The notes under the pieces: generated by a model
Told to the model about the DNA's origin: nothing
Database searches by the model: none
What the model saw: the letters and a program-made list of their open reading frames with translations, nothing else
Shown: piece by piece, positions 1-64,000 of the stretch
Layout: every line of letters starts with the position of its first letter
Position numbering within the stretch: position 1 is the stretch's first letter
Translations under genes and position numbers: made by a program
From: Haloarcula salinisoli
GTDB lineage: Archaea; Halobacteriota; Halobacteria; Halobacteriales; Haloarculaceae
NCBI RefSeq assembly: GCF_019599405.1
Contig: NZ_RKLQ01000001.1
Location: 1 to 64,000, forward strand
DNA: 64,000 nucleotides
Direction: 5' to 3'

Positions 1-298
1 CGGCGTAGCTGCCGTCAGCGTCTTGGAAACAGACGATACTCGGAGTCTTTGCGCCGGCCGGTAGCGAGAGGGGTTGCCAGTTGCTGCCGTCACCGATGTA
101 TGTCCGGCCAGTGTCGGTCGCCAAGAACTTCGCGTTCGTCTCGGGGGTGTACGCCGTTCGGTTCGCTTCGGTGTCCCTGACCTCGACGTCGTTGTCGATC
201 TGTCTGAAGTTGTCGTTCAGGGGCTTGTGCCAATCTGTCGACCCCTCTTGGGGGATACTGTAGCCGTGATTCGAGTCAGTGTTGTCGTTTGTTGCCAT
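1..298 (-). CDS. N-terminal part of surface beta-helix-type protein (runs off window)
   Basis: Reading leftward from an ATG at 298 there is an uninterrupted frame to the window edge (99 codons). The start reads MATNDNTDSNHGYSIPQEG and continues with a pattern of Asn, Thr, Gly and Trp residues (WHKPLNDNF, GRTYIGDGSNW). I recall this N-terminal module from haloarchaeal right-handed parallel beta-helix proteins found near glycan loci; that family assignment is from memory of the motif, not a search. There is no signal peptide, which is usual for that group. The rest of the protein, where the repeats would be, lies outside the window. It is the outermost gene of the surface-glycan region. Confidence 0.6.
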   Translation of the reverse strand, partial: MATNDNTDSNHGYSIPQEGSTDWHKPLNDNFRQIDNDVEVRDTEANRTAYTPETNAKFLATDTGRTYIGDGSNWQPLSLPAGAKTPSIVCFQDADGSYA

Positions 299-599
299 AA
301 TTACACGCTCTTTGTCTGCTAACCGTCACAGTTCACCGGGAACCAATATCGGATTTGATTTTTTGAGACTCGCCTTCCGGCAGAAGTCGCTAGTTAGTCT
401 ATCTGCCGGACGACCGATATGCTGAAATATCGCACAGGGAAGCGTTTTGAGTTCAATTCTGTGGGTCACTGGATTGCATATTGGATAATATCTCCAGCCG
501 TATTGAATGCACAGCTCTAGTTATCAATATTGGTATTTGGAACTGATATATCAGGCTGTATCATGGACTACTCTGCTATCTCACTGGGCTACTATCTCG
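299..599. other. AT-rich intergenic region with a 9-bp inverted repeat
   Basis: About 300 bases without a convincing gene. The two flanking genes are both read leftward, so this is the promoter region of the 1-298 gene and the downstream region of the glycosyltransferase. At 376-384 and 402-410 there are perfect 9-base inverted arms (TCCGGCAGA / TCTGCCGGA) with a 17-base spacer, which could be a hairpin or a regulator site. Small frames here have poor codon use and are not annotated. Confidence 0.4.
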
Positions 600-1778
600 T
601 TACGATTGCATCGTCAGAGTCTCCGCGAACGTCGCGCGAAGCTGGGCCGAGAGAGATTCCCAGGTGTAGTTTTCAGCAGCCGATCGTTGGCCGTTTGTCC
701 CTAGCCGTCGTCGGAGCGACTCGTCCGAACCCAAGCGGTCAATTGCGCCGAAAAAGTCGGCTTTCTCCGCAAGCAGCAGATCTTCGCCGGCCTCCAACTC
801 GAATCCCCGTGACCCGAACGGTGTCGAAACCACCGGTAGTTCCGCGGCAAAGTAATCCAGGAGTTTCACGTTCGAGCCGCCGCCGCTGAATATCGGATTC
901 AGTGCAATATCAGCCATCGCTAGCGCTGCCTGGAGATCTTCGACGTAGCCCGTCGTGTGCACGTTCTCCTGCTCGGTTTCGATGCTGTCGCCGGAGTCAC
1001 CGAGAATCAGGAGGTGGTATTCCTCGTCCAGCTTCGACCAGTTCTCGGCGAGCCAGTCGGCGGCTTCGACGTTGGGACCGTAATCTGAGCCCAGGAAGGT
1101 CGCGACGACTCCATCGTCTGGGATATCGTACTTGGCTCGTGGGGCTGGTGTAGTCGTCCCCGTAATGCGCTCACCAGCAATACCGTTCGGGATGACCGCC
1201 GTCGCGGACGCGTCTTTCGAAAACTGATCACAGTCGCGCTCGGTCGTACAGACAACGAGATCCGACTTTCGGGCTGCTGCTTCCTCTACGCGCCGATACC
1301 GGTTCCCGAAGGACTTACTGAGCCAGCCGTCGTTAGTTGAGAGGTACCGTTCGTACTCGATGTTGTGGCTGGAGTACACCGTCGGTGTCGACGTGTTCTC
1401 CGCCAGGAAAACCGCGATGTGTGGACTGTCAGCCATCACGACGTCGGCCTCGTTCACCTGTTCGACAATCCTGTCGCCCACCCACGACTTGAGCGTTGCT
1501 GGCCACGCGAAAACGGGACAGCCCAAGTGTCCCACTATTTTCGGGATGTCGTGCAAGATACTGTAATGCCGCTTCTCGACTAAAGCAGGGGTTAGCTCCA
1601 CCTCCTCTTCTAGCAGCTCCCCCTCCTCGTGATACGTCGCCAGTATCCCTGAACAGCAGTAGCGGTGGACGAAGTCGTCGCTCTCAGTAAACGACAGCAT
1701 CAACCCGTGCGTTCGCTGATACCCCCCCGTATCCGGTGGATAAGCCCGATTTCCGGCCGTCACCTGGAGAACATTCAT
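600..1778 (-). CDS. GT4-type glycosyltransferase
   Basis: A 392-residue GT-B fold glycosyltransferase expected to move a sugar from an activated donor to a growing surface glycan at the cytoplasmic face. The N-terminus (MNVLQVTAGN) is a typical first Rossmann strand. The C-terminal half has PNGIAGERI, then FLGSDYGPNVEAA, then the donor-binding stretch SGGGSNVKLLDYFAAELP ending in VSTPFGSRGFE, matching group-1 glycosyltransferases. A longer frame reaches 1838, but the ATG at 1778 is preferred because a TATA-like box (1798-1806, read leftward) lies 25 bases upstream, the usual spacing for leaderless haloarchaeal messages. It is divergent from the membrane protein at 1868. Substrate cannot be told. 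Confidence 0.88.
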   Translation of the reverse strand: MNVLQVTAGNRAYPPDTGGYQRTHGLMLSFTESDDFVHRYCCSGILATYHEEGELLEEEVELTPALVEKRHYSILHDIPKIVGHLGCPVFAWPATLKSWVGDRIVEQVNEADVVMADSPHIAVFLAENTSTPTVYSSHNIEYERYLSTNDGWLSKSFGNRYRRVEEAAARKSDLVVCTTERDCDQFSKDASATAVIPNGIAGERITGTTTPAPRAKYDIPDDGVVATFLGSDYGPNVEAADWLAENWSKLDEEYHLLILGDSGDSIETEQENVHTTGYVEDLQAALAMADIALNPIFSGGGSNVKLLDYFAAELPVVSTPFGSRGFELEAGEDLLLAEKADFFGAIDRLGSDESLRRRLGTNGQRSAAENYTWESLSAQLRATFAETLTMQS

Positions 1779-1797
1779 TACCGACGTATACACCGAG

Positions 1798-1806
1798 AAT
1801 TTATAT
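1798..1806 (-). promoter_or_regulatory. TATA box of the leftward glycosyltransferase
   Basis: ATATAAATT on the minus strand, centred about 25 bases before the ATG at 1778. This spacing predicts a leaderless message and supports that start. Confidence 0.5.
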
Positions 1807-1836
1807 GGCTCTTCCGGAAGGGGGAGAAGCGAAAAC

Positions 1837-1843
1837 AATATAC
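1837..1843 (+). promoter_or_regulatory. TATA box of the rightward membrane protein
   Basis: AATATAC, centred about 28 bases before the GTG at 1868. It supports the GTG start over the upstream ATG at 1805, which lies inside the opposing promoter. Confidence 0.4.
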
Positions 1844-1867
1844 TTTGAAGCCGATATTAATCAAAAA

Positions 1868-4072
1868 GTGTTAGCACAGCTTTCGAAAGTTTCGCGGCCC
1901 CGAACGGTTCTTTACTACTCTTTCGGAGTGATCGCTCTCGCTACTATCGGCTCGCTGAGTGACGTCCCAATCGGCGCTCCGCTCGTCGCTCTCTGTGTGC
2001 TCGCAACGGGAAGTTTTCTGCTCGAACATATGGATCTCTCGCCGGTCGAACGGTTGATTCTCGTTCCAGCGGTCGGGATTTCGTTACTGGCTGCCTCGTC
2101 GTTGTTGATTCCGCTCCTTTCGGGCCTGGGACTTCTTGCAGCACCGATCCATCAACCGCTGGTCGTTGCGACTGCGGTATCCCTTCCGACGATCGCCGCA
2201 ATAATGTATTGGGCCTCGCAACCGAATCCGACAGTACCAACTGTCGACATCTCATCCCGGCTGCTAATTCCGTCGCTGCCAGTCCTCCTCGGTGGCGGGG
2301 GCGCACTGATTCAACAACAGTACGGACTGGTATCACAGAACTTCGTCGTCATGGGGCTGCTGGTCGTCTGTGGACCCCTGCTGGTCTATTGGGCCCAGAC
2401 AGATTTCGAAACGGCTGTGGCGCTTTTTGGCCTGGCGACGGGTGTCCTGCTCTCGCACACACTGGTGACCGGGTACGCCGTGGGCATCGACGTGCAGATG
2501 AGCTTGAACACTATCGATTACGTTACCGATGTCGGGAGTTGGTCAGTGCAGGACGTGTTCTTCAAACGGGGTGCCAGCGCCGTCGGTCTGAGTGAGCTGG
2601 TTGGGTACATAGGATCGGAGCGGGCCCACACCGGGCTGCCAGTGATCGTCGGCATACCCATTCTTTTCGAGACGGTCGGAAACGTCGCCCCCGATGCTGT
2701 CTTCGATATCGTCTACGTGGCCGTGTTCGGACTGACTCCAGCGGCAGTGTTCCGTATCGGACGCCAGCGACTCTCGAGAAAAGAAGCGTTCGCCGCAGGC
2801 GTGCTCGTCATCGCGTACTACAGGTTCTTCCACACGTCCCCGGCGAAACAGCACATGGCGCAGTTCTTCATGGCAGCCCTGCTGGTCGGATGGGTGGCAA
2901 ACATCAGGTCGTCACACCGGAACGCCATTGCGGCAATCGTTGCCATCGGGATTGTCTTTTCACATTACACAGTTACGTTCCTGTTCCTCGGGTTCATCAT
3001 CTTGACATATGTATTAAAGAAGTGGTACGCGGAGCCCGACTCGCTCTCGGCAGTGTCGGCTCTCTTCGTATCGTACTTCTATGCTGTCGTCATCATCTGG
3101 TACGGGATTTTCACCGGCGGGAAAAAGCCTCTCGCGGCGTTATCGGCTATCCTCGCTTCAATCGAGTCAGTACTGACCAGTGGGTCTGCCCAGTCCCGGA
3201 CGGGCGCGAGTGTTGCGGCCCAGCAGACGGTCATCGTCGATCAGATTAATCTGGGCCTGCACGGCATGCTCTTTGGCGCTATCTTCCTGGGCGTACTAGT
3301 ACTCCTGTTTCATGGGGTGACGACACGGGAGCCGATGTTCTCTGTGGATATCGACCCGCTCGCGCTGTGCTTTTTCAGCATTCTCGGACTCTCGATGGTT
3401 GTCAGCGGGTACCTCGGTATCGACAGAGCACTCGATATCAGCCTCATCGTCCTCGCCCCTGTAGCTGTACTCGGGGTTCGCTATACCCTCGATAGTGTCG
3501 GGTCACGGCTCTCGATGCCTGGGCTCCCCTCTCACACGCACAAAATAGCTATCGTGTTCGTGATGCTGTTTTTCTTGTTTTCATCAGGGCTGGCGTACGA
3601 GGCAGCCGGAGACCCGGCCTCGAGCGCCATAAATCTCCACGAGAACCCCAATTCGGTCGTCTACACCGACGAAGAGTATCGGGCTGCACAGTGGGTTGTC
3701 GACAACAGGAACAACTCGACGATCTATACGGGGACCTTCGGGAGTACTGCGTTCCATCGAGTTAGCGGGGCGTCGCTGCCGTATCTCCAGCACTATAAGA
3801 ACTTTAGCGGCCAGGTCGAGATTCCGTGGAACGAGAGCGGCTATATCTTCGTCCGTAAGGCCGCCATCGTACCGCAGACTTCTGAGCCCGTACCGCGCTA
3901 CGAGCTGGGTTCAGAGGAGTACCAGTATCTGCGAGAACGGTCCGTTCCGGCGTATGAGAACTCGGCAGTCATCATCCTTCGAATCCCGGCGGGGAACACC
4001 GAACGCGTATCGAACACCTCACGGGCCCGGGTGACACCCACCGATGGCGCAACCTCGACTGAACCATCGTGA
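1868..4072 (+). CDS. Large polytopic membrane protein of the glycan locus (DUF2206-like)
   Basis: A 734-residue protein with roughly 15 hydrophobic segments over the first 600 residues and a soluble C-terminal tail of about 130 residues. The tail begins with YTDEEYRAAQWVVDNRNNST and is rich in Tyr and Asn. The plan (many helices, then an extracellular domain) resembles the GT-C-like membrane proteins annotated DUF2206 in archaea; I infer this from layout and scattered motifs. An acidic/aromatic loop between helices near residue 200 (DVQMSLNTIDYVTDVGSW) could be a catalytic loop. The start is uncertain: ATG at 1805 is possible, but a TATA-like box at 1837-1843 fits a leaderless GTG at 1868. 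It may transfer or polymerise lipid-linked sugars, but no function is proven. Confidence 0.72.
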   Translation: MLAQLSKVSRPRTVLYYSFGVIALATIGSLSDVPIGAPLVALCVLATGSFLLEHMDLSPVERLILVPAVGISLLAASSLLIPLLSGLGLLAAPIHQPLVVATAVSLPTIAAIMYWASQPNPTVPTVDISSRLLIPSLPVLLGGGGALIQQQYGLVSQNFVVMGLLVVCGPLLVYWAQTDFETAVALFGLATGVLLSHTLVTGYAVGIDVQMSLNTIDYVTDVGSWSVQDVFFKRGASAVGLSELVGYIGSERAHTGLPVIVGIPILFETVGNVAPDAVFDIVYVAVFGLTPAAVFRIGRQRLSRKEAFAAGVLVIAYYRFFHTSPAKQHMAQFFMAALLVGWVANIRSSHRNAIAAIVAIGIVFSHYTVTFLFLGFIILTYVLKKWYAEPDSLSAVSALFVSYFYAVVIIWYGIFTGGKKPLAALSAILASIESVLTSGSAQSRTGASVAAQQTVIVDQINLGLHGMLFGAIFLGVLVLLFHGVTTREPMFSVDIDPLALCFFSILGLSMVVSGYLGIDRALDISLIVLAPVAVLGVRYTLDSVGSRLSMPGLPSHTHKIAIVFVMLFFLFSSGLAYEAAGDPASSAINLHENPNSVVYTDEEYRAAQWVVDNRNNSTIYTGTFGSTAFHRVSGASLPYLQHYKNFSGQVEIPWNESGYIFVRKAAIVPQTSEPVPRYELGSEEYQYLRERSVPAYENSAVIILRIPAGNTERVSNTSRARVTPTDGATSTEPS

Positions 4073-4297
4073 ATATGTGGCTCTCAGCAACGCCGCTGTC
4101 CCGATACTGGTCGAACGGCTCGTAATCGCCGTTAGTGTCGCTGGCTGGTGAGTCAGCTCGGGTGACAAGGGGTGCTCATCCTCGAATGCTGTATTTTTAT
4201 CTCGAACACCGGACTCAAATTCCAATCATTATTTGTACAGACATTTCCTTGTTATTATAACGCAGAAGATTGTACGAAGCATCGAGAAGTCCTTAGA

Positions 4298-5728
4298 ATG
4301 GGCGACCAAGATAGTTCAATTTCGTCCGATTCTGTCAAATTAGCCGGTGCAAAGGGGCTCAACGCGGCCCTGGTTTTTGGGGGGACTGCGCTGTTTACGC
4401 GTCTCATCGGGGCCGATGAGCTGGGGATTTACTTCCTCTTCGAACGGCTACTTGCCCTCTTCGTTATCTTCAGTAATTTCGGGCTTTCGGGCGCTCTGGA
4501 GAAACGTCTCTCCGAGGGTACCGACCGGGGCGAGTACCTCGCGACGACTGCGGTACTGAAACTCGGATTGCTCGTCGTCCTGGGAGTCATCATCCTCGCA
4601 TCGCAGGCACAAATCAACAGCTATCTCGGGGCGGATATCGCGATACTTCTACTAGTAGCACTGACCGTCCGTGAAGCCGGACAGTTGTTCCTCCGTACCC
4701 TCCGGGGAGAGCAACGGGTAGGAGAGACATCGTACCTACTTGCAATACGCCAGATAGGGTGGGTCGGTATCGGAGCGTCGTTATCGTTGGTCGGGCTGGG
4801 ACACCTCGCTCCGTTGTATGGGTTCTTGGCAGGCCTGACCGGGATCCTCGTCCTCGGGTACGTGATGGTCGACACGGAGTTCGGCCGCCCGTCGATGAGC
4901 CACGCGAAATCGCTATTCAGTTTCTCGAAATATGATTTCGTGTCCTCGTCTATCGGGTGGGAGGTGTACAATAGTCTGGACACGCTACTGATTGGGCTCT
5001 TTTTGACGAAGACTGCGGTGACGCACTACGAGATTGCATGGCGGGTCTCTACTGTTGTGATGATCGTCACCGCCTCCATCTCGAAGGTGGTTTTCCCCTC
5101 GTTTAGCAAGTTCGTGGCCAACGGTGAACACCAGCGTGTCGCCGACATCACTCAGTGGTCGATCAGTGCCGGGCTTCTGGTGAGCATCCCCGCTCTGGCG
5201 GGGGTCGCCGTCGTGGGTGAGTCGCTGTTACGGTTCGGTTTCGGTCCGGAGACCACCGCGGCATCGTTCGTGCTGTTGATCCTCGTTGCCGACAAAATAA
5301 GCCACGCCGTCCAGGAGGTACTCGCACAGGTCGTCCGCGCCTTCGACCGCCCGGACATCTGTGCGGGTGTCACCGGGGCCTCAATACTGGTAAATGCAGG
5401 GGCGAATTACTATCTCATTCCGAGATACGGCATTCTCGGTGCTGGAATCGGAACGACGGGAAGCTTCGCTGCGGGGACGCTCCTGTATGTGGTGGCGGCG
5501 CGTCGATTCGTAACTATCAGGTTCCCGTGGCGGACGATAGGATGGCAAGTGTTCTCTGCGACCGTCATGTGGGGCACTTTGGTGGGCCTGAAAGGCATCT
5601 ACGGGATTAACTCACTGCTCGATACGGCACTGTACATTCTCCTGGGAGTTATCGTATACGGCGGACTTGCCGTGGCTCACAAGGACACACGAGCTCTCGT
5701 CAGAAACCCGTCGCCGGGAGGGACCTGA
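4298..5728 (+). CDS. Wzx-type polysaccharide flippase (MOP superfamily)
   Basis: A 476-residue membrane protein with about 12-14 predicted helices. Its start pattern, VKLAGAKGLNAALVFGGTAL followed by FTRLIGADELGIYFLFERLL, is characteristic of oligosaccharide flippases of the MATE/MOP superfamily, which move lipid-linked glycan units across the membrane. The ATG at 4298 is chosen over the longer frame from 4172 because the family begins just before the first helix and the extra 42 residues have atypical composition. An AT-rich block (4251-4260) about 40 bases upstream may be the TATA box. The locus also carries an ABC-type flippase at 12373, so two flipping routes coexist. Confidence 0.88.
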   Translation: MGDQDSSISSDSVKLAGAKGLNAALVFGGTALFTRLIGADELGIYFLFERLLALFVIFSNFGLSGALEKRLSEGTDRGEYLATTAVLKLGLLVVLGVIILASQAQINSYLGADIAILLLVALTVREAGQLFLRTLRGEQRVGETSYLLAIRQIGWVGIGASLSLVGLGHLAPLYGFLAGLTGILVLGYVMVDTEFGRPSMSHAKSLFSFSKYDFVSSSIGWEVYNSLDTLLIGLFLTKTAVTHYEIAWRVSTVVMIVTASISKVVFPSFSKFVANGEHQRVADITQWSISAGLLVSIPALAGVAVVGESLLRFGFGPETTAASFVLLILVADKISHAVQEVLAQVVRAFDRPDICAGVTGASILVNAGANYYLIPRYGILGAGIGTTGSFAAGTLLYVVAARRFVTIRFPWRTIGWQVFSATVMWGTLVGLKGIYGINSLLDTALYILLGVIVYGGLAVAHKDTRALVRNPSPGGT

Positions 5729-5850
5729 CGGTCACTTTGCATGGATATCGTCTCCCATATTCGGGCGTCTCTGGATACTCTCCTGTGGATACCAGCTTCA
5801 GCGGTCATAGACCAGTAATTTCAATGTGGGGAGGCAGGAGATAACATTCA

Positions 5851-5943
5851 ATGCTCGATAAGATACTGGCTGGGGGTCTGACTGTCTCTGCTCTTACGGT
5901 ATCACTAGCCATCACCGAGCGTTCCTGTGGGGGAAACAGTTGA
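5851..5943 (+). CDS. 30-residue hydrophobic small protein, coupled to the next gene
   Basis: ATG at 5851 opens a 30-codon frame (MLDKILAGGLTVSALTVSLA then a short polar end with one Cys) closing with TGA at 5941-5943. The stop overlaps the next gene's ATG by one base (TGATG), a usual translational-coupling arrangement. The middle is hydrophobic enough for one membrane segment. It is too short to assign to a family; the overlap and a TA-rich block about 33 bases upstream are the support. Confidence 0.45.
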   Translation: MLDKILAGGLTVSALTVSLAITERSCGGNS

Positions 5944-6755
5944 TGACCTCCAAAGAGGGAGCGCCGGATACTGAGCGGGATGGCGAATCGTCTACAGCTA
6001 GCGGATCGACGGCCGCTACGAACAGTTATTCCAAACACCGGTCACAGAAATACACAGGGATGGGGCTCCTGCTCATCCTCGCAGCAGTTCTATTTGCCAT
6101 GGCGACGAGTCTTCCGACCTTTCGTCAGACCCTGGTAACTCTGGGTGTGGTGGGGATTTTCGGCTCGATACTGCTTTACGTCGTCACACCAGAGCGGTTT
6201 CTGCCGGCAGACGTCACCCGTGCTGTTGAGTCAGTCAGGAATCAGAACGTCGGTTGGATAGTGGAGAAGCTCAGCACCAGTCAGCAGCCGAGATACGTCC
6301 CCACAGCAGACGGTATCAAGTTGTTCTTCCCCGAGTTTGCAGGGGACGAGACGCCCGACATAGCGGAAGTCGAGACCGGTACCGAGCCCAGTGACTCCGT
6401 CTCGGGCATCGTCCTCAAGCCGTCTGGTGACCCCTTCTTGCAGCTAGTGCTGGCCGAGGCCGGTAGGCTGCCCCGAAGCAACGCGGAGGCCGTAGACTCG
6501 CTATCGACCGCGTTAGTCGACCGGTTCGGCCTAGCCGAGGCGGCCACAGTTGAGAGCATCGACGACGACCACGTGACTATCGAGGTTAGCGGCAGCATCT
6601 TCGATCAAAAAGATAACCTCGACCATCCAATTGTGTCACTGTTCGCGACGGGGCTTGCACACAGCTCCGGAACTGAGGTACGCCCTACAGTGACTACAAC
6701 CGATACCGACGATCTCCTTATCACGCTCCGAATAGGTGCATTTCGGGACCCGTAG
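5943..6755 (+). CDS. Two-helix membrane protein with soluble domain (DUF7982-like)
   Basis: A 270-residue protein. Residues 1-38 are polar and Ser/Thr rich, followed by two hydrophobic helices (about 40-85, with LLLILAAVLFAMATSL and VVGIFGSILLYVVTPERF) and a soluble domain to the end. The layout, the phrase YVVTPERF after helix 2, and the pattern VSGSIFDQKDNLDHPIVSLF fit a haloarchaeal family I recall as DUF7982; function unknown. The start is ATG 5943, overlapping the small ORF by one base; a TTG in frame at 5940 is less likely. It sits between flippase and oxidoreductase genes, so a role in envelope assembly is possible but inferred only from position. Confidence 0.7.
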   Translation: MTSKEGAPDTERDGESSTASGSTAATNSYSKHRSQKYTGMGLLLILAAVLFAMATSLPTFRQTLVTLGVVGIFGSILLYVVTPERFLPADVTRAVESVRNQNVGWIVEKLSTSQQPRYVPTADGIKLFFPEFAGDETPDIAEVETGTEPSDSVSGIVLKPSGDPFLQLVLAEAGRLPRSNAEAVDSLSTALVDRFGLAEAATVESIDDDHVTIEVSGSIFDQKDNLDHPIVSLFATGLAHSSGTEVRPTVTTTDTDDLLITLRIGAFRDP

Positions 6756-6771
6756 TCGGGTGCCGGCTAAC

Positions 6772-7038
6772 TTAGACCGGGACAGTCAAAAATAGGTACC
6801 AGCCCGTGATGCCGGTGAGCACCATCAGTCCGAAAATGGCCAATCGACGAACCCGTCTAATCCAAACCGCGCCAGGCAAGTCTGGTGTGGTAAGTATCAC
6901 CAACAGGAGGAATTCGAAGACAGCAGCTGCGGTAAACAACCCGTAAGAAAACGAGTTCAGCTCCGAGATTACGGCGGCTGGGAGAGCGAGAGCGCCGACG
7001 ACAAGCGCGACGAATCGGATACGAGCATTGAATGTCAT
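6772..7038 (-). CDS. Small three-helix membrane protein
   Basis: An 88-residue protein with three hydrophobic segments (about residues 6-25, 28-46 and 65-85). I do not recognise a family. The frame could extend to 7131, but the added N-terminus is polar and does not look like the start of a membrane protein; ATG 7038 puts the first helix close to the start. It is convergent with the gene ending at 6755 (16-base gap). Confidence 0.55.
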   Translation of the reverse strand: MTFNARIRFVALVVGALALPAAVISELNSFSYGLFTAAAVFEFLLLVILTTPDLPGAVWIRRVRRLAIFGLMVLTGITGWYLFLTVPV

Positions 7039-7544
7039 GTGGTGTTGGAGAAAAGTTCTACCTGCGACACTGGTCGAAAACCGAACCCTAGGTAATAAAT
7101 TTATCTCGATGCAATCATAAATGCACTTCAATTGGACTTATTCGGCAGACGACTGGTTCTGGAAACAACACTGGGTGCGATGTTCTAGTAGCTGAGTTTG
7201 GCCAACGGGGTCTCAGCAGGTGTGACCGCAGCCCGGTCCAAAGATGGGGTGGCTCTGCTGAATCGGAGCGGACGCGCACAAACTCGACCGAGTATGATTT
7301 CCACTTGCTCTGGACGAACCCGGACCCCTGCGATTGTCACGCTGTGGCGGGGTTTTATACCGGTTCCGAACCAACCCGTGGCTGAGACCACCAATGCTAT
7401 CGCCGGCATGACATTCGGGCTCCTTGAGGTCCTTCTGTATCGTGGGACACTGGGGAGGATTATAACGATATAATACGGGCTATACTTGTAACCGGGCGAG
7501 CGACAGGTTAATTAACCTCCCCAAATATACTTAAATGACCTTGA
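7039..7544. other. 506-bp intergenic region; divergent promoters, no supported gene
   Basis: Candidate frames on both strands (7198-7473 rightward, 7185-7409 leftward) have mixed codon use and no recognisable protein character. Near the right end there is an interrupted palindrome ATTATA-ACGA-TATAAT (about 7458-7473), a perfect 14-base palindrome (7505-7518) and a TATA-like box just before the 7545 gene. The region is probably regulatory. Confidence 0.4.
7505..7518. promoter_or_regulatory. Perfect 14-bp palindrome next to a TATA box
   Basis: AGGTTAATTAACCT is self-complementary over 14 bases. It lies directly before the sequence CAAATATAC (about 7521-7529), the likely TATA element for the gene at 7545. 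This position, over the BRE/TATA, suits a repressor operator. The bound factor is unknown. Confidence 0.4.
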
Positions 7545-8324
7545 ATGTGCAGCAATTTTTCACTTAAACGATGTACCGACCCGCCCCACAGGCAGGACAT
7601 AGCGATAGGTGGGATCACTGCGGGGGTCATCGTTGCCGAGACACTCTTTCGGTGGTTACTGGCCCCGTTTACGTGGGGGGCTAGCTTTCTGGGGCTTGCG
7701 ATACTTTTCGCTACAATCTTGGTAGGCATACGCGCTCGGTGGGGTGTGGCAGTGGGTGGCATGGCCAGTGGCACGATTTTCAGCAGTTTCGACATGGGTG
7801 TCGTTCTGGCACTGGCCGGGTTTACCGCGACGTCCGTCTGTGCATGGGTCTGGGTGGATCCGAAGCGGCGCTCGCTGGCCTGGCTGGGACATTCCCTGGG
7901 AGTTGCACTGCTCACTGTTATGGCGCTTGCAGCGATGGGGGGACTGGTCGCCGATGTTCTCTCACTCGCACCGTTCGATGTCGCATACGCTCAGTTCCTC
8001 ACGGCGCTTCTCGTGCCGACCCTCGCCGGCGTTCCGTTCGCCTGGGCTGTCTTTGAGTGTTTTTCGAGCGTTCGAAAACGAGTAACCCTGCCAAAGCGTA
8101 TGCGTCGACGTGTGGCCGCTATCGTCGTGGTATGGGGCGGTGTCGGTTACGTGACCAGCTTCATTTTCGAATCGTTCGCACTGATACCGAACTACATTGT
8201 TGACCAGAAGTTGGGCGGAACTGCCGCGACGCTTATCCAGACGCTGTCTTGGGGCAAAATCGCAACGATAATGGTGGGAATGACCGCTATAACTGCACTC
8301 GCAGTTGTCGGGAAGCGAGCATGA
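7545..8324 (+). CDS. Polytopic membrane protein beside the GMC dehydrogenase genes
   Basis: A 259-residue protein with about seven hydrophobic segments; I do not recognise a family. The first 20 residues carry two Cys and no signal peptide. ATG 7545 is the only in-frame ATG near the 5' end, but the TATA-like sequence is only about 16-20 bases away, so the true start is not certain. The gene runs the same way as the dehydrogenase small subunit 46 bases downstream. It could supply the membrane or quinone-contacting partner that those subunits lack, but that is inference from position only. Confidence 0.6.
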   Translation: MCSNFSLKRCTDPPHRQDIAIGGITAGVIVAETLFRWLLAPFTWGASFLGLAILFATILVGIRARWGVAVGGMASGTIFSSFDMGVVLALAGFTATSVCAWVWVDPKRRSLAWLGHSLGVALLTVMALAAMGGLVADVLSLAPFDVAYAQFLTALLVPTLAGVPFAWAVFECFSSVRKRVTLPKRMRRRVAAIVVVWGGVGYVTSFIFESFALIPNYIVDQKLGGTAATLIQTLSWGKIATIMVGMTAITALAVVGKRA

Positions 8325-8370
8325 TATTCACAAACAGTTGTATACGAGAAACGGTGACGGGGGAAAATCG

Positions 8371-8892
8371 ATGGAACTGACGAGACGTGACGCGCTGATC
8401 GCATTGGGGGGTCTCGGACTTCCTTTGACTGCGTGGCTCGAAGATTCTGAGCCGACTGCGACCGAACTAACTTCCGAGGATATCGAGACCCTCCTCGCGC
8501 TCAGCGAGACACTGTACCCGTCAGATGTGACGGTGAATTCCGACTTTATCGAGACGTTTGTCGCTGGGCAACATCAACTCGATTCCGACCACACCTCCGG
8601 CATCGTCTCGGCGCTCACTGGCGTGCGGCGTGCGAGCAGTCGCCAGACGGGCCGTCGCCCGACCGAGCTCGACCCGTCGGAACGCGGTGATCTGCTCCGC
8701 TCGATGGGGGCTGCCAGGGCGTATCCGGACCCAGACGGGACGTCAGTTCAGCAGATACGGTATTACGTCATCAACAATCTCCTCTATGCCCTCTACACGA
8801 CGCCGAAAGGTGGAGAGCTGGTCGGGAACCCGAATCCCCCAGGGTATCCGGGCGGAACGACGGCCTATCAGGCGGTGTCGACTGATGAGTGA
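8371..8892 (+). CDS. Tat-exported small subunit of GMC dehydrogenase (gluconate 2-dehydrogenase subunit 3-like)
   Basis: A 173-residue protein beginning MELTRRDALIALGGLGLP, a clear twin-arginine signal. The body (LTSEDIETLLALSETLYPSD, and later YYVINNLLYALYTTPKGG) matches the small-subunit family that accompanies FAD-dependent GMC dehydrogenases. In that family the small subunit carries the Tat signal and takes the folded flavoprotein across the membrane with it. The start at ATG 8371 is fixed by the Tat motif. The gene ends inside the start of the flavoprotein gene (8-base overlap), so the two should be translated together. Confidence 0.85.
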   Translation: MELTRRDALIALGGLGLPLTAWLEDSEPTATELTSEDIETLLALSETLYPSDVTVNSDFIETFVAGQHQLDSDHTSGIVSALTGVRRASSRQTGRRPTELDPSERGDLLRSMGAARAYPDPDGTSVQQIRYYVINNLLYALYTTPKGGELVGNPNPPGYPGGTTAYQAVSTDE

Positions 8893-10573
8893 GTCGGACA
8901 GAACACCGGCCGCAGAACCGGATGTCTGTATCGTCGGCTCGGGTCCGGCGGGCTCGCTGATCGCGTACAAACTGGCCGAGCACGGTCACGATGTCGTCGT
9001 CCTCGAGGCCGGAGAGACGTTCGAGTTCGCGACACGGACGGAACGAATGGAGCGGGCCCTCCGACCGACACATCACCGGACGACGGTATGGGATCTCGAC
9101 CAGGCGCGAGACGCCTACACTGTCAGCGGCCCCGTCAGCTACCCGGCCAACAGACTGCGTGCGAAGGGCGTTGGCGGGTCGACGCTCCACTGGGGTGGTC
9201 GGGTCGCTCGGTTCACCGAGAAAGACTTCGAGATGCAGACACGCTACGGGTACGGCAGAGACTGGCCGGTCGATTACGAGGATATCAGACCGTACTACGC
9301 GGCAGCCGAGGCGGCATTCGGTGTCGCCGGTGCCGAAGACAACCCCTTCGGCCCACCACGTGAGCAGGAGTATCCGATGGACGCGTTCCCGAGAAGCCAC
9401 TCCGATTCGCTGTTCGCCGAGGCCTGTTCGACTCTTGATATCGAAGTGCATTCGGTCCCGAACGCGCGCAACTCGGAAAGCTACGATGGACGGAGCCAAT
9501 GTGTCGGGTACGGTACCTGCTCGCCGGTATGTCCATCGGGTGCGAAGTACGACGCCAGCGTCCACGCAAAGAAAGCCATCGAACAGGGTGCGACCCTCAT
9601 CGATCGGGCGGTGGTCCAGCGGCTCGAACACGATGCCAGCGGCGACCGAATTACCGGAGCCGTGTACGAGACACCAGATGGCACGACATATACCCAGTCA
9701 GCCGACGAGTTCGTGCTTGCTGCAGGTGGAATCGAGAACCCACGGCTCCTTCTCCTCTCGGAGTCACCGCAACATCCCGGGGGGCTGGCAAACTCCAGTG
9801 GTGCTGTGGGAAAGTATCTGATGGAGCATCCGTACGTCGGTGTTGCGGGCAGGCTCGACCGGAAGACGGCGCAGAACCGCATCGGCTTCGGGACGATGGA
9901 ATCGTACCAGTTCTACGAACCGGGGACGGTCGGCCCGGGTTCGTTCAAGATCGAGTTCAGTAACCAAGGGGGGCCGAAACCTGTCGAACTGGCCCTCAAG
10001 CAGCGCGAACCGCTCGTAAACCTGCAGAAAACAGCGCAGAACATCGGCATAGACCCGCTCGTGGAACTCGGGAAAGACACCGAGCCCATAGTCTGGGGCG
10101 ACGAACTTCGCGACCTGATCGCCGATGCGACCGGGGACCGGTTCACGGTCGTCGCCGAAATCGAAGTGCTACCGAACGAACGCAACCAGGTCACGCTGGA
10201 CACCAGTGAAACTGATGCGTTCGGAAACCCCGTGCCGAACATCGAGTGGGGTCATTTCACCGACTACGCCGAAGAGACGATGGACGCCGCCAAAGACATC
10301 CTGGGGAACATCGTGGACGAATTACCGGGAACGGTCCGCGATCGAGAGGTGTTCGAGCTGCGTCAGGGGGCCGGACACAGCGCCGGGACGACGCGAATGG
10401 GCACTGATCCGTCCGCGAGCGTGGTTGACGAGAACCTCAGAGCACACGACGTAGAAAATCTCTCTATTGCCGGTTCGAGTCCGTTCGTGACAATGGGGGC
10501 CTCCCAGCCGACGCTGACTATCGGCGCGACCTCGTTGCGCCTCGCCGAGTATCTCCACGACTCGGTACTCTGA
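8885..10573 (+). CDS. GMC-family FAD dehydrogenase large subunit with Fe-S-type Cys motif
   Basis: A 562-residue flavoprotein. The dinucleotide fold is at about residues 15-45 (CIVGSGPAGSLIAYKLAEHG), the FAD motif GVGGSTLHWGG at about 95, and the C-terminal catalytic segment GHSAGTTRMG at about 496. Near residues 206-219 it has CVGYGTCSPVCPSGAKYD, which lines up with the cysteine motif binding a 3Fe-4S cluster in bacterial FAD glucose dehydrogenases. The likely reaction is oxidation of a sugar or polyol alcohol on the outside of the cell, with electrons leaving through the cluster. The signal peptide is absent, consistent with hitch-hiking on the Tat-bearing small subunit. No cytochrome c subunit is next to it. 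Substrate unknown. Confidence 0.88.
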   Translation: MSESDRTPAAEPDVCIVGSGPAGSLIAYKLAEHGHDVVVLEAGETFEFATRTERMERALRPTHHRTTVWDLDQARDAYTVSGPVSYPANRLRAKGVGGSTLHWGGRVARFTEKDFEMQTRYGYGRDWPVDYEDIRPYYAAAEAAFGVAGAEDNPFGPPREQEYPMDAFPRSHSDSLFAEACSTLDIEVHSVPNARNSESYDGRSQCVGYGTCSPVCPSGAKYDASVHAKKAIEQGATLIDRAVVQRLEHDASGDRITGAVYETPDGTTYTQSADEFVLAAGGIENPRLLLLSESPQHPGGLANSSGAVGKYLMEHPYVGVAGRLDRKTAQNRIGFGTMESYQFYEPGTVGPGSFKIEFSNQGGPKPVELALKQREPLVNLQKTAQNIGIDPLVELGKDTEPIVWGDELRDLIADATGDRFTVVAEIEVLPNERNQVTLDTSETDAFGNPVPNIEWGHFTDYAEETMDAAKDILGNIVDELPGTVRDREVFELRQGAGHSAGTTRMGTDPSASVVDENLRAHDVENLSIAGSSPFVTMGASQPTLTIGATSLRLAEYLHDSVL

Positions 10574-10574
10574 G

Positions 10575-10800
10575 TCACCTGTATCCCAGGGCCTGCAGCT
10601 GGCCTTCGAAGAGTCGACAGGTATCGGGGTGACGCTCTCTTTTCCAGTCGGTAGGTAACACGGCGCGCAGGACGTCGATGTCCATATCCAGACCGAACTC
10701 TTCGCCCGAATCGGCGATGTGAGCGGGTAGTGTGACGTCGTCCTGTTCCGGCCGTATCAGCTTCCCGTCGTCGAGGGAGCCGCCTTTCCTTCGGCGCCGT
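10575..10800 (-). pseudogene. C-terminal remnant of a sulfotransferase-like gene
   Basis: Leftward, the last 65 or so codons read as real protein: DDGKLIRPEQDDVTLPAHIA, then AVLPTDWKRERHPDTC and FEGQLQALGYR at the end. The WK..L/H.P....FE..L..LGY pattern is like the C-terminus of PAPS sulfotransferases. Upstream of about 10800 the frame becomes Arg/Gly rich, with no start codon in a sensible place, no PAPS-binding loop and a different composition. I therefore read it as the surviving tail of a gene whose 5' part was lost. It is convergent with the GMC gene, one base from its stop. It could instead be a short gene of unknown kind. Confidence 0.4.
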
Positions 10801-11055
10801 AGCGCGCCCCCTCCAGCGGACCGGCCGGCTGACAAGCACCTCATAGCGCGTCCGTACGTGGGCCCCGAGCGGATAGCTCGACCGGTCACCCGCGCAGAGC
10901 CACATCGGTTTGAAACAATGGAGTCCCAACAGCACTGCGACTCGCCGAAGACCTATACACTCCAGATGTGTTACTACTCCGACAGGTAACGGTGCGGTCG
11001 GAAAACTGTCGCCACCCGGTTGCCGCCACGACGCGGCCTGTCTCTCGAAGGGCTC
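10801..11055. other. Intergenic region beyond the sulfotransferase remnant
   Basis: Nothing supported. Short frames on both strands are Arg and Pro rich. This may be decayed coding sequence from the same deletion that truncated the neighbouring remnant. Confidence 0.3.
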
Positions 11056-12243
11056 TCAGCTCACGGCGGCGTGAAGTTGTGATTCAAGCACCGGTCCAAG
11101 TGCCTCGTAACTGTAATTACGGCAGACCCACTCCTGCGCTCTCTTTCCGAGATCGCCCGCGAGCTCCGGATCAGTGTGGAGTTTGCGTATCTGTGCCGCC
11201 AACATCGACGAATCTGTGGCGGGATACACCAGGCCGGTACTTCCGTCCTGTACGAGTTCGCCGATACCGCCTCTGTCACTACCTATCACTGGAGTCCCAC
11301 ATTGCATGGCTTCGAGCACGACCATTCCGAACGCTTCCATCCAGATTGACGGGACGATCACTGCCCGTGCGTGAGTGAAAAGTTCGTGCTTTTTCTCTTC
11401 TGACACGTATCCGAGAAACTCGACCGATTCTGGACACTGTTGTTCGGCCTGTTCGATTAGCTGCTCTTCGAGCGGCCCCGTCCCCGCGATGCGTATATCG
11501 ATGTCGTTGCTGTCTGCGGCTATCTCTACAGCTGCTTGTATCAGTTTTTCGACTCCTTTTTCCTCCGCCAGTCGACCGAGAAACACAAAGTAACCGTCGT
11601 CTGCAGTATTTCCATCGGTATTCTCGGACGGTTGTGGGTTGGGGACCCGCGATGCATCATATCCGAAGTCATTCAGGTAATCGGTCAGAGTCTGGCCCGG
11701 TGCGATGTGTTTGTCGATCAGCCGCCGCTCCATCGACCGCTGTACCCTTTGTTGGGGAAGATAGTAGCCCACGACGACGGGGAGTGTGCGACAGCCGTGT
11801 TGCCAGCATTTCGCGCCCACACCGCACTCACAGACCTCGAGCGTATCCTGCTTGACACCCCACGCTGACGGACACACGGTAGAGTAATCGTGGTGGGTCT
11901 TTATGCTTGGATACCCACGTGTGGCGAGTGCAATAGTAGCCGGGTACTTCTGGGATTTGTGTATGTGTACGACATCGGGGTCAAAATCACCTATTTCTGT
12001 TCGTAATCGACTGTAAATTTTCGGCTCGATCGTGAGGCCGGCAACTTCCCGTACCACCCGCGAATCTGACTCGGGGATCGTCGTATCGGTAAACGAGTCC
12101 CCGGATTCGACTGTCCCGAGTCCGATCGATCTGACGGTATACCCCTGGTTGGAAAGGTACGTCATCTCCTCTTGCATCACATACTCGACACCCCCGACAA
12201 TCTCCGCCGAATCGTTTATCAATAGAACGTTGAGCCCCCTCAC
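11056..12243 (-). CDS. GT4-type glycosyltransferase
   Basis: A 395-residue GT-B enzyme. The N-terminus (NVLLINDSAEIVGGVEYVMQ) has the Gly-Gly loop typical of the acceptor side. The C-terminal half has FLGRLAEEKGVEKLIQA, IAGTGPLEEQL and the donor site SIWMEAFGMVVLEAMQCGTP (E-x7-E). An insertion near residues 130-155 has six Cys (VCPSAWGVKQ, VCECGVGAKC, HGC) and may bind a metal. The start is a GTG at 12243, supported by a TATA-like box 25 bases upstream. It is divergent from the ABC flippase, so the locus has a bidirectional promoter region. Donor and acceptor are unknown; surface glycan assembly is inferred from context. Confidence 0.88.
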   Translation of the reverse strand: MRGLNVLLINDSAEIVGGVEYVMQEEMTYLSNQGYTVRSIGLGTVESGDSFTDTTIPESDSRVVREVAGLTIEPKIYSRLRTEIGDFDPDVVHIHKSQKYPATIALATRGYPSIKTHHDYSTVCPSAWGVKQDTLEVCECGVGAKCWQHGCRTLPVVVGYYLPQQRVQRSMERRLIDKHIAPGQTLTDYLNDFGYDASRVPNPQPSENTDGNTADDGYFVFLGRLAEEKGVEKLIQAAVEIAADSNDIDIRIAGTGPLEEQLIEQAEQQCPESVEFLGYVSEEKKHELFTHARAVIVPSIWMEAFGMVVLEAMQCGTPVIGSDRGGIGELVQDGSTGLVYPATDSSMLAAQIRKLHTDPELAGDLGKRAQEWVCRNYSYEALGPVLESQLHAAVS

Positions 12244-12262
12244 GCTTGTATATTCATGACTG

Positions 12263-12273
12263 TATTTTTATAA
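12263..12273 (-). promoter_or_regulatory. TATA box of the leftward glycosyltransferase
   Basis: TTATAAAAATA on the minus strand, centred 25 bases before the GTG at 12243, fits a leaderless message. Confidence 0.5.
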
Positions 12274-12320
12274 TGGTATTCCTTTTACCCCGGATCCATC
12301 GGTTCTATCTATTCGAGTGG

Positions 12321-12330
12321 TTTTATATTA
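12321..12330 (+). promoter_or_regulatory. Probable TATA box of the ABC flippase
   Basis: TTTTATATTA lies about 45 bases before the GTG start at 12373, which would leave a 5' leader of about 20 bases. Confidence 0.35.
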
Positions 12331-12372
12331 CTGTACGACTTGGGGGAAAATACTCGGCCCCGGTGAGATACC

Positions 12373-14175
12373 GTGGTAGACAAGGCCAACGACATTCCGA
12401 TCAGAACCCAACTTCGGTCGTTGCTCCCGGTAGCGACGTACCGACCGGTACTGACAGTTGCCGTGGTAGCAACAAGTCTGCTCGCCGCGCTGTTGGAGGG
12501 AGTCGGTATTGGATTCCTTCTCCCGATTATCGAAATAACGCAATCGAACGGTGACCCGTCCGGCCCAGTCAGGGCGCTGGCAACAGCCTACGCCGTGCTT
12601 GGAGTCCCGTTCGAGTTGGGTTACATCGTCGCCGGAGTCGCCCTGGTAATCGGGGTTCGCTATCTGATGTCGTTTCTTTCCGGGTGGCTCACAGCTATCC
12701 TCCGGATGACGTATATTCGCTCACTCCGGACGGAGGCCTTCGAATACTCACTCTCTGCCCGCCTCGAATACATCGACCAGACTGGGTCAGACGAGATACT
12801 CAACGCCCTCATCACGCAGACTACACACGCTAGCGAGGCGATTCATCGTATCGTGCTCCTGGTCAAGGGTCTGCTTATTAGTGCCGCCTACCTGTCGATT
12901 GCGCTGTACGTGGCTCCGTATCTCATGATTGGCACTGGACTCGTACTTGGGGCGTTCATGCTGTGTGTCAGGTATCTCTTCGAGTCCGGATACAGTGTCG
13001 GGAGCCGCGTCGCCGATGCCAACGAGCGCCTGCAGGAGAGCATCCAATCCAGCATCCAGGGCATCAGAGAGGTGAGAATATTGGGGAGTGAGGGCCAGCA
13101 GCTGTCGAGATACAGGGCCGGCGTGAACAAGTATACCGCCGCGATGATAGACAGGAGGCGAAACCAGGAGGCAATTCGAAGTCTGAACTACTTCGTGACG
13201 GCGGTATTCGTGTTTCTGCTACTCTACGTGGGCATCGAATTTCGAGATATCTCTCTCGGTGGGCTGGGGGTCTTCCTGTTCGCGATGTTCCGGCTTGGGC
13301 CGAAGTTGAGTCACATGAACACGCTGCTCTACGAACTCGAAACCGACCTACCGCACCTGGTCAGAACACAGGAGTTTGTCGCAGAGCTCGCCGCGAATCA
13401 GGAATCGAACGAGGGGACTAAACCGGTTTCGGCCGTCGACACTGTTACTTTCGAGAACGTGAGCTTCCAGTACCACGACGACGAACCGCCGGTGCTTGAG
13501 GACATCTCATTTTCGTTTGAACGAGGCGATGTCGTTGCTTTTGCCGGCCCGTCGGGTGCGGGCAAGTCGACGATAATCTCGCTGGTAGCCCGTCTGTATG
13601 AGCCGACAGAAGGCAGAATAGCCGCAGATGGCACGTCTATTTCTGCTTTCAGCCTGGATGAATGGCGGGACCGAGTCGCTATCGTCCAACAGGACCCGTA
13701 TATATTCAACGATACACTGCACTACAACGTCGCTGTGGGTAACCTCTATGCGAGCCCGGAAACCGTTGCGCGCGCCTGCGAAATCGCACAGGTCACGGAG
13801 TTTGTCGACGACTTACAGGACGGGTACGAGACAGTCCTTGGCGACGATGGTGTCCGACTGTCCGGGGGACAACAACAGCGGGTCGCGATCGCCCGAGCTC
13901 TCGTCGAAGACGCCGATATCCTGTTGTTCGACGAGGCGACGAGCGATCTCGACAGTGCGCTCGAACAGCGAATTTACCAGAACCTCACTCGGGTCGAGGA
14001 CGAGTACGCCGTCGTTACCGTCACTCACCGACTGTCGACGGTGACCGATGTGGCCCAGATCAATATCCTCGACGATGGAACCATCGTCGAATCCGGAACT
14101 CACGAAGAGTTACTCGATGAAGCCGGCAAGTACGCCGGTCTGCTCGACGCTCAGCGTGCTCCGACCGCGAGGTAG
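12373..14175 (+). CDS. ABC-type flippase/exporter (PglK/MsbA-like)
   Basis: A 600-residue half-transporter. Residues 1-330 form the six-helix membrane domain; residues 345-590 form the nucleotide-binding domain with Walker A GPSGAGKST (about 391), signature LSGGQQQR (about 495), Walker B ILLFDEATSDLD (about 516) and the H-loop VTVTHRLST. The fused plan and membrane-domain pattern match lipid-linked oligosaccharide flippases (PglK) and MsbA-like exporters. It works as a homodimer in the cytoplasmic membrane. The start is a GTG (VDKANDIPIR). It is followed two bases later by the transferase gene at 14178, so they form an operon. The cargo, probably a lipid-linked glycan, is inferred from the locus. 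Confidence 0.92.
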   Translation: MVDKANDIPIRTQLRSLLPVATYRPVLTVAVVATSLLAALLEGVGIGFLLPIIEITQSNGDPSGPVRALATAYAVLGVPFELGYIVAGVALVIGVRYLMSFLSGWLTAILRMTYIRSLRTEAFEYSLSARLEYIDQTGSDEILNALITQTTHASEAIHRIVLLVKGLLISAAYLSIALYVAPYLMIGTGLVLGAFMLCVRYLFESGYSVGSRVADANERLQESIQSSIQGIREVRILGSEGQQLSRYRAGVNKYTAAMIDRRRNQEAIRSLNYFVTAVFVFLLLYVGIEFRDISLGGLGVFLFAMFRLGPKLSHMNTLLYELETDLPHLVRTQEFVAELAANQESNEGTKPVSAVDTVTFENVSFQYHDDEPPVLEDISFSFERGDVVAFAGPSGAGKSTIISLVARLYEPTEGRIAADGTSISAFSLDEWRDRVAIVQQDPYIFNDTLHYNVAVGNLYASPETVARACEIAQVTEFVDDLQDGYETVLGDDGVRLSGGQQQRVAIARALVEDADILLFDEATSDLDSALEQRIYQNLTRVEDEYAVVTVTHRLSTVTDVAQINILDDGTIVESGTHEELLDEAGKYAGLLDAQRAPTAR

Positions 14176-14177
14176 AT

Positions 14178-15608
14178 ATGCAGGGGTACTCCACGGAGCT
14201 CGATGAGTTCCATACGCGGTTCCTCGAGTTGGAGAATGACTTACATCTGTTCGAGCTCACGGTCGACGGGATACCAGTATGGGAACGTCTCCGTGAGGGG
14301 ATTAAAATACAACTCCTGGCCGAAACTAATCTGACCGGAGAAGTCCATCCGGACACAGTCTCCCTGAACGACTCGCTTCGGGCGAGTTACTTATTATGTC
14401 GCAATTTCGCCCGGCGGAACCCGTTTTTGGCTCCCTCAGGGAAACTACTCTTCTTCGGTCACCCTCGCCGGCAGCAGCGAGCGGGACAGTGGTGGGATAT
14501 ATACTGTGACCCGCTCAATCAGGCGGTCGGGCTTGAGACGATACATCTCGAACCAGCTTGGAAGAAAACACATTTCACTCCGACCCCAACGCCGAATCTA
14601 CGGTATACTGACCTCTTCGAGTTCTCCGGGGAGTTGAACGATCACCTGAAGCTGAGTCGGCCGAACGTACCGTCGGAAACCAAGCAACGAATGGAAACAG
14701 CCCAAGAGCGTTTCGAAGCGACGTTCGATGTCACGGTTTCCCTGACAGAACGGCTGTTCTCGATGCTGCGGAGTCGCATTGTCAAGAAACCGCTATACGA
14801 CCGCCTCCTGGCTCGCCTTGACCCACAGTTAGTCGCCATCGTCGCCCACTCCGGCCGAGAGACGTTTATCGAGGCCTGCCACGACGCGGATATCCCGGTC
14901 GCTGAACTGCAACACGGACAGATCAGCCCGTACTCGTACCAGCACGCGTTCCCCGGCGACCGGACGAAAGAAGCCTATCCGGACTATCTACTCACGTTCG
15001 GTGAGTTCTGGGAGACGGCAGCCTCGCTTCCGCTCGAATCGGACCGAATTCAAGCCGTCGGATACCCGTACCTCGAACAGGAACTCCTAGAGCGCCGACC
15101 GCTCGAACAGGGCCAGCAGGTGGTGTTCATCTCGACACCGGAAGCCGGGCCAGTGCTCTCCGAGATAGCCGCCGACCTGAGCGCCCGACCGGACATCCCG
15201 TACCAGTTCGTATACAAGCTCCATCCGGACGAGTTCGGCAGCTGGGAAACTGACTATCAATGGCTCGCGGACGCGCCGTTGTCCGTCGTCGGGCAGGATG
15301 GTCCCTCGCTGTACGATCTCTTCGCCGAATCGTCCGTTCAGGTCGGTGTCGGATCGACCGCACTCTACGAGGGGCTCGCGTTCGAGCTAGCGACCTATCT
15401 GGTCCGGGAACCGACCATCGAGTGGCTGGCTCCTGTCATCGAGGCGGGCGAGGCCACAGTCGTCGAGAGCGCGGACGACCTCGCCGAGCAACTCGCCGCC
15501 CCGGACCATCGCCCGGTCGAGCGCGAGAAGTACTTCCGACCCGGCGCGGTCGAGACCGCCGTCTCGGTCCTCGAGGAACTCGCCGAGACCGGAACAGTTC
15601 GTGAGTGA
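14178..15608 (+). CDS. CDP-glycerol/capsule-type transferase (GT-B like)
   Basis: A 476-residue protein without membrane helices. The central motif VAELQHGQISPYSYQHAF and the later stretches YKLHPDE and VGVGSTALYEGLAFELATYL are those of the CDP-glycerol glycerophosphotransferase / capsule-transferase superfamily, where the Gln-His-Gly loop and the His-Pro and Gly-Ser-Thr loops bind the nucleotide-linked donor. It is likely to add a sugar or polyol-phosphate to a surface polymer. It begins two bases after the ABC flippase stop and is surely co-transcribed with it. Haloarchaeal donors for this family are not settled, so the substrate is left open. Confidence 0.75.
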   Translation: MQGYSTELDEFHTRFLELENDLHLFELTVDGIPVWERLREGIKIQLLAETNLTGEVHPDTVSLNDSLRASYLLCRNFARRNPFLAPSGKLLFFGHPRRQQRAGQWWDIYCDPLNQAVGLETIHLEPAWKKTHFTPTPTPNLRYTDLFEFSGELNDHLKLSRPNVPSETKQRMETAQERFEATFDVTVSLTERLFSMLRSRIVKKPLYDRLLARLDPQLVAIVAHSGRETFIEACHDADIPVAELQHGQISPYSYQHAFPGDRTKEAYPDYLLTFGEFWETAASLPLESDRIQAVGYPYLEQELLERRPLEQGQQVVFISTPEAGPVLSEIAADLSARPDIPYQFVYKLHPDEFGSWETDYQWLADAPLSVVGQDGPSLYDLFAESSVQVGVGSTALYEGLAFELATYLVREPTIEWLAPVIEAGEATVVESADDLAEQLAAPDHRPVEREKYFRPGAVETAVSVLEELAETGTVRE

Positions 15609-15694
15609 GAGGGCCCTATCAGTCCACACCAGACCGGTTACAGGTCAGACATATCGGCCTAAAACTACTTGCATCTCTCCGCCTCCCTGATGGT

Positions 15695-16042
15695 ATGACT
15701 GACTCGCCAGTCGCCAGTGCCCTGGACGGATTCGTCGAGATGACGGAGTGGCTCTGGTGGCTCGCCCTCGGGTTCTACGGCATCGGCGACCTGCTGACTA
15801 CATCCGTGACTGTATTCGTCACACCGCTGGCAGAGGGCAACCCAGCCGTCGACGCGATTATCTCGAGCTACGGATTCGGTGGTTTCGTCGCGCTCAAGAT
15901 TCTGACCCTGGTCGTTGGCTACGTTACCTTCCGTCTCGTCGACACCCCGCACGGCGTGGGCGTTCCACTTGCCTTTGCAGTTGTCGGTGTGGGCCTCACG
16001 ACCTGGAATCTGGCCGTCATCAGTTACACGATGACCGCCTGA
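15695..16042 (+). CDS. Small membrane protein with D-LTT / E-GNP motif
   Basis: A 115-residue protein with about four hydrophobic segments. The motif GDLLTTSVTVFVTPLAEGNP recalls the small membrane proteins annotated DUF5658, which share D-x-x-T-T and E-x-N-P; this is recalled, not searched. The ATG at 15695 is used because a TATA-like sequence (CTAAAAC, about 15659-15665) lies 30 bases before it. Function unknown. Confidence 0.65.
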   Translation: MTDSPVASALDGFVEMTEWLWWLALGFYGIGDLLTTSVTVFVTPLAEGNPAVDAIISSYGFGGFVALKILTLVVGYVTFRLVDTPHGVGVPLAFAVVGVGLTTWNLAVISYTMTA

Positions 16043-16315
16043 GGGGCCCCATTGCACAACTACCACTGAGAGACGATATACTGCTGATTTACCACTCTCT
16101 TCAATTATCACTGCTGATATCTGGGCCGTAATATTTTGGCTCGCTTACCGGAACTTTCCATTGTTGACCGCTAACGTAACTGTCTCACTGTGGGGCCAAA
16201 CCAGCCAGCGTCCAGGGCAATCGCCCGGCGGTGGTGGAGACAGTGGAGACGATGCAGGGCGTCACTCGGGTCGGCACAGTCTGTGTCACGTGATCCGACC
16301 ACCGGTCTTCGAACT
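16043..16315. other. Intergenic region, promoter of the Tat stalk protein
   Basis: 273 bases with no supported gene. It is AT rich to about 16180, then GC rich. An in-frame extension of the next gene to 16190 is Arg/Trp rich and is judged non-coding. Confidence 0.3.
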
Positions 16316-16924
16316 ATGACAGATGAGAATCCCGACTCCGACGGCGCGGAGACGACGGCCGAGACACCACTCGATCGCCGGACAGTACTCAAAATAGGAG
16401 CTGTGTTCGGTGGCTGGGTCGCTGTCGCGGCCGGGACGGGCGGATTTCTCTTCGGGCGGGACGAGCCGGACCCACCATCACAACAGTTCGGATACGGTGG
16501 AACACCGGTCTCTACTGGGACCGAAAGCACGCCGACAGCGACAGATACCACGCCCACCGGAACCGAATTCACGCCCTCGACACCCACTCTCGACCAGCCC
16601 AGACAGACACCGTCAGCGCCGGACGAATCGACTTCTACACAGTCCTCTGGGACGGAAGGGACGACGTCTGGTAGTGGCGGTGGTGGAAGCGAACCCGGAG
16701 AGACTGAGCGAGGCACTGATACGGAGACAACTGAGAGCGAAAATGACCCCGAAACGACCACGTCATCTGAAACCACCGGCGAGACCGGTACGGTGACGCC
16801 AACACCGACTGATACGGAAACGGCGACATCCACGGAGATGTCGACAGATTCCGGTTCTGGACTCGGGACGCAGGGGTACGGGGAGCACGGCTACGGTGGC
16901 GTCGTTAAGGAAGGCCAAACATGA
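16316..16924 (+). CDS. Tat-type surface stalk protein with GYGG tail
   Basis: A 202-residue protein. Residues 18-48 form a twin-arginine signal or anchor (LDRRTVLKIGAVFGG followed by a hydrophobic run). Directly after it comes QQFGYGGTP, then about 110 residues of Thr, Ser, Glu, Gly and Pro with almost no other residues, a typical O-glycosylated stalk. The end is GTQGYGEHGYGG plus a short tail. No enzymatic domain is present. The next gene shares both the FGYGG box after the signal and the QGYGE-GYGG tail, so the two are relatives in architecture. I take it to be an exported or anchored surface protein; what the GYGG tail does is unknown. Confidence 0.6.
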   Translation: MTDENPDSDGAETTAETPLDRRTVLKIGAVFGGWVAVAAGTGGFLFGRDEPDPPSQQFGYGGTPVSTGTESTPTATDTTPTGTEFTPSTPTLDQPRQTPSAPDESTSTQSSGTEGTTSGSGGGGSEPGETERGTDTETTESENDPETTTSSETTGETGTVTPTPTDTETATSTEMSTDSGSGLGTQGYGEHGYGGVVKEGQT

Positions 16925-17047
16925 ATTGTAAACTACTTCTCTGAAATAGTTGGATAATAGTACCCGCTCAATAAAATAAGTTAAATGGACGGACACAATT
17001 TAACAGGATAGTTGGGCGCAGAACGGCGTTCGACACTCGTTTGTCAC

Positions 17048-18577
17048 ATGAGTAACAGGGATACAAAAGCCGGTGAGGATTCGAGTGGAGAGATGACACT
17101 CGAGGAGTGGATGCGACAGAAAGAGTCCCTGGAAAGCGACCGTACCGCAAGCGAGAAGCAGAGGCAGTCGGAGGATAGACCGGCTGTCTATACCGTCTCT
17201 GAAGCACTCATGTCCTCGTTCGACCGCATCTGCGAGGGTCTACCGCTGACCGTCGGCCAGACGAGCCACTCCGGCCTCCAGGCAGAGTATATCGGTGTCA
17301 TCAGGCGGGTCGACGAGTCCCTCGACAGGGTCATTACGGCGGCAGATATCGAGCGGGAGACGCAGTACAACATCGCGCACATCACCGAGACGTTCGGGGG
17401 CTGGCACGCGGCGCTCGAGGCGGCCGGTATCGAGATTGAGTCACAGGTCCGCCTGGAGATTGCCCGTCTCTATCGGGAACTCGGTCATCCGCCATCACCA
17501 GCTGAGATGAACGAACACGGCTATCTCAGTTCGACGATGGTTGCGAACACGTTCGATTCCTACGACCAGGCGGTCGAACAGGTCGTCTCCACGTCGGACC
17601 CGACCCCGTACCGGGACGGTCTCGCGAGTCACACCGCTCGAATCGTTCCGGCCGGGACGCTACTTGCTGACTACACCGACCGGCTCCCGGCCCCTGCCGC
17701 CGTCACCGAACGTACCGGGACCGCACTACGACGGACACGTGATTCGAGTACACGGGTGATAGAGACGGTCGCGACCCGTGTCAGCGAGATCGACTCTCCG
17801 TCAGCACTCTCCGGCGCCGCGTTGCTACCGGATGCACCGACGCGGTCGGTCCAGACCGTGCTCCCGGATACGGGCGAGTCGTTCGGCCGCCTCCGTGAGA
17901 CGGCAACGGACGTCAGTCAGGAGCGACGGGACTTCCTCAAATATGCGGGGCTCTCGGTCACCATCGCGGCGGGCACCAGTTCCAGTGACGTGCTGTTCGG
18001 TTCGGACAGCGACCCGGAGTACGCCCTGTCGTTTGGCTACGGTGGTATCCCGCTCGGGTCGAGCGGCCAATCCGACGGTGACAGTCAAGCGGGCGCCCCG
18101 GCGCCACAGCCGACCACGACCGCGGAACAGACCCAGACCCCGGCCGACACGCAGACGCCGGTCACGGAACGGACTCCGACGCCGACTGCAACGACGACTC
18201 CCACGCCCGACGATTCGACCGCCGGCGATAACTCTACGGGCTCAGACAGCGGGACAACCTCCGGTACGAGCGACACAGATACCACAACTGATTCGGACAC
18301 TTCGACATCGTCCGGGTCAACTGACTCGGGTTCAGGAAGCGGGGGCGACACGGGTGACTCGGATTCAGGAAGCGGGGGCGACACGGGTGACTCGGGTTCA
18401 GGAAGCGGGGGCGACACGGGTGACTCTGATTCAGGAAGCGGTGACGACACGGGCGACTCTGATTCAGGAAGCGGTGACGACACGACCAGCACCGAACCGA
18501 ACCGATATAACGCGGATTTCAACACTGCCGAACAGGGGTACGGTGAGCAGGGATACGGCGGTGCCACGTCGGCCTGA
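17048..18577 (+). CDS. HEAR-repeat protein with internal Tat motif, Thr/Ser stalk and GYGG tail
   Basis: A 509-residue protein of unusual make-up. Residues 82-130 (ITAADIERETQYNIAHITET then FGGWHAALEAAG) and 134-180 (YRELGHPPSPAEMNEHGYLS, then FDSYDQAV) look like two homing-endonuclease-associated repeats, small DNA-binding-type units also found next to HNH domains. At residues 292-305 there is ERRDFLKYAGLSVT, a consensus Tat motif in mid-protein, followed by a short hydrophobic stretch and LSFGYGG. Residues 340-490 are a Thr/Ser/Gly/Asp stalk with an 11-residue repeat, and the end is AEQGYGEQGYGG. The ATG 17048 start is preferred to 17012. If the Tat motif works as an anchor, the DNA-binding-like part would stay inside and the stalk outside. 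Function unknown. Confidence 0.65.
   Translation: MSNRDTKAGEDSSGEMTLEEWMRQKESLESDRTASEKQRQSEDRPAVYTVSEALMSSFDRICEGLPLTVGQTSHSGLQAEYIGVIRRVDESLDRVITAADIERETQYNIAHITETFGGWHAALEAAGIEIESQVRLEIARLYRELGHPPSPAEMNEHGYLSSTMVANTFDSYDQAVEQVVSTSDPTPYRDGLASHTARIVPAGTLLADYTDRLPAPAAVTERTGTALRRTRDSSTRVIETVATRVSEIDSPSALSGAALLPDAPTRSVQTVLPDTGESFGRLRETATDVSQERRDFLKYAGLSVTIAAGTSSSDVLFGSDSDPEYALSFGYGGIPLGSSGQSDGDSQAGAPAPQPTTTAEQTQTPADTQTPVTERTPTPTATTTPTPDDSTAGDNSTGSDSGTTSGTSDTDTTTDSDTSTSSGSTDSGSGSGGDTGDSDSGSGGDTGDSGSGSGGDTGDSDSGSGDDTGDSDSGSGDDTTSTEPNRYNADFNTAEQGYGEQGYGGATSA
18323..18487 (+). repeat. 33-bp tandem repeat, five copies, coding
   Basis: Five tandem 33-base units encode DSxSGSGGDTG-type 11-residue repeats in the stalk of the preceding protein. 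The second and fourth units differ from the others by a few substitutions (DSD versus DSG, GGD versus GDD). Such in-frame minisatellites change copy number easily. Confidence 0.85.
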
Positions 18578-18764
18578 GTGGTGTCGTTCGTCCGACGGTC
18601 CCGAGTCGACCGCTACGGAATCATAAAACTCTCACTTACCAGTCAGTCCGCTGCTCAGAAGATGGCCATATCAGTCACTGCCCAGCGCGGAATCGGCCCG
18701 TGTAAAATCTCACTTCTGATAATTCACGAGATAGATATTTATGATGACAGTGGGTATATATGAT
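18578..18764. other. AT-rich intergenic region with promoter
   Basis: No gene supported. The sequence TATTTATG (18735-18742) lies about 26 bases before ATG 18765 and suits a TATA box for the small membrane protein. Confidence 0.35.
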
Positions 18765-18953
18765 ATGAACTCCGATGACTCGCTGCTCGTGGCTCTCGGA
18801 AATATCGCTGTCATCCTTGTCCTCGGTGTTATCTACGTGATTTTGCTCGCCCTCGGAACTGCCTTCGAGCATGCTAAATCTCTGCTGTCTCGGTCGGCGA
18901 CGACGGCGTCCAACGCCGTGAGTCGGGTGTTCGCACGGAACCGCTCCGCATAA
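18765..18953 (+). CDS. 62-residue single-helix membrane protein
   Basis: MNSDDSLLVALGNIAVILVL opens a protein with one long hydrophobic helix (about residues 8-33) and a basic C-terminus (SRVFARNRSA), giving an N-out/C-in topology by the positive-inside rule. An ATG at 18741 is in frame, but a TATA-like element placed 26 bases before 18765 supports the shorter form. No family recognised. Confidence 0.5.
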   Translation: MNSDDSLLVALGNIAVILVLGVIYVILLALGTAFEHAKSLLSRSATTASNAVSRVFARNRSA

Positions 18954-19034
18954 CGCCGTTCCGGCGGTACAGGAACTGTATCGTAGCGTCCATACATAGC
19001 GTACCTCGGTCGTCGCCAGTGACAGGTCACTGAC

Positions 19035-19574
19035 TCACAGCGGTGGCGACGGCAAATCAGCTCGCTTCGTTCCGGACCGCCACAGAATATCCCCGACAAT
19101 ATAGCACATCACCAGCGAGAACATTACAAGTGGCACGAGCAACGAGGACAGGTCACCCGAGAAGTGGGCGGCGAAAGACGGGGTATGGTCTGGATTCGCT
19201 TCCAGCAGGGGCCAGAACAAATTGGGAAAGAAATAGTAGTCCGTTCCCTGCGTGAGAATCGGATAGAAATCACCGACCAGATGGGAGAGATAGGCGAGGC
19301 TGAACACCGCCGCTGGGCGACCCCTGCCACGACGTAGTGCCAGCAGATACCCGAGACAGAGGAGTGGCCCGCTCAGCACGATCGAGTGTGCCAGCATCCG
19401 CCCGCTTGGGATGATGCCGAACGTCCACGCCAGCGGCTTGTCGATGAGGTCGGGTAACTGCGTCGCCAACACCACGTACAGCATCGCGTATCCCGTCGGT
19501 GGCCGCCGATACCGAACGAGCGTGTAGCCAATGAGTGGAATGAGGGCAAAGGCCAGATGTTCTGGGGGCCGCAT
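19035..19574 (-). CDS. YdjM-like membrane-bound metal-dependent hydrolase
   Basis: A 179-residue membrane protein with about five helices. Conserved polar motifs lie at helix ends: MRPPEHLAFALIPLIGY, ATQLPDLIDKPLAW, GRMLAHSIVLSGPLL and AYLSHLVGDFYPILTQGTDY. The His and Asp residues in HLAF, QLPDLIDKP, LAHSI and SHLVGDFYP are the ligand set of the LexA-binding inner-membrane / YdjM (DUF457) family, whose members are predicted phospholipase-like metal hydrolases. No substrate is known in archaea. It is convergent with the small membrane gene at 18765. Confidence 0.75.
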   Translation of the reverse strand: MRPPEHLAFALIPLIGYTLVRYRRPPTGYAMLYVVLATQLPDLIDKPLAWTFGIIPSGRMLAHSIVLSGPLLCLGYLLALRRGRGRPAAVFSLAYLSHLVGDFYPILTQGTDYYFFPNLFWPLLEANPDHTPSFAAHFSGDLSSLLVPLVMFSLVMCYIVGDILWRSGTKRADLPSPPL

Positions 19575-19785
19575 CTATATTCGCTTCGGGAAGGCAGAAT
19601 AAAAGCGTACGCAAGTCGAGCGCAGCTGTTCGGGTTCGAGATTGAAAACCGCATGAACGGAAACGGATACAGCGAACTGGCTTTCGGTTCGATACCAAAA
19701 CGGGACAGTCTACTCACGTGGTCAGGGCCCCGCACAGACGGCGTATATCAGCATCCTTTTTACACAACCGTTCCCGACGTATTAT
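19575..19785. other. Divergent promoter region
   Basis: 211 bases between the YdjM-like gene and the epimerase gene. A T-rich block (about 19757-19763) about 27 bases before ATG 19786 is the likely TATA region of the epimerase gene. Nothing else supported. Confidence 0.3.
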
Positions 19786-20736
19786 ATGGACCTGCAGAAC
19801 AAGCGACTCCTCATCACCGGCGGTGCCGGCCTCATCGGGTCGGCCCTCGCATCGCAGCTGGCCGGGGACAACGAGATACGCATCGTAGACGACCTTTCGA
19901 ACGGAATCCCCGACTCGGTTCCGGAGAGCGTCGACCTCGTCGAGGGCGACATCACCGACGAAGCGGTCGTCGCCGATGTCGTGACCGAGGATCTGGACGC
20001 CGTCTTCCATCTCGCCGCGGACAAGTACGTCAACACCGACCGCCCGCGCGAACAGATGGAGGTCAACGAGACGATGACGTACAACCTCCTCGAACGGATG
20101 GACGAGGTCGGCGTCGACAACATCCTCTTTACCTCCTCCTCGACGGTGTACGGTGAAGCGCCGCGGCCGACGCCGGAGGACTACGCTCCGCTCGAGCCAA
20201 TTAGCGTCTACGGCGTCACCAAACTCGCCGAAGAGGGGCTGCTATCGGTGTACGCGCACAGTCACGATTTCACGGTGTGGAACTTCCGGTTTGCCAATAT
20301 CGTCGGCCCACGATACGGGGCCGGTGTCATCCCGGATTTCGTCTACAAGCTCCAGGAGGACCCGGAATCACTGACGATTCTCGGCGACGGCCGCCAGGAG
20401 AAGTCGTACATGCACGTCGACGAGTGCGTCGACGCGATGTGTCACGTGATAGAGCACGCCCAGGGCAGCATGAACACGTTCAACCTCGGGACGCGGACGA
20501 CGACGTCGGTGACGCGAATCGCCGACATCGTCGCCGACGAGATGGGTATCGACCCCGAGTACGAGTACACCGGTGGTGACAGGGGCTGGACCGGCGACGT
20601 CCCGAAGATGCGTCTCTCCATCGAGAAACTGGCCGGACTCGGGTGGGAACCGTCGCTGTCGAGCGACGAAGCGGTCCGACAGGGTGTTCGCGACGTGCTC
20701 GACGAACCGCAGAACGAACCGCACCTATCTGTCTGA
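19786..20736 (+). CDS. NAD-dependent sugar-nucleotide epimerase/dehydratase
   Basis: A 316-residue extended short-chain dehydrogenase. The N-terminal Rossmann motif is GGAGLIGSALASQL, the catalytic Ser/Thr region is LFTSSSTVYGEAP, and the Tyr-x3-Lys pair is YGVTK at about residue 143. HLAADKYVNTD and NLGTRTTTSV match UDP-glucose 4-epimerase-type enzymes. The expected reaction is epimerisation or dehydration of a UDP- or GDP-sugar that feeds the glycosyltransferases of the preceding region. It overlaps the convergent methyltransferase gene by 12 bases. Exact product not assignable by sequence alone. Confidence 0.88.
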   Translation: MDLQNKRLLITGGAGLIGSALASQLAGDNEIRIVDDLSNGIPDSVPESVDLVEGDITDEAVVADVVTEDLDAVFHLAADKYVNTDRPREQMEVNETMTYNLLERMDEVGVDNILFTSSSTVYGEAPRPTPEDYAPLEPISVYGVTKLAEEGLLSVYAHSHDFTVWNFRFANIVGPRYGAGVIPDFVYKLQEDPESLTILGDGRQEKSYMHVDECVDAMCHVIEHAQGSMNTFNLGTRTTTSVTRIADIVADEMGIDPEYEYTGGDRGWTGDVPKMRLSIEKLAGLGWEPSLSSDEAVRQGVRDVLDEPQNEPHLSV

Positions 20737-21411
20737 AACCGCGGCAGTCGTCGACGGGGCGGTCCGGCCGGCGACCGGTTCTGGGCTCGCCCGACCGCGG
20801 GCGAACTCCCGTATCGGATAGTGGCCCGCGGTGTGGGTCTCTGCCTCTGTGAGTGCCAGCGCGGGATGGTCGCTCACCCGGGGCAGGAACTCCCGATTCA
20901 GATGGCAGTTGCCGCCGGCACGGCGCCACAGCGGGGTCAGGAGGTCCTGTGACCGGCCGACGAGGCCGGGCGAGCGGACGTGCTCGAAGAACCGGAACTC
21001 CCCGTCGGGAGCCAGGACGCGAGCTATTTCCGCGAGCGCGCCGTCGATATCGTGAATCGAACAGAACACGCAACTGGCGAGCACCGCGTCAGCGCTGTCG
21101 TCCGCGAACGGGAGCTGCTCGGCCCGCGCCGCGACCACGTCGCCGTCGAACGCGACGTCGCGTAGTCGCCGGGCCAGCTGCTCGCGCATCCCGGGGTCCG
21201 GCTCCACTGCGCAGTACTCCGCCACGCCTGCGGACTCCCGCTCCAGATACGGGAGCATCGTCCCGGTTCCGGCGCCGATTTCGACCACCGTCCCCGAGAC
21301 CTCCCTCGCCAGGTACTCCCGGTGGGCCGGCGCCTGCCGGTGCTCGAAGTAGACGTTGATGTAGTCGTATAGCCTGGCTATCCAGGGGTGGAACCGGGCT
21401 GAGTTCCCCAT
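20725..21411 (-). CDS. Class I SAM-dependent methyltransferase
   Basis: A 228-residue enzyme. Motif I is VVEIGAGTGTMLPYLE, the acidic strand-2 end is CAVEPDPGM, and motif IV is AVLASCVFCSIHDID; later HVRSPGLVGR and CHLNREFL resemble UbiE/Coq5 and thiol-methyltransferase-like proteins. It uses S-adenosylmethionine in the cytoplasm; the acceptor is unknown. ATG 21411 (MGNSARFH) is preferred over 21438 because the TATA-like box at 21439-21446 then sits 29 bases upstream. Confidence 0.88.
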   Translation of the reverse strand: MGNSARFHPWIARLYDYINVYFEHRQAPAHREYLAREVSGTVVEIGAGTGTMLPYLERESAGVAEYCAVEPDPGMREQLARRLRDVAFDGDVVAARAEQLPFADDSADAVLASCVFCSIHDIDGALAEIARVLAPDGEFRFFEHVRSPGLVGRSQDLLTPLWRRAGGNCHLNREFLPRVSDHPALALTEAETHTAGHYPIREFARGRASPEPVAGRTAPSTTAAVSDR

Positions 21412-21438
21412 TCGTGACCACGTGGCCGTGCCAGCCAC

Positions 21439-21446
21439 TAAATACT
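21439..21446. promoter_or_regulatory. TATA-like box placed for both divergent genes
   Basis: TAAATACT on the plus strand (GTATTTA on the other) is about 28 bases from ATG 21467 and 29 bases from ATG 21411. One element at the correct distance from two divergent leaderless starts suggests a shared, bidirectional TATA. Confidence 0.45.
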
Positions 21447-21466
21447 GCGCGGCTCACCGTCCGCCT

Positions 21467-22051
21467 ATGACATCGTGGTCCGCCGTGGCCCGTTCGGGCG
21501 ACAGCGTCGAGTGTCGGCCAGCCGGACAGACGATCCGGTTTCTGGAGACAGGCGAGGAGACGGACGGTGAGTACGTCCGCGTCGAGATAACCTTAGAGCC
21601 CCGCTCGACGCGGAGCCACGCGGTCAAACACGTCCATCCGAAACAGACCGAGACCATCGCCGTCCAGTCGGGGGCGATGGCAATCGAGAAGAACGGCAAC
21701 CGCGCGACGCTGTACCCCGGCGAGGACGTGACGTTCGAACCCGGCGACGCGCACGCGTTCTGGAACGCCGGCGACGAGGCACTCACTATCGAGGTCACGC
21801 TATCGCCGGCGATGCAGACCGACCTGTTCATGCGCTTTGCCTTCGGCCTCTCGCAGGTCGGGAAGACCACGCGCTCGGGGATTCCGCTCAACCCGCTCCG
21901 CCTGGGCCTCCTCATGGACGCCTTCGAGGGACATCTCTACCTCGCCGGCCTCCCGATTCCGATACAGCGCTTCGGCGCTACGGTGCTTGCGCCGCTGGCT
22001 CGGGCCGCGGGCTACTCGCTCGACCTCGACGAGGGGTACTCGCGAGGGTGA
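21467..22051 (+). CDS. Cupin domain protein
   Basis: A 194-residue protein with a cupin-2 barrel at about residues 30-110: HVHPKQTETIAVQSGAMA is motif 1 (His-x-His-x4-Glu) and PGDAHAFWNAGDE is motif 2. The His and Glu residues would bind one metal ion. The C-terminal 80 residues (PLRLGLLMDAFEGHLYLAGL) are amphipathic and may contact the membrane. No enzyme activity can be named. Start ATG 21467 is supported by the TATA-like element 28 bases upstream. Confidence 0.82.
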   Translation: MTSWSAVARSGDSVECRPAGQTIRFLETGEETDGEYVRVEITLEPRSTRSHAVKHVHPKQTETIAVQSGAMAIEKNGNRATLYPGEDVTFEPGDAHAFWNAGDEALTIEVTLSPAMQTDLFMRFAFGLSQVGKTTRSGIPLNPLRLGLLMDAFEGHLYLAGLPIPIQRFGATVLAPLARAAGYSLDLDEGYSRG

Positions 22052-22097
22052 CACGGGGCGAGGGTCTGACGACTCCCCCGCGATGATGTCGTGTCAG

Positions 22098-23339
22098 TTA
22101 CGCTGCCTCGACCCCTGCCAGGAGCTCCATCCCGTAGACTATCTTGAGGACGGAGCTGGCCTCGCCGGCCGTATACACCAGCTCGTCACGGTCGTTGACG
22201 TGGTCGAGCACGCCCTGGGAGGCGTGTTCCGGAGCCGCGGCGATGCCGCTGTCGGTGTCGGCGAGCCACTCCATCACTCGCAGGTCGCTCTTGGAGTCGC
22301 CCATCGAAAGCGCGAAGGGGTCCTCGATGCCAAGCACGTCCAGTGCCGCCCTGACACCGGTTGGTTTGTCCAGTTCGAGACTGACCAGTTCGGCGGCGTC
22401 GCCCTCGTAGTACCCCACGTCGATGCGTTCTAAGGCGTCGGTGTACCGGGAGGGCGCCCCGTCGAGGTCGGCGTCGTACGCGAGGTCGCCGTCGTCGAAC
22501 ACCGCCGCGATTTCGGGGTCTTTCGCGAAATAGGTGCGAGCGAGCAGTTCGGGCTCGGCCACGTCGGTGTCGACGGCGCCGGCCAGCGCCTCGCCGACGA
22601 GTCCACAGAAGTAGCGGACGGCCTCGTCGATGACCGTGACGGCGTCGTCGCTGCCGACCTCGGCGTTGGGTTTGATGGTGACGTTGAACTCGTTGCCCTG
22701 CAGGTGACAGCCCCGCCGGACGCTGTCCGGGGCGTCCGAGAGAACGCGGCCCCGAACGTCGTCGAACGTCTCGACGATGACCGGATCCAGCCCCTCGTAC
22801 AGCAGCCGCTTGGTGTCGGCGCCGTGGTTCGGCGTGAACGCGGCGTTGCCCGTCTCGTAGACGACGCTCAGCGCGCCTGAGGAGACCACGTCGTTGCCCA
22901 GCCCCTGTATCATGAACCCCTTGACGTTCTCTAAGGTCTGGCCGGTACAGACGACGATAGGAACCCCGCGCTCGTGGAACTCCGTCAGCAGGTGGAGCGT
23001 CGACCGGGGAATCTCGTTGTCGGTGTCGCCGGCCGACCGAAGCGTCTCGTCGACGTCCAGCACGAGGACGTTCACCGTCCGGTCGTACTTCGCGTAGAGG
23101 TCCAGCGCGGTAAAGGCCTCCTCACGTGTCAGGTGGGCGGCGATTTCGGCGTAGGGGTCGGGGAACTGCTCGGCGATGGCCGCCTTCCGCTCGTCTAACT
23201 CCGTCCGGGCGCGCTCCCACTGTTCCAGTCCGACAGTCGACCGCAGCGCCGGAAAGAGGTCGACGAGTTCCTGATAGGCCCGTACCGTCTCCGTGTCCAC
23301 CGTCTCGTACAGTCGGTAGAGGCGGTCGTACTGTTCCAT
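22098..23339 (-). CDS. HAD-superfamily phosphatase with helical N-terminal domain
   Basis: A 413-residue protein. Residues 1-85 are charged and helical; the HAD core begins at about residue 89 with LVLDVDETLRSAGD (motif I, the two Asp residues), followed by VVCTGQTLENVKG (motif II, Thr) and MGDSKSDLRVMEWL (motif IV, Asp pair). A Cof-type cap insertion separates motifs II and IV. It is therefore a predicted sugar-phosphate or phospho-sugar hydrolase. The long helical start is unusual for the family and may mediate oligomerisation. Substrate unknown. Confidence 0.8.
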   Translation of the reverse strand: MEQYDRLYRLYETVDTETVRAYQELVDLFPALRSTVGLEQWERARTELDERKAAIAEQFPDPYAEIAAHLTREEAFTALDLYAKYDRTVNVLVLDVDETLRSAGDTDNEIPRSTLHLLTEFHERGVPIVVCTGQTLENVKGFMIQGLGNDVVSSGALSVVYETGNAAFTPNHGADTKRLLYEGLDPVIVETFDDVRGRVLSDAPDSVRRGCHLQGNEFNVTIKPNAEVGSDDAVTVIDEAVRYFCGLVGEALAGAVDTDVAEPELLARTYFAKDPEIAAVFDDGDLAYDADLDGAPSRYTDALERIDVGYYEGDAAELVSLELDKPTGVRAALDVLGIEDPFALSMGDSKSDLRVMEWLADTDSGIAAAPEHASQGVLDHVNDRDELVYTAGEASSVLKIVYGMELLAGVEAA

Positions 23340-23396
23340 TGGTCAGACGACCGCGCGCCGGTACTTCAGTGTACGGTTGGAAAAAAGGATGCGGCG

Positions 23397-23555
23397 TCAG
23401 TCACCGCCCGAGCCGTCGGTCAACACCGAAACCTCCTCACCCTCTTCGTTGAGGAACTCCGGCAGTTCTTCCTCGTCGTCGGCTTCGGCTGTCTCCTCGC
23501 GCTCCATCGTCCATTCGGGAATCTCACCGGGGATGTCGCCTCTGTGGTGACACAT
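23397..23555 (-). CDS. 52-residue acidic small protein
   Basis: Leftward from ATG 23555, the frame reads MCHHRGDIPGEIPEWTMERE followed by a Glu/Asp-rich stretch and EEGEEVSVLTDGSGGD, ending at TGA 23397-23399. The composition is typically haloarchaeal and the codons are well used. The CHH start and the WTMERE box are reminiscent of small conserved haloarchaeal proteins of unknown function. It lies between the HAD gene and mutL and points away from mutL. Confidence 0.6.
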   Translation of the reverse strand: MCHHRGDIPGEIPEWTMEREETAEADDEEELPEFLNEEGEEVSVLTDGSGGD

Positions 23556-23663
23556 ATTGGCTCACCGTTCTCCCCTACGGCCCTCAGTATGTTAACTGTT
23601 GACACTACCGGGCCGCGCTGGGACAGTCTCAAGTCGACCGGCCCGCTAACCGGGCACAAGAGC

Positions 23664-25742
23664 ATGGGGGAGACGCCAGGAGATATCCAGCAACTCGACG
23701 AGCGAACCGTCGAGCGTATCGCCGCCGGCGAGGTCGTCGAGCGGCCGGCCTCTGTCGTGAAGGAACTGGTCGAGAACGCCATCGACGCCGACGCCGGGAG
23801 GGTCACGGTCAGCGTCGCGGACGGCGGCCGCGAGGGGATTCGCGTCACCGACGACGGCGTCGGGATGGACCGCGAGGCCGTCGAGCGCGCCGTCGAGCAA
23901 CACACCACCTCCAAGATTCGTGATATCGAGGACCTGGAGGGCGGCGTCGGGACGCTTGGCTTTCGCGGTGAGGCGCTGCACGCCATCGGCGCGGTGTCCA
24001 GACTGACTATCACCACGCGCCCGCGCGGGGGCGAGGCGGGGACCGAACTCGTCGTCGAGGGCGGCGAGGTCACCGCCGTGAGTCCGGCCGGCTGTCCCGA
24101 AGGGACGACCATCGAAATCGAGGACCTGTTCTACAACGTCCCCGCCCGCCGGAAGTACCTCAAGCAGGCCTCGACGGAGTTCGCCCACGTCAACACCATC
24201 GTCACGAGCTACGCGCTGGCGAACCCAGGCGTCGCCGTCTCGCTCGAACACGACGGTCGGGAGACGTTCGCCACGACTGGTCAGGGGGACCTGCGCGAGA
24301 CCGTGATGTCCGTCTATGGGCGGGAAGTCGCTGAGAGCATGATACGAGTAGACGGCGAGGACCTCCCGGACGGCCCGCTTTCCGGCGTCACCGGGCTGGT
24401 CTCTCACCCTGAAACCACTCGGGCGGGGCGAGAGTACCTCTCGACGTACGTCAACGGCCGCTACGTCCGGGCCAAGACCGCCCACGACGCCGTCGTCGAC
24501 GCCTACGGCACCCAGATTGCGCCGGACCGCTACCCCTTCGCCGTCCTGTTCATGGACGTGCCCGCCGGCGACGTCGACGTGAACGTCCACCCCCGGAAGA
24601 TGGAGGTCCGCTTTGTCGACGACGAGGGCGTCCACGAGCAGGTCCGCACCGCCGTCGAGGACGCACTCATGGAGGAGGGGCTGCTCCGTTCGACGGCCCC
24701 GCGGGGCCGGTCCCAGCCCGAGCAGACCGAGATTACGCCCGAGCGGACGACCGATTCGAGTACGAGTAACGACGAGCGCGACCACGCGACCGGACGCGAC
24801 GCGCCGGTGGACGGGATGCCGTCCGAGTCCACGCCCGACGAGCGCCCGGCAGAAGCCGCTGAGACGGCGTCGACGTCCGCGGCGTCTGCCGACTCGACCG
24901 TGACCGCCGACACCACGGTTTCGAGTCGAACTGCCGACGAGTCGACCGGGGCCTCCGAGACGAATTTCGGCGGCCAGTCCACGTCGACGGATTCGACGGC
25001 GAGTGAGACAGCGTCATCCGCGTCGGCGTCGCCCGCGAGCGAATCTACCGCGCCGACCGACCCGGACCGCAAGTTTGCCGGCGGCCACGACCAGACCCAC
25101 CTGGGCGATGCTCCCGAGACGCGCCACGACACGCTGCCCGCGATGCGGATACTCGGCCAGCTACACGACACCTACGTCGTCGCCGAAACCGACGACGGGC
25201 TCGTCCTGATAGACCAGCACGCAGCCGACGAGCGGGTCAACTACGAGCGCCTCAAGGCGGAGTTCGAAGGCGAGACGACGACCCAGGCGCTGGCCGAGCC
25301 GGTCGAACTGGAGCTTACAGCCAGAGAAGCTGCCGTCTTCGCCGACCGCAGCGACGCGCTTGCGAGCCTGGGCTTTCACACCGCCCGGACCGGCGAGCGA
25401 ACCGTCGAGGTGCGAACGCTGCCGGGCGTCATCGCCGACGCCGCCGGTCCGGACATCGTCCGCGACGTGTTGAGTGCCTTCGTCGGCGGGGAGAGCGAGG
25501 CCGCCACGACGGTCGAAGCGGCCGCCGACGAACTGCTGGGTGACCTGGCCTGCTACCCCTCGGTCACCGGCAACACCTCGCTGACGGAGGGGTCGGTCCG
25601 GGACTTGCTCGCGGCGCTTGACGACTGTGACAACCCCTACGCCTGTCCCCACGGCCGGCCGACCGTCATCGAGGTCGATTTCGACGAACTGGAGGACCGG
25701 TTCGAGCGGGACTACCCTGGACATTCGGGCCGGCGGGACTGA
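23664..25742 (+). CDS. mutL: DNA mismatch repair protein MutL
   Basis: A 692-residue MutL. The N-terminal GHKL ATPase has ENAIDADAG, DDGVGMDREA and GTLGFRGEAL; a transducer domain follows to about residue 340, then a Ser/Thr/Glu-rich linker (about 360-480). The C-terminal domain has the endonuclease motif DQHAADERVNYE (about 516-527) and CPHGRPT (about 660), so it is the nicking type of MutL. ATG 23664 is the conserved start; earlier codons in the same frame have no family resemblance. MutS, its usual neighbour, is not in the window. Linker length varies widely in this family. Confidence 0.96.
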   Translation: MGETPGDIQQLDERTVERIAAGEVVERPASVVKELVENAIDADAGRVTVSVADGGREGIRVTDDGVGMDREAVERAVEQHTTSKIRDIEDLEGGVGTLGFRGEALHAIGAVSRLTITTRPRGGEAGTELVVEGGEVTAVSPAGCPEGTTIEIEDLFYNVPARRKYLKQASTEFAHVNTIVTSYALANPGVAVSLEHDGRETFATTGQGDLRETVMSVYGREVAESMIRVDGEDLPDGPLSGVTGLVSHPETTRAGREYLSTYVNGRYVRAKTAHDAVVDAYGTQIAPDRYPFAVLFMDVPAGDVDVNVHPRKMEVRFVDDEGVHEQVRTAVEDALMEEGLLRSTAPRGRSQPEQTEITPERTTDSSTSNDERDHATGRDAPVDGMPSESTPDERPAEAAETASTSAASADSTVTADTTVSSRTADESTGASETNFGGQSTSTDSTASETASSASASPASESTAPTDPDRKFAGGHDQTHLGDAPETRHDTLPAMRILGQLHDTYVVAETDDGLVLIDQHAADERVNYERLKAEFEGETTTQALAEPVELELTAREAAVFADRSDALASLGFHTARTGERTVEVRTLPGVIADAAGPDIVRDVLSAFVGGESEAATTVEAAADELLGDLACYPSVTGNTSLTEGSVRDLLAALDDCDNPYACPHGRPTVIEVDFDELEDRFERDYPGHSGRRD

Positions 25743-25962
25743 GCGGCGTCGGAGACGCCACGAAAGCAAGCTTTCTGTCGCGCGACCGGTCGACCCGGCC
25801 CCGAAGCCGGATTGCTCCCCCACCGCGGTAGCGGACCTGCGTTCGCTCCGTTAAGTCGATTCAAACGGCGTTAAATGGGCCGAAAACGGGCCCAAACCGG
25901 GCCCAAGACGGTGTGAGCGTCGGCCCGCATGAAGTGGGTGGACACCCCGGGTACCAGGTACG
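25743..25962. other. Intergenic region with hairpin and three 11-bp direct repeats
   Basis: After mutL there is GAAAGCAAGCTTTC (near 25762-25775), a small hairpin that might help end transcription. At 25877-25909 there are three head-to-tail 11-base units, GGGCCGAAAAC, GGGCCCAAACC and GGGCCCAAGAC, spaced by one helical turn, in front of the GT2 gene. These may be a regulator site. Confidence 0.4.
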
Positions 25963-27153
25963 ATGAAGACCGAACGACTGAGTCTGACCGGGGTCGGCGC
26001 GGTGTTCCTGCTCACAGCGGTGGCGACAGTGCTTCCGTCGCTGGCTCCCGCGGGCGTCGACTGGGGACAGCTGTTCGACTACCTGCTGTGGGGAACCACG
26101 GTGCTGTTCACCGGGACCGCACTCGTCTGGGTCGTCCTGACCTACGTCGTCGGGCGGGGCTACGAGGAACCAGCGCCGGTCCACGGCGGCGACGACATCC
26201 AGGTCCGTATCCTGACCGTCGACGCCGCCGCGGTCGTCCAGCAGACCGTCGACTCGCTGCCCACCGAACTCGACGACGTCCACGTTATCGCGGAGGCAGA
26301 TATCGACGTGGCCGGCGCGACGGTCCACGTCGTCCCCGATGGGTTCGACTGCGACGCGGTCCGGAAGGGCCGAGCCATCGAGTGGGCCCGACAGACGCTC
26401 GGGTGTGACCGCGAGTACGTGCTCTACCTGGACGAGGACAGCATCGTCGATTCCTTCGACGGGCTGCCCGACGCCGATATCGTCCAGTTGCGCGAACAGC
26501 CCCGCCGAACCGGGTCGGTGTGGACCTATCTGGCCGACGTCTATCGGATGGGTGTCCAGGTCGAACAGCGCGCCTTTGCCCGCCTCTCTATCCCGCTGTT
26601 CGCGTGGGGTGGCGGTATCGCCGTCCGAAGCGACCTCGAGGACGAGGTCACCTGGGACCGTGAGACCCTCGTCGAGGACACTGCCTTCGTCTGGGCAGCC
26701 GCAAAGCAGTTCGACATCGACTTCGAACTGGCGACGGCGACCTGCCGGAACGAGGCCCCGCCGTCGCTGACCGAGATTCTCCAGCAGCGCCGCCGCTGGG
26801 CGGCCGGCAACGTCGAAGCGTCGACGGACCTCCCGCTGGGGTACCAGCTGTTGACCCGCGTGCGAAACTACGCGTGGGCGCTCTCGCCGGTGGTGACGCT
26901 GGTGGTTGTCCCGCTGTCGGTGCTGGGCGTCGGCGTCGGTGGCAGCGGCCTCTTTGCGCTCACCTCACTGCTGCTCGGGGCGCTGACGCTGTTCTGGTAT
27001 CTCCGCGGCGTGTGCTACTACGGCCGCGAGAAGCGTCTGTGGGCCGTTGCGGTGCCGCTGGCCCCGCTCATCACCGTCGTCCATTCGATGGGGACCGTCG
27101 TCGGCATCCTCGCGCCGCCCACGGAGTTTCGCGTCACCGAGAAGGTCGGCTGA
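25963..27153 (+). CDS. Membrane-bound GT2 glycosyltransferase
   Basis: A 396-residue family-2 enzyme. Two helices occupy residues 8-30 and 40-64. The GT-A domain follows with LYLDEDSIVD (Asp-x-Asp-like metal site), LVEDTAFVW and the product motif QQRRRWAAGN (Q-x-x-R-W), then four C-terminal helices (about 300-390). This set is that of processive and dolichol-phosphate-sugar-type GT2 proteins. It probably makes a lipid-linked or extruded glycan at the membrane. It is away from the main glycan cluster, next to a PfkB gene with a 53-base gap. Substrate unknown. Confidence 0.85.
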   Translation: MKTERLSLTGVGAVFLLTAVATVLPSLAPAGVDWGQLFDYLLWGTTVLFTGTALVWVVLTYVVGRGYEEPAPVHGGDDIQVRILTVDAAAVVQQTVDSLPTELDDVHVIAEADIDVAGATVHVVPDGFDCDAVRKGRAIEWARQTLGCDREYVLYLDEDSIVDSFDGLPDADIVQLREQPRRTGSVWTYLADVYRMGVQVEQRAFARLSIPLFAWGGGIAVRSDLEDEVTWDRETLVEDTAFVWAAAKQFDIDFELATATCRNEAPPSLTEILQQRRRWAAGNVEASTDLPLGYQLLTRVRNYAWALSPVVTLVVVPLSVLGVGVGGSGLFALTSLLLGALTLFWYLRGVCYYGREKRLWAVAVPLAPLITVVHSMGTVVGILAPPTEFRVTEKVG

Positions 27154-27206
27154 ACGAGTCCCACACAGCCGGATGAACTAAACCCCTGTCTGTCAATGGG
27201 TGGAAT

Positions 27207-28148
27207 ATGTCTATCGTTTCGTTCGGTGATACGGCGCTTCGCTTCGCAACGCGGGAGGGCGAACGGTTCGAGACTGCCCGCGAGGTGGGGCTCCACGTCG
27301 ACGGGATATCCAGCAACGCGGCGGCCGTCGCCAGCCGGCTGGGCGCCGAGGCTGTCTGGCTCTCGAAGCTCGCCGACACGCCGCTGGGGCGCCGTGCCGT
27401 CGCCGAGCTCCACGAACACGGACTCGAGACAGAGGTGACCTGGACTGGCCCCGAGGACGGCCGGCACGGGCTGAAGTTCCACGAGAGCGGCACCCCGCCC
27501 CGCGAGCCGCGCCTCTTCCAGGACCGGGCCGACACCGCACTGGCGACCGTGTCACCGGGCGACTTCCCGGTCGGTCGCGTCCAGGAGGCCGACGCGGTCT
27601 TCACGACGGGGTCGATGGCGGCGCTGTCCGACGGGGCCGCCGAGACCGCCGGCGCCCTGCTGCGTTCGGCCCCCGGACTGCGGGCGATGGACCTGGATTT
27701 CTATCCCGGTATCTGGGGCGCAGAGACGGCCCACGACACCCTCGCGGACCTCTTCGACCCGGTCGAACTGCTGTTCGCCAGGGAGGAGGGGGCCCAGGCT
27801 GTCTTCGACCGGACGGGGTCACCCCGCGAACTGGTCCACACCATCGCCAGCGACTACGATTTCTCTCACGTCATCCTCACCCGGAGCGAGTACGGCGTCG
27901 TCGGCTACCACGACGGCGTCCTCCACGAACAGGACGCCTTCGAGACCGAGGGGGCCAACAGCGCCGGCCAGCACGCCGCGCTGGTCGGTGCCGTCCTCCA
28001 GCAGCTCACCGACGGGGCCTCTACCGACACTGCGCTGTCCCACGGGGCAGCGGCCGCGGCACTGGCACGGACGATGACCGGGCCACTCCCCCCCATCGAA
28101 CCGGCCGACGTCGAGGCGCTCGTCCAGTCGGCGTCGGGCGGTCGGTAA
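27207..28148 (+). CDS. PfkB-family sugar kinase homologue, degenerate catalytic motif
   Basis: A 313-residue ribokinase-fold protein. The N-terminus (IVSFGDTALRFATREGERFE) and the substrate-lid region (HVDGISSNAAAVASRLG) fit the PfkB family, close to 2-keto-3-deoxygluconate kinases. In the C-terminal motif, where PfkB enzymes have G-A-G-D or, in haloarchaea, T-G-Q-H-D-A, this protein reads EGANSAGQHAALVGAVL near residues 246-265. In either alignment the catalytic Asp is replaced (Ser or Ala). It may thus be a non-catalytic sugar-binding relative or use a different base. Confidence is high for the fold, low for activity. Confidence 0.8.
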   Translation: MSIVSFGDTALRFATREGERFETAREVGLHVDGISSNAAAVASRLGAEAVWLSKLADTPLGRRAVAELHEHGLETEVTWTGPEDGRHGLKFHESGTPPREPRLFQDRADTALATVSPGDFPVGRVQEADAVFTTGSMAALSDGAAETAGALLRSAPGLRAMDLDFYPGIWGAETAHDTLADLFDPVELLFAREEGAQAVFDRTGSPRELVHTIASDYDFSHVILTRSEYGVVGYHDGVLHEQDAFETEGANSAGQHAALVGAVLQQLTDGASTDTALSHGAAAAALARTMTGPLPPIEPADVEALVQSASGGR

Positions 28149-28202
28149 CCCTTCGGCTAGAAGGACCATACTGTTAAGGGTGTTCGTTGTTACCACTCGA
28201 AT

Positions 28203-29435
28203 ATGGGTTCGACACGTCTTTCAGTCGGTCTCTGTATCGTGATGCTCGCCGGGGTGGTCGCTGTGCTCCCGGCGGCCGTCACTGCACAGCAGGGCCCGGT
28301 GGTCATCACCGCGACCATCGTCGACCAGGATGGCCAGTCAGTCGGTGGCGGCGTCGAGGTGACGGCAACCTGGGACGGCGGCTCGACAAACGAGACGACG
28401 CTGTCCGACGGGCGGATTCGATTCGAAGCTCCCCGCGGTGCAGACGTCTCGGTGCGCGTCAACGACGACCAGTATATACGAAACAACGCGTATGTCATCA
28501 GCAACGCGACCGAGCAGTCGGTCGAAGTGCCCGTTTCCGAGTCGGGCACCGCGACGGTAACGGTGCGTAACACGGCCAACGAGACCGTCGAGGACGCCCG
28601 CGTCCTGCTGTATCGGGGCTCGGACGGGTTCGTCACCGACCAGCGGACCGGCGCCGACGGGACCGTCACGACGCCGGCTGTCGAGCAAGGGGACTACCGC
28701 CTCGACATCTACAAGGACGGCTACTTCAACAACCGGACGCGCGTCACTGTCGGGGACCAGACCGACATCGACCGCACCATCGAACAGGGTGAGGTGTTGC
28801 TCACCGTCGAGGTGGTCGACGACTACTTCGAACCCCCCGAATCGCTCAACAGTTCCGTTCGAATCTCGAACGTCGCCACGCTCCAGACCACTGGCGGTGA
28901 CGCGGCGACCACGGTCCCGGTCAACACCGACTACGATATCGTCGTGACCAAGGACGGATACGACCGGACCACACAGACCATCAGCGTCAAGCAAAGCGAC
29001 ATCACCGAGACTATCTCCATCAACCGCACGGATACCCTCTCCATCTCGACGCGGGACCGGGTACTCCTGGGTAATCCGATAACCCTGGCGGTCACCGACG
29101 AGTACGGCGACGCCGTCTCCGGCGCGACGGTGTCACAGGACGGCCAGCAGGTCGGCACGACCGACGACGACGGCGAGTTCGAAACCGACACCGAGTCGGC
29201 CGGGCCGGTGAACTTCACCGTCGACGACGGTGAGGCCCAGGAGGAGGTCACCGTCGAGGTCGTCGAAGCCCCGGAGGAACTGACCGGGACGCCGATTTCC
29301 ACGTCCACCCCGACACCTACTGCCACCGGCAGTGAACCGACCGAGACCTCCGGCGGACTCGGTCCCGGCTTCACGCCCGTGACGGTCGCTGCCGCGCTCG
29401 CCCTGCTCTCGCTGGTCGCCTACCGGCGCCGCTAG
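28203..29435 (+). CDS. PGF-CTERM surface protein with carboxypeptidase-regulatory-like repeats
   Basis: A 410-residue secreted protein. Residues 1-29 are a Sec signal (hydrophobic core, then VTAQQG). Four or so beta-sandwich repeats of about 80 residues follow, seen as VTATIVDQDG, TVRNTANETVEDARVLLYRG, VEVVDDYFEPPESL and VTDEYGDAVSGATVSQDG, resembling CarboxypepD_reg/PEGA domains. Near the end is a Thr/Pro stalk, then GLGPGF, a hydrophobic helix and RRR: the archaeosortase A recognition signal (PGF-CTERM). The protein should be cleaved there and lipid-anchored to the S-layer-covered surface. A TATA-like block about 30 bases upstream supports ATG 28203. Confidence 0.85.
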   Translation: MGSTRLSVGLCIVMLAGVVAVLPAAVTAQQGPVVITATIVDQDGQSVGGGVEVTATWDGGSTNETTLSDGRIRFEAPRGADVSVRVNDDQYIRNNAYVISNATEQSVEVPVSESGTATVTVRNTANETVEDARVLLYRGSDGFVTDQRTGADGTVTTPAVEQGDYRLDIYKDGYFNNRTRVTVGDQTDIDRTIEQGEVLLTVEVVDDYFEPPESLNSSVRISNVATLQTTGGDAATTVPVNTDYDIVVTKDGYDRTTQTISVKQSDITETISINRTDTLSISTRDRVLLGNPITLAVTDEYGDAVSGATVSQDGQQVGTTDDDGEFETDTESAGPVNFTVDDGEAQEEVTVEVVEAPEELTGTPISTSTPTPTATGSEPTETSGGLGPGFTPVTVAAALALLSLVAYRRR

Positions 29436-29451
29436 CTGCGAGAGCGGGACG

Positions 29452-29457
29452 TTTTTT
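29452..29457 (+). terminator. T-tract after the PGF-CTERM gene
   Basis: Six consecutive Ts after a GC-rich stretch, 17 bases beyond the stop codon, fit the short U-tracts at which archaeal polymerases stop. Confidence 0.4.
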
Positions 29458-29481
29458 GCCGCGAGGCTCCCATCCGTTCGC

Positions 29482-30567
29482 ATGACTGTTATCGAGGGCG
29501 TCCACGCCGACCACGGCGCGACCTTCCGCGAGGTCGGCGGTCGCCGCGTCGTCGCCCACTACGGTCGGCCCGAGCGGACCCACCGGGCGGTCCGCAACGT
29601 CGTCGGCGTCTGCGAGTTCGGCTACGGCGTCCTCGTCGTGACGGGCGAGGACCGCGTCGACTACGTCGACAACGCCGTCTCGAACCGCGTGCCTGACACC
29701 GACGGCGAGGGAACCTACGCGCTCTTGCTCGACCCGCAGGGCCGCGTCGAGACGGACATGTACGTCTACAACGCCGGCGAGCGACTGCTCGTCTTCACCC
29801 CGCCACAGGAGGCCGCGGCTCTGGCCGAGGACTGGCAGGAAAAGACCTTCATCCAGGACGTCGACATTCGCCTCGCGACGGACGAGTTCGCGGTCTTCGG
29901 CGTCCACGGGCCGAAGGCGACCGAGAAAATCGCGAGTGTGCTCCACCAGGCGTCCTCGCCCGAGCCCGCCCTCTCCTTTAACCGGGGCGAACTCGGTGAC
30001 GCCGGCGTCTCGGTCATCCGGACCGACAACCTCGCCGGCGAGGAGAGCTACGACGTGGTGTGTGGCGCCGACGACGCCGAGCGCGTCTTCGACACCCTCG
30101 TCAACCGCGGGCTCAACGCCGTCCCCTTCGGCTATCGCACGTGGGAAACGCTCACGCTGGAAGCCGGCTCGCCGCTCTTTGAGACGGAAATCGACGGCGC
30201 GCTGCCGAACGACCTCGGCCTGCGGACGGCCCTGGACTTCGAGAAAGGCTGTTACGTCGGCCAGGAGGTCGTCTCCCGCGTCGAGAACCAGGGGTATCCC
30301 GGCTCGCGGCTCGTCGGGCTGACCGTCGACGCCGTGCCCGACCCCGGGGCGGCCGTCTCCGTTGGCGACGAGCACGTCGGCGAGGTCACCCGCGCCGTCG
30401 AGAGCCCAACCGTCTCCGGTCCCATCGCGATGGCGAAACTGGACTGGGACTACCCCGACGGCGACCTCACGGTCAGTGTCGACGGCGAGGACGTCCCGGC
30501 CGAGCGCCGCGAGCTTCCGTTCGTCGACGGGTCGGCCGTCTCGGCGCGGTTGCCTACCTACGAATAG
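29482..30567 (+). CDS. YgfZ/GcvT-like folate-binding protein
   Basis: A 361-residue relative of the glycine-cleavage T-protein. The diagnostic element is KGCYVGQEVVSR near residue 254, the signature of YgfZ/CAF17-type proteins that help Fe-S enzyme maturation with folate; GYRTWETLTLEAGSPLFETE is the second family block. It is therefore more like YgfZ than like the aminomethyltransferase of glycine cleavage, and no gcvH or gcvP is nearby. The start is the conserved ATG 29482. Its stop overlaps by 10 bases with the convergent membrane gene. Confidence 0.85.
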   Translation: MTVIEGVHADHGATFREVGGRRVVAHYGRPERTHRAVRNVVGVCEFGYGVLVVTGEDRVDYVDNAVSNRVPDTDGEGTYALLLDPQGRVETDMYVYNAGERLLVFTPPQEAAALAEDWQEKTFIQDVDIRLATDEFAVFGVHGPKATEKIASVLHQASSPEPALSFNRGELGDAGVSVIRTDNLAGEESYDVVCGADDAERVFDTLVNRGLNAVPFGYRTWETLTLEAGSPLFETEIDGALPNDLGLRTALDFEKGCYVGQEVVSRVENQGYPGSRLVGLTVDAVPDPGAAVSVGDEHVGEVTRAVESPTVSGPIAMAKLDWDYPDGDLTVSVDGEDVPAERRELPFVDGSAVSARLPTYE

Positions 30568-30965
30568 CCGATACTGTCGCCCTCTTCACCGTCCGTCGTC
30601 TCTCTTGCACCGAAGAACCCCTCGACGGCCACGAGTGCGGTGTACGCGGAGAAAGCCGCGAGACACATCCCGCCGAACTGCGTGAGCGCGGTCAGCGGGG
30701 CGCCGACGATGTCGTACTGCAGCGGCGCGACGATGAGCCACAGTCCCAGGACGGTTGCCATCATGCCCGCCGCGAAGCTCGGGACACCGCGCTCGCGGAT
30801 GGTCAGGAAGTTCTTGCCGGCGAAGACGGCTCCGACCACGGCCGAGAGCGTCACGCTCCCGCGGATACCCGGTTGCGCGTTCAGCGCGAGGGGGGCGACG
30901 AAGGCGACCACACAGCCAAGCAGTGCGACGACGGCCGAGGCGACGGTGAAACGGGAGGCGTCCAT
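30558..30965 (-). CDS. Four-helix membrane protein (SPW-repeat-like)
   Basis: A 135-residue protein with four predicted helices. The segments VVALLGCVVAFVAPLAL and GLWLIVAPLQYDIVG recall the SPW-repeat membrane fold, a weak resemblance. ATG 30965 (MDASRFTVAS) is taken over 31013 because the first helix then follows directly. No function known. Convergent, 10-base overlap with the YgfZ-like gene. Confidence 0.6.
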   Translation of the reverse strand: MDASRFTVASAVVALLGCVVAFVAPLALNAQPGIRGSVTLSAVVGAVFAGKNFLTIRERGVPSFAAGMMATVLGLWLIVAPLQYDIVGAPLTALTQFGGMCLAAFSAYTALVAVEGFFGARETTDGEEGDSIGYS

Positions 30966-31009
30966 ACACTTCGGTAGCACTGCACACGGTAAACACGTTC
31001 GGCGGCCGC

Positions 31010-31237
31010 TCACTCGACGAGCGGGAGGACGATGCCGAAGACGAGCGGCGAGAACAGCGCCAGCAGGATGCCGATTGCCTCCATATCGACCAGCAGTGTG
31101 TTCACCAGTGCAGGGAGTGACCCGAGGAGCGCGTGGCCGCCGACCTCACCGACGACGCCGACCGCAAAGAGCGCGACGCCGAGCAGAAAGCCGCGTTTCG
31201 CGAGCGCTGCGTGGTCCATGCCGCGGTACTGACTCAT
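31010..31237 (-). CDS. 75-residue two-helix membrane protein
   Basis: MSQYRGMDHAALAKRGFLLG opens a protein with two hydrophobic segments (about 14-38 and 48-72) and little else. It looks like a conserved haloarchaeal small membrane protein, but no family is recognised. A second ATG seven codons in is possible. It is upstream of, and in the same direction as, the gene at 30558. Confidence 0.6.
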   Translation of the reverse strand: MSQYRGMDHAALAKRGFLLGVALFAVGVVGEVGGHALLGSLPALVNTLLVDMEAIGILLALFSPLVFGIVLPLVE

Positions 31238-31318
31238 GTGCGTGCCCAGACGGGGGTCGATGAAACCGGTTACGCTTCGAGCGGAAGGCCTATATCGACC
31301 GTTCAGCTATGGTCTCCG

Positions 31319-31552
31319 ATGAACGGCTTTGGCTCACTCGCTGAACTGCTTTCGGTACTGCTCAGAGCGCTCGCGGCCGGCCTCCTGACGGCCGTCGGCG
31401 TCCTCACGGAGACCGCTGGCATCGGGAACCTGCTCGCCGGTCCGTCGGTGTTCGGTCTCTGGGAAGTCGCCATGGGCGCACTGCTGCTGTACGTCGGCAT
31501 CTATATGCTGGGCTACAGAGAGGTGTGGCTCGGGCTGCGAAGCGCAGCCTGA
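31319..31552 (+). CDS. 77-residue membrane protein
   Basis: MNGFGSLAELLSVLLRALAA begins a protein with two hydrophobic segments and a short basic end. A TATATC block at about 31290-31296 lies 25 bases before ATG 31319 and fixes the start. The earlier frame to 31133 is not supported. Function unknown. Confidence 0.6.
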   Translation: MNGFGSLAELLSVLLRALAAGLLTAVGVLTETAGIGNLLAGPSVFGLWEVAMGALLLYVGIYMLGYREVWLGLRSAA

Positions 31553-31591
31553 GACCTTCTAAACGGCATTTCTCACCATCCAACCAGCAGC

Positions 31592-31597
31592 TTTTTT
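31592..31597 (+). terminator. T-tract before the PQQ-propeller gene
   Basis: Six Ts about 40 bases after the stop of the 77-residue gene, a plausible archaeal termination site. Confidence 0.35.
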
Positions 31598-31620
31598 GTC
31601 TACCAATAGTAGCTTAACTC

Positions 31621-32898
31621 ATGTCAGATGTACGGAGAAGAGAGCTCCTGGGAATTCTAGCGACGGGCGCGGCGGGCGCTATCGCAGGCTGTGGCGGTGG
31701 GACAGGGGGCGAAAACACCCCGACGGCCGACGTCACTGAGGAGGCGTCACCCAGCTCGGAGGCGGAAAGCAGTGGGGCCCTCGACGTAGATACCGACGTG
31801 GGGCTAGATTCGTGGCCGATGCTCGGCGCGAACAGCGCACATACCGGCACGGGGCCCGACCAGATGGGGCCGACGGAGGCAGTCACCAAGCGCTGGTCGG
31901 CTACCGCCGAGGGGTACAGTTCCTCGGCGCCTGCGGTGGTCAATGGTGTGCTGTATATGGGCAGTGGCGGGACGGATAATGAAGGCGGCACGGCCTCCGC
32001 GTTTTCAGCGACAGATGGGAGGAAGCTCTGGCAGTTCGAGACCGAACGGCCGATATATTCGTCGCCAGTCGTCGACGACGGGACCGTCTATATCGGCACG
32101 GGATGGGCCGACAAACCGGGGAAGGTGTACGCGCTCTCGGCCACTGCTGGCACCGAAGCGTGGTCCTCAGCGGTCGAGGGGGTATTCTACGGTTCACTGG
32201 CCGTTCAAGACGGCACCGTCTACGCAAGGAGCAACGATGACACACTCTACGCGCTCAACGCCGCCGAAGGGAGCGAACAGTGGACATTCGACGGCATCGT
32301 TTCCTCGCCGACAGTCGCCGACGGGACGGTATATGCCAGCAGTGCCAGCGGGGGCGTCGTCGCAGTCGGCGCCGCCGATGGGAGCGAGCAGTGGCGATTC
32401 GATAGCGGTGGCAATGTCGCTGCGTCACCGGCTGTCGCCGACGGAACGGTTTACTGCGGAAATGGTGAAGGGGTCTACGCTATCGATGCGGACGAAGGGA
32501 CGCGACAGTGGCGCTTCGAGGACCTAACCATGGTCACTGGGACACCAACAGTTCGGAGCGGGCGGGTGCTCGTTGGTGCACGGGTGGCTAGCAGTTCGGA
32601 TGAGAGTGGCGACACCTATCTGTTCTCGCTCGATGCTGCCGATGGCAGCGAGCAGTGGCGGTTCGAGGGAAGTGACACATTCGTCGCGTCCGCCACAGTA
32701 ACTGAAGACACCGTTTACGCCCCAGCTTACTCCAGAGATGTCTACGGTATCGCTGTCGACGACGGGAGCCAACGCTGGAGCACGACGGTCGCAAACGAGT
32801 ATGCCAATATAGCCGCCTCGCCAGCGGTCGCCGACGGCACTGTCTACGTCGGAACAGAGAAAGGAGGTATCTATGCACTCTGGGAGTCCTCGGAGTAA
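31621..32898 (+). CDS. Tat lipoprotein with PQQ-like beta-propeller
   Basis: A 425-residue protein. The start MSDVRRRELLGILATGAAGA ends in IAGC, a twin-arginine signal with a lipobox, so the mature protein is lipid-anchored outside the cell. After a short acidic linker, residues 55-420 contain about seven PQQ-like blades with repeating GTVYxGT, VYALxxxxGxxxW and SSPxVxDGTVY patterns, as in BamB and quinoprotein propellers. The Trp-docking residues are present but no dehydrogenase active site can be seen, so it is probably a scaffold or binding protein. It ends 30 bases from the convergent geranylgeranyl reductase gene. Confidence 0.88.
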   Translation: MSDVRRRELLGILATGAAGAIAGCGGGTGGENTPTADVTEEASPSSEAESSGALDVDTDVGLDSWPMLGANSAHTGTGPDQMGPTEAVTKRWSATAEGYSSSAPAVVNGVLYMGSGGTDNEGGTASAFSATDGRKLWQFETERPIYSSPVVDDGTVYIGTGWADKPGKVYALSATAGTEAWSSAVEGVFYGSLAVQDGTVYARSNDDTLYALNAAEGSEQWTFDGIVSSPTVADGTVYASSASGGVVAVGAADGSEQWRFDSGGNVAASPAVADGTVYCGNGEGVYAIDADEGTRQWRFEDLTMVTGTPTVRSGRVLVGARVASSSDESGDTYLFSLDAADGSEQWRFEGSDTFVASATVTEDTVYAPAYSRDVYGIAVDDGSQRWSTTVANEYANIAASPAVADGTVYVGTEKGGIYALWESSE

Positions 32899-32928
32899 GC
32901 TGGCCTGCCCACGAACTGTCCCGTCGAG

Positions 32929-34014
32929 TCAGGACCGCCCGAGTAGCGCTTTCAGCTGCTCACGCGAAAAGAGCGTCGAGGGGCGGTCCATGTGGACGCC
33001 GATTTCACCTTCGAACGCCTTCATCCCGGCTTTTTGCACCGTTTTCGGCACCGAGTAGCCCGCCCGCACGGCGTGGCCCAGGCGGATGTCGCCACGGAGG
33101 TCGTCGCGCCAGGCCCGCTCGTAATCGCCCAGCGTCGCGGGGTCGTCGGGGTCGATCTCGCGAGCGGCGTGGTCCGCCGCGGTCATGCCATAGAGGATGC
33201 CGCCGCCGGTGAACGGTTTGGTCTGGGCGGCGGCGTCACCGATGAGAAAGGACCGGGAGCCAGTGACACGTTTCGGCGGGCCGATGGGGATGAGGCCCGA
33301 ACAGCGCCGGGTCACGTCGGCGTCGTAGCCGGAGACGAAGTCCTCGAAGCGCTCGCGGGCGTCGTCGCCCGGCGGCACGGCCAGCCCGTACTCGACCCCG
33401 GCCTCGCCCCGCGGGATGCGCCAGGCGAAGAATTTCGGGACGGTCAGATGGACGTCGACGAAGTCCTGGTGGTCGGGCGTCTCGTCGAAGCCAAGCACAC
33501 CGTGGAGCAGTTCGTCGGGTTCGGGCAGGCCGAGTTCCCGGCGGACGCGGCTCTTGGGGCCGTCACAGCCCGCGACCAGCTTCCCGCGGTGGGTCTCGAC
33601 CGCGCCGTCGGGGCCGCGGGCGTCGACGGTGACGTGGTCTCGGTGTTCCGCGACCGAGACCACGGTGTGGTGTTCCCGAAGGTCGGCGCCGGCGTCGCGG
33701 GCCAGCTCCGCGAGGTGTCTGTCCAGCCCGACCCGGTCGATGACGTTCGAGATGACCTCGTCCTTGTAGAAGGGGTGGTCGTCGCTGCCGGGGCCGCCGG
33801 TGTGAAAGCGCGCCCCGGATATCTCGTTCTGGAACAGCTCCTCGCGGGCGTCCTCGGTGTACTCCCAGAGGTCGGTGCTGACGTGGCCCGAACACGCCAG
33901 TGGCTCGCCCACCTCGCCCTGCTCGAAGACGAGCACGTCCAGTCCGGACTCGGCGGCCCGGCGGGCGTACCGCGAGCCGGCCGGGCCGGCCCCGACGACG
34001 ACGACATCGTGCAT
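32929..34014 (-). CDS. Geranylgeranyl reductase-family FAD protein
   Basis: A 361-residue flavoprotein. MHDVVVVGAGPAGSRYARRA is the FAD Rossmann motif; CSGHVSTDLWEY, LVAGCDGPKSRVRRELG and FLIGDAAAQTKPFTGGGI are the three family motifs of geranylgeranyl reductases. In archaea, members saturate the isoprenoid chains of archaeol lipids or of menaquinone, working on membrane substrates. The frame is open upstream to 34800, but that part is Arg rich and overlaps a real gene; ATG 34014 is at the canonical fold start. Which substrate this paralogue uses is not clear. Confidence 0.9.
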   Translation of the reverse strand: MHDVVVVGAGPAGSRYARRAAESGLDVLVFEQGEVGEPLACSGHVSTDLWEYTEDAREELFQNEISGARFHTGGPGSDDHPFYKDEVISNVIDRVGLDRHLAELARDAGADLREHHTVVSVAEHRDHVTVDARGPDGAVETHRGKLVAGCDGPKSRVRRELGLPEPDELLHGVLGFDETPDHQDFVDVHLTVPKFFAWRIPRGEAGVEYGLAVPPGDDARERFEDFVSGYDADVTRRCSGLIPIGPPKRVTGSRSFLIGDAAAQTKPFTGGGILYGMTAADHAAREIDPDDPATLGDYERAWRDDLRGDIRLGHAVRAGYSVPKTVQKAGMKAFEGEIGVHMDRPSTLFSREQLKALLGRS

Positions 34015-34064
34015 ATCCAGTGCGTGGATGTCTGAGGCCAAATACCTTCTCGATTCGAGTGGGT

Positions 34065-34481
34065 TCAGTCCGCGGGGTAGCCCCCGCGCTCGGCCAGCCA
34101 GCCGCCGAGTCGCGCGGCGAAGGCGCCGATGAACCCGCCGACGGCCAGCAGCACTGCCGTCGTCACCGCTGCGACGCCCAGCGCAATCACCCGTCCCCCG
34201 GCGTCCGCTCCGTTGGCGGTCCTGAGCGGTTCGGTCGCGACCAGCAGTGCCGGGAGCCAGCCGATGAGCCCGGCACGGAATCCCACGGGACCGCTCGGCG
34301 AGCCGATGCGTCCGGCGAGGTAGCCGGCCACCAGCCCGCCGAGGGCGGCGCCCGTGACCGAGAGCACACCCCCCGATAGCCAGGCGCTGACGGCGGCGAC
34401 GGCCAGCGCACAGACCCCGCCGAGGACGCTGTACGGTCCCGTTTCGGGGTCCGGTCTCAGGATGGCGACAGCCCGGGACAT
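34065..34481 (-). CDS. DUF5518 membrane protein (copy 1)
   Basis: A 138-residue protein with about four hydrophobic segments and the closing motif ARLGGWLAERGGYP typical of the haloarchaeal DUF5518 family; the fold repeats Gly-rich helices with GYLAGRIG. Function unknown. It is the third of three tandem relatives reading leftward, each separated by 3 bases, so they form one operon. Confidence 0.75.
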   Translation of the reverse strand: MSRAVAILRPDPETGPYSVLGGVCALAVAAVSAWLSGGVLSVTGAALGGLVAGYLAGRIGSPSGPVGFRAGLIGWLPALLVATEPLRTANGADAGGRVIALGVAAVTTAVLLAVGGFIGAFAARLGGWLAERGGYPAD

Positions 34482-34484
34482 GGA

Positions 34485-34919
34485 TTAGCTCGCCTCGACG
34501 GGTTGTTCCGGGTGTCCGTTCACTTCGGCCAGCCAGCCACCGAGCCGACCACCGACTGCCCCGCTCAGGCCCCCGAGCAAGATGATGATAGGCGTCAGAA
34601 GCGCAACGAGCGCCCCGACGCCGAGCGGGTCCGCGCGGAGGTCGCCGCTGAACACGAACACGTCGAGCAGCGTCCACAGGCCCGGGACGGCACCGACCTC
34701 GCCGGCGTCGAAGCCGGCCCCACTGCCGGACTCGCCGCGGCACATGGCGACGTAGCCGGCCACCAGCCCGGCGCCAAACACCGGCCAGAACGGCAGCCAC
34801 GTGAGTTCGCCGGGCTGGACGTAGCTGTAGACGACGAGCGGTATCGAGGCCAGGCCGACGAGGCGGGCCTGTCGCCGCGTCACGGGGTCGCTGCTACGCC
34901 GCGGGAGTATCGAGCCCAT
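34485..34919 (-). CDS. DUF5518 membrane protein (copy 2)
   Basis: A 144-residue paralogue with the same layout and the family end GRLGGWLAEVNGHP. The loop between helices 2 and 3 differs from copies 1 and 3 (CRGESGSGAGFDAGE), so the copies are old, not recent duplicates. It lies 3 bases from the genes on both sides. Function unknown. Confidence 0.75.
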   Translation of the reverse strand: MGSILPRRSSDPVTRRQARLVGLASIPLVVYSYVQPGELTWLPFWPVFGAGLVAGYVAMCRGESGSGAGFDAGEVGAVPGLWTLLDVFVFSGDLRADPLGVGALVALLTPIIILLGGLSGAVGGRLGGWLAEVNGHPEQPVEAS

Positions 34920-34922
34920 GGG

Positions 34923-35348
34923 TCAGGAGCCCACGGCAGACTGGGGGTGGTCGCCCCGCTCGGCCAGCCAGCCGCCGATGCGGGCCCCAATCATCCCGGA
35001 AAGCGCGCCGCCGACGAGGCTCACCCCCGCCAAAACGAGGAGGACGAACACCTGGGCGACCGTCATCCAGCCCGGCTGGTGGAACCCGCTGATAGACCGT
35101 CCGGCGTCGGCGAGGACCCACAGCGTCACCGGGACGGCCGCGACGATACCGGCGCGGAGTCCGACCGGCGTGGCGTCCAGTCCGCTCGTCTTCGCCAGGT
35201 AGCCCGCGAGAACTGTGAACACGACGATACCGGAGAACTCGATGTCGCTCCCTGACTGGACGTAGTGCCAGATGGCTCCGGGGGCGGCGGGGAGCCCGGC
35301 CAGCAGGGCGTATCGCCAGGTTGGGGAGGGCTTCGTGTGGAGGGACAT
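34923..35348 (-). CDS. DUF5518 membrane protein (copy 3, first in operon)
   Basis: A 141-residue member of the same family, ending IGARIGGWLAERGDHP. Start at ATG 35348 (MSLHTKPSPTWRYALL) is supported by an ATATTATC box on the minus strand about 28 bases upstream (35372-35380); the longer frame to 35546 is Arg/Cys rich. It is divergent from the gene at 35432. Function unknown. Confidence 0.75.
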   Translation of the reverse strand: MSLHTKPSPTWRYALLAGLPAAPGAIWHYVQSGSDIEFSGIVVFTVLAGYLAKTSGLDATPVGLRAGIVAAVPVTLWVLADAGRSISGFHQPGWMTVAQVFVLLVLAGVSLVGGALSGMIGARIGGWLAERGDHPQSAVGS

Positions 35349-35431
35349 ACCGGCTGATTGTGACTGCCGGTTGATAATATTTCTCGACGGGAGCCCGCAT
35401 CGCTTTGACCGCTCGCGTCCAACGGCCGGCC

Positions 35432-35818
35432 ATGCCAGAGTACCAGCCCGGCGTCTGCAACATCGGCGCCGAGCAGCGCCGCGCCCGGCGGCTGTCGGGC
35501 ATCGGGTCGTTCGGTCTCGCCGCCGCAATCGTCCTCGCGGTCGCACTCGACGTGCTCCCGGCGACGACGCTGTGGGCGACCGCCCCGTTCGTCTTCGGCG
35601 GCTGGGTCGGGCTCGTCCAGGACTACTACGGCTTCTGCGTGGCCTTCGGCGCGTTAGCCCGCTACGACCTCTCGGGGTCGGGCGGAACGACGGGCGCGGT
35701 GGCCGAGGCCGAGGCCGTCGCCGCGGACCGCAAGCGGGCGCTGCAGATTCTGGGCGTGGCGGCGGTCCTGGCGGTCGTGACGACCGCCCCTATCGTCCTG
35801 CTCGGCGGGGCGGTCTAG
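35432..35818 (+). CDS. Small membrane protein with YQPGVCNIG start
   Basis: A 128-residue protein. MPEYQPGVCNIGAEQRRARR is a start found in a widespread family of small membrane proteins (C-N-I-G followed by basic residues), then two helices (about 25-50 and 105-127) and a short third. Conserved Cys and Asn suggest a functional loop, but no role is known to me. ATG 35432 begins the motif. It is convergent with the operon at 35815 with a 4-base overlap. Confidence 0.65.
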   Translation: MPEYQPGVCNIGAEQRRARRLSGIGSFGLAAAIVLAVALDVLPATTLWATAPFVFGGWVGLVQDYYGFCVAFGALARYDLSGSGGTTGAVAEAEAVAADRKRALQILGVAAVLAVVTTAPIVLLGGAV

Positions 35819-36306
35819 CGCCACAGCGCGACCGTGAAGGCGACGACGGCGACCAGCAGCAGGGCGAGCGCGAGCGGCGACTCCCCGCCGGTCACCGTCC
35901 GCTGGAGGAGGTAGCCGACGGCGCCGCCGGCGACCAGTGCGGTCACCGTCGAGACGGTTCGCACGAGCTCGACCCGTAGCGTCGCCCCGCCGCCCATCTG
36001 GCGAGCCAGTTCGACGGCGTGGCGCGAACTCGTCCACGCCAGTAGCGCCGGGACCGACGCGGCCAGCAGCCACCCCGTCGAGCGGCCGTCGATGCCCGCC
36101 AGGACGACCGCGGTGAACAGGGTCCCGGCGCCAAGCGCAAGCGCGCCCTCCCGTCGCCACGCCAGCCCGACCGCGAGCAGAGCCCCGCCCAGCAGCGCCA
36201 CACCCAGGGGTATCGGCGCGGTGACCAGCAGGGCCGCGACCGTCGCGGCCGAGACGCCGGTGACACCGAGGCTGAACCGGGGCAGGGACCGCTCAGTGCT
36301 TGACAC
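35815..36306 (-). CDS. Last gene of MoxR/DUF58 operon, membrane protein (DUF7519-like)
   Basis: A 163-residue protein with four to five hydrophobic segments, GTG start at 36306 (SSTERSLPRFSLG) and 14-base overlap with the upstream DUF58 gene. Its place as the distal member after MoxR, DUF4129 and DUF58 genes and its size fit the haloarchaeal family I recall as DUF7519. Function unknown; presumably it acts in the same membrane complex. Confidence 0.65.
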   Translation of the reverse strand: MSSTERSLPRFSLGVTGVSAATVAALLVTAPIPLGVALLGGALLAVGLAWRREGALALGAGTLFTAVVLAGIDGRSTGWLLAASVPALLAWTSSRHAVELARQMGGGATLRVELVRTVSTVTALVAGGAVGYLLQRTVTGGESPLALALLLVAVVAFTVALWR

Positions 36307-38191
36307 GGCGGACCACCCCCTCGATGCCGTCGGCCGGGTCCCAGTCGGTCACCGGAACGCCGGCCCCCTGGAGCGTCGACAGGCGCCGCCAGCGGTCGAG
36401 GCGGCCGAACGCCCCCGCGACCGTCTCGGCGTCCGTACAGTCCGGACTCACGACGGTGACGCTGTGGCCTGCCGCGTCGAGCCGGCGGGCGATGGCGGCG
36501 CTCTCGTCGTCACACAGCGGCGAGACGAACAGGACCTGCACGTCGGGCTCTAGACGGGCGGTCAGCGCCCTGACGGCGTCCGACGCCGTCGCGCCATTGG
36601 CGGGTGCCAGCCACGGGACGGTCTCGTCGCCGGCGAGGACCTCCCGAACCGCCTCCCGCTGGGCCGGGCCGGTCCCGATTGGGGTCCAGCCCTCGCCGGG
36701 CGGAACGGTGCCGACGCCGACCGGGACGCCCTCGGCGAGCAACCCGCTCGCGAGGGTGAACGCGGCGACGGCGCCGTAGCGGGGCGCGGGCACGCCACCG
36801 GGTTTCGCGACGTAGGCCGCCGGCCGGGTGTCGACGACGACGGCCACCTTCGAGAGCCGGGGCTCCCGGAACTCGACGGTGGCGAGCTCGCCGGTCTTTG
36901 CCCGATGGTGCCAGTCGATGCGGGCCGGTGGGTCGCCCGTGCGGTACTCCCGCAGGGCGTCGAACTCGACGCCGGAGCCGCTCTCCGTCCCGACCTGCTG
37001 GCCGGGATTCACCGTGACCTGTGGCCGGGGCGGCTCGGTCGCCGTCGTCGGCGGACCGAAGCCACAGACGAGCTCGGTCGGCCCGTCGGCCCCCTCGACG
37101 GTCGTCACCGTCTCCGTCGCACCGACGGGGTCGCCGACGACGACCACGCCGGGCTCGAAGGTGTGGCGGCCGTCGACTGCTTCGACGGTGTACTCGGCCG
37201 TCGTCGCTTTGCCGGGTCGGAGTGCCGTCGCCACTCTGGGGCTCCCCTCGACGACGGTGAGACCCGGCGGGACGCCGTCGACGAGCCGGATGTCGGGCAG
37301 CGTCCGGTCGCCGGTGTTTCTGACCGTGACGGTGACCGTCACCGCGTCGCCGGGTGAGGCCCGCTCGGTCGACAGCGACCGGGTGAGCGCCACGTCCGCC
37401 GTCGGCGACCAGACGCGCGCGACGCCGACGAGAGCGATGCCCAGCGCCGCCGTCAGGACGACGGCGGGCTCCCCGAAGCCGACGCCGACCGCGCTGACGG
37501 CCAGCGCCCCCGCAGTTATCGCCGCCGTCAGTCCCGTCGACCGCCGCCGTGGAAACTCGCCACTCGGCCAGTAGTCGTCGATGGGCGTGACCGCTCGCTC
37601 CGGCCGCTCTTCCGGGTCCGGCACCGGGCCGCCGACACGGGCGGAAAGCGCGGCCACGACGTGCCGGCCCCGCCGGGCGAAGGGGAGGTCGGGGCGACCC
37701 CAGGGGAGATACGCCCGCCGCGGGACGGGCGGGCGATACCCCTCGGTGAAGAAGGCGGCCGCCGCCACATCGTCGGTCCACGTCCCGTCGGACAGCTGCT
37801 GACGGGCCGTTTCGGGGTCCCAACCGTCGGTCCGCCCGAGCGCGTCGACCGCCACGCCTTCGAGCACTGCCCGGAGCCGCTCCCGGCCGGTCTCCTCGTC
37901 CGCGTCGAGTTTGCGACGGCCGGCCAGTCCCACGTCGTCGAGCAGTCCGTCGAACGCCGCGCCCGCACTACGGTAGGTCGGGCGTCGTTCGGGTGTCGGC
38001 AGGTCGCGCGGTTCCCCGTCGGCAAGCAGCGCCCGCACGGCCAGACCGACGGCGACGAGCCCGACGGCGACGGTCAGCACGACGGCCGCAATCGTCGGGA
38101 CCGCCGCCCCGGCGAGGCCCGGGACGGCGATAAGCAGGATACCACCAGCGCCGGCGAGCAGGCCAACCGCGACGACGCGACGGTCGGTCAC
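36293..38191 (-). CDS. DUF58 protein fused to DUF7269-like N-terminal domain
   Basis: A 632-residue protein, longer than the usual DUF58 proteins of about 430. Residues 1-190 have two helices then GRRKLDADEETGRERLRAVL and WDPETARQQLSDGTWTDDVA, which I recall as a separate gene (DUF7269) in other haloarchaea. A second helix pair follows near residues 215-265, then beta domains (VTVTVTVRNTGDRTLPDIRL), and from about 405 the DUF58 core with FDALREYRTGDPPARIDWHH and VVVDTRPAAY, a vWA-like fold with a partial metal site. DUF58 proteins work with MoxR AAA+ ATPases. It overlaps both neighbours (4 and 14 bases). Confidence 0.85.
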   Translation of the reverse strand: MTDRRVVAVGLLAGAGGILLIAVPGLAGAAVPTIAAVVLTVAVGLVAVGLAVRALLADGEPRDLPTPERRPTYRSAGAAFDGLLDDVGLAGRRKLDADEETGRERLRAVLEGVAVDALGRTDGWDPETARQQLSDGTWTDDVAAAAFFTEGYRPPVPRRAYLPWGRPDLPFARRGRHVVAALSARVGGPVPDPEERPERAVTPIDDYWPSGEFPRRRSTGLTAAITAGALAVSAVGVGFGEPAVVLTAALGIALVGVARVWSPTADVALTRSLSTERASPGDAVTVTVTVRNTGDRTLPDIRLVDGVPPGLTVVEGSPRVATALRPGKATTAEYTVEAVDGRHTFEPGVVVVGDPVGATETVTTVEGADGPTELVCGFGPPTTATEPPRPQVTVNPGQQVGTESGSGVEFDALREYRTGDPPARIDWHHRAKTGELATVEFREPRLSKVAVVVDTRPAAYVAKPGGVPAPRYGAVAAFTLASGLLAEGVPVGVGTVPPGEGWTPIGTGPAQREAVREVLAGDETVPWLAPANGATASDAVRALTARLEPDVQVLFVSPLCDDESAAIARRLDAAGHSVTVVSPDCTDAETVAGAFGRLDRWRRLSTLQGAGVPVTDWDPADGIEGVVRRVKH

Positions 38192-38841
38192 GGCTCACCC
38201 TCCAGGGGCAGGGACAGCTCGGTCGCGAGCGCTCTGGCGCGGCGTTCGCGCTCACCCGTCGGCGCGGCGTCACCGTACCGTATCGCACAGAAGCTGTCGG
38301 TCAGCTCCGCGACGGTCTCGGCCCCGTAGCCGGTCGCGACCGCCGCCTCGGCCACCTCGGCGGGCGTCTGGCCGGCCGGGTCGAGCGGGACCGCCCGACA
38401 GAGCGCCGCCCAGGCGCGATACACGTCGTTGGTGGCCGGCACGTCCGCGCCCAGCGTGGCACGGTCGGCGGCGGGAGCCGTCGGCTCCGGTGTCGCCGGT
38501 TCGTCGTCGGTGTCGTCGTCCTCGCCCCGTGTCAGGCCGTAGAGGGCGGCGACGCTCCCGACCAGAAACAGCGCGAGCCCGGCGACGACCTGCCAGAGCG
38601 GCGGGCCGGTCGCCGCGCCGCTCGCCGGCGTCGCTGTCAGTTCCGTGGGTGTCCGCGTGTCACCGATCTCGGTTCCGGTACGGTTACCACTGGGGACGCC
38701 GGGCGACCCGTTTGTATCCGCCGTCGGCGTCGTGTCGGACTCGATAGCCGGCTCCGTGGAGACGGTATCCAGCGACGAGGCCACGGTCGCGAGCGCGAAC
38801 ACCGCGAGGACGGCCAGCGCGAGCGGGATGACTCGCTCCAC
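38188..38841 (-). CDS. DUF4129 membrane protein of MoxR operon
   Basis: A 217-residue protein. A signal-anchor (residues 2-22) precedes a Thr/Ser/Asp-rich extracellular stretch, a second helix (LWQVVAGLALFLVGSVAALY), and a cytoplasmic DUF4129 domain (DVYRAWAALCRAVPLDPAG, ETVAELTDSFCAIRYGDAAP). I take the GTG at 38841 as start because GGAGGT (38848-38853) stands six bases before it, the ideal spacing for a Shine-Dalgarno site; GTG 38847 directly abuts that site. Its stop overlaps the DUF58 start by four bases (ATGA). It is expected to link MoxR and DUF58 activity to the membrane. Confidence 0.8.
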   Translation of the reverse strand: MERVIPLALAVLAVFALATVASSLDTVSTEPAIESDTTPTADTNGSPGVPSGNRTGTEIGDTRTPTELTATPASGAATGPPLWQVVAGLALFLVGSVAALYGLTRGEDDDTDDEPATPEPTAPAADRATLGADVPATNDVYRAWAALCRAVPLDPAGQTPAEVAEAAVATGYGAETVAELTDSFCAIRYGDAAPTGERERRARALATELSLPLEGEP

Positions 38842-38847
38842 GGTCAC

Positions 38848-38853
38848 ACCTCC
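38848..38853 (-). promoter_or_regulatory. Shine-Dalgarno site deciding the DUF4129 start
   Basis: GGAGGT on the minus strand, six bases before GTG 38841. Strong sites like this are used mainly for internal operon genes in haloarchaea, which fits its place after moxR. Confidence 0.55.
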
Positions 38854-38898
38854 AGCCGGCGGTCCCTGGCCGGCGGGCACAGCGTCGTCATCGTCCGC

Positions 38899-39879
38899 TC
38901 ACCCCTCGGCCGGTGCCTCGTGCTCCTCGGCCGACACCGTGGGGACCGGGACGGCGTCGAGCACGTCGGCGAGGATGTCCTCGCTGGCGGCGCCGTCGAC
39001 GGTCGCGTCCGTCGTCCGGACGAGCCGGTGGGCCAGGACTGGCTCGGCCACTGTCGTCACGTCGACCGGCCGGACGTACGCCCGGCCCTCGACGACCGCC
39101 CGGGCGCGGGCCGCCTCCAGCAGCCGCTGGCTCCCGCGGGGGGAGACGCCAACCTCGACGCGGGCGTCGTCGCGGGTCCGCCCGACGATGTCGACGATGT
39201 AGCCCAGGACGTCGTCGTCGACGGTGACGGTCTCGGGGACGGCCTGCAGGGCGCGGACGCCCTCGGGGTCGAGCGCGGTGTCGGCCGACGGCGTGGCGCT
39301 CTTCCGCTCGGTCCGGGACCGCAACAGGCCCTGCTCGTCGGCGGCGTCGGGGTACCCCATCGCGGTCTTGACCAGGAAGCGGTCTTTCTGGGCCGCCGGT
39401 AGCGGGAACACGCCCTCGCTCTCGACGGGATTCTGGGTCGCCACGACGACGAACGGCTCGGGCAGGTCGTGGGTCTCGCCGTCGACGGTGACCTGCCCCT
39501 CGGCCATCGCCTCCAGCAGCGCGGCCTGGGTCTTCGGCGGCGCCCGGTTTATCTCGTCGGCCAGCACGAAGTTGGCGAAGACGGGGCCCTCGGTGAACTC
39601 GAAGCGCTCCTCGGCCTCCCGGTAGATGTGGGTGCCGGTGATATCGGCCGGCAGCAGGTCCGGCGTGAACTGGATACGGGAAAAGGAGAGGCCGAGCGCG
39701 TCGGCGAAACTCCGGGCCGTGAGTGTCTTGCCGGTGCCGGGGACGTCCTCGATGAGGACGTGTCCCTCGGCGAGGACGGCTGTCAGTACTGTCTCGAGGA
39801 AGGTATCGTCGGCGACGACGGCGTCGGCGACGGTCTGGAGGACCGCGTCGCACTCAGCGCGCGCTTGGGGGACGTCCAT
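38899..39879 (-). CDS. moxR: MoxR-family AAA+ ATPase
   Basis: A 326-residue AAA+ protein. Walker A is EDVPGTGKTLTARSFADAL, Walker B is FVLADEINRAPPKTQAALLE, and sensor regions VVATQNPVESEGVFPLPAA and GVSPRGSQRLLEAARA are in order, as in MoxR chaperone-like ATPases, which activate metal or vWA-domain partners. It heads the operon with DUF4129, DUF58 and DUF7519-like genes. The ATG 39879 start is chosen over 39930 because a TATA-like sequence (39907-39916) lies about 32 bases upstream. Confidence 0.92.
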   Translation of the reverse strand: MDVPQARAECDAVLQTVADAVVADDTFLETVLTAVLAEGHVLIEDVPGTGKTLTARSFADALGLSFSRIQFTPDLLPADITGTHIYREAEERFEFTEGPVFANFVLADEINRAPPKTQAALLEAMAEGQVTVDGETHDLPEPFVVVATQNPVESEGVFPLPAAQKDRFLVKTAMGYPDAADEQGLLRSRTERKSATPSADTALDPEGVRALQAVPETVTVDDDVLGYIVDIVGRTRDDARVEVGVSPRGSQRLLEAARARAVVEGRAYVRPVDVTTVAEPVLAHRLVRTTDATVDGAASEDILADVLDAVPVPTVSAEEHEAPAEG

Positions 39880-39906
39880 AGCATCGCTTTCTGCATGGCC
39901 ATGTGT

Positions 39907-39916
39907 GAAATAAATG
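39907..39916 (-). promoter_or_regulatory. TATA box of moxR operon
   Basis: CATTTATTTC on the minus strand, centred about 32 bases before ATG 39879. Confidence 0.4.
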
Positions 39917-39951
39917 ACGACTATTCGCAATCCCTGCGAACGACCGAAGCG

Positions 39952-40974
39952 CTAGACGACCGCCAGCCCGCGGGGAACCTGGTCGTGGGCCTCGGCCCAG
40001 GACCCGACCTGGTGCCACGTCGCCCCGTCGGCCGAGCGAAAGAGCCCGTGGTTCGAAAGCGCCGCGACCCCGTCGCCGTCGGTCGCGAGTACGGCTCGCG
40101 CGAGTCCGTCCGGCTCGGGCAGCCCGTCCATCGCCCGCTCCCACTGCTGGCCCGTCGTCCGGTAGACGTAGCTCTCGCCGCTCGTCGAGTGGGCCGACCG
40201 CGCGCCCCGGGCCGCCGAGACGACGACGATGTCGGGGTCCTCGGGGTGGACCGCCACGCTCCAGACGTATCGGTGGTCCAGCCCGTCTTGCGGGGCTCGC
40301 GGCTGGCCGCCGCTCGCGTCGTTCGTCGAGCGGGGCTCGACGCTATTCCACGTCTCGCCGCGGTCCGTCGACAGCGCGTAGCCGTCGCCCGCGGCGGCGT
40401 AGACGCGGTCGGGGGCGTCGGGGTGCGTGGCGATGGTGTGGGTGTCGTAGCGGCCCCCCTCGGGGTGGTCTATCCAGGTCTCGCCGCCGTCCGGGCTCCG
40501 GACGAAGGCACCGGCCTCGATGGCGACGTACAGCTGGTCGGGGTCGTCCGGTGCGACCGCTATCCACCGGACGTGATGCGTGTGGGGCCGGGGCGGGAAC
40601 GACCAGCGCGAGGCCGAGTCGAGCTCGGTGAGCCCCTCGCGCTCGCTCCAGTTGGACCCGCCGTCGGTCGAGCGGTAGACGGCGCTCGGTTCGGTACCGG
40701 CCCAGACGACGTCGGGGTCGTGTGGGCTGACGGTGACGCTGGTGACGCGGTCGGCACTTTGCCCGCCGTTCGCGCTCGGGTCCAGCACGCGTTCCCAGCT
40801 CTCGCCCCCGTCGATGCTGCGCTGGAGCCCCGTCTCGGCGGTGCCGACGAGGACGCGAGAGGGGGCGCGCCCGTCGGCCGCGACACACTCGATGTCGTGT
40901 CCGCGGAGCCGTTCGGACCACTCGCCGTCACCGACGAGCAGGCGGTCCGAGAGGGCGGCGTAGTAGGTGGGCAT
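39952..40974 (-). CDS. BNR/Asp-box beta-propeller protein (YCF48/sialidase-like)
   Basis: A 340-residue protein with at least four Asp-box units: SIDGGESWE, STDGGSNWS, SPDGGETWI and STDRGETWN, each at the turn of a propeller blade, as in exo-sialidases and YCF48-like proteins. No signal peptide is present, so it probably acts in the cytoplasm. The catalytic Arg triad of sialidases is not evident, so an enzymatic label is not justified. The GTEPSAVYRSTDGG and HPEDPDIVVVSAARG stretches are typical of haloarchaeal relatives. Confidence 0.8.
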   Translation of the reverse strand: MPTYYAALSDRLLVGDGEWSERLRGHDIECVAADGRAPSRVLVGTAETGLQRSIDGGESWERVLDPSANGGQSADRVTSVTVSPHDPDVVWAGTEPSAVYRSTDGGSNWSEREGLTELDSASRWSFPPRPHTHHVRWIAVAPDDPDQLYVAIEAGAFVRSPDGGETWIDHPEGGRYDTHTIATHPDAPDRVYAAAGDGYALSTDRGETWNSVEPRSTNDASGGQPRAPQDGLDHRYVWSVAVHPEDPDIVVVSAARGARSAHSTSGESYVYRTTGQQWERAMDGLPEPDGLARAVLATDGDGVAALSNHGLFRSADGATWHQVGSWAEAHDQVPRGLAVV

Positions 40975-41062
40975 GGTCCAGGGTAGGGGCTCGCAGAACA
41001 GAAGTGTGTCGTCGCGTGCACGGGAATCACTTGTTCCCGGCGGATAGCTGGCGCGTCTTCGC

Positions 41063-41854
41063 TCACTCGTCCGGCAGCCGTTCCAGTGCAGCCACCATCG
41101 TCTCCTCGGCGTCTGGGAACGACCAGCGCGCGCCGGTGAGCGGCTCCCGGGCGCGCTCGTCGGGATACTCGGCGAGGACTTCGGCGGTCGGACGTGCGAG
41201 TTCCGCTTCGTACAACAGCAGACTCCTGTAACACTCCGACGCGAGGTCGTCGTCGTCGCGCGTCGTCAGGTCACGGACGAACGGTTTCAGCGCGCCGGTC
41301 TGCAGGACGTACTCGCCAAGCGGGTCGTGGAAACACTGGTCTGCGTGGCGAGCGAACGTCTCGATCTGCTCTGCATCCACCGCCGGTTCGTAGCGGTCCT
41401 GGCTTCCGTCCTCGCGGTGGAGTCGCAACCGCTGTGTCGCGTCGTCAATGCCGACCGACAGTCCGAGGCAGTGACTGACGTTCGCCGTCTCGTCGTCCTT
41501 ACAGGCCCAGTCCCGGTACGACCGCGCCGCCGAGAGCAGTTCCGCACAGACCGTCTCTTTGCTGACGATGGTGGTGGCTTTCATTTTCGGCTTGAACGTG
41601 CCGACGAGTTCTACGTGAACGGAACTCCGGTCGCGCGGTCGGGTCTCCATCCGGACCTGCCAGGCCCCGACTCTGAGCCACCACGCCGGCTCGTCGGCGA
41701 ACAACGCGGGCAGTTCGAAGAGGGCTCTGACGATATCCCCGTGTGGCGGTGAGACCGTCTGGCAGTAGGTGACCGGGTCGCTCTCCGACCCGTCGCTCTC
41801 GACAGTGACGGTTAACTCCCGCTCCTCGTCGAACGTTACCGATAGCCCACTCAC
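41063..41854 (-). CDS. Hypothetical 263-residue protein
   Basis: A soluble acidic protein with no motif I recognise. Visible features are a Trp-rich stretch (ADEPAWWLRVGAWQVRMETR), four Cys spread through the chain and a polar, Asp-rich C-terminal third (RDLTTRDDDDLASECYRSLL). A GTG at 41854 (SGLSVTFDEERE) begins a good codon pattern; the frame continues upstream to a TTG at 41932 with poorer composition. It is followed by uvrA 78 bases beyond, same direction, but different regulation is possible. Confidence 0.6.
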   Translation of the reverse strand: MSGLSVTFDEERELTVTVESDGSESDPVTYCQTVSPPHGDIVRALFELPALFADEPAWWLRVGAWQVRMETRPRDRSSVHVELVGTFKPKMKATTIVSKETVCAELLSAARSYRDWACKDDETANVSHCLGLSVGIDDATQRLRLHREDGSQDRYEPAVDAEQIETFARHADQCFHDPLGEYVLQTGALKPFVRDLTTRDDDDLASECYRSLLLYEAELARPTAEVLAEYPDERAREPLTGARWSFPDAEETMVAALERLPDE

Positions 41855-41985
41855 GGCAGACTCTATGGACGAGTGTCGCTGCTGGACTAAACCGATACTG
41901 CATCGGTGGTGACGGTCGACTGGCGCTCGCAACGCGATAGCCGAAGGCGGTCTCGGCGCCAGTGCCCGACTCTCGACGACGCCGA

Positions 41986-44952
41986 CTAGTCGTCGTCGGC
42001 AGCGGGCTTGGCCAGGTCCCGTTCCGAGCGGGGCCCCTCCATCTCCACGTCGGGTAGGTGGTCGCGCAGGTATCGCCCGGTGTAGGACTCCTCGGTCCGG
42101 GCCACGTCCTCCGGCGTGCCCTCGGCGACGAGGTCGCCGCCGCCCTCGCCGCCCTCCGGCCCGAGGTCGACAACGTGGTCGGCGTTTTTCACCAGGTCGA
42201 GTTCGTGCTCGATGACGACCACGGTGTTGCCGTCGTCGGTCAGCCGATGCAACACGTCGATGAGCTTGCGCTCGTCTTCGGGGTGGAGCCCGGTCGTGGG
42301 CTCGTCCAGCAGATACAGCGTCTCACCGGAGTCTTTCTTGCCCAGCTCCTCGGCGAGTTTCACCCGCTGGGCCTCGCCACCGGAGAGGGTGGTCGAGGGC
42401 TGGCCCAGCCGCATGTAGTCCAGGCCGACGTCCTTGAGTAACTGTAGCCGTCGGCGAATCCCCGAGTGGCTCTCGAAGAAGTCGTAGGCCTCCTCGACGC
42501 TCATCTCCAGCACGTCGGCGATGGTCTTGCCCTTGTAGGTCACGTCGAGGGTCTCGTCGTTGTAGCGGGCCCCGTCACACTCCTCGCAGGGGACCTGCAC
42601 GTCCGAGAGGAAGTTCATGTCTATCGTTACCGTGCCCTGCCCGCCACAGGCCTCACACCGGCCGCCCTTGACGTTGAAGGAGAACCGCCCCTTCTCGTAG
42701 CCCCGTTGCTTCGAGAGGCTGGTCTCGGCGAACAGCTCGCGGATGTGGTCGAAGACGTTGGTGTAGGTCGCCGGGTTCGAGCGGGGCGTGCGGCCGATGG
42801 GCGACTGGTCGATGAGTCGCACCGTCTCGATGTTCTCGATACCGTCGATGTCGTCGTGTTCGCCGGGGTTGACGTCCGTGTCGTTCATCCGTCGCACGAG
42901 CCCCTTGTAGAGGATGTCGTGCATCAGGGTGGACTTCCCGGAGCCCGAGACGCCGGTGATGGCGGTGAACGTGCCAAGCGGGAACTCGACGTCGAGGTCG
43001 CGCAGGTTGTGCTGGCGGGCGCCCCGCACGGTGAGGTGGTCGCCGTCGCCGTCGCGGCGCTTCTTGGGGACCGGAATCGAGCGCTCGCCCGAGAGATACT
43101 TGCCCGTCACCGACTCCTCGGTCTCCATCAGCGCCTCCTGTGGGCCGTTGACGACGACCTCGCCGCCTCGCTTGCCTGGGCCGGGACCCATGTCGATGAC
43201 CTGGTCGGCCCGCCGCATCGTCTCGGTGTCGTGCTCGACGACGATGAGCGTGTTCCCGAGGTCACGAAGCTCTTCGAGGGTGTTCAGTAGTTTGTCGTTG
43301 TCCCGCTGGTGGAGCCCGATGGAGGGCTCGTCCAGCACGTACAGCACGCCGACGAGCCCGGAGCCGATTTGCGTCGCCAGCCGGATGCGCTGACTCTCCC
43401 CGCCCGAAAGGGTGGCGGCCTCCCTGTCGAGGGTCAGATACTCCAGGCCGACCTCCTCCATGAAGCCCAGGCGCGCGCGTATCTCTTTGAGAATCTCCTC
43501 GGCGATCTTCTTGTCGCGGGCCGAGAGGTCCGCCTCCAGCCCCTCGAAGTGTGCCAGCGCGTCGCCGATAGACAGTTCGTTGACCGCGGTGATGGCGGTG
43601 CCATCGACCAGCACGGCGCGGGACTCGGCTTTCAGCCGGGTGCCCTCACAGGCCGGACACTCCGTGGTGGCCATGAACTCCTCGATGTGCTCGCGGGCGC
43701 GGTCGGAGTCCGTCTCGACGTGGCGGCGTTCGAGATTGGGGATAACCCCCTCGAACCGCTCGGTCTTCTCGCGGGTGCCGTTCTTGGTCCGCCACTCGAA
43801 GTGGACCAGGTCGTCAGTCCCGTAGAGGAACTGCCGCTGGATGGACTCGTCGAGGTCTTCGAACGGCGTCGACAGCGAGACGCCGAAGTGGTCGGCGACG
43901 TTGTCCAGCTGGCGGGAGTAGTAGGTCCGGTCGTAGCTCCAGGGCTCGAAGACGTGTTTGAGTGGCTTGCTGGGGTCCCGAATCACCAGCTCCTCGCTGA
44001 CCTCCTTGGTCTCGCCTAAACCCTCGCACTCCGGACAGGCACCGTGGGGCGAATTGAACGAGAAGGAGCGGGTCTCGACCTCACTGATGTCGATACCACA
44101 GTGCGTACACGCGAGGTCCTCGGAGAGTTCGACGACGAGGCGGTCCGCGGTGGACTCGTCGCTTTCGGCGAGGTCGCCAGTGGCCCGGGCCGTCGCGCCG
44201 CCCAGCGCGTCCGCGGCGCCCTCGGGCGGGTCCGGCAGGACCACTTTCAGGGTGCCGTCGGCCTCGCCGAGGGCGGTCTCGACGGAGTCGTTGATTCGTG
44301 AGCGCGCCTCGGTCGATATCTTCACGCGGTCGACCACCACGTCGACGGTGTGGTCGTAGTTCTCGTCTAAGTCGGGCTTCTCCATCGCCAGGTCGTACGG
44401 TTCGCCGTCGACCTCGACTCGGGAGTACCCCTCGCCGACGAGGTCGTCGAAGAGGTCCTCGAAGGCGCCTTTCTGGTCCCGGACGACGGGGGCACACAGC
44501 TTCGCGCGGGTGCCCTCGGGCAGTTCCAGCAGCCGTGTGACCATGTTCTGGGCCGACTGCTCGCCGACCTCGCGGCCACACTCCGGACAGTGCGGGACGC
44601 CGACCCGCGCGTAAAGCAGTCGGAGGTAGTCGTGGAGCTCGGTGACGGTACCCACCGTCGAGCGGGGGTTGTTCGCGGCGTTCTTCTGGTCGATACTGAT
44701 GGCCGGCGAGAGCCCCTCGACGTTCTCGACCTGCGGTTTGTCCATCTGGCCCAGGAAGTTCCGGGCGTACGCGGACAGGGACTCGATGTACCGGCGCTGG
44801 CCCTCGGCGTAGACCGTCTCGAAGGCCAGCGACGACTTGCCCGACCCCGACAGCCCCGTGACGACGGTGAGTTCCTCCCGGGGAATCTCCACGTCGACGT
44901 CCTTGAGGTTGTGTTCCTCTGCGCCGGTGACCTCGATGACGTCTTTACTCAT
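41986..44952 (-). CDS. uvrA: Excinuclease ABC subunit A
   Basis: A 988-residue UvrA, full length. The two ABC modules carry Walker [15 protein letters not shown] (about 31) and [12 protein letters not shown], signatures [12 protein letters not shown] and [12 protein letters not shown], and Walker [12 protein letters not shown] and [14 protein letters not shown]. Zinc sites are at [31 protein letters not shown] and CEACGGQG. It recognises bulky DNA lesions with UvrB in nucleotide excision repair, a bacterial-type system acquired by haloarchaea. uvrB and uvrC are not in the window. Start ATG 44952. Confidence 0.97.
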
Positions 44953-45093
44953 CTATGCCGTCTCCAAGGAATGGAGGCGTGAAACCCTGTCGGTTGGTGG
45001 TGCCCGTCGGCCCCCGGGACCGTCGGCCCCACCGCTCCCGGGGGCGTCTCGGTAGCACCTACTTTCAACATACGTTCGGGTCGATTGTCCACT

Positions 45094-45678
45094 ATGAGCC
45101 GCCACCGGTCCTACGATATCACGGGCATCGACCTCACCGACGACAGCTACACCGTCGAACAGAGCCTGATTCGGAACAAGTACAAAGCGCTCGATGCGGC
45201 CGGGAACGTCGTCCTCCGCGGGAAACAGCAGCTGTTCAAGCTCAAGGAGAAGTTCCCGTTCGTCGACGGAAACGGCGACGAGGTCTTCGAGGTCAACGCC
45301 ACCGGCATCGTCGATATCGCGGGCGACTACGTACTGAGCGATAGCCGGACCGGTGAGGAAATCGTCGTTCTCGACAACGACTTCTCGCTCTTTCAGGACA
45401 CCTGGCGGATTCGCGACGCCGACACCGGCGAGGTGCTCGCCCGTATCGATTCTCGGGGGACAGCCACGACGCTCGCCCGGAACTTCCTGCCTCTCGGCTG
45501 GCTGATTCCCCACAGGTACGAGATAACCGACGGAAACGGTGGCCACGTCGGCCGCATCGACGGCCAGCTGTTCTCCATCCGGGACCGCTACGAGATTACC
45601 ATCGACGACGCCAGCTCCGTCCCAAAAGAACCCATCGTCGCCGCGGCGATGGTAATCGACGCCATCCAGGGGAACTAG
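45094..45678 (+). CDS. LURP-one-related/scramblase-like protein
   Basis: A 194-residue beta-barrel-type protein. YDITGIDLTDDSYTVEQSLI opens the fold; repeated patterns of short strands (KYKALDAAGNVVLRGKQQLF, VLSDSRTGEEIVVLDNDFSL, EVLARIDSRGT) and the final segment with one hydrophobic helix fit the LURP-one/Tubby-like C-terminal fold also found in scramblases. Function in archaea is unknown. ATG 45094 is used; an upstream in-frame codon adds only three residues. It is convergent with the next gene with a 4-base overlap (CTAG). Confidence 0.72.
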   Translation: MSRHRSYDITGIDLTDDSYTVEQSLIRNKYKALDAAGNVVLRGKQQLFKLKEKFPFVDGNGDEVFEVNATGIVDIAGDYVLSDSRTGEEIVVLDNDFSLFQDTWRIRDADTGEVLARIDSRGTATTLARNFLPLGWLIPHRYEITDGNGGHVGRIDGQLFSIRDRYEITIDDASSVPKEPIVAAAMVIDAIQGN

Positions 45679-46565
45679 GGGAAGTCTTCGGTGTCCATCG
45701 TCCCGGTGATGCGGGCGACGCGACCGGACTGGCTGTACTCGATATCGTCGACGTCAGTGAACTCCCCGTACTTCCCGCCGCCCGCCTCGACCCACGTCTC
45801 CAGGTCGTCGGTGTCGACGTCGGTCTCGTCCTCGTAGACGAGGACCCACTCCCGGCTCGTGGTATCGCCGTCGAACGCGTACGTGTCGCCCCAGGCGACC
45901 ATTCCGTCTAATAACCAATCATCTAAGCTCTCGAATGTCATACCGATCACACCGGATTTCGTCCCTATCGCGTCCACGAGCTTCGAACACGCGTCGCTCT
46001 CGTCGACGTACCGGCCCGCTTGCCCGGCTTTCGCGTCGATGATAGCTTCCAGTGCCTCCTGTGGGTCCTGCTCGCGGGAGTCGAACGTGGGCGTAAGCAG
46101 CACCCTCGACCCGTCGAGCGCAAACGCGCGGCGGGTGTCCTCGTTTACGTATATCGTGTACCCCTCCCTGTCCGTCTCCTCCTCGTAGTCTTCGGCTTCC
46201 AGGTCGTCGACCAACGCTTGCTTCTCGAAGTCGGCCTGGTGGACCTGTACGCGGTCGATATACACCGACTCGGAGATGTCCTCCAGCGACAGAGTGACCG
46301 GCTCCAACGTGTCCTCGATGTCGTCGTAGACCCAGTCGTCGGAGAACTTGTCGTTGACGGCCCTCAAGTCGTCGTTGTTCCAGCGGCTGAACCGGTAGTG
46401 CTCCTGGTCCAACTCGTCCGGCGCCGGCAGCCACGCGGTGTAGGCATCGCTAAACGGGTTCGGAATCCGGTCCAGACAGCCTGCCGTGCTCGCCAGCGCG
46501 CCGGCGCCCACCATCGCCCCACTACGGCGGAGCAGTGTCCGCCGACTATACCTGCGGTCTGGCAT
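45675..46565 (-). CDS. Tat lipoprotein, distant relative of the 59502 gene product
   Basis: A 296-residue protein. The start MPDRRYSRRTLLRRSGAMVG has a twin-arginine motif and is followed by ASTAGC, a lipobox, so it is exported folded and lipid-anchored. The body contains two repeats of a mixed alpha/beta type, each with a GY-TIYV or similar strand (EEETDREGYTIYVNED; DGSRVLLTP). The same order of features (WLPAPDE, then a GYT-Y strand, then W...EAGGGKYG) is seen in the protein at 59502, so they are distant paralogues. Role unknown. Confidence 0.72.
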   Translation of the reverse strand: MPDRRYSRRTLLRRSGAMVGAGALASTAGCLDRIPNPFSDAYTAWLPAPDELDQEHYRFSRWNNDDLRAVNDKFSDDWVYDDIEDTLEPVTLSLEDISESVYIDRVQVHQADFEKQALVDDLEAEDYEEETDREGYTIYVNEDTRRAFALDGSRVLLTPTFDSREQDPQEALEAIIDAKAGQAGRYVDESDACSKLVDAIGTKSGVIGMTFESLDDWLLDGMVAWGDTYAFDGDTTSREWVLVYEDETDVDTDDLETWVEAGGGKYGEFTDVDDIEYSQSGRVARITGTMDTEDFP

Positions 46566-46681
46566 ACTTTTCAGTGGATATACTACGATATTAAATCTTC
46601 GATGGCTACTGTGGCCCGTTTAGCGTCGCTGGGTCCCGACAGGACCACAACCCTTCTTGCCGTCGCTCCCCTCCGACCGGT

Positions 46682-48043
46682 ATGCGCCGCCGAACGCTCC
46701 TCCAGTCGCTCGCGGGTGCGAGCGCCACCGGCGCCGTCGGCTCGGCCGCTGCCCACCCCCTCCCCACCGACGACGGCGATTCGACCCCTGCAAGCACCCC
46801 CACGGGCGGCGAGCCGCTGGGTTCCCTCGACCTCTCGGGCGCCCGCGAACTCGTCACCAGCCCGGACGGCCACACCGCCTACGTCGCGACCGGCGACGGC
46901 ATCGCGCTGGTCGACATCGTCTCGCCCGCTTCCCCCCGACTGCTCGCCGAGCGCACCGACCTGCTCGCCGACAGCCCCGACGGGCCGATGGAAATCGTCC
47001 AGGACCTCGCCCTCGTCGACGATAGACTGCTCGTCGCCGGCCCGGCAAACCCCACCGAGACCGGTGCCCACGGCGTCGTCGTCTTCGACGTCAGCGACCG
47101 CGAGAACCCAGCGCAGGTCGCCGCCGTCGAACTCGACACGCGCATCCACAACTGCGATTTCGACGGCCGCTACGCCTACGTCACCGCCAACGGTCGCGCG
47201 GCCAGCCCCCTCGCCGTCGTCGACACCGACACCGGCGACGAGGTCGGCTCGTGGTCGCTCCTCGACGCCGACGAGCGGTGGGACGCGGTCCATCCCGCGC
47301 TCCGGCCGCTCCACGACGTGTGGGTGCAGGGCGAGTACGCCTATCTCGCCTACTGGGACGCTGGCACGTGGATTCTCGACGTGAGCGACCCGGCCGATAT
47401 CTCGCTGGTCTCCCGCGTTCGGGGCCGCAGTCGCGACGACCTCGCCGGCATCGAGGACCCGGGCGTCGAGCGCAGCGAACCGCCCGGCAACGACCACTTC
47501 GTCACCGTCGACGAGGACGCGTCGCTGCTGGGCGTCGGCGGGGAGTCCTGGGACGCCGGCGACGACGGCAGCGGCGGTCCCAGCGGTATCGAACTGTTCG
47601 ACATCAGCGACCCCGAATCCCCGACGTCGCTGGCCACCATCGACCCGCCGTCGTCGAGTGACCAGACCTACGGCGGCGTGATGACGACGGCTCATAACTT
47701 CGAACTCACCGACGACCGGCTGTACTCGGCGTGGTACAAGGGCGGCGTTCGAGTCCACGACGTGCGCGACCCGAGCCAGCCGCGCCAGATATTCCGGTGG
47801 CGCGACGCTGGGACGACCTCGTTCTGGACCGCACAGCGGGCGGCCGGCTGTTTCGTGGCCTCGAGTGCGGCCATCCCGGACGACGACATCTCCCCGGGCG
47901 TCTACACGTTCCCCGACCCCGCCGCGGACGCGCCGACCTCGACCGATGGCGCGACTGGCGACGGGTTCGGCGTCGCCGCGGCGCTGGCAGCTATTGGACT
48001 GGGGGCGTGGCGGCTGGGGCGGCGGCGAGAACGCGAACAGTAG
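46682..48043 (+). CDS. LVIVD-repeat surface protein with Tat signal
   Basis: A 453-residue protein. MRRRTLLQSLAGASATGAVG is a Tat signal. The body is a propeller of LVIVD repeats seen as VDIVSPASPRLLAE, VFDVSDRENPAQVAAVEL, ILDVSDPADISLVSRVRG, LFDISDPESPTSLATID and VHDVRDPSQPRQIFRW. The end has DGFGVAAALAAIGLGAW then an RRRE tail: a helix with basic end similar to PGF-CTERM but with DGF in place of PGF, so cleavage by archaeosortase is doubtful. Probably surface located; ligand unknown. Confidence 0.82.
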   Translation: MRRRTLLQSLAGASATGAVGSAAAHPLPTDDGDSTPASTPTGGEPLGSLDLSGARELVTSPDGHTAYVATGDGIALVDIVSPASPRLLAERTDLLADSPDGPMEIVQDLALVDDRLLVAGPANPTETGAHGVVVFDVSDRENPAQVAAVELDTRIHNCDFDGRYAYVTANGRAASPLAVVDTDTGDEVGSWSLLDADERWDAVHPALRPLHDVWVQGEYAYLAYWDAGTWILDVSDPADISLVSRVRGRSRDDLAGIEDPGVERSEPPGNDHFVTVDEDASLLGVGGESWDAGDDGSGGPSGIELFDISDPESPTSLATIDPPSSSDQTYGGVMTTAHNFELTDDRLYSAWYKGGVRVHDVRDPSQPRQIFRWRDAGTTSFWTAQRAAGCFVASSAAIPDDDISPGVYTFPDPAADAPTSTDGATGDGFGVAAALAAIGLGAWRLGRRREREQ

Positions 48044-49444
48044 CTACGACAGCGCGCTCGCCACCGCGGCGGCCACGCTCCGGGCGCGTTCGGCAAGTTC
48101 CTCGGGGACGTCCCCCGCCTCGACGGCGGCGTCGAGTTCGTCGTCGTCGACGCGTTCGACTCGGCCGTCGGCGTGTTTCAGCACGTCGACGTGGAGGTCG
48201 ACGTAGCGGGCCGTGTCCGGGAATATCTCGACCGGCGTGCAGACGTTGACGTAGGTGCCCTTCTTCTCGCCGTCGCTGTCGCGGTACACCGTCGGATACC
48301 ACCACCGCCCCTCCTTCAGTTTGGTCTCGGCCACGTCGCCGGCCTCCTTCGGTACGCCCAGGCCGTCGTACTCGCCCCCGGCACGCATCTCCCGTTCGAC
48401 GGTGACGGTGCCGTCGGCGTCGACCTGCTGGACGGCCGCTCGCCCGAGGCTGATGAGCCGCCCGTCCGGTTTCCCGTGGCCCAGCCCTAGCGTGTCGCCG
48501 GCCTGTGGCCCGAACTGCCGGGCAGTGACGGCGAAGGGGAAGTCAGTCTCGCCGTCGGCACCGGGCTCGTCACACAGCGCCTCGACGTAGTCGACCGCCG
48601 CGCTGGCGCTGTTGGACCCTGCCTTCACGCGGTGGTGGCCCGCCATCGTCGTCGTCACGTCACGGCGCCGCTCGTCGAGCGCGAAGCGACTCTCCCGACC
48701 GAACCACACCCACGTCGTCGCGCCGCCGTCGAACTGCCGAGCGGGCGCAGCGTCGGCCGGGTCGTCGGCGCCCGCCAGCGCCTCGTCGATGGCCGCCGCC
48801 CGTTCGTTGGCCGCTTCGAGGGCCTCGGCGATGGCGTCGAAACCCGCCTCGTCGCTTGCTCGCTCCCAGGAGACGCCCCACCCATCGCGTGGGTCGGCCG
48901 AAATCACGTCGAGCATCGCCGGGCCCGATGCCGTCGTACTCGTCGACCCACCCCGAACCAGGGTCAGGAGGTCGCCCCGAACGCCGACGGTCGTATCGAG
49001 CACCGCGCGGCCGTCCGTCCAGGGCGCGGCCCCTTCGATGACCTGCACCCGCAGGCGGTCGCCGGTCTCGACGCGCTCGTCGCTGTTCGAGTACGGCAAG
49101 AATCCCTCGCCGTCGCCACAGTCGACGACGGCACCGCTGGAAAGCGTCTCCGTGACTTCGCCGGCGTAGACCGCTCGGACCGGAAGCGGGTCGGCCCACG
49201 ACAGCGTGTCCCGGCCCAGCCCCCGGAGTTCCGCGACGACCCGCTCGACCGTCTCGCGGTCGCCGCTGACACCCACGCCCTGTCGGTCGTCGGTCGTTGC
49301 GACGGCAGCCCCGGCCCGTTCTACTGAAAAGTCGTCCTCGAAGCGGTCCTCGATGGGGCCGGAGGCCTGCACCACGTCGATACCGGCGTCGGAAAGCAGC
49401 CGGGTCAGCGCCGTCGTGTAGATGCCCCTGACCCGCACAGTCAT
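48044..49444 (-). CDS. FAU-1 family AU-rich RNA-binding/ribonuclease protein
   Basis: A 466-residue protein. The N-terminal part (TVRVRGIYTTALTRLLSDAG, ERVETGDRLRVQVIEGA) has an S1-like fold; the C-terminal part (RMAGGEYDGLG-like ..RAGGEYDGLGVPKEAG, VYRDSDGEKKGTYVNVCTPV, EIFPDTARYVDLHVDVL) is the DUF402 domain of FAU-1 proteins, which in Pyrococcus bind AU-rich RNA and are proposed ribonucleases. It overlaps the preceding gene by four bases (ATGA), so the pair is coupled. ATG 49444 is used; the frame extends upstream but that part is not family-like. Confidence 0.82.
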   Translation of the reverse strand: MTVRVRGIYTTALTRLLSDAGIDVVQASGPIEDRFEDDFSVERAGAAVATTDDRQGVGVSGDRETVERVVAELRGLGRDTLSWADPLPVRAVYAGEVTETLSSGAVVDCGDGEGFLPYSNSDERVETGDRLRVQVIEGAAPWTDGRAVLDTTVGVRGDLLTLVRGGSTSTTASGPAMLDVISADPRDGWGVSWERASDEAGFDAIAEALEAANERAAAIDEALAGADDPADAAPARQFDGGATTWVWFGRESRFALDERRRDVTTTMAGHHRVKAGSNSASAAVDYVEALCDEPGADGETDFPFAVTARQFGPQAGDTLGLGHGKPDGRLISLGRAAVQQVDADGTVTVEREMRAGGEYDGLGVPKEAGDVAETKLKEGRWWYPTVYRDSDGEKKGTYVNVCTPVEIFPDTARYVDLHVDVLKHADGRVERVDDDELDAAVEAGDVPEELAERARSVAAAVASALS

Positions 49445-49815
49445 AGGGCGTCCTCGTCGGCGGCAAAGCGGACCCGACCGTCCACTGTGGGCCCGAGCGT
49501 CAACTCCACTTTCTCGTCGGTGAGCACGCGCCCGCCCTCGACGGGGACGCCCCACGTGTCGAAGCGGACGTACCCCCGGATGTCGTCGGCGTGGGTGTAG
49601 AGGTCCACGTAGTCGAGGGTGTGTTCCTGAATCTCGCTACTGGAGTGGGCGATGTCCATATCGGAGTAGACGGTCTCTCTCCCGGCGAAGAACGCTTCGA
49701 GCTCTGTGGCGGCTTCTTTGGTCGCTTCGACCACGGCGTCGGATGCGGCTTCGATGGCGTCCTGGTCGAGTCCGACATCCCGGAGCGCGGCCTGTTCGCG
49801 CTGCGTGAAGTGCAT
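49441..49815 (-). CDS. Conserved haloarchaeal protein coupled to FAU-1
   Basis: A 124-residue acidic protein (MHFTQREQAALRDVGLDQDA start). The first 50 residues are helical (EAASDAVVEATKEAATELEA) and the rest strands (YVRFDTWGVPVEGGRVLTDE). No recognised family motif. The four-base overlap with the FAU-1 start implies a functional pair. Start ATG 49815; the promoter is not clear. Confidence 0.7.
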   Translation of the reverse strand: MHFTQREQAALRDVGLDQDAIEAASDAVVEATKEAATELEAFFAGRETVYSDMDIAHSSSEIQEHTLDYVDLYTHADDIRGYVRFDTWGVPVEGGRVLTDEKVELTLGPTVDGRVRFAADEDAL

Positions 49816-49899
49816 ACGCGCTCAAATGTATCGTGGTAAATTAAGACACGCGGAGTTTGTGCGGTCAGAACGGGGTCCGGTGTTGCCCTAGAGACTACA

Positions 49900-49922
49900 A
49901 ACAGCCAGAAAGCCCCCGCGCT
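49900..49922 (-). repeat. Truncated end of the 268-bp palindromic element
   Basis: The 23 bases starting at 49900 (AACAGCCAGAAAGCCCC then CGCGCT) match the inverse of the right end of the palindromic element at 51621-51888 over their whole length, then the match stops. This is a solo end left by deletion or partial copying. Confidence 0.6.
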
Positions 49923-49996
49923 CTGTACTCCGCACTGACCCACCAGTAAAACAGCTCGTATCGACGAAAAATCGATTCGTTCTACAGGCCGCCGGT

Positions 49997-50152
49997 CTAG
50001 ATCATCGCGTTCAGGACCAACACGAGTGCGCCAAAGAGGACGCCGAAGGCGACGATAGTTCGCGGGTCGATGCGGATGGTGTTCTGGTCTTCGGCGTCGA
50101 AGTACCGGACGAGGCCGGCACTGGACATCAGTCCGCCGCTGTCGCTGCTCAT
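49997..50152 (-). CDS. Preprotein translocase subunit Sec61beta
   Basis: A 51-residue protein translated leftward from ATG 50152: [20 protein letters not shown], then [10 protein letters not shown], then one C-terminal helix. The [13 protein letters not shown] and I-DP motifs followed by a single helix are diagnostic of archaeal Sec61beta/SecG, the small subunit of the SecYE channel in the membrane. Size matches the family (about 50-55 residues). Confidence 0.93.
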
Positions 50153-50256
50153 ACCCGTCTCTGGTCACTCATCCGGAGTAAGCCTTTCGGCTTCGCTCGC
50201 GCCGTACCCACATGGACAATCCTTATCTGACCCCACAATCTAGGCTGAGAGGAACC

Positions 50257-50523
50257 ATGGCTGTCAGGCTCAAAGACTTCTATGCCGATTGGTGCGGCCC
50301 CTGCAAGACCCAGGACCCCATCCTCGAGGACTTAGAGGAGGAGTGGACCGACGTCGAGTTCGAGAAAATAAACGTCGACGAGGAACAGGACGTGGCCAAC
50401 GAGTACCAGGTCCGTTCGCTCCCGACACTCGTCGTCGAGAACGACGACGGCATCGTCGAGCGCTTCGTCGGCGTCACGCAGGCCGACGACATCGAGGACG
50501 CGCTGACGCAGGCCTCGGCGTAG
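50257..50523 (+). CDS. Thioredoxin
   Basis: An 88-residue thioredoxin with the active site WCGPC at residues 12-16 and the cis-Pro loop SLPTLVV. It lacks the first strand and helix usual in 105-residue thioredoxins, a short form common in haloarchaea. It keeps cytoplasmic dithiol reduction capacity. ATG 50257 follows a TATA-like block (CTTATC, 50222-50227) by about 32 bases; a 15-codon longer frame is not family-like. The hairpin element downstream begins directly after its stop. Confidence 0.9.
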   Translation: MAVRLKDFYADWCGPCKTQDPILEDLEEEWTDVEFEKINVDEEQDVANEYQVRSLPTLVVENDDGIVERFVGVTQADDIEDALTQASA

Positions 50524-50831
50524 ACCCACTTTTTGCACGCTCCGGCGGTCGAGCGCACGGCGCTCGACACGCCTCCGCGGCAAAAACTTGGGGAAAAATC
50601 GCGGCGTACTCCTTTCGCGGGCCTTCGGCCCGCGGCAGTCCGTGCGCCGCGGTCGAACCGGCGCCTCCGGCGCCGGATGCTACTTGCTGACTATATTTGC
50701 GTCTCTACAGCGGACAGCCTGCCCTTCCCCGTCCTCGTGAGCAAGCGAACGAGTGGCTCGTCAGAGCTTGCTCTGACGGTGTCTTCGCGCGATAAAACGC
50801 GCTCACGGCCACCGCCTGGCCAGTCGGCCGC
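50524..50831. repeat. Hairpin-rich mosaic element between thioredoxin and ferredoxin genes
   Basis: About 300 bases without a gene. The left part (ACTTTTTGCA ... CAAAAACTTGGGGAAAAAT, 50528-50600) has the same plan as the CCTTTTTCATCG elements: T-run, GC-rich arm, CCTC, A-runs. Then come perfect hairpins: GCGGGCC-TTCG-GGCCCGC near 50617, GGCGCC-TCC-GGCGCC near 50660 and CGTCAGAGC-TT-GCTCTGACG near 50759-50778. The last is also in the element at 60991. The U-runs may terminate the thioredoxin message. No displaced gene end was seen here. Confidence 0.6.
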
Positions 50832-51554
50832 TCAATCTGTCGACGACGACGCCTCGAACCGGCTCGCCGGAAGGAGGAGGTCCTGCACCGCGGGCAGGTT
50901 CTTGACGTTGTAGACGATTTTCGCGTCCGTCTCGGGTGCGACGATACAGGAGAGGCGAATCCCGCGGTCGTGGAGCTCCTTGGGCAGTATGTGACTCGAC
51001 GGCGATGGCATCTCCCCCTCGACGACGGCGACGGCGCAGTTCGTACAGGCGCCCCCGCGACAGGCGAAGGGCCAGGCGTACCCCTGGCGCTCGGCCGCTT
51101 CCAGCAGCGACTCGCTGTCTCTGACGTAGAACTCCCCGTAATCCTCGGGCGAGAGGCCGCCGTCGGCCGCCTTCTCGAAGAGGTCGTCGTCGGTCAGCTC
51201 CCACAGCCGGTCGGCCATCACCTCGTAGTTCAGATACTCCACCTTGACGCCCTCTGGTTCGGGCGGCTGCTCGGGCGGCTCGTCGGTGTCTGCGGTCCCC
51301 ACGTCCGGGTCGGCGGCGATGTCCTCGTCCGGAACTGCGTCGCCGGGCTCCCAGCCGTTCTCGATGCGCTCGAAGGCGGTTTTCACCGCCAGGAACGCCT
51401 CCGTCGACCCTCCCTGGTCGGGGTGGGTCTCCTTGACGCGCTCCCGGTAGGCATCGACTATCTCGGCCTCCTCGGCGTCCGGGTCGACGCCGAGTATCTC
51501 GTATGGGGACGCCACAGTCGCACGTAGGCTTGGGTCGCCAAAAGCAGTGTGCAA
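50832..51554 (-). CDS. J-domain / plant-type 2Fe-2S ferredoxin fusion
   Basis: A 240-residue fusion. Residues 14-75 are a J-domain (SPYEILGVDPDAEEAEIVDA with HPDQGG), followed by an acidic linker and a plant-type [2Fe-2S] domain: ACRGGACTNCAVAVVEGEM plus a later RLSCIV supply the four Cys (C-x4-C-x2-C-xn-C). The insertion before the cluster (MADRLWELTDDDLFEKAADG) is the known extra helix pair of halobacterial ferredoxin. It probably carries electrons in the cytoplasm, and the J-domain may bring in DnaK. Start could be TTG 51554 or, better by fold, GTG 51515. It ends at a hairpin element. Confidence 0.85.
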   Translation of the reverse strand: MHTAFGDPSLRATVASPYEILGVDPDAEEAEIVDAYRERVKETHPDQGGSTEAFLAVKTAFERIENGWEPGDAVPDEDIAADPDVGTADTDEPPEQPPEPEGVKVEYLNYEVMADRLWELTDDDLFEKAADGGLSPEDYGEFYVRDSESLLEAAERQGYAWPFACRGGACTNCAVAVVEGEMPSPSSHILPKELHDRGIRLSCIVAPETDAKIVYNVKNLPAVQDLLLPASRFEASSSTD

Positions 51555-51620
51555 TCCCCTCGAAATTGCGGCTAGGAAAATTTGTGGTTGGTGTTGTGGG
51601 TGCTACTGAAGCGATTGCGT
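51555..51620. other. Upstream region of the J-domain ferredoxin gene
   Basis: Sixty-six bases between the ferredoxin gene and the palindromic element; AT-rich patches near 51577-51592 may be its promoter. Between 51889 and 51927 lies the short 3' flank of the npdG gene. Confidence 0.25.
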
Positions 51621-51888
51621 ACAGCCAGAAAGCCCCGGCTGGCTGAACTCGGGGGGCTCGCTGCGCGCTTCCTTCGCTACGCTCAGTCCAGTGCTTGCGT
51701 CGCCCGCCGTCGTTCAGCCAGCCGCCCCTTTCAGTCCCACCCAGCGCTGTTTGGCCAACCGGCTACGGGCGGGACTGAAAGGGGCCGCGCTATCGGGGAA
51801 CCCCGACGAAGCAAGCACTGGACCGAGTGAAACGAGGGAAGCGCGCAGCGAGTCGCGGGACCCGATAGCGCGGGGGCTTTCTGGCTGT
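51621..51888. mobile_element. 268-bp nearly palindromic element
   Basis: The ends are 16-base perfect inverted repeats, ACAGCCAGAAAGCCCC at 51621 and its complement ending at 51888. Inward, long arms (GCTCGCTGCGCGCTTCC-type, then TCCAGTGCTTGC) match with about 85 percent identity, and an inner pair GCCCCTTTCAGTCCC / GGGACTGAAAGGGGC is perfect. A spacer near 51742-51765 is the loop. There is no ORF. This fits a MITE-like palindrome that could form one very long hairpin. A truncated end of it is at 49900. Confidence 0.75.
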
Positions 51889-51927
51889 TAATAAGCGCGC
51901 TAAATCCAGAAAAGACGGTTTTCGTTG

Positions 51928-52593
51928 CTAGCGGAACTGCACACCGAGGTCGTGCAGGCCGTCGTTGTGGCGGGCGACGTTGATGAGCAGGGGGGTGAGC
52001 CCCTCCACTTCGGCGGCGTTGGCGAGCGGGCCGCCGTCCAGTGCTCGCAGCCCCTCGATACCCTCGGCGAGTTCCGACACGGTGGCTTTCGCGTCACGGT
52101 CGTCGCCGACGACGATGGTGTCCCAGTCCAGGTCCGCTTCGAGGTCGGCCAGCCGGCCGGCCGCGAGGTTGTGGAAGGCGCCGACGACTGGCGTCCCCTC
52201 GGGGGCGGCCTTCGCGGCGAGCTGGGTGACGCTGCCGACGCCGGGGCGATTATAATGAAAACCGTCTTCGTCGCGTTTCATGCCGACAGCGGGGGAGACG
52301 AGGATGGCGTCGCCCAGCTCGTCGGCGACGGCCTCGACGGTGTCCGTGAGGTGGTAGGCCGGGACGGCCGTCACGACGACGTCCGCCTGCGCGGCGGCCT
52401 CGGCGTTTGCCAGCCCCGCGATATCGACCTCCTGTCCGCGGCTGTCGAGTTCGGCCTCGTACTCCTCGGCTTTCGCCGCGGCCTTGTCGGCCTCTCGCGA
52501 GCCGACGATGACCGTGTGGTTCGTATCGTCCGCCCACCGCAGGGCGAGCCCTTCACCGATGTCGCCGGTGCCGCCGAGTAACGCGATGTCCAT
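51928..52593 (-). CDS. npdG: NADPH:F420 oxidoreductase
   Basis: A 221-residue enzyme. MDIALLGGTGDIGEGLALRW is the Rossmann start that binds NADP; VIVGSREADKAAAKAEEYE is the second strand with the phosphate-binding Ser-Arg; PVVGAFHNLAAGRLADLEAD is the F420 region. It moves hydride between F420 and NADP in the cytoplasm. Length and order match archaeal F420-dependent NADP reductases. ATG 52593 is chosen because a TTATTC box (minus strand, 52617-52622) lies about 27 bases upstream. Confidence 0.85.
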   Translation of the reverse strand: MDIALLGGTGDIGEGLALRWADDTNHTVIVGSREADKAAAKAEEYEAELDSRGQEVDIAGLANAEAAAQADVVVTAVPAYHLTDTVEAVADELGDAILVSPAVGMKRDEDGFHYNRPGVGSVTQLAAKAAPEGTPVVGAFHNLAAGRLADLEADLDWDTIVVGDDRDAKATVSELAEGIEGLRALDGGPLANAAEVEGLTPLLINVARHNDGLHDLGVQFR

Positions 52594-52925
52594 ATGCAGG
52601 CGTAGGGCGAACTGCGAATAAGCGTTGTGCGACCGGACGTGCTTGCCACGGTCTGTGTCGCGGACGTCCAGCTTCGCGCCTGCCAGACGACGCCATCGTC
52701 GTCCAGCACGCACTGATACCCGACAGCCCGGTACCGGAGGTGTCTTACGTGCCGACCCGAGATAGTCAGGTAGGCGGCACGGTCAGACGGCACCTTTCAG
52801 CCCGGACGTGGCTACATGTCCGGGTACGCGGTCTGTCCTAAACCGTCTCTATAACGTTCCTGAGCGGCCGCGCTGCGCACTGCGAGACGACCCCTCTGCG
52901 AGTGGCGTCGCTGCTACCGGTACCT
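52594..52925. other. Intergenic region with a possible decayed reading frame
   Basis: 332 bases between the npdG start and the HAD gene end. From about 52793 leftward, the codons read AAYLTISGRHVRHLRYRAVG, then YQCVLDDDGVVWQARSW with good third-position G/C, but the frame runs on into npdG with poor sense. This looks like a small remnant or a chance frame; it is not called a gene. Confidence 0.3.
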
Positions 52926-53786
52926 TCACTCAAGCAGGTCTGGCAGGTCCTCGACGCTCTCGACGACGGCGCTGGCACCCGCGCTCGCGTAGGTCGCCCG
53001 GCCGTCCTCGCCGGTGAGTCCACCAGTGAGGACGCCGACGCCGTAGTACACCCGGTCGGGGTCCTCGTCGTCGGCGTTGACAGCGGTCTGGATGTCGTCC
53101 AGCGTGTCGCCGGCGAAGGCGACCTGTCGTGCGTCGAACCGCTCGGCCAGTGTCAGCAGGGCGTGGGGGTGGGGTTTCCCCTGCTCCCAGTCGTCCATGG
53201 TAAAGCGGTGCTCTTCAGGGATAGCCAGTCCCACCCGGTCCATCGCGATGTCGGCCTCTGCGGCGGGCCGGCCGGTGACGACGCCGACCGCGTAGCGCTC
53301 CTGGAGGGCATCGAGCGTCGCCTCGCTGACCAGCTTCGGCTCGTCGTTGATGTAGCCCGGCGCGTCGAAGGCGGGTTCGCCGCCCTCCAGGTCCCGATAC
53401 AGCTCGCTCCCGAGATACAGCGTCTGGAACACCTCGCGGAGGCCCCTGGGGTCCCAGGCGTCGAGAACCTGCTCGGCGTTCTCCTCCAGCAACTCCCGGA
53501 CGACGGCTTTCGCCGCGTCGAGGCCGCCGCCGGTCTCGGCGATGGCGTCGGTGAAGGCGGCCACGTTCACGTCGGTCTCTCGCGAGGTCAGCACGAACAG
53601 CGCCGCCGCGTCGGTCAGCTCCCAGTCGTTGTTGAACCCGCCGGCGTTCTTGAACCGCTGGATATCGGCTTTCGCGATGGTGTCGCCGTACACCCGGTCG
53701 ACGGACTCGACGATGGCCCGTCGGTACGAGTCGGCCACGTCCACCAGCACTCCGTCGATGTCCAGCACGACAGCGTCGACTTGCAT
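52926..53786 (-). CDS. HAD-superfamily IA hydrolase (TIGR01548-like)
   Basis: A 286-residue HAD protein. Motif I is [19 protein letters not shown], motif II is [12 protein letters not shown], and motif III/IV include [15 protein letters not shown] and [13 protein letters not shown]. The long cap between motifs I and II ([15 protein letters not shown] box) is typical of the TIGR01548 group, which in some organisms is linked to histidine biosynthesis. Substrate unknown. ATG 53786 ([11 protein letters not shown]) is the conserved start. Cytoplasmic. Confidence 0.82.
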
Positions 53787-53820
53787 ACTCGGACCTCCAC
53801 ACGCTCGTTGAAGCGCCTTG

Positions 53821-54225
53821 CTATCTCTGCCCCGGACCGTCGACCGCCCGGTACAGCACCACACCGCCGGGCAGTTGTTCGGCCTCGGCCGGCACGACGA
53901 CCGGGTCGCCGCCTAGCGTGGTGAACCAGCAGGCCGCGCCGACCCGCCGTGCCACGTCCCGGACGGGCCGCTGGAGTTCGGGCGGCAGGTTGCGAGCGAA
54001 GAGGACGTCTGCCCCCTCGTAGACCGACAGTGTCGGCTCGGTCACGTCGTCACTGACGAAGGCAACGGGGTCGGGGACCGACCGCTCGCGGATATCGGTC
54101 GCGGTCACGTCGACGCCTCGCTCGGCCAGGTCGACGGCGACGTCGTGCCGGTTGCCGACGCCGACTTCGACGACGGAATCGACGTCCGAGAGTCGGGTAA
54201 CGAGTGCGGTCACGGGCGCTGCCAC
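53821..54225 (-). CDS. UPF0146 family protein
   Basis: A 134-residue protein with a small Rossmann-like fold: [40 protein letters not shown] and [20 protein letters not shown] match the UPF0146 family of archaea. It looks like a methyltransferase fold cut short. The start could be GTG 54225 or GTG 54213; the latter lies about 25 bases from the TATA-like ATAAG box near 54237. It is divergent from the archaemetzincin gene. Confidence 0.82.
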
Positions 54226-54234
54226 GGCGGGAAA

Positions 54235-54241
54235 CTTATGG
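54235..54241. promoter_or_regulatory. TATA-like box between UPF0146 and archaemetzincin genes
   Basis: CTTATGG, about 27 bases before ATG 54265 on one strand and about 25 bases from GTG 54213 on the other, again suggesting one element serving two divergent leaderless genes. Confidence 0.35.
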
Positions 54242-54264
54242 CCCGGTGGCGTTTATGGGTTCGC

Positions 54265-54786
54265 ATGCACGTCGACATCGTACCGGTGGGCGAGGTCTCC
54301 AGCCTCGTAAAGCGGGAGGCCTCGGAGGGCCTCCGTGAGACATACGACTGCGAGGTCTCCATGCACGAACCGCAGTCGGTCCCCGCCGGTGCGTACCACA
54401 GCGACCGCGACCAGTACCGGGCCGAGGAGTTCATCGACCTCGCGCGACGGGTCGGCTCGGGCGACAAGAACATCGCCATCACCCCGAAGGACCTCTTCTA
54501 CCGCCGTCGGAACTACGTCTTCGGTCTCGCATATCTCAGTGGCTCCGGCAGCGTGATATCCACCTATCGGCTCCAGACCTCCTCGGACGGCGGCTTCTCG
54601 AACCAGTCGGCCAGCGACATCTTCTCCGCCCGTGTCCGCAAGGAGGTCGTCCACGAGATCGGCCACACGCTCGGGCTCGAACACTGCGACAACAAGCGCT
54701 GTGTGATGAACTTCTCCCCGACGGTGCGACAGGTCGACGTCAAGGAGCCCTCGCTGTGTGGCTCTTGCCAGCGAACCGTCCTCTGA
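54265..54786 (+). CDS. amzA: Archaemetzincin
   Basis: A 173-residue zinc protease. HEIGHTLGLEHCDNKRCVM at about 129-147 and CGSC near 168 fit the archaemetzincin signature HExxHxxGxxHC-x4-C-x-M ... CxxC, in which the three His bind the catalytic zinc and four Cys a second zinc. Start ATG 54265 is supported by a TATA-like box 27 bases upstream. No signal peptide, so it is cytoplasmic. The in vivo substrate is unknown. Full-length for the family. Confidence 0.93.
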   Translation: MHVDIVPVGEVSSLVKREASEGLRETYDCEVSMHEPQSVPAGAYHSDRDQYRAEEFIDLARRVGSGDKNIAITPKDLFYRRRNYVFGLAYLSGSGSVISTYRLQTSSDGGFSNQSASDIFSARVRKEVVHEIGHTLGLEHCDNKRCVMNFSPTVRQVDVKEPSLCGSCQRTVL

Positions 54787-54858
54787 TCGCCCGACTGCGA
54801 TGCGCCTAACTTGTTAGGTGCCGAAGCTACGCCCTCGCAGTGTATAGCTACAGTCGCG

Positions 54859-55074
54859 ATGAGCACGAGTCAGTCAAGCGACCGAATTGCAGAGCTCGGT
54901 GACATCTTCGTCGCAGTCACTGGCGACGAATCGGTCACCGAAACACAGTCGGGGGACTCTCCTGACCGGGAGCTCCGGCCCGACGAGGAGTTCGACCCCG
55001 ACGAGGTCGCGGACGGACTCGACGATGCCGTCGCCGGTTCCGAGACCGGCGACACGAGTGACCCTGCCGCGTAG
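54859..55074 (+). CDS. 71-residue acidic protein
   Basis: MSTSQSSDRIAELGDIFVAV begins a very acidic protein (RPDEEFDPDEVADGLDDAV) with no hydrophobic segment. It is typical of small conserved haloarchaeal proteins; the first 25 residues may form a helix pair. Start ATG 54859 is preferred to the longer frame at 54811. Function unknown. Confidence 0.6.
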   Translation: MSTSQSSDRIAELGDIFVAVTGDESVTETQSGDSPDRELRPDEEFDPDEVADGLDDAVAGSETGDTSDPAA

Positions 55075-55132
55075 GCCTGCCACCCCCCACCGTGTGTTCT
55101 CCCCACACCCTTTCGAAATACGTCCAGAGTGG

Positions 55133-55510
55133 TTACGCGACGTGTTCGCGTTCGCGACGCGCCTCGGGCAGCGGATAGACGACGCCGAACAGCAGCCGAT
55201 TCAGTGCTGTTCCGACGCCGAGCCCGAACACCAGCGGCGGTAACACCCCCTCCGGTGTGCCGGGCACAAGCCACCACAGCACCGCAGCCAACACGAGGAT
55301 GCTACCCAACAGCCCGGCTGTGAGTTCCCAGACGCCCGCGGCGCTCCGGTCGACCGCCGCACAGAGGACGACACCGAATACGGCAGCGAAAACGCCGAGC
55401 GGCCATATCGTCGGCTCACCGAGCGAATACGCTATCAACAGTGCCGTCACGACGCTCGACGCTCCGACGAACAGGTCCCGGGCGACGACCGTTCGTTTGC
55501 TCCGTCCCAT
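55133..55510 (-). CDS. Three-to-four-helix membrane protein
   Basis: A 125-residue membrane protein. MGRSKRTVVARDLFVGASSV starts a first helix, and helices follow near 38-58, 62-84 and 88-112, ending with a basic REREHVA tail. Family not recognised. The displaced ABCE1 gene end lies 26 bases upstream of its start. Confidence 0.6.
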   Translation of the reverse strand: MGRSKRTVVARDLFVGASSVVTALLIAYSLGEPTIWPLGVFAAVFGVVLCAAVDRSAAGVWELTAGLLGSILVLAAVLWWLVPGTPEGVLPPLVFGLGVGTALNRLLFGVVYPLPEARREREHVA

Positions 55511-55535
55511 ACGATTGCTCTACGTAGGTGGTACC

Positions 55536-55570
55536 TCAGTTCTCGTCGGGCGCGTAGTCGTCCCCGCGAA
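55536..55570 (-). pseudogene. Displaced extra C-terminus of ABCE1
   Basis: Leftward this reads V-R-G-D-D-Y-A-P-D-E-N-stop. The true ABCE1 ends A-G-E-Y-Y-Y-A-P-D-E-N-stop. The last seven codons including the stop are identical in DNA, and the upstream ones differ. It is cut off at the element (55571), so it cannot be made. It looks like a former or foreign gene end pushed away by the element. Confidence 0.65.
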
Positions 55571-55763
55571 CCTTTTTCATCGTTGGGTGCGCTCACTCCG
55601 TTCGCGCACCACGCCTCGAAAAACGTTCATGAAAAAGGCCGAATCCTCATGGTTCGAGAGAGCGAAGCTCTCTCGTCATCACGAAAGGCGCGAAGCGCCT
55701 TTCGAACGACTCCGTTCGGGTTCGGGGAAACGGCTCGCTGCGCTCGCCGTATGTTTTGCCAGT
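55571..55763. repeat. CCTTTTTCATCG-family element at the ABCE1 gene end
   Basis: A 193-base element without ORF. It opens with CCTTTTTCATCG; a complementary ATGAAAAAGG is at 55629-55638, closing a hairpin of about 68 bases. Then follow hairpins GAGAGCGAAGCTCTC and GGCGCGAAGCGCC and the right-end sequence AAACGGCTCGCTGCGCTCGC with CGTATG. It abuts the ABCE1 stop at 55764. The A/T runs could serve as a terminator. Confidence 0.65.
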
Positions 55764-57602
55764 TCAGTTCTCGTCGGGCGCGTAGTAGTACTCGCCGGCC
55801 TTCTTCTGTTTCCGGTCGAGCTGTGAGTCGGGCTTGTTGATGCGCGGTCGGGAGGTTCGCTCGTCGCGGCGGAAGGTGATGTCGAGGTTCGCGAGGAACT
55901 CGTTCATCCCTTCGCGCATCCCCTGTGGCGGCGCGGCGTGGCCCGACTTCGCCGGTTCGCCGTCGAAGACGAGCAGCCGGTCGGCGAGCAGGTCTATCAT
56001 GTAGATGTCGTGGTCGATGACCAGCGCCGTCGCGTCGTGGTTCTCGGCGTACCTGCGGATGGCGGAGGTGGCAAGCACACGCTGCTCGACGTCGAGGTGT
56101 GCCGAGGGCTCGTCCAGCAGGTAGAGGTCGGCGTCCTTCGAGAGACAGGCCGCGATAGCCACGCGCTGGCGCTCCCCGCCCGAGAGGTCCGTCAGTTGTT
56201 GCTCCATCACCGCGTCGAGCTGGAGCGGGTCGGCGATTTCGGTCGTCCAGTAGGAACTGCCGAAGTCGTCGGTAATCGAGGAGAGGAAGGCGTCGACCCG
56301 CATCGGCTGGTCTATCTCGATGTACTGTGGCTTGTATGCGATGTCGAGCCGGCTGTCGACCTCGCCGGTCGTGGGTTCGAGCCGACCAGCGAGCATCTTC
56401 GCGAACGTCGACTTCCCGATACCGTTGGGTCCCACGACGCCCAGCACTTCGCTCTCGCGGATAGTGCCCGCGTCGACGTCGAGCGTGAACTCGCCGTCGC
56501 CGTAGGACTTGGTGAGTTCGGGGTATTCGATAACGACGTCGCCGGTCGACCCCGGACGGGGCGCGTGTTCCTCGAACTCGATTTCCGTCTGTCGAATCCG
56601 CATGTTCTCGTTCTCGAGATAGCCCGAGAGGTACTCGTTGATACCCTTCTTCGTCGATTTCGGCGGTGTGATGATACCGAACGCCCCTGGCGAACCGTAC
56701 GCCATGTTGATGTTGTCCGCCAGCAGGTCGAGGATGGCGAGGTCGTGCTCGACGACGAGCATCGACCGGTCGCCCTCCTCGGCGAGTTCCCGAATCAGGC
56801 GGGCGGCGGTCATCCGCTGGCCGATGTCCAGATACGGCGTGATCTCGTCGAGGAAGTAGAAGTCCGCATCTCTTGCGAGCGTCGCGACCAGGGCGACCCG
56901 CTGGAGTTCACCGCCCGAGAGGTCGTCGATGTGGTTGTCGACGACCGGGCGGATACCGGTGCGGTCGATGAGCTCGTCCAGCGCCCCGCGCTCGTCGGTC
57001 TGTTCCAATAACTCGCGGGCCGGCCCGTCGAACTGGTCGGGGATGCGGTCGACGTACTGGGGTTTCCGGGCGACGGTCACGTCGCCGTCCCGCATCTGTT
57101 CGAGGTAGTCCTGCAGGGCGGTGCCCCGATACTCGTCGAGAATCTCGTCCCAGCTGGGCTCGGCGCCGTACTGGCCCAGATTCGGGGCCATCTCGTCGGC
57201 GAGGATGCGGACGGCGGTGGTCTTCCCGATACCGTTGGGCCCGAGAATGCCGGTTACCTGTCCCTCCGCCGGCGACGGGAGCCCGTACAGCGCGAAGGCG
57301 TTCTCGCCGTAGCGGTGGACTGGCTCGTCGTCCAGTTCCTGTGGGAGGTTGATAATCTCGATGGCGTCGAACGGGCACTTGTTGACACAGATACCGCAGC
57401 TCTCGCCCAGACATATCTCCTCGGAGATACGGACCTGGTCGGGCTTGCCCTCGAACTCCTCGTCTTCCTCGTAGGTGTCGCTACGCTTGGTGATGCACTC
57501 TTTCCCGCTCCGGTTGGGCGGGCAGTAGTTCATACACTCGTAGTTACAGCGGTCGGGCTGGCACCGCTCCAGGTCGACCACTGCGATGCTGTCGTCGGCC
57601 AT
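55764..57602 (-). CDS. ABCE1/Rli1 ribosome-recycling ATPase
   Basis: A 612-residue ABCE1. Two N-terminal 4Fe-4S clusters are set by CQPDRCNYECMNYCPPNRSG and CLGESCGICVNKCPFDAI. Two ABC domains have Walker A GPNGIGKTTAVR and GPNGIGKSTFAK, signatures LSGGELQRVALVA and LSGGERQRVAIAA, and Walker B YFLDEITPYLD and YLLDEPSAHLD. It splits ribosomes after termination. It follows the EMC6-like gene by one base, so they share an operon. Its real C-terminus (EYYYAPDEN) abuts an inserted element, with an older or foreign end beyond. Confidence 0.96.
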   Translation of the reverse strand: MADDSIAVVDLERCQPDRCNYECMNYCPPNRSGKECITKRSDTYEEDEEFEGKPDQVRISEEICLGESCGICVNKCPFDAIEIINLPQELDDEPVHRYGENAFALYGLPSPAEGQVTGILGPNGIGKTTAVRILADEMAPNLGQYGAEPSWDEILDEYRGTALQDYLEQMRDGDVTVARKPQYVDRIPDQFDGPARELLEQTDERGALDELIDRTGIRPVVDNHIDDLSGGELQRVALVATLARDADFYFLDEITPYLDIGQRMTAARLIRELAEEGDRSMLVVEHDLAILDLLADNINMAYGSPGAFGIITPPKSTKKGINEYLSGYLENENMRIRQTEIEFEEHAPRPGSTGDVVIEYPELTKSYGDGEFTLDVDAGTIRESEVLGVVGPNGIGKSTFAKMLAGRLEPTTGEVDSRLDIAYKPQYIEIDQPMRVDAFLSSITDDFGSSYWTTEIADPLQLDAVMEQQLTDLSGGERQRVAIAACLSKDADLYLLDEPSAHLDVEQRVLATSAIRRYAENHDATALVIDHDIYMIDLLADRLLVFDGEPAKSGHAAPPQGMREGMNEFLANLDITFRRDERTSRPRINKPDSQLDRKQKKAGEYYYAPDEN

Positions 57603-57603
57603 C

Positions 57604-57900
57604 TCAGGCCCCCGCAGTCAGCAGGATTCCCCACGACACGAACCAGAGCGCGAAGGTCATGAAGGAGATATAGAGGTAGTCTTTCCCCGAGAAGTCGTCG
57701 TCAAGGATACCGATACCCCGCAACAGCGGGAGCTGCACGAAGATGGCGGCGAGGACGACGACCAGCGCGAGCGTGTCGGTCGCGCCGCTCGCCACGGCGT
57801 TCGACACGAACGCCGCGGCGATGCCGGCGATCGCCGTTATCGTCGTGACAGTGAGCCCCCGCATGTGGGAACTCATTCCGTCCGCCGATTCCGTAGCCAT
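57604..57900 (-). CDS. EMC6-like membrane protein
   Basis: A 98-residue protein with three helices. MRGLTVTTITAIAGIAAAFV with the short loop, then LAAIFVQLPLLRGIGIL-DD, then KDYLYISFMTFALWFVSWG match the archaeal EMC6 family, relatives of a core subunit of the ER membrane-protein insertase. ATG 57900 is used; the upstream 26 residues of the frame are not typical. Its stop and the ABCE1 ATG are one base apart, so both are one transcript; the pair is often found together in haloarchaea. Confidence 0.8.
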   Translation of the reverse strand: MATESADGMSSHMRGLTVTTITAIAGIAAAFVSNAVASGATDTLALVVVLAAIFVQLPLLRGIGILDDDFSGKDYLYISFMTFALWFVSWGILLTAGA

Positions 57901-58018
57901 ATTCACAGTTTCCCGACCCGCCACCAAAAGGGGCGCGGTTCCGGGACAGAACCTGTCCAACGCGTCTGACGCAACCACTCCTCAATCTTTATGCATCCGG
58001 CGACATTCGTAGGAGCTA

Positions 58019-58285
58019 ATGACGGAAACCGATGGCGAGGGTATCTCGGATCTCCCACCCAGCGCGAAGCTCGTCTACAAGGTACTGGAGTACGACGGGC
58101 CGCTGACACAGAAAGGCATCGTCGAAGAGTCGATGCTCTCGGCACGCACGGTCCGCTATGCGCTCGAACGACTCGACGAGGTCGGCGTTGTCGAGGAAGA
58201 CGTCTACTTCGCGGACGCCCGACAGAACCTCTACGAACTGAACGAGCCGCCGGCCGAACAGGCCGACCCCGCCATCTCGGACTGA
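58019..58285 (+). CDS. Winged-helix (MarR/TrmB-type) regulator
   Basis: An 88-residue DNA-binding protein. LVYKVLEYDGPLTQKGIVEE then SMLSARTVRYALERLDEVGV is a clear winged helix-turn-helix with the recognition helix ARTVRYALERL. There is no effector domain, so it is probably a small dimeric regulator. A CTTTATGC box about 29 bases before ATG 58019 suggests a leaderless message. Targets unknown. Confidence 0.85.
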   Translation: MTETDGEGISDLPPSAKLVYKVLEYDGPLTQKGIVEESMLSARTVRYALERLDEVGVVEEDVYFADARQNLYELNEPPAEQADPAISD

Positions 58286-58290
58286 CTCTT

Positions 58291-58413
58291 CTATCGCTTT
58301 CCGTCCGTACAGGCCGGACAGCTTCGCCGGTCGCCGTACCGCTGCCCGCAGAACCCACAGCCACGCTCCGAATCGCTCCCGAGCGTCGCCCGTTTTCGTC
58401 TCCGGCTACTCAT
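58291..58413 (-). CDS. 40-residue zinc-ribbon protein
   Basis: Leftward from ATG 58413: MSSRRRKRATLGSDSERGCG, then FCGQRYGDRRSCPACTDGKR. Two CxxC-type pairs (CGFC and CPAC) would bind one zinc. Its start overlaps the upstream gene's stop by four bases (ATGA), so the two small zinc proteins are coupled. Too short for a family call; nucleic-acid or protein binding is possible. Confidence 0.6.
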   Translation of the reverse strand: MSSRRRKRATLGSDSERGCGFCGQRYGDRRSCPACTDGKR

Positions 58414-58577
58414 GCCAGCTCACCGCAGGAGCGACAGCGGGCTCGGTTGGCGGCCGGGTCGTACGCCAGCGCGATTTCGGAACAGTGGCGACAGTAGCGG
58501 TCGCTCGTCATCGTCGGGGTATCCGGCGCAGTCGGGGGGACGGTCGATTCGACGGTATGTGATTCGTTGACTGCCAT
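58410..58577 (-). CDS. 55-residue zinc-ribbon protein, coupled to the next
   Basis: MAVNESHTVESTVPPTAPDT opens a polar segment; the C-terminal half has CRHCSEIALAYDPAANRARC with RSC next, two CxxC pairs that would hold one zinc. A longer frame to 58619 is possible, but the ATG at 58577 gives a typical size. It shares an ATGA overlap with the 40-residue gene. Role unknown. Confidence 0.6.
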   Translation of the reverse strand: MAVNESHTVESTVPPTAPDTPTMTSDRYCRHCSEIALAYDPAANRARCRSCGELA

Positions 58578-58715
58578 GTCAATACCAACCACGGAGTAGT
58601 ACAAAAGTTCTGTGGACATACGTCGGGGAATGTCCTTATATTCTATTGCTATCTATGGATGTGGAGTTACTTACGCTATTTTGACGGGGTTTTAACGCGA
58701 AAAACGAAACAAAAC

Positions 58716-59042
58716 TCAATCTCGCCGGTGGAGCGCGTAAGCGATACACACCAGCCCGGCGAACTGCGTGACGTGGCTCACCGTCAGGAAGTAGTCCTGC
58801 TGTGGGAGCGAGAGCACCCGAAACTGCAGCAGCATCGACCCGACGAAGGTGAGCGTGTAGGTGACGGCGGTCAGCAACAGCAGGCCGACCGCGAGATACC
58901 GCATCGACGGGTCACCGTGTCGGTAGAAGCTCTGCAGCGAGCGGTAGCCGATGTACAACCCGACCGCCACGGAGCCGGTGGCGAAGGCGCTGGCGATGAG
59001 CTCGATGACGCGAAAGCCGTACACAGTTGTCTCGAACACCAT
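58716..59042 (-). CDS. Three-helix membrane protein (DUF7521-like), coupled to HTH regulator
   Basis: A 108-residue protein with three hydrophobic helices and a short basic end (HRRD). The start MVFETTVYGFRVIELIASAF and the mid motif IGYRSLQSFYRHGDPSMRYL fit the haloarchaeal family I recall as DUF7521, which commonly follows an ArsR-type regulator. Its ATG overlaps the regulator's TGA by one base (TGATG), so they are translated together. Function unknown; it may pass a membrane signal to the regulator. Confidence 0.72.
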   Translation of the reverse strand: MVFETTVYGFRVIELIASAFATGSVAVGLYIGYRSLQSFYRHGDPSMRYLAVGLLLLTAVTYTLTFVGSMLLQFRVLSLPQQDYFLTVSHVTQFAGLVCIAYALHRRD

Positions 59043-59407
59043 CAGAAATCACTCCAGAGCCGCTGTAGTCTGTCTGCCGGGTCCTCCTCAGTACCGGTCT
59101 CGACCTCGAACTCGAAGCGTCCGTCCTCGAGTGTGATGTTGAACTCAGCCAGAACCGTGCTGTAGACGGAATCGTGGTGACCGTCCGGGCGCACCCGGGT
59201 CTGTTCGTCCAGGAAGCCGACCGCAACGAGCCGCTCGACGCGCCGATACAGCGTCGACGGTGAGGCGCCGGTCATGTCGCTCAGTTCCTGCACGGTCAGT
59301 GGCTCGTCGCTCGCCGCGGTGAGGATGGCTCTCGCGTACTCGTCTCCGAAGAGGCTGACTACCGTTCCGAAGTCGCGCTCCTCGCTCACCGTTTCTTCCG
59401 TTGTCAT
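59042..59407 (-). CDS. ArsR-type winged-helix transcription regulator
   Basis: A 121-residue regulator. DFGTVVSLFGDEYARAILTA and SDMTGASPSTLYRRVERLVA form a winged helix-turn-helix; the second half (DGHHDSVYSTVLAEFNITLE) is a small sheet typical of haloarchaeal ArsR-like proteins. The ATG at 59407 is kept, but a TTATAC box at 59415-59420 stands only 11 bases before it and 29 before an in-frame GTG at 59389, so the real start may be 59389. Coupled to the downstream membrane gene. Confidence 0.82.
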   Translation of the reverse strand: MTTEETVSEERDFGTVVSLFGDEYARAILTAASDEPLTVQELSDMTGASPSTLYRRVERLVAVGFLDEQTRVRPDGHHDSVYSTVLAEFNITLEDGRFEFEVETGTEEDPADRLQRLWSDF

Positions 59408-59501
59408 CTCCGGCGTATAATCGGCATCGGTTCGCAGACGGTTCGTTCGCGGGACGCTTCCGCGGTCGCGTCGTGGCGTCGGAACGCACAGGGACATGAC
59501 G

Positions 59502-60785
59502 TCATCCATCCAGATTGTCCCGCAGACTCGGCGGGAAGTAGCCGAATTCGCCCCACGTGTACTCCGTGCCGGCCGGCTCCCCGCGCACGCTTATCTGCCA
59601 CGTCTCGATGTCGCTCACGTCGACCGACAGCGAGTCGCCCGGCCCGAGTCGGTCGAAACTGTCGCTGAACTGGTCGTCGGCGGGGTCGGGCGGCCGTGGG
59701 CCGTCCGTCCCGTCCTCGTCCGCCGCCGAGATGTCCTTCAGATACACTCTGAACGTCTCGGCATCGACCGAATCGCCGGCCTCGTGGGTGAGCACGGCCG
59801 CCTCGTCGCCAGGGTCCCACTCGAGTCCCCACGTGATGATGGGCTGGTCGTAGAGCGCGATGCTATCCATATTCCGAAAGGTGTCCGGCGGCATCGTCGC
59901 GACGGCAGTTGCCAGGTTGTCATCGACGGTCAACTCGACGCGGTTGGCCTCTAACGCCTCGGGGTACTCGCTGATGCGGGCTCTGATGTCCTGTTTCGAC
60001 ACGTCGGCGTCGTCCGCGAACAGGAAGCTCCGACTGGGGTACACCGTGGACTCGCCGAAGTCGACGCTGCGGGCCTCCAGAAGGGCTCTGGACCCGTCGA
60101 CGGTGAACGTCCCGGGTCGGATGTGTGTCCACGGCGGCGCACGGACGCTGTCGGTCATCCGCTCGAACTGGGGCTCGGCTTCGTGGAAGCGAGTGTGGCG
60201 CCCTTCCCCGGCGTCTATCATCGGGCCGACGAACTGCATCGGCTCGTCGAAATAGCCCGAGAAGAGCACGTAGTCGTCCCCGTGGGCGACGACCTGCTGG
60301 AGGTCGCCACGCTCGTAGACCGTGTATCCCTCGTAGCTGTCGTACTGTTCGTATCCGGTTCCCTCTAACGCCGCCTGGACGGTGTCCGTGGCCACCGACC
60401 CCTTCGCCACGACGCTGCCCCGGGCTTCGACTGCCCACTCGAACGCCGAGAGGCCCACGCCGACGTAGTCCATCCCCGGTTTGACCCCCTTCCCGCCGTA
60501 GGGCGTGCCAAGCAGGTCTTCGCCTCGGGAACCGGGGACGACGTACTCCATGCTCGTTCGAACGCCGTCCAGGTCGCCGGGCCTGGCACTCTCGTCGGGC
60601 TCCGGTATCCAGTCGCGGTAACGTGGCGGCCCCGTTTCGGGTTCCTCGACCGACCCGAAGCGGACTTGTTGTCCAAACGCCGGCAGCGTCGTACAGCCTC
60701 CCACGGAAGCGACACCGCCCGCGGCCAGTCCCGCCAGAAACCGCCGGCGGGTACTGCCCGGCCGGTCGTCAGTCTCGTCTGCCAT
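59502..60785 (-). CDS. Tat lipoprotein, distant relative of the 45675 gene product
   Basis: A 427-residue protein. MADETDDRPGSTRRRFLAGL with VASVGGC downstream is a twin-arginine signal with a lipobox. The mature part has a strand-rich domain with YDSYEGYTVYERGDLQQVVA near residue 150 and WGLEWDPGDEAAVLTHEAGD later. The WIPEPDE start after the lipobox and the GYT-Y strand are shared with the protein at 45675, so they have a common origin although one is longer. Exported and anchored outside; ligand unknown. Confidence 0.75.
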   Translation of the reverse strand: MADETDDRPGSTRRRFLAGLAAGGVASVGGCTTLPAFGQQVRFGSVEEPETGPPRYRDWIPEPDESARPGDLDGVRTSMEYVVPGSRGEDLLGTPYGGKGVKPGMDYVGVGLSAFEWAVEARGSVVAKGSVATDTVQAALEGTGYEQYDSYEGYTVYERGDLQQVVAHGDDYVLFSGYFDEPMQFVGPMIDAGEGRHTRFHEAEPQFERMTDSVRAPPWTHIRPGTFTVDGSRALLEARSVDFGESTVYPSRSFLFADDADVSKQDIRARISEYPEALEANRVELTVDDNLATAVATMPPDTFRNMDSIALYDQPIITWGLEWDPGDEAAVLTHEAGDSVDAETFRVYLKDISAADEDGTDGPRPPDPADDQFSDSFDRLGPGDSLSVDVSDIETWQISVRGEPAGTEYTWGEFGYFPPSLRDNLDG

Positions 60786-60931
60786 ACGCCACCCGATGAC
60801 GCCCCGTCAAAAAGAACCGTCCCCCGGCTGGCGCACCTGACAAGCCGTCGAAATTTTTATATACTCGAACGGCGCTTCCGCGGGCGAACTCCTGCTCGTT
60901 CCTCGCTCGCGACCGCAGTACTCTTGTCTTC
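60786..60931. other. Region upstream of the displaced gene ends
   Basis: A TATA-like AAATTTTTATATA block near 60851-60863 may be the promoter of the lipoprotein or part of older elements. No gene supported. Confidence 0.3.
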
Positions 60932-60990
60932 CTACGACGGCACGACGGTAATCGTACTGCCCCGGTCGATAGCCCGCTCCGGCTCCTCCA
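60932..60990 (-). pseudogene. Displaced extra C-terminus of PIN-ATPase-KH gene (outer copy)
   Basis: Leftward it reads EEPERAIDRGSTITVVPS-stop. The real gene ends EELERAIDRGSTITVVPS. The final 13 codons are identical in DNA; further in there are two synonymous changes and one Leu-to-Pro change. It is cut at 60991 by a CCTTTTTCATCG element, so it is a relic that cannot be translated as part of the gene. Confidence 0.7.
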
Positions 60991-61230
60991 CCTTTTTCAT
61001 CGTCGCCCTTCTTCGTTCGCTTCGCTCACTGCGGGGAGGGCTCCTCGAAAAACGTGGGCGAAAAAGGCCGGAAGCGCGCCGTCGGCGCGCTTCCGGTATC
61101 CTGCGGGAGCACCGCGACCGCAGGGCTCGTCAGAGCTTCGCTCTGACGGTGAAACGGCTCGCTGACTCACGGTGCTTCGCACCGTTCGTCTCTCGCGGTC
61201 ACACGGGACCGCGCACCGCTCGCCGTATGC
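60991..61230. repeat. CCTTTTTCATCG-family element (outer, 240 bp)
   Basis: Opens CCTTTTTCATCG, then TTCGTTCGCTTCGCTCACTG and CCTCGAAAAACGTGGGCG followed by AAAAAGG: the same plan as the other members. Inside are hairpins GAAGCGCGCC-GTC-GGCGCGCTTC and CGTCAGAGC-TTC-GCTCTGACG and GGTGC-TTC-GCACC. It ends with CGCTCGCCGTATGC next to the inner displaced copy. Confidence 0.65.
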
Positions 61231-61325
61231 TTACGATGGGACGACGGTAATCGTACTGCCGCGGTCGATGGCCCGCTCCAGTTCCTCGGCGATGCCGGAG
61301 CCACGTGAGACCTGTACCTCGCCGA
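61231..61325 (-). pseudogene. Displaced extra C-terminus of PIN-ATPase-KH gene (inner copy)
   Basis: Leftward it reads GEVQVSRGSGIAEELERAID, then RGSTITVVPS-stop. The functional end reads GEIQVSRGSGIAEELERAID and RGSTITVVPS. Of about 30 codons, the differences are TAA for TAG, CCA for CCG, GTC for GTG, CGC for CGG, TCA for TCG (all synonymous) and one Ile-to-Val change. Such a pattern shows the copy was a working gene end for long, in this or a related genome, before it was separated. Confidence 0.8.
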
Positions 61326-61461
61326 CCTTTTTCATCGTCGTCCTTCCTCGCTCGCTTCGCTCGCTGTGGGAGGACTCCTCGAAAAACGTCGATGAAAAAG
61401 GCCGACTCCTCCCTACGGTCGGAGTCGGTGAAACGGCGGCAAAGCCGCCGTACCCATCCCG
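61326..61461. repeat. CCTTTTTCATCG-family element (inner, 136 bp)
   Basis: Perfect 12-base inverted ends CCTTTTTCATCG (61326) and CGATGAAAAAGG (61390-61401) enclose TCGCTCGCTTCGCTCGCTGT and CTCCTCGAAAAACG. Next are hairpins ACTCC-CTACG-GGAGT and GGCGGC-AAA-GCCGCC. It stands directly before the stop codon (61462) of the functional gene. The T and A runs could end transcription in either direction. Confidence 0.7.
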
Positions 61462-63339
61462 CTACGACGGCACGACGGTAATCGTACTGCCCCGGTCGAT
61501 GGCCCGCTCCAGTTCCTCGGCGATGCCGGAGCCACGCGAGACCTGAATCTCGCCGCCACGGGAGACCGTCGCGGTAAAGAGGTATTCACCGTCGGCCTGC
61601 ACCTCGACGGTGTCGCCGGCGTGGCCGTTGAGCGGAATCATCACGTGCCGGGAGGTGACCTCCGGCTGGACGATTTCGCCCTGCTGGCCGCCGCTGTCTT
61701 TCTGCGGGCCGCCGGAGGGGCCCGTCGGCTTCTCGTCTAACGTACGCACGTCGATGTCGATACCGAGCCGGTTCTCGACGTCGGTGATGCGGCCCCCGCC
61801 CTTCCCGATGACCTGTGGGATGTCGTCCTCTTCGACCCAGACGACCGCGTTGTTGGGACCGCGCAGTTCCACGTCCACGTGCCCGCGGGCGATGGAGCGA
61901 ATCTCGCGTTCGACCTCCTGTTTGGCGAGGCGGTCGACGCCCGAATCCTGTTCGTCCTCGTCCTCGTTGAGCGGGACGGTGACGACCTGGCGGTTGAACG
62001 TGTAAATCTCGTACTCGGGCTGGCCGGTCTCGAAGTCCCGGACGACGATGACCGGGCGGGCGAGGTCCTCTTCCATCAGGCCGTGGGGGACCTTGACCTC
62101 GGTCTTGACGTCGTAGACGGTGTGGACCTGTCCGGCCTCGATGTAGACGACGGTGTCGACGATCTGGGGGATGAGTCCCAGTTCCACGCGGCCGATGAGC
62201 CGCTGGAGGGCGTCGACGGCCCGGGTCGCGTGGACGACCCCGACCATTCCGACGCCCGCCAGACGCATGTCGGCGAAGACCTCGAAGTCGTCGGTCTTTC
62301 TGACCTCGTCGTAGATGGTGTAGTCGGGCCGGACCATCAGCAGCGAGTCGGCGGTCTTCTCCATCGAGCCGCCCAGTGCGGTGTACTGCGTAATCTCCGG
62401 GCCGACCTGGAGGTCCCGCGGTTTCTCCATCGTCTTGACCGAGTAGTCCGAATCGACGAGGAACTCCCCGACGGCCTGGGCGAACGTGGACTTCCCGGCG
62501 CCGGGCGACCCCGAGATGAGGACGCCGCGCTGGTGTTCCGTGAACCGATCCCGGAGCTCGTCGGCGTGTTCGTAGTCGTCGAGGTCGGTCTTGACGATGG
62601 GCCGGACGGCGGTAATCTCACGGGCGTCGGAGAAGGGCGGTCGGGCGATGGCGATTCGCATGTCGCGGAACTGGACGATGCTCATCCCCGGCTCGTCGAG
62701 TTCGAGGAAGCCCTCGGCCGAATCGCGGGCCGCATCGAGGATATCCTCGGCGTACTCGCGGAGTTCCTCCTCCGTGGCGGTCTTGTCGCGGATGGGCTGG
62801 TAGTGCATGTCGCCGATAGAGCCCTTCTTCGCGTACGGTTTGACCCCGACTTTCAGGTGGACACTCATCGTCCCCTCGTCGAAGAAGTTCTCTATCTCCA
62901 GTCGGTCGACGGTCCGACCGCGTGGCTCGATGTACTCCACGTCGAGCCCCTTCGCGCGGGCGACCTCCGCCTGCACGTCGTCGCTCGTCACCAGCGTCGC
63001 CGACCGGTCGTCGGCGATATCGCGGATGAGCGCGTCGATTTCGCCCTCGCCGGCGTCGCGCTTCTCGACGGCGTCGGGCCGTCGGCCCACGTACTCCACG
63101 TCGATGGTGCCGTCGTCGGCCAGTTCAACCAGCGCCTGCAGTTCTTCGAGGCCCTCCCAGCCGGTCTCTCGGCCGTCGTTGGCCTGTGCTTCGAGCTCGC
63201 CGACGACCGCCTCGGGGACGACGACCGTCGCGCCCGCAAAGCCCATGCCGTCGACCTCGCTGTCGGCATCGGCGTCTGCGGCTACCTGTGTGGACACGCG
63301 GCCGTCGATGACCACGCTCGTGTCCGGGACGATTTCCAT
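61462..63339 (-). CDS. PIN-ATPase-KH domain protein
   Basis: A 625-residue protein. The N-terminal PIN domain (MEIVPDTSVVIDGRVSTQVA, then ALIRDIADDRSATLVTSDDV) has the acidic residues of PIN nucleases; the central domain is a type II/IV secretion-like ATPase with Walker A ISGSPGAGKSTFAQAVG at about 279 and DYTIYDEVRKTDDFEVFADM; the C-terminal KH-type domain has VIGKGGGRITDVENRLGID, then a beta segment. This domain order is a known archaeal family, presumably acting on RNA. ATG 63339 is used; the longer frame runs into a MITE-like element. Its C-terminus abuts displaced copies of itself. Confidence 0.9.
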   Translation of the reverse strand: MEIVPDTSVVIDGRVSTQVAADADADSEVDGMGFAGATVVVPEAVVGELEAQANDGRETGWEGLEELQALVELADDGTIDVEYVGRRPDAVEKRDAGEGEIDALIRDIADDRSATLVTSDDVQAEVARAKGLDVEYIEPRGRTVDRLEIENFFDEGTMSVHLKVGVKPYAKKGSIGDMHYQPIRDKTATEEELREYAEDILDAARDSAEGFLELDEPGMSIVQFRDMRIAIARPPFSDAREITAVRPIVKTDLDDYEHADELRDRFTEHQRGVLISGSPGAGKSTFAQAVGEFLVDSDYSVKTMEKPRDLQVGPEITQYTALGGSMEKTADSLLMVRPDYTIYDEVRKTDDFEVFADMRLAGVGMVGVVHATRAVDALQRLIGRVELGLIPQIVDTVVYIEAGQVHTVYDVKTEVKVPHGLMEEDLARPVIVVRDFETGQPEYEIYTFNRQVVTVPLNEDEDEQDSGVDRLAKQEVEREIRSIARGHVDVELRGPNNAVVWVEEDDIPQVIGKGGGRITDVENRLGIDIDVRTLDEKPTGPSGGPQKDSGGQQGEIVQPEVTSRHVMIPLNGHAGDTVEVQADGEYLFTATVSRGGEIQVSRGSGIAEELERAIDRGSTITVVPS

Positions 63340-63391
63340 ACCTGGGGTTTGTCGCAGGCGTTGAAAAGGGTGTGGAGTCGGTACGGCAGCG

Positions 63392-63477
63392 CTATAGTAA
63401 CAATTGAAACGATTTACACACCGATCGCACTGTCTTCGTGCGATCGGGTGTGCATTGATTTTCAATGGCTACTATAG
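63392..63477. mobile_element. 86-bp MITE-like inverted-repeat element
   Basis: Left arm CTATAGTAACAATTGAAACG onward and right arm (inverted) CTATAGTAGCCATTGAAAAT onward match over about 39 bases with a few mismatches and one gap; the perfect inner part is CCGATCGCAC / GTGCGATCGG around a loop TGTCTTC. There is no ORF. It abuts the stop codon (63478) of the next gene and lies 53 bases upstream of the PIN-ATPase-KH start. Confidence 0.75.
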
Positions 63478-63969
63478 TCAACTCGTGGCTCGTACTGGTG
63501 GCTGTAACGAACTGAGGTAATCTTCGTGGCGGCGAAAACGGTCCCCGGCCCCGATGGCACTCATCGTCGCGGTGATGGCTACACCGTAGGTGCAGACGGC
63601 CAGCGCGACGACGACGCCCCCGAAATCGGGGAACAGGGTCGCCGCGAAGACCATCATCGACACCGGCGGCGAGAGGGTAAACAGTGCGCCGACGAGGCCG
63701 GTCTTGAGGTAGGCGACGGTGCCGTGGTCGTGTTCGCCGGTCCGAATCACTGTTCGCAGGCCGCCGACCGCCATCGCGGTTCCGAGCAGGCCCAGCACGA
63801 CGCCGACGGTTCCGACGGCGTCGAAGACCGGCGGGAACGACGTCTGCCCGAGCACGAGCCAGGCCAGCCCGAGCCACGCGAGGACCAGGGCGACGTGGTC
63901 GGGTTCGACGGCGTGGGTCACGCCGAGCAACCCCGCGTTGGTCACCGCGGCGACGACGGTAGCGGTCAT
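63478..63969 (-). CDS. NicO/UreH-like membrane protein (possibly partial)
   Basis: A 163-residue membrane protein with about five helices. GVTHAVEPDHVALVLAW has the HxxEPDH motif of nickel/cobalt-type transporters and UreH relatives; SPPVSMMVFAATLFPDFGG is a second family block. A longer frame is open upstream beyond 63969 to the window edge (FSSVTTDLRV precedes the ATG), so the start could lie outside. The stop codon is next to the MITE-like element; the last residues (RATS) may have been changed by that insertion. Metal specificity not certain. Confidence 0.6.
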   Translation of the reverse strand: MTATVVAAVTNAGLLGVTHAVEPDHVALVLAWLGLAWLVLGQTSFPPVFDAVGTVGVVLGLLGTAMAVGGLRTVIRTGEHDHGTVAYLKTGLVGALFTLSPPVSMMVFAATLFPDFGGVVVALAVCTYGVAITATMSAIGAGDRFRRHEDYLSSLQPPVRATS

Positions 63970-64000
63970 GACCCGCAGGTCGGTGGTGACGGAGCTGAAG

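Follow-up and report, generated by a model that had tools for sequence, protein, structure and literature searches.

A haloarchaeal protein that probably joins paired HNH repeats, an internal twin-arginine segment and a Gly-Tyr-Gly-tipped stalk

The gene P0001 of Haloarcula salinisoli encodes a protein of 509 amino acids which probably combines a repeat domain of the cytoplasmic type, an export signal in mid-chain and a Thr/Ser-rich outer stalk. This odd layout is probably real, because three relatives join a MinD-like domain to the same outer part. With moderate confidence, P0001 was interpreted as a bitopic N-in/C-out protein with a Gly-Tyr-Gly (GYG) tail, in which an internal Tat signal-anchor would keep the repeats inside and the stalk outside the cell. 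The gene was analysed within a stretch of 64,000 nucleotides, called here the window, where the following features were located.

17048..18577, + strand: P0001, with HNH_repeat pair, linker, internal Tat-like segment, FGYGG, stalk and GYG tail; open frame with even GC3 bias
17048..17266, + strand: N-terminal tail, residues 1-73, of charged composition; no signal peptide or known domain found
17285..17434, + strand: HNH_repeat copy 1, residues 80-129 (PF18780)
17456..17581, + strand: HNH_repeat copy 2, about residues 137-178 (PF18780; AlphaFold2)
17594..17911, + strand: linker, residues 183-288, partly helical and unusually non-acidic (fraction DE 0.13, KR 0.11)
17921..17941, + strand: twin-arginine motif ERRDFLK, residues 292-298 (sequence; family HMM)
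17942..17998, + strand: weakly hydrophobic segment, residues 299-317 (13-residue Kyte-Doolittle maximum 1.34)
18032..18046, + strand: FGYGG, residues 329-333, 36 residues past the twin arginine
18068..18517, + strand: Ser/Thr/Asp/Gly-rich stalk, about residues 341-490 (composition)
18536..18562, + strand: tail motif GYGEQGYGG, residues 497-505, with the stop 4 residues later
16316..16924, + strand: upstream paralogue of 202 aa, with N-terminal Tat signal, FGYGG (16487), stalk and GYGEHGYGG (16874)
15605..16042, + strand: small membrane protein with the motif GxGDLLTT, directly upstream of the GYG gene pair

The frame of P0001 runs uninterrupted from the ATG at 17048 to the stop at 18577. GC3 stays between 0.57 and 0.88 over its entire length, the domain boundary shows no break, and no frame damage was detected.

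The repeat domain

An earlier note on this DNA had recognised residues 82-180 as repeats of the homing-endonuclease type. Profile search agreed with this, as the Pfam model PF18780 (HNH_repeat) was matched in two copies with 68.9 bits (cut-off 26, E=4.7e-19). Using 17 relatives, AlphaFold2 predicted residues 74-183 to be a compact domain of eight well-predicted helices, four in each copy (pLDDT 94.2, pTM 0.81), and the core residues of both copies are retained. From their sequence, the repeats may be capable of DNA binding. The earlier note described such repeats as normally DNA-binding, which was not supported for P0001: the domain has a net charge of -11, falling inside the range of acidic relatives, and residues 113-115 and 166-168, often Lys or Arg in relatives, read T-E-T and A-N-T in P0001. 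A fold search of the PDB with the repeat model gave no match at E<=0.001; TetR-type HTH proteins ranked at the top of the list, at a non-significant E>=0.19. Sequence search did not reveal any credible solved structure of the repeats either.

The domain has its closest relatives in large proteins of haloarchaea, where the repeats are likewise paired; one of these proteins (L154) shares 40% identity, with L155-L161 being similar. These proteins lack a Tat stalk and some of them carry HNH nuclease or helicase parts, whereas P0001 has no nuclease and runs on into the Tat stalk. Alignments of P0001 to its relatives in 391 Halobacteria genomes mostly stop within or just past the repeats. The fusion looks lineage-specific, and so far a singleton, because in none of these 391 genomes was another protein found with HNH_repeats joined to a Tat stalk; the combination was also absent among tail-motif genes in 146 genomes of the window's taxonomic family. 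As to the architecture claimed previously, the N-terminal region does match the repeat family, and the linkage of repeats to Tat stalk was not found in homologues from these genomes, which counts in part against it.

Two of the large relatives, L154 and L159, are otherwise unannotated beyond PF18780. Both contain an extra repeat (WSxIDRKLLYSVGDxHPDEYEEEFGS) and a conserved segment preceding the C-terminal repeat pair, which are possibly related to nucleic acids. A virus origin of P0001 was also considered and rejected: the single PHROGs match (phrog_22655, 3.9e-8) covers only the repeats, and no relatives of P0001 were found in viral contigs.

The twin-arginine segment and the exported half

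The twin-arginine motif ERRDFLK, previously reported at residue 292, was found at 292-298. By composition, RRxFLK is expected about 1e-5 times in a chain like P0001. An HMM was built for the module from the twin arginine to GYGG, leaving P0001, its paralogue and two MinD fusions out of the training set. It matched residues 289-336 of P0001 with 24.4 bits (E=4e-6 for 3500 proteins), compared with 7.4 bits at most on 300 shuffles. Curated Tat models recognised the right site at a score below threshold (TIGR01409, 14.3 bits vs 16.7). Behind the motif, the Thr/Ser stalk described before is borne out by the composition of residues 341-485, with 43% Ser+Thr, 20% Asp+Glu and 1% Lys+Arg. This stalk may be glycosylatable, as the earlier note had it; one N-sequon is present, at 395. 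The earlier note had overlooked FGYGG, GYGEQGYGG and the paralogue of the exported half in the neighbouring gene. As judged by its motifs, the gene at 16316-16924 is an ordinary GYG-tail member and a paralogue of the exported half of P0001. Because of the family HMM match and this paralogue next door, the Tat-stalk half is considered on sequence grounds to be a true exported module.

The hydrophobic segment of P0001 is the lowest of the family (1.34 vs 1.41-2.42), the two measured MinD fusions being the highest. Since it is the weakest of the GYG-tail family, its function as an internal Tat signal is something that we infer, and for the same reason insertion is less certain for P0001 than for these MinD fusions. 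Counted from the ATG, the motif starts at residue 292, away from the N-terminus, and since no Cys comes after it, a lipobox is missing. Composition changes about the segment, from a linker with KR 0.11 and DE 0.13 to a stalk with KR 0.01 and DE 0.20. Such a non-acidic linker and acidic stalk agree with the former being inside and the latter outside.

Actinobacterial Rieske proteins are a documented case of weakly hydrophobic internal segments that depend on Tat; in these proteins the segments come after Sec-inserted helices, and the exported part is a cofactor domain (eLife 26577). P0001 shares with them the internal twin arginine ahead of a membrane segment of low hydrophobicity, but has a soluble domain ahead of it and a stalk behind; a soluble domain before the Tat motif differs from the documented case. 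Haloarchaeal Tat (lipo)proteins (PMC2945643) resemble P0001 in their RRxFLK-type motif, modest hydrophobicity and outward domain, and differ from it in that the signal of P0001 lies 292 residues in and the lipobox cysteine is missing.

Alternatively, one frame may yield two products, with an ordinary Tat stalk protein starting at the GTG at 17858 (residue 271) and the HNH_repeat part being a separate or vestigial fused gene. This in-frame GTG lies 22 codons ahead of the twin arginine and would give an n-region of normal length (22 residues); the exported half is self-contained, in exactly the layout that the paralogue at 16316-16924 has. Against it, nothing like a start signal was recognised ahead of the GTG, codon bias is even along the unbroken P0001 frame, and the MinD fusions place their twin arginine 300-380 residues in, showing that long cytoplasmic parts recur. 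An internal start is regarded as unlikely.

The weakness of the segment, together with the sub-threshold Tat models and a genus without any P0001 orthologue, could also indicate that export has been lost, the fused signal being degenerate and the whole chain cytoplasmic or the gene decaying. The preservation of the twin arginine, spacing, FGYGG, acidic stalk and exact tail motif in an undamaged frame makes this quite improbable. Finally, Tat signals mostly get cleaved, and the segment of P0001 is short and weakly hydrophobic. Cleavage at or after it would release the stalk or leave it anchored outside and would set the HNH_repeat part free in the cytoplasm, where it might be a regulator whose release follows a signal. 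P0001 has neither a lipobox cysteine nor a clear cleavage motif and its locus shows no sign of a dedicated protease, so that such processing seems very unlikely.

The GYG-tail family and its MinD-type fusions

Using the tail motif alone, 34 distinct haloarchaeal tail proteins were gathered. A [FYV]GYGG-like motif is located 31-47 residues past the twin arginine in 30 of them, and at least one of the four others is cut by the end of its locus. The association of twin arginine and [FYV]GYGG is independent because the collection used only the tail; the expression itself was tuned after inspection. The tail of P0001 shows GYGxxGYGG no more than about 8 residues from the stop, the same pattern by which members were collected and therefore circular when taken alone, while its FGYGG, which follows the twin arginine by 36 residues, lies in a spacing range that was unused in collecting. 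A bare tail-motif HMM is weak on P0001 (E=0.16), and for this reason its membership rests on the signal module and the exact motif.

As a DNA pattern, GYG[E/D]xGYGG occurs in 19 of 391 Halobacteria genomes and in 16 of the 146 genomes of the window's taxonomic family. The variant GYGxGGYGG was detected in 23 of the 391, 13 of them from the same genus; the one that was read (L245) is a C-terminal tail. A scan of 84,980 species genomes returned end-of-protein tail matches with matching architecture from Halobacteria only, and the bacterial matches were rejected as internal or, by appearance, due to chance. The genome of P0001 contains a further gene with YGYGG and GYGEYGYGG (C1:820103). Members vary widely in the length of the n-region ahead of the twin arginine, and most of them possess a lipobox. 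Between the two signatures they hold Laminin-G-type domains or the stalk alone, and other parts resemble, by eye, PPC and CBM6-type domains. No NCBIfam model exists for the signatures, no description of them was found in PMC2945643, and the family was unnamed in Pfam, NCBIfam and the literature searched. From their sequences, the GYG-tail proteins appear to be a family of haloarchaeal Tat surface proteins, often with a lipobox, and their signatures appear to be new. GYGxGGYGG repeats were also observed straight after the Tat signal, ahead of exported domains and not C-terminal, in L032 (G301), L244 (5092-6222), L261 and L262.

Three relatives from other genera connect a MinD/ParA-type ATPase to the same succession of twin arginine, hydrophobic stretch, FGYGG, stalk and GYG tail. 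The ATPase domains of L183 (Haloplanus ruber, 615 aa; TIGR01969 E=3.9e-29), L184 (567 aa; E=1.3e-17) and L244 (MinD-like N-terminus; E=6.9e-11) are all below threshold in the curated models of archaeal MinD, BcsQ and polysaccharide tyrosine autokinase ATPases (TIGR01969, TIGR03371, TIGR01007), which correspond to the cytoplasmic domain of these fusions. L183 and L184 have the twin arginine behind the ATPase, 300-380 residues from the start of the frame; a hydrophobic stretch and GFGYGGTP come next, then a stalk rich in Thr and lastly GYGEGGYGGTV. In L244, which was found via the neighbouring small membrane protein and not by the tail motif, TRRGALAAL, FGYGGTPV, the stalk and GYGSGGYGGVA follow. 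P0001 has HNH_repeats in the place of the ATPase, and as far as the sequences tell, its architecture is one that recurs with another inner domain.

An inside domain with an outside stalk, as the earlier note had pictured it, is the most economical reading, because the repeats and the Tat-stalk module are both real and three MinD/ParA relatives display the same module. The earlier interpretation as a whole is supported in part, for the repeat domain and the exported module, to which the MinD-type parallels are added; DNA contact and DNA uptake remain unsupported. The absence of further HNH_repeat fusions (0 of 391), the weakest segment of the family, the sub-threshold curated Tat models and the undocumented order with the soluble domain first all count against a bitopic P0001.

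Locus context and proposed function

The neighbours of P0001 in the window encode DUF2206, a flippase, a glycosyltransferase, an ABC transporter, an epimerase and a methyltransferase, and form a surface-polysaccharide locus. Among these annotated, polysaccharide-type neighbours nothing was recognised as a gene for competence or pili, and the role in DNA uptake proposed earlier was not supported. The GxGDLLTT protein of the window, which has no Pfam match, is 37% identical (E=3e-20) to a neighbour of the GYG gene in L184. Homologues adjoin GYG genes in L184 (7071-7409) and L244 (7885-8229), both of them MinD-type fusions. Since 63 of 391 Halobacteria genomes have homologues and the GxGDLLTT family is thus a common one, its link with GYG genes across the window, L184 and L244 is suggestive and not exclusive.

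Other genes near members of the family were recorded. In the polysaccharide locus of the window, a 476-residue protein (14178-15608) without Pfam match looks by eye like capsule or CDP-glycerol-type glycosyltransferases, and a homologue lies near the GYG gene in L186. In about nine loci among L050, L080, L085, L127, L185, L186, L189-L192 and L202, the gene directly 3' of the GYG-tail gene codes for a signal-less protein with the conserved start MTENHDYxTPxxGTLDWHxPLNxNFExxDTDVExRD (TPxxGTxDWHxPLNxNF), the copy in L127 carrying a C-terminal Peptidase_S74 tail-fibre chaperone domain. Lasso-peptide-like gene sets, with PqqD-like, transglutaminase-like protease, Asn-synthase-like, HPr-kinase-like and ABC transporter genes, adjoin GYG-tail genes in L183 (8125-9426), L188 (3866-7617) and L244 (8353-13682).

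Domain, motif, family membership and recurrence of the layout were computed, and from these we infer the insertion, topology and docking of a bitopic P0001 and the role of its repeats as follows. The short cytoplasmic signal region usual in the family would have been swapped for a folded domain of two HNH_repeats, and residues 292-317 with the twin arginine would serve as a Tat-dependent signal-anchor inside the chain. The cytoplasm would retain the repeats together with the linker, which is relatively basic, and the acidic Thr/Ser stalk would project to the exterior, FGYGG forming the base and GYGEQGYGG the tip. What the Gly-Tyr signatures dock to is probably another component of the surface, such as polysaccharide or fibre machinery belonging to the locus. 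At this surface site the inner domain probably attracts or holds a partner, which may be nucleic acid, a role which the MinD-type ATPase seems to play in the three relatives. More tentatively, a modular class of haloarchaeal Tat-inserted bitopic proteins could be imagined, in which exchangeable inner domains (MinD-type ATPases, HNH_repeats) on an exported, GYG-tipped stalk would form a physical link between the cell interior (the nucleoid or a positioning system) and an apparatus of polysaccharide or fibres at the surface, with the new Gly-Tyr-Gly tail signature as the means of recognition.

If the internal Tat segment works, Tat can insert a protein while leaving a large folded domain in the cytoplasm, a topology which is not documented in the cited literature. 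A family of surface proteins unnamed in Pfam, NCBIfam and the searched literature would be marked out by the GYG signatures, and its members may help to construct or anchor the haloarchaeal surface.
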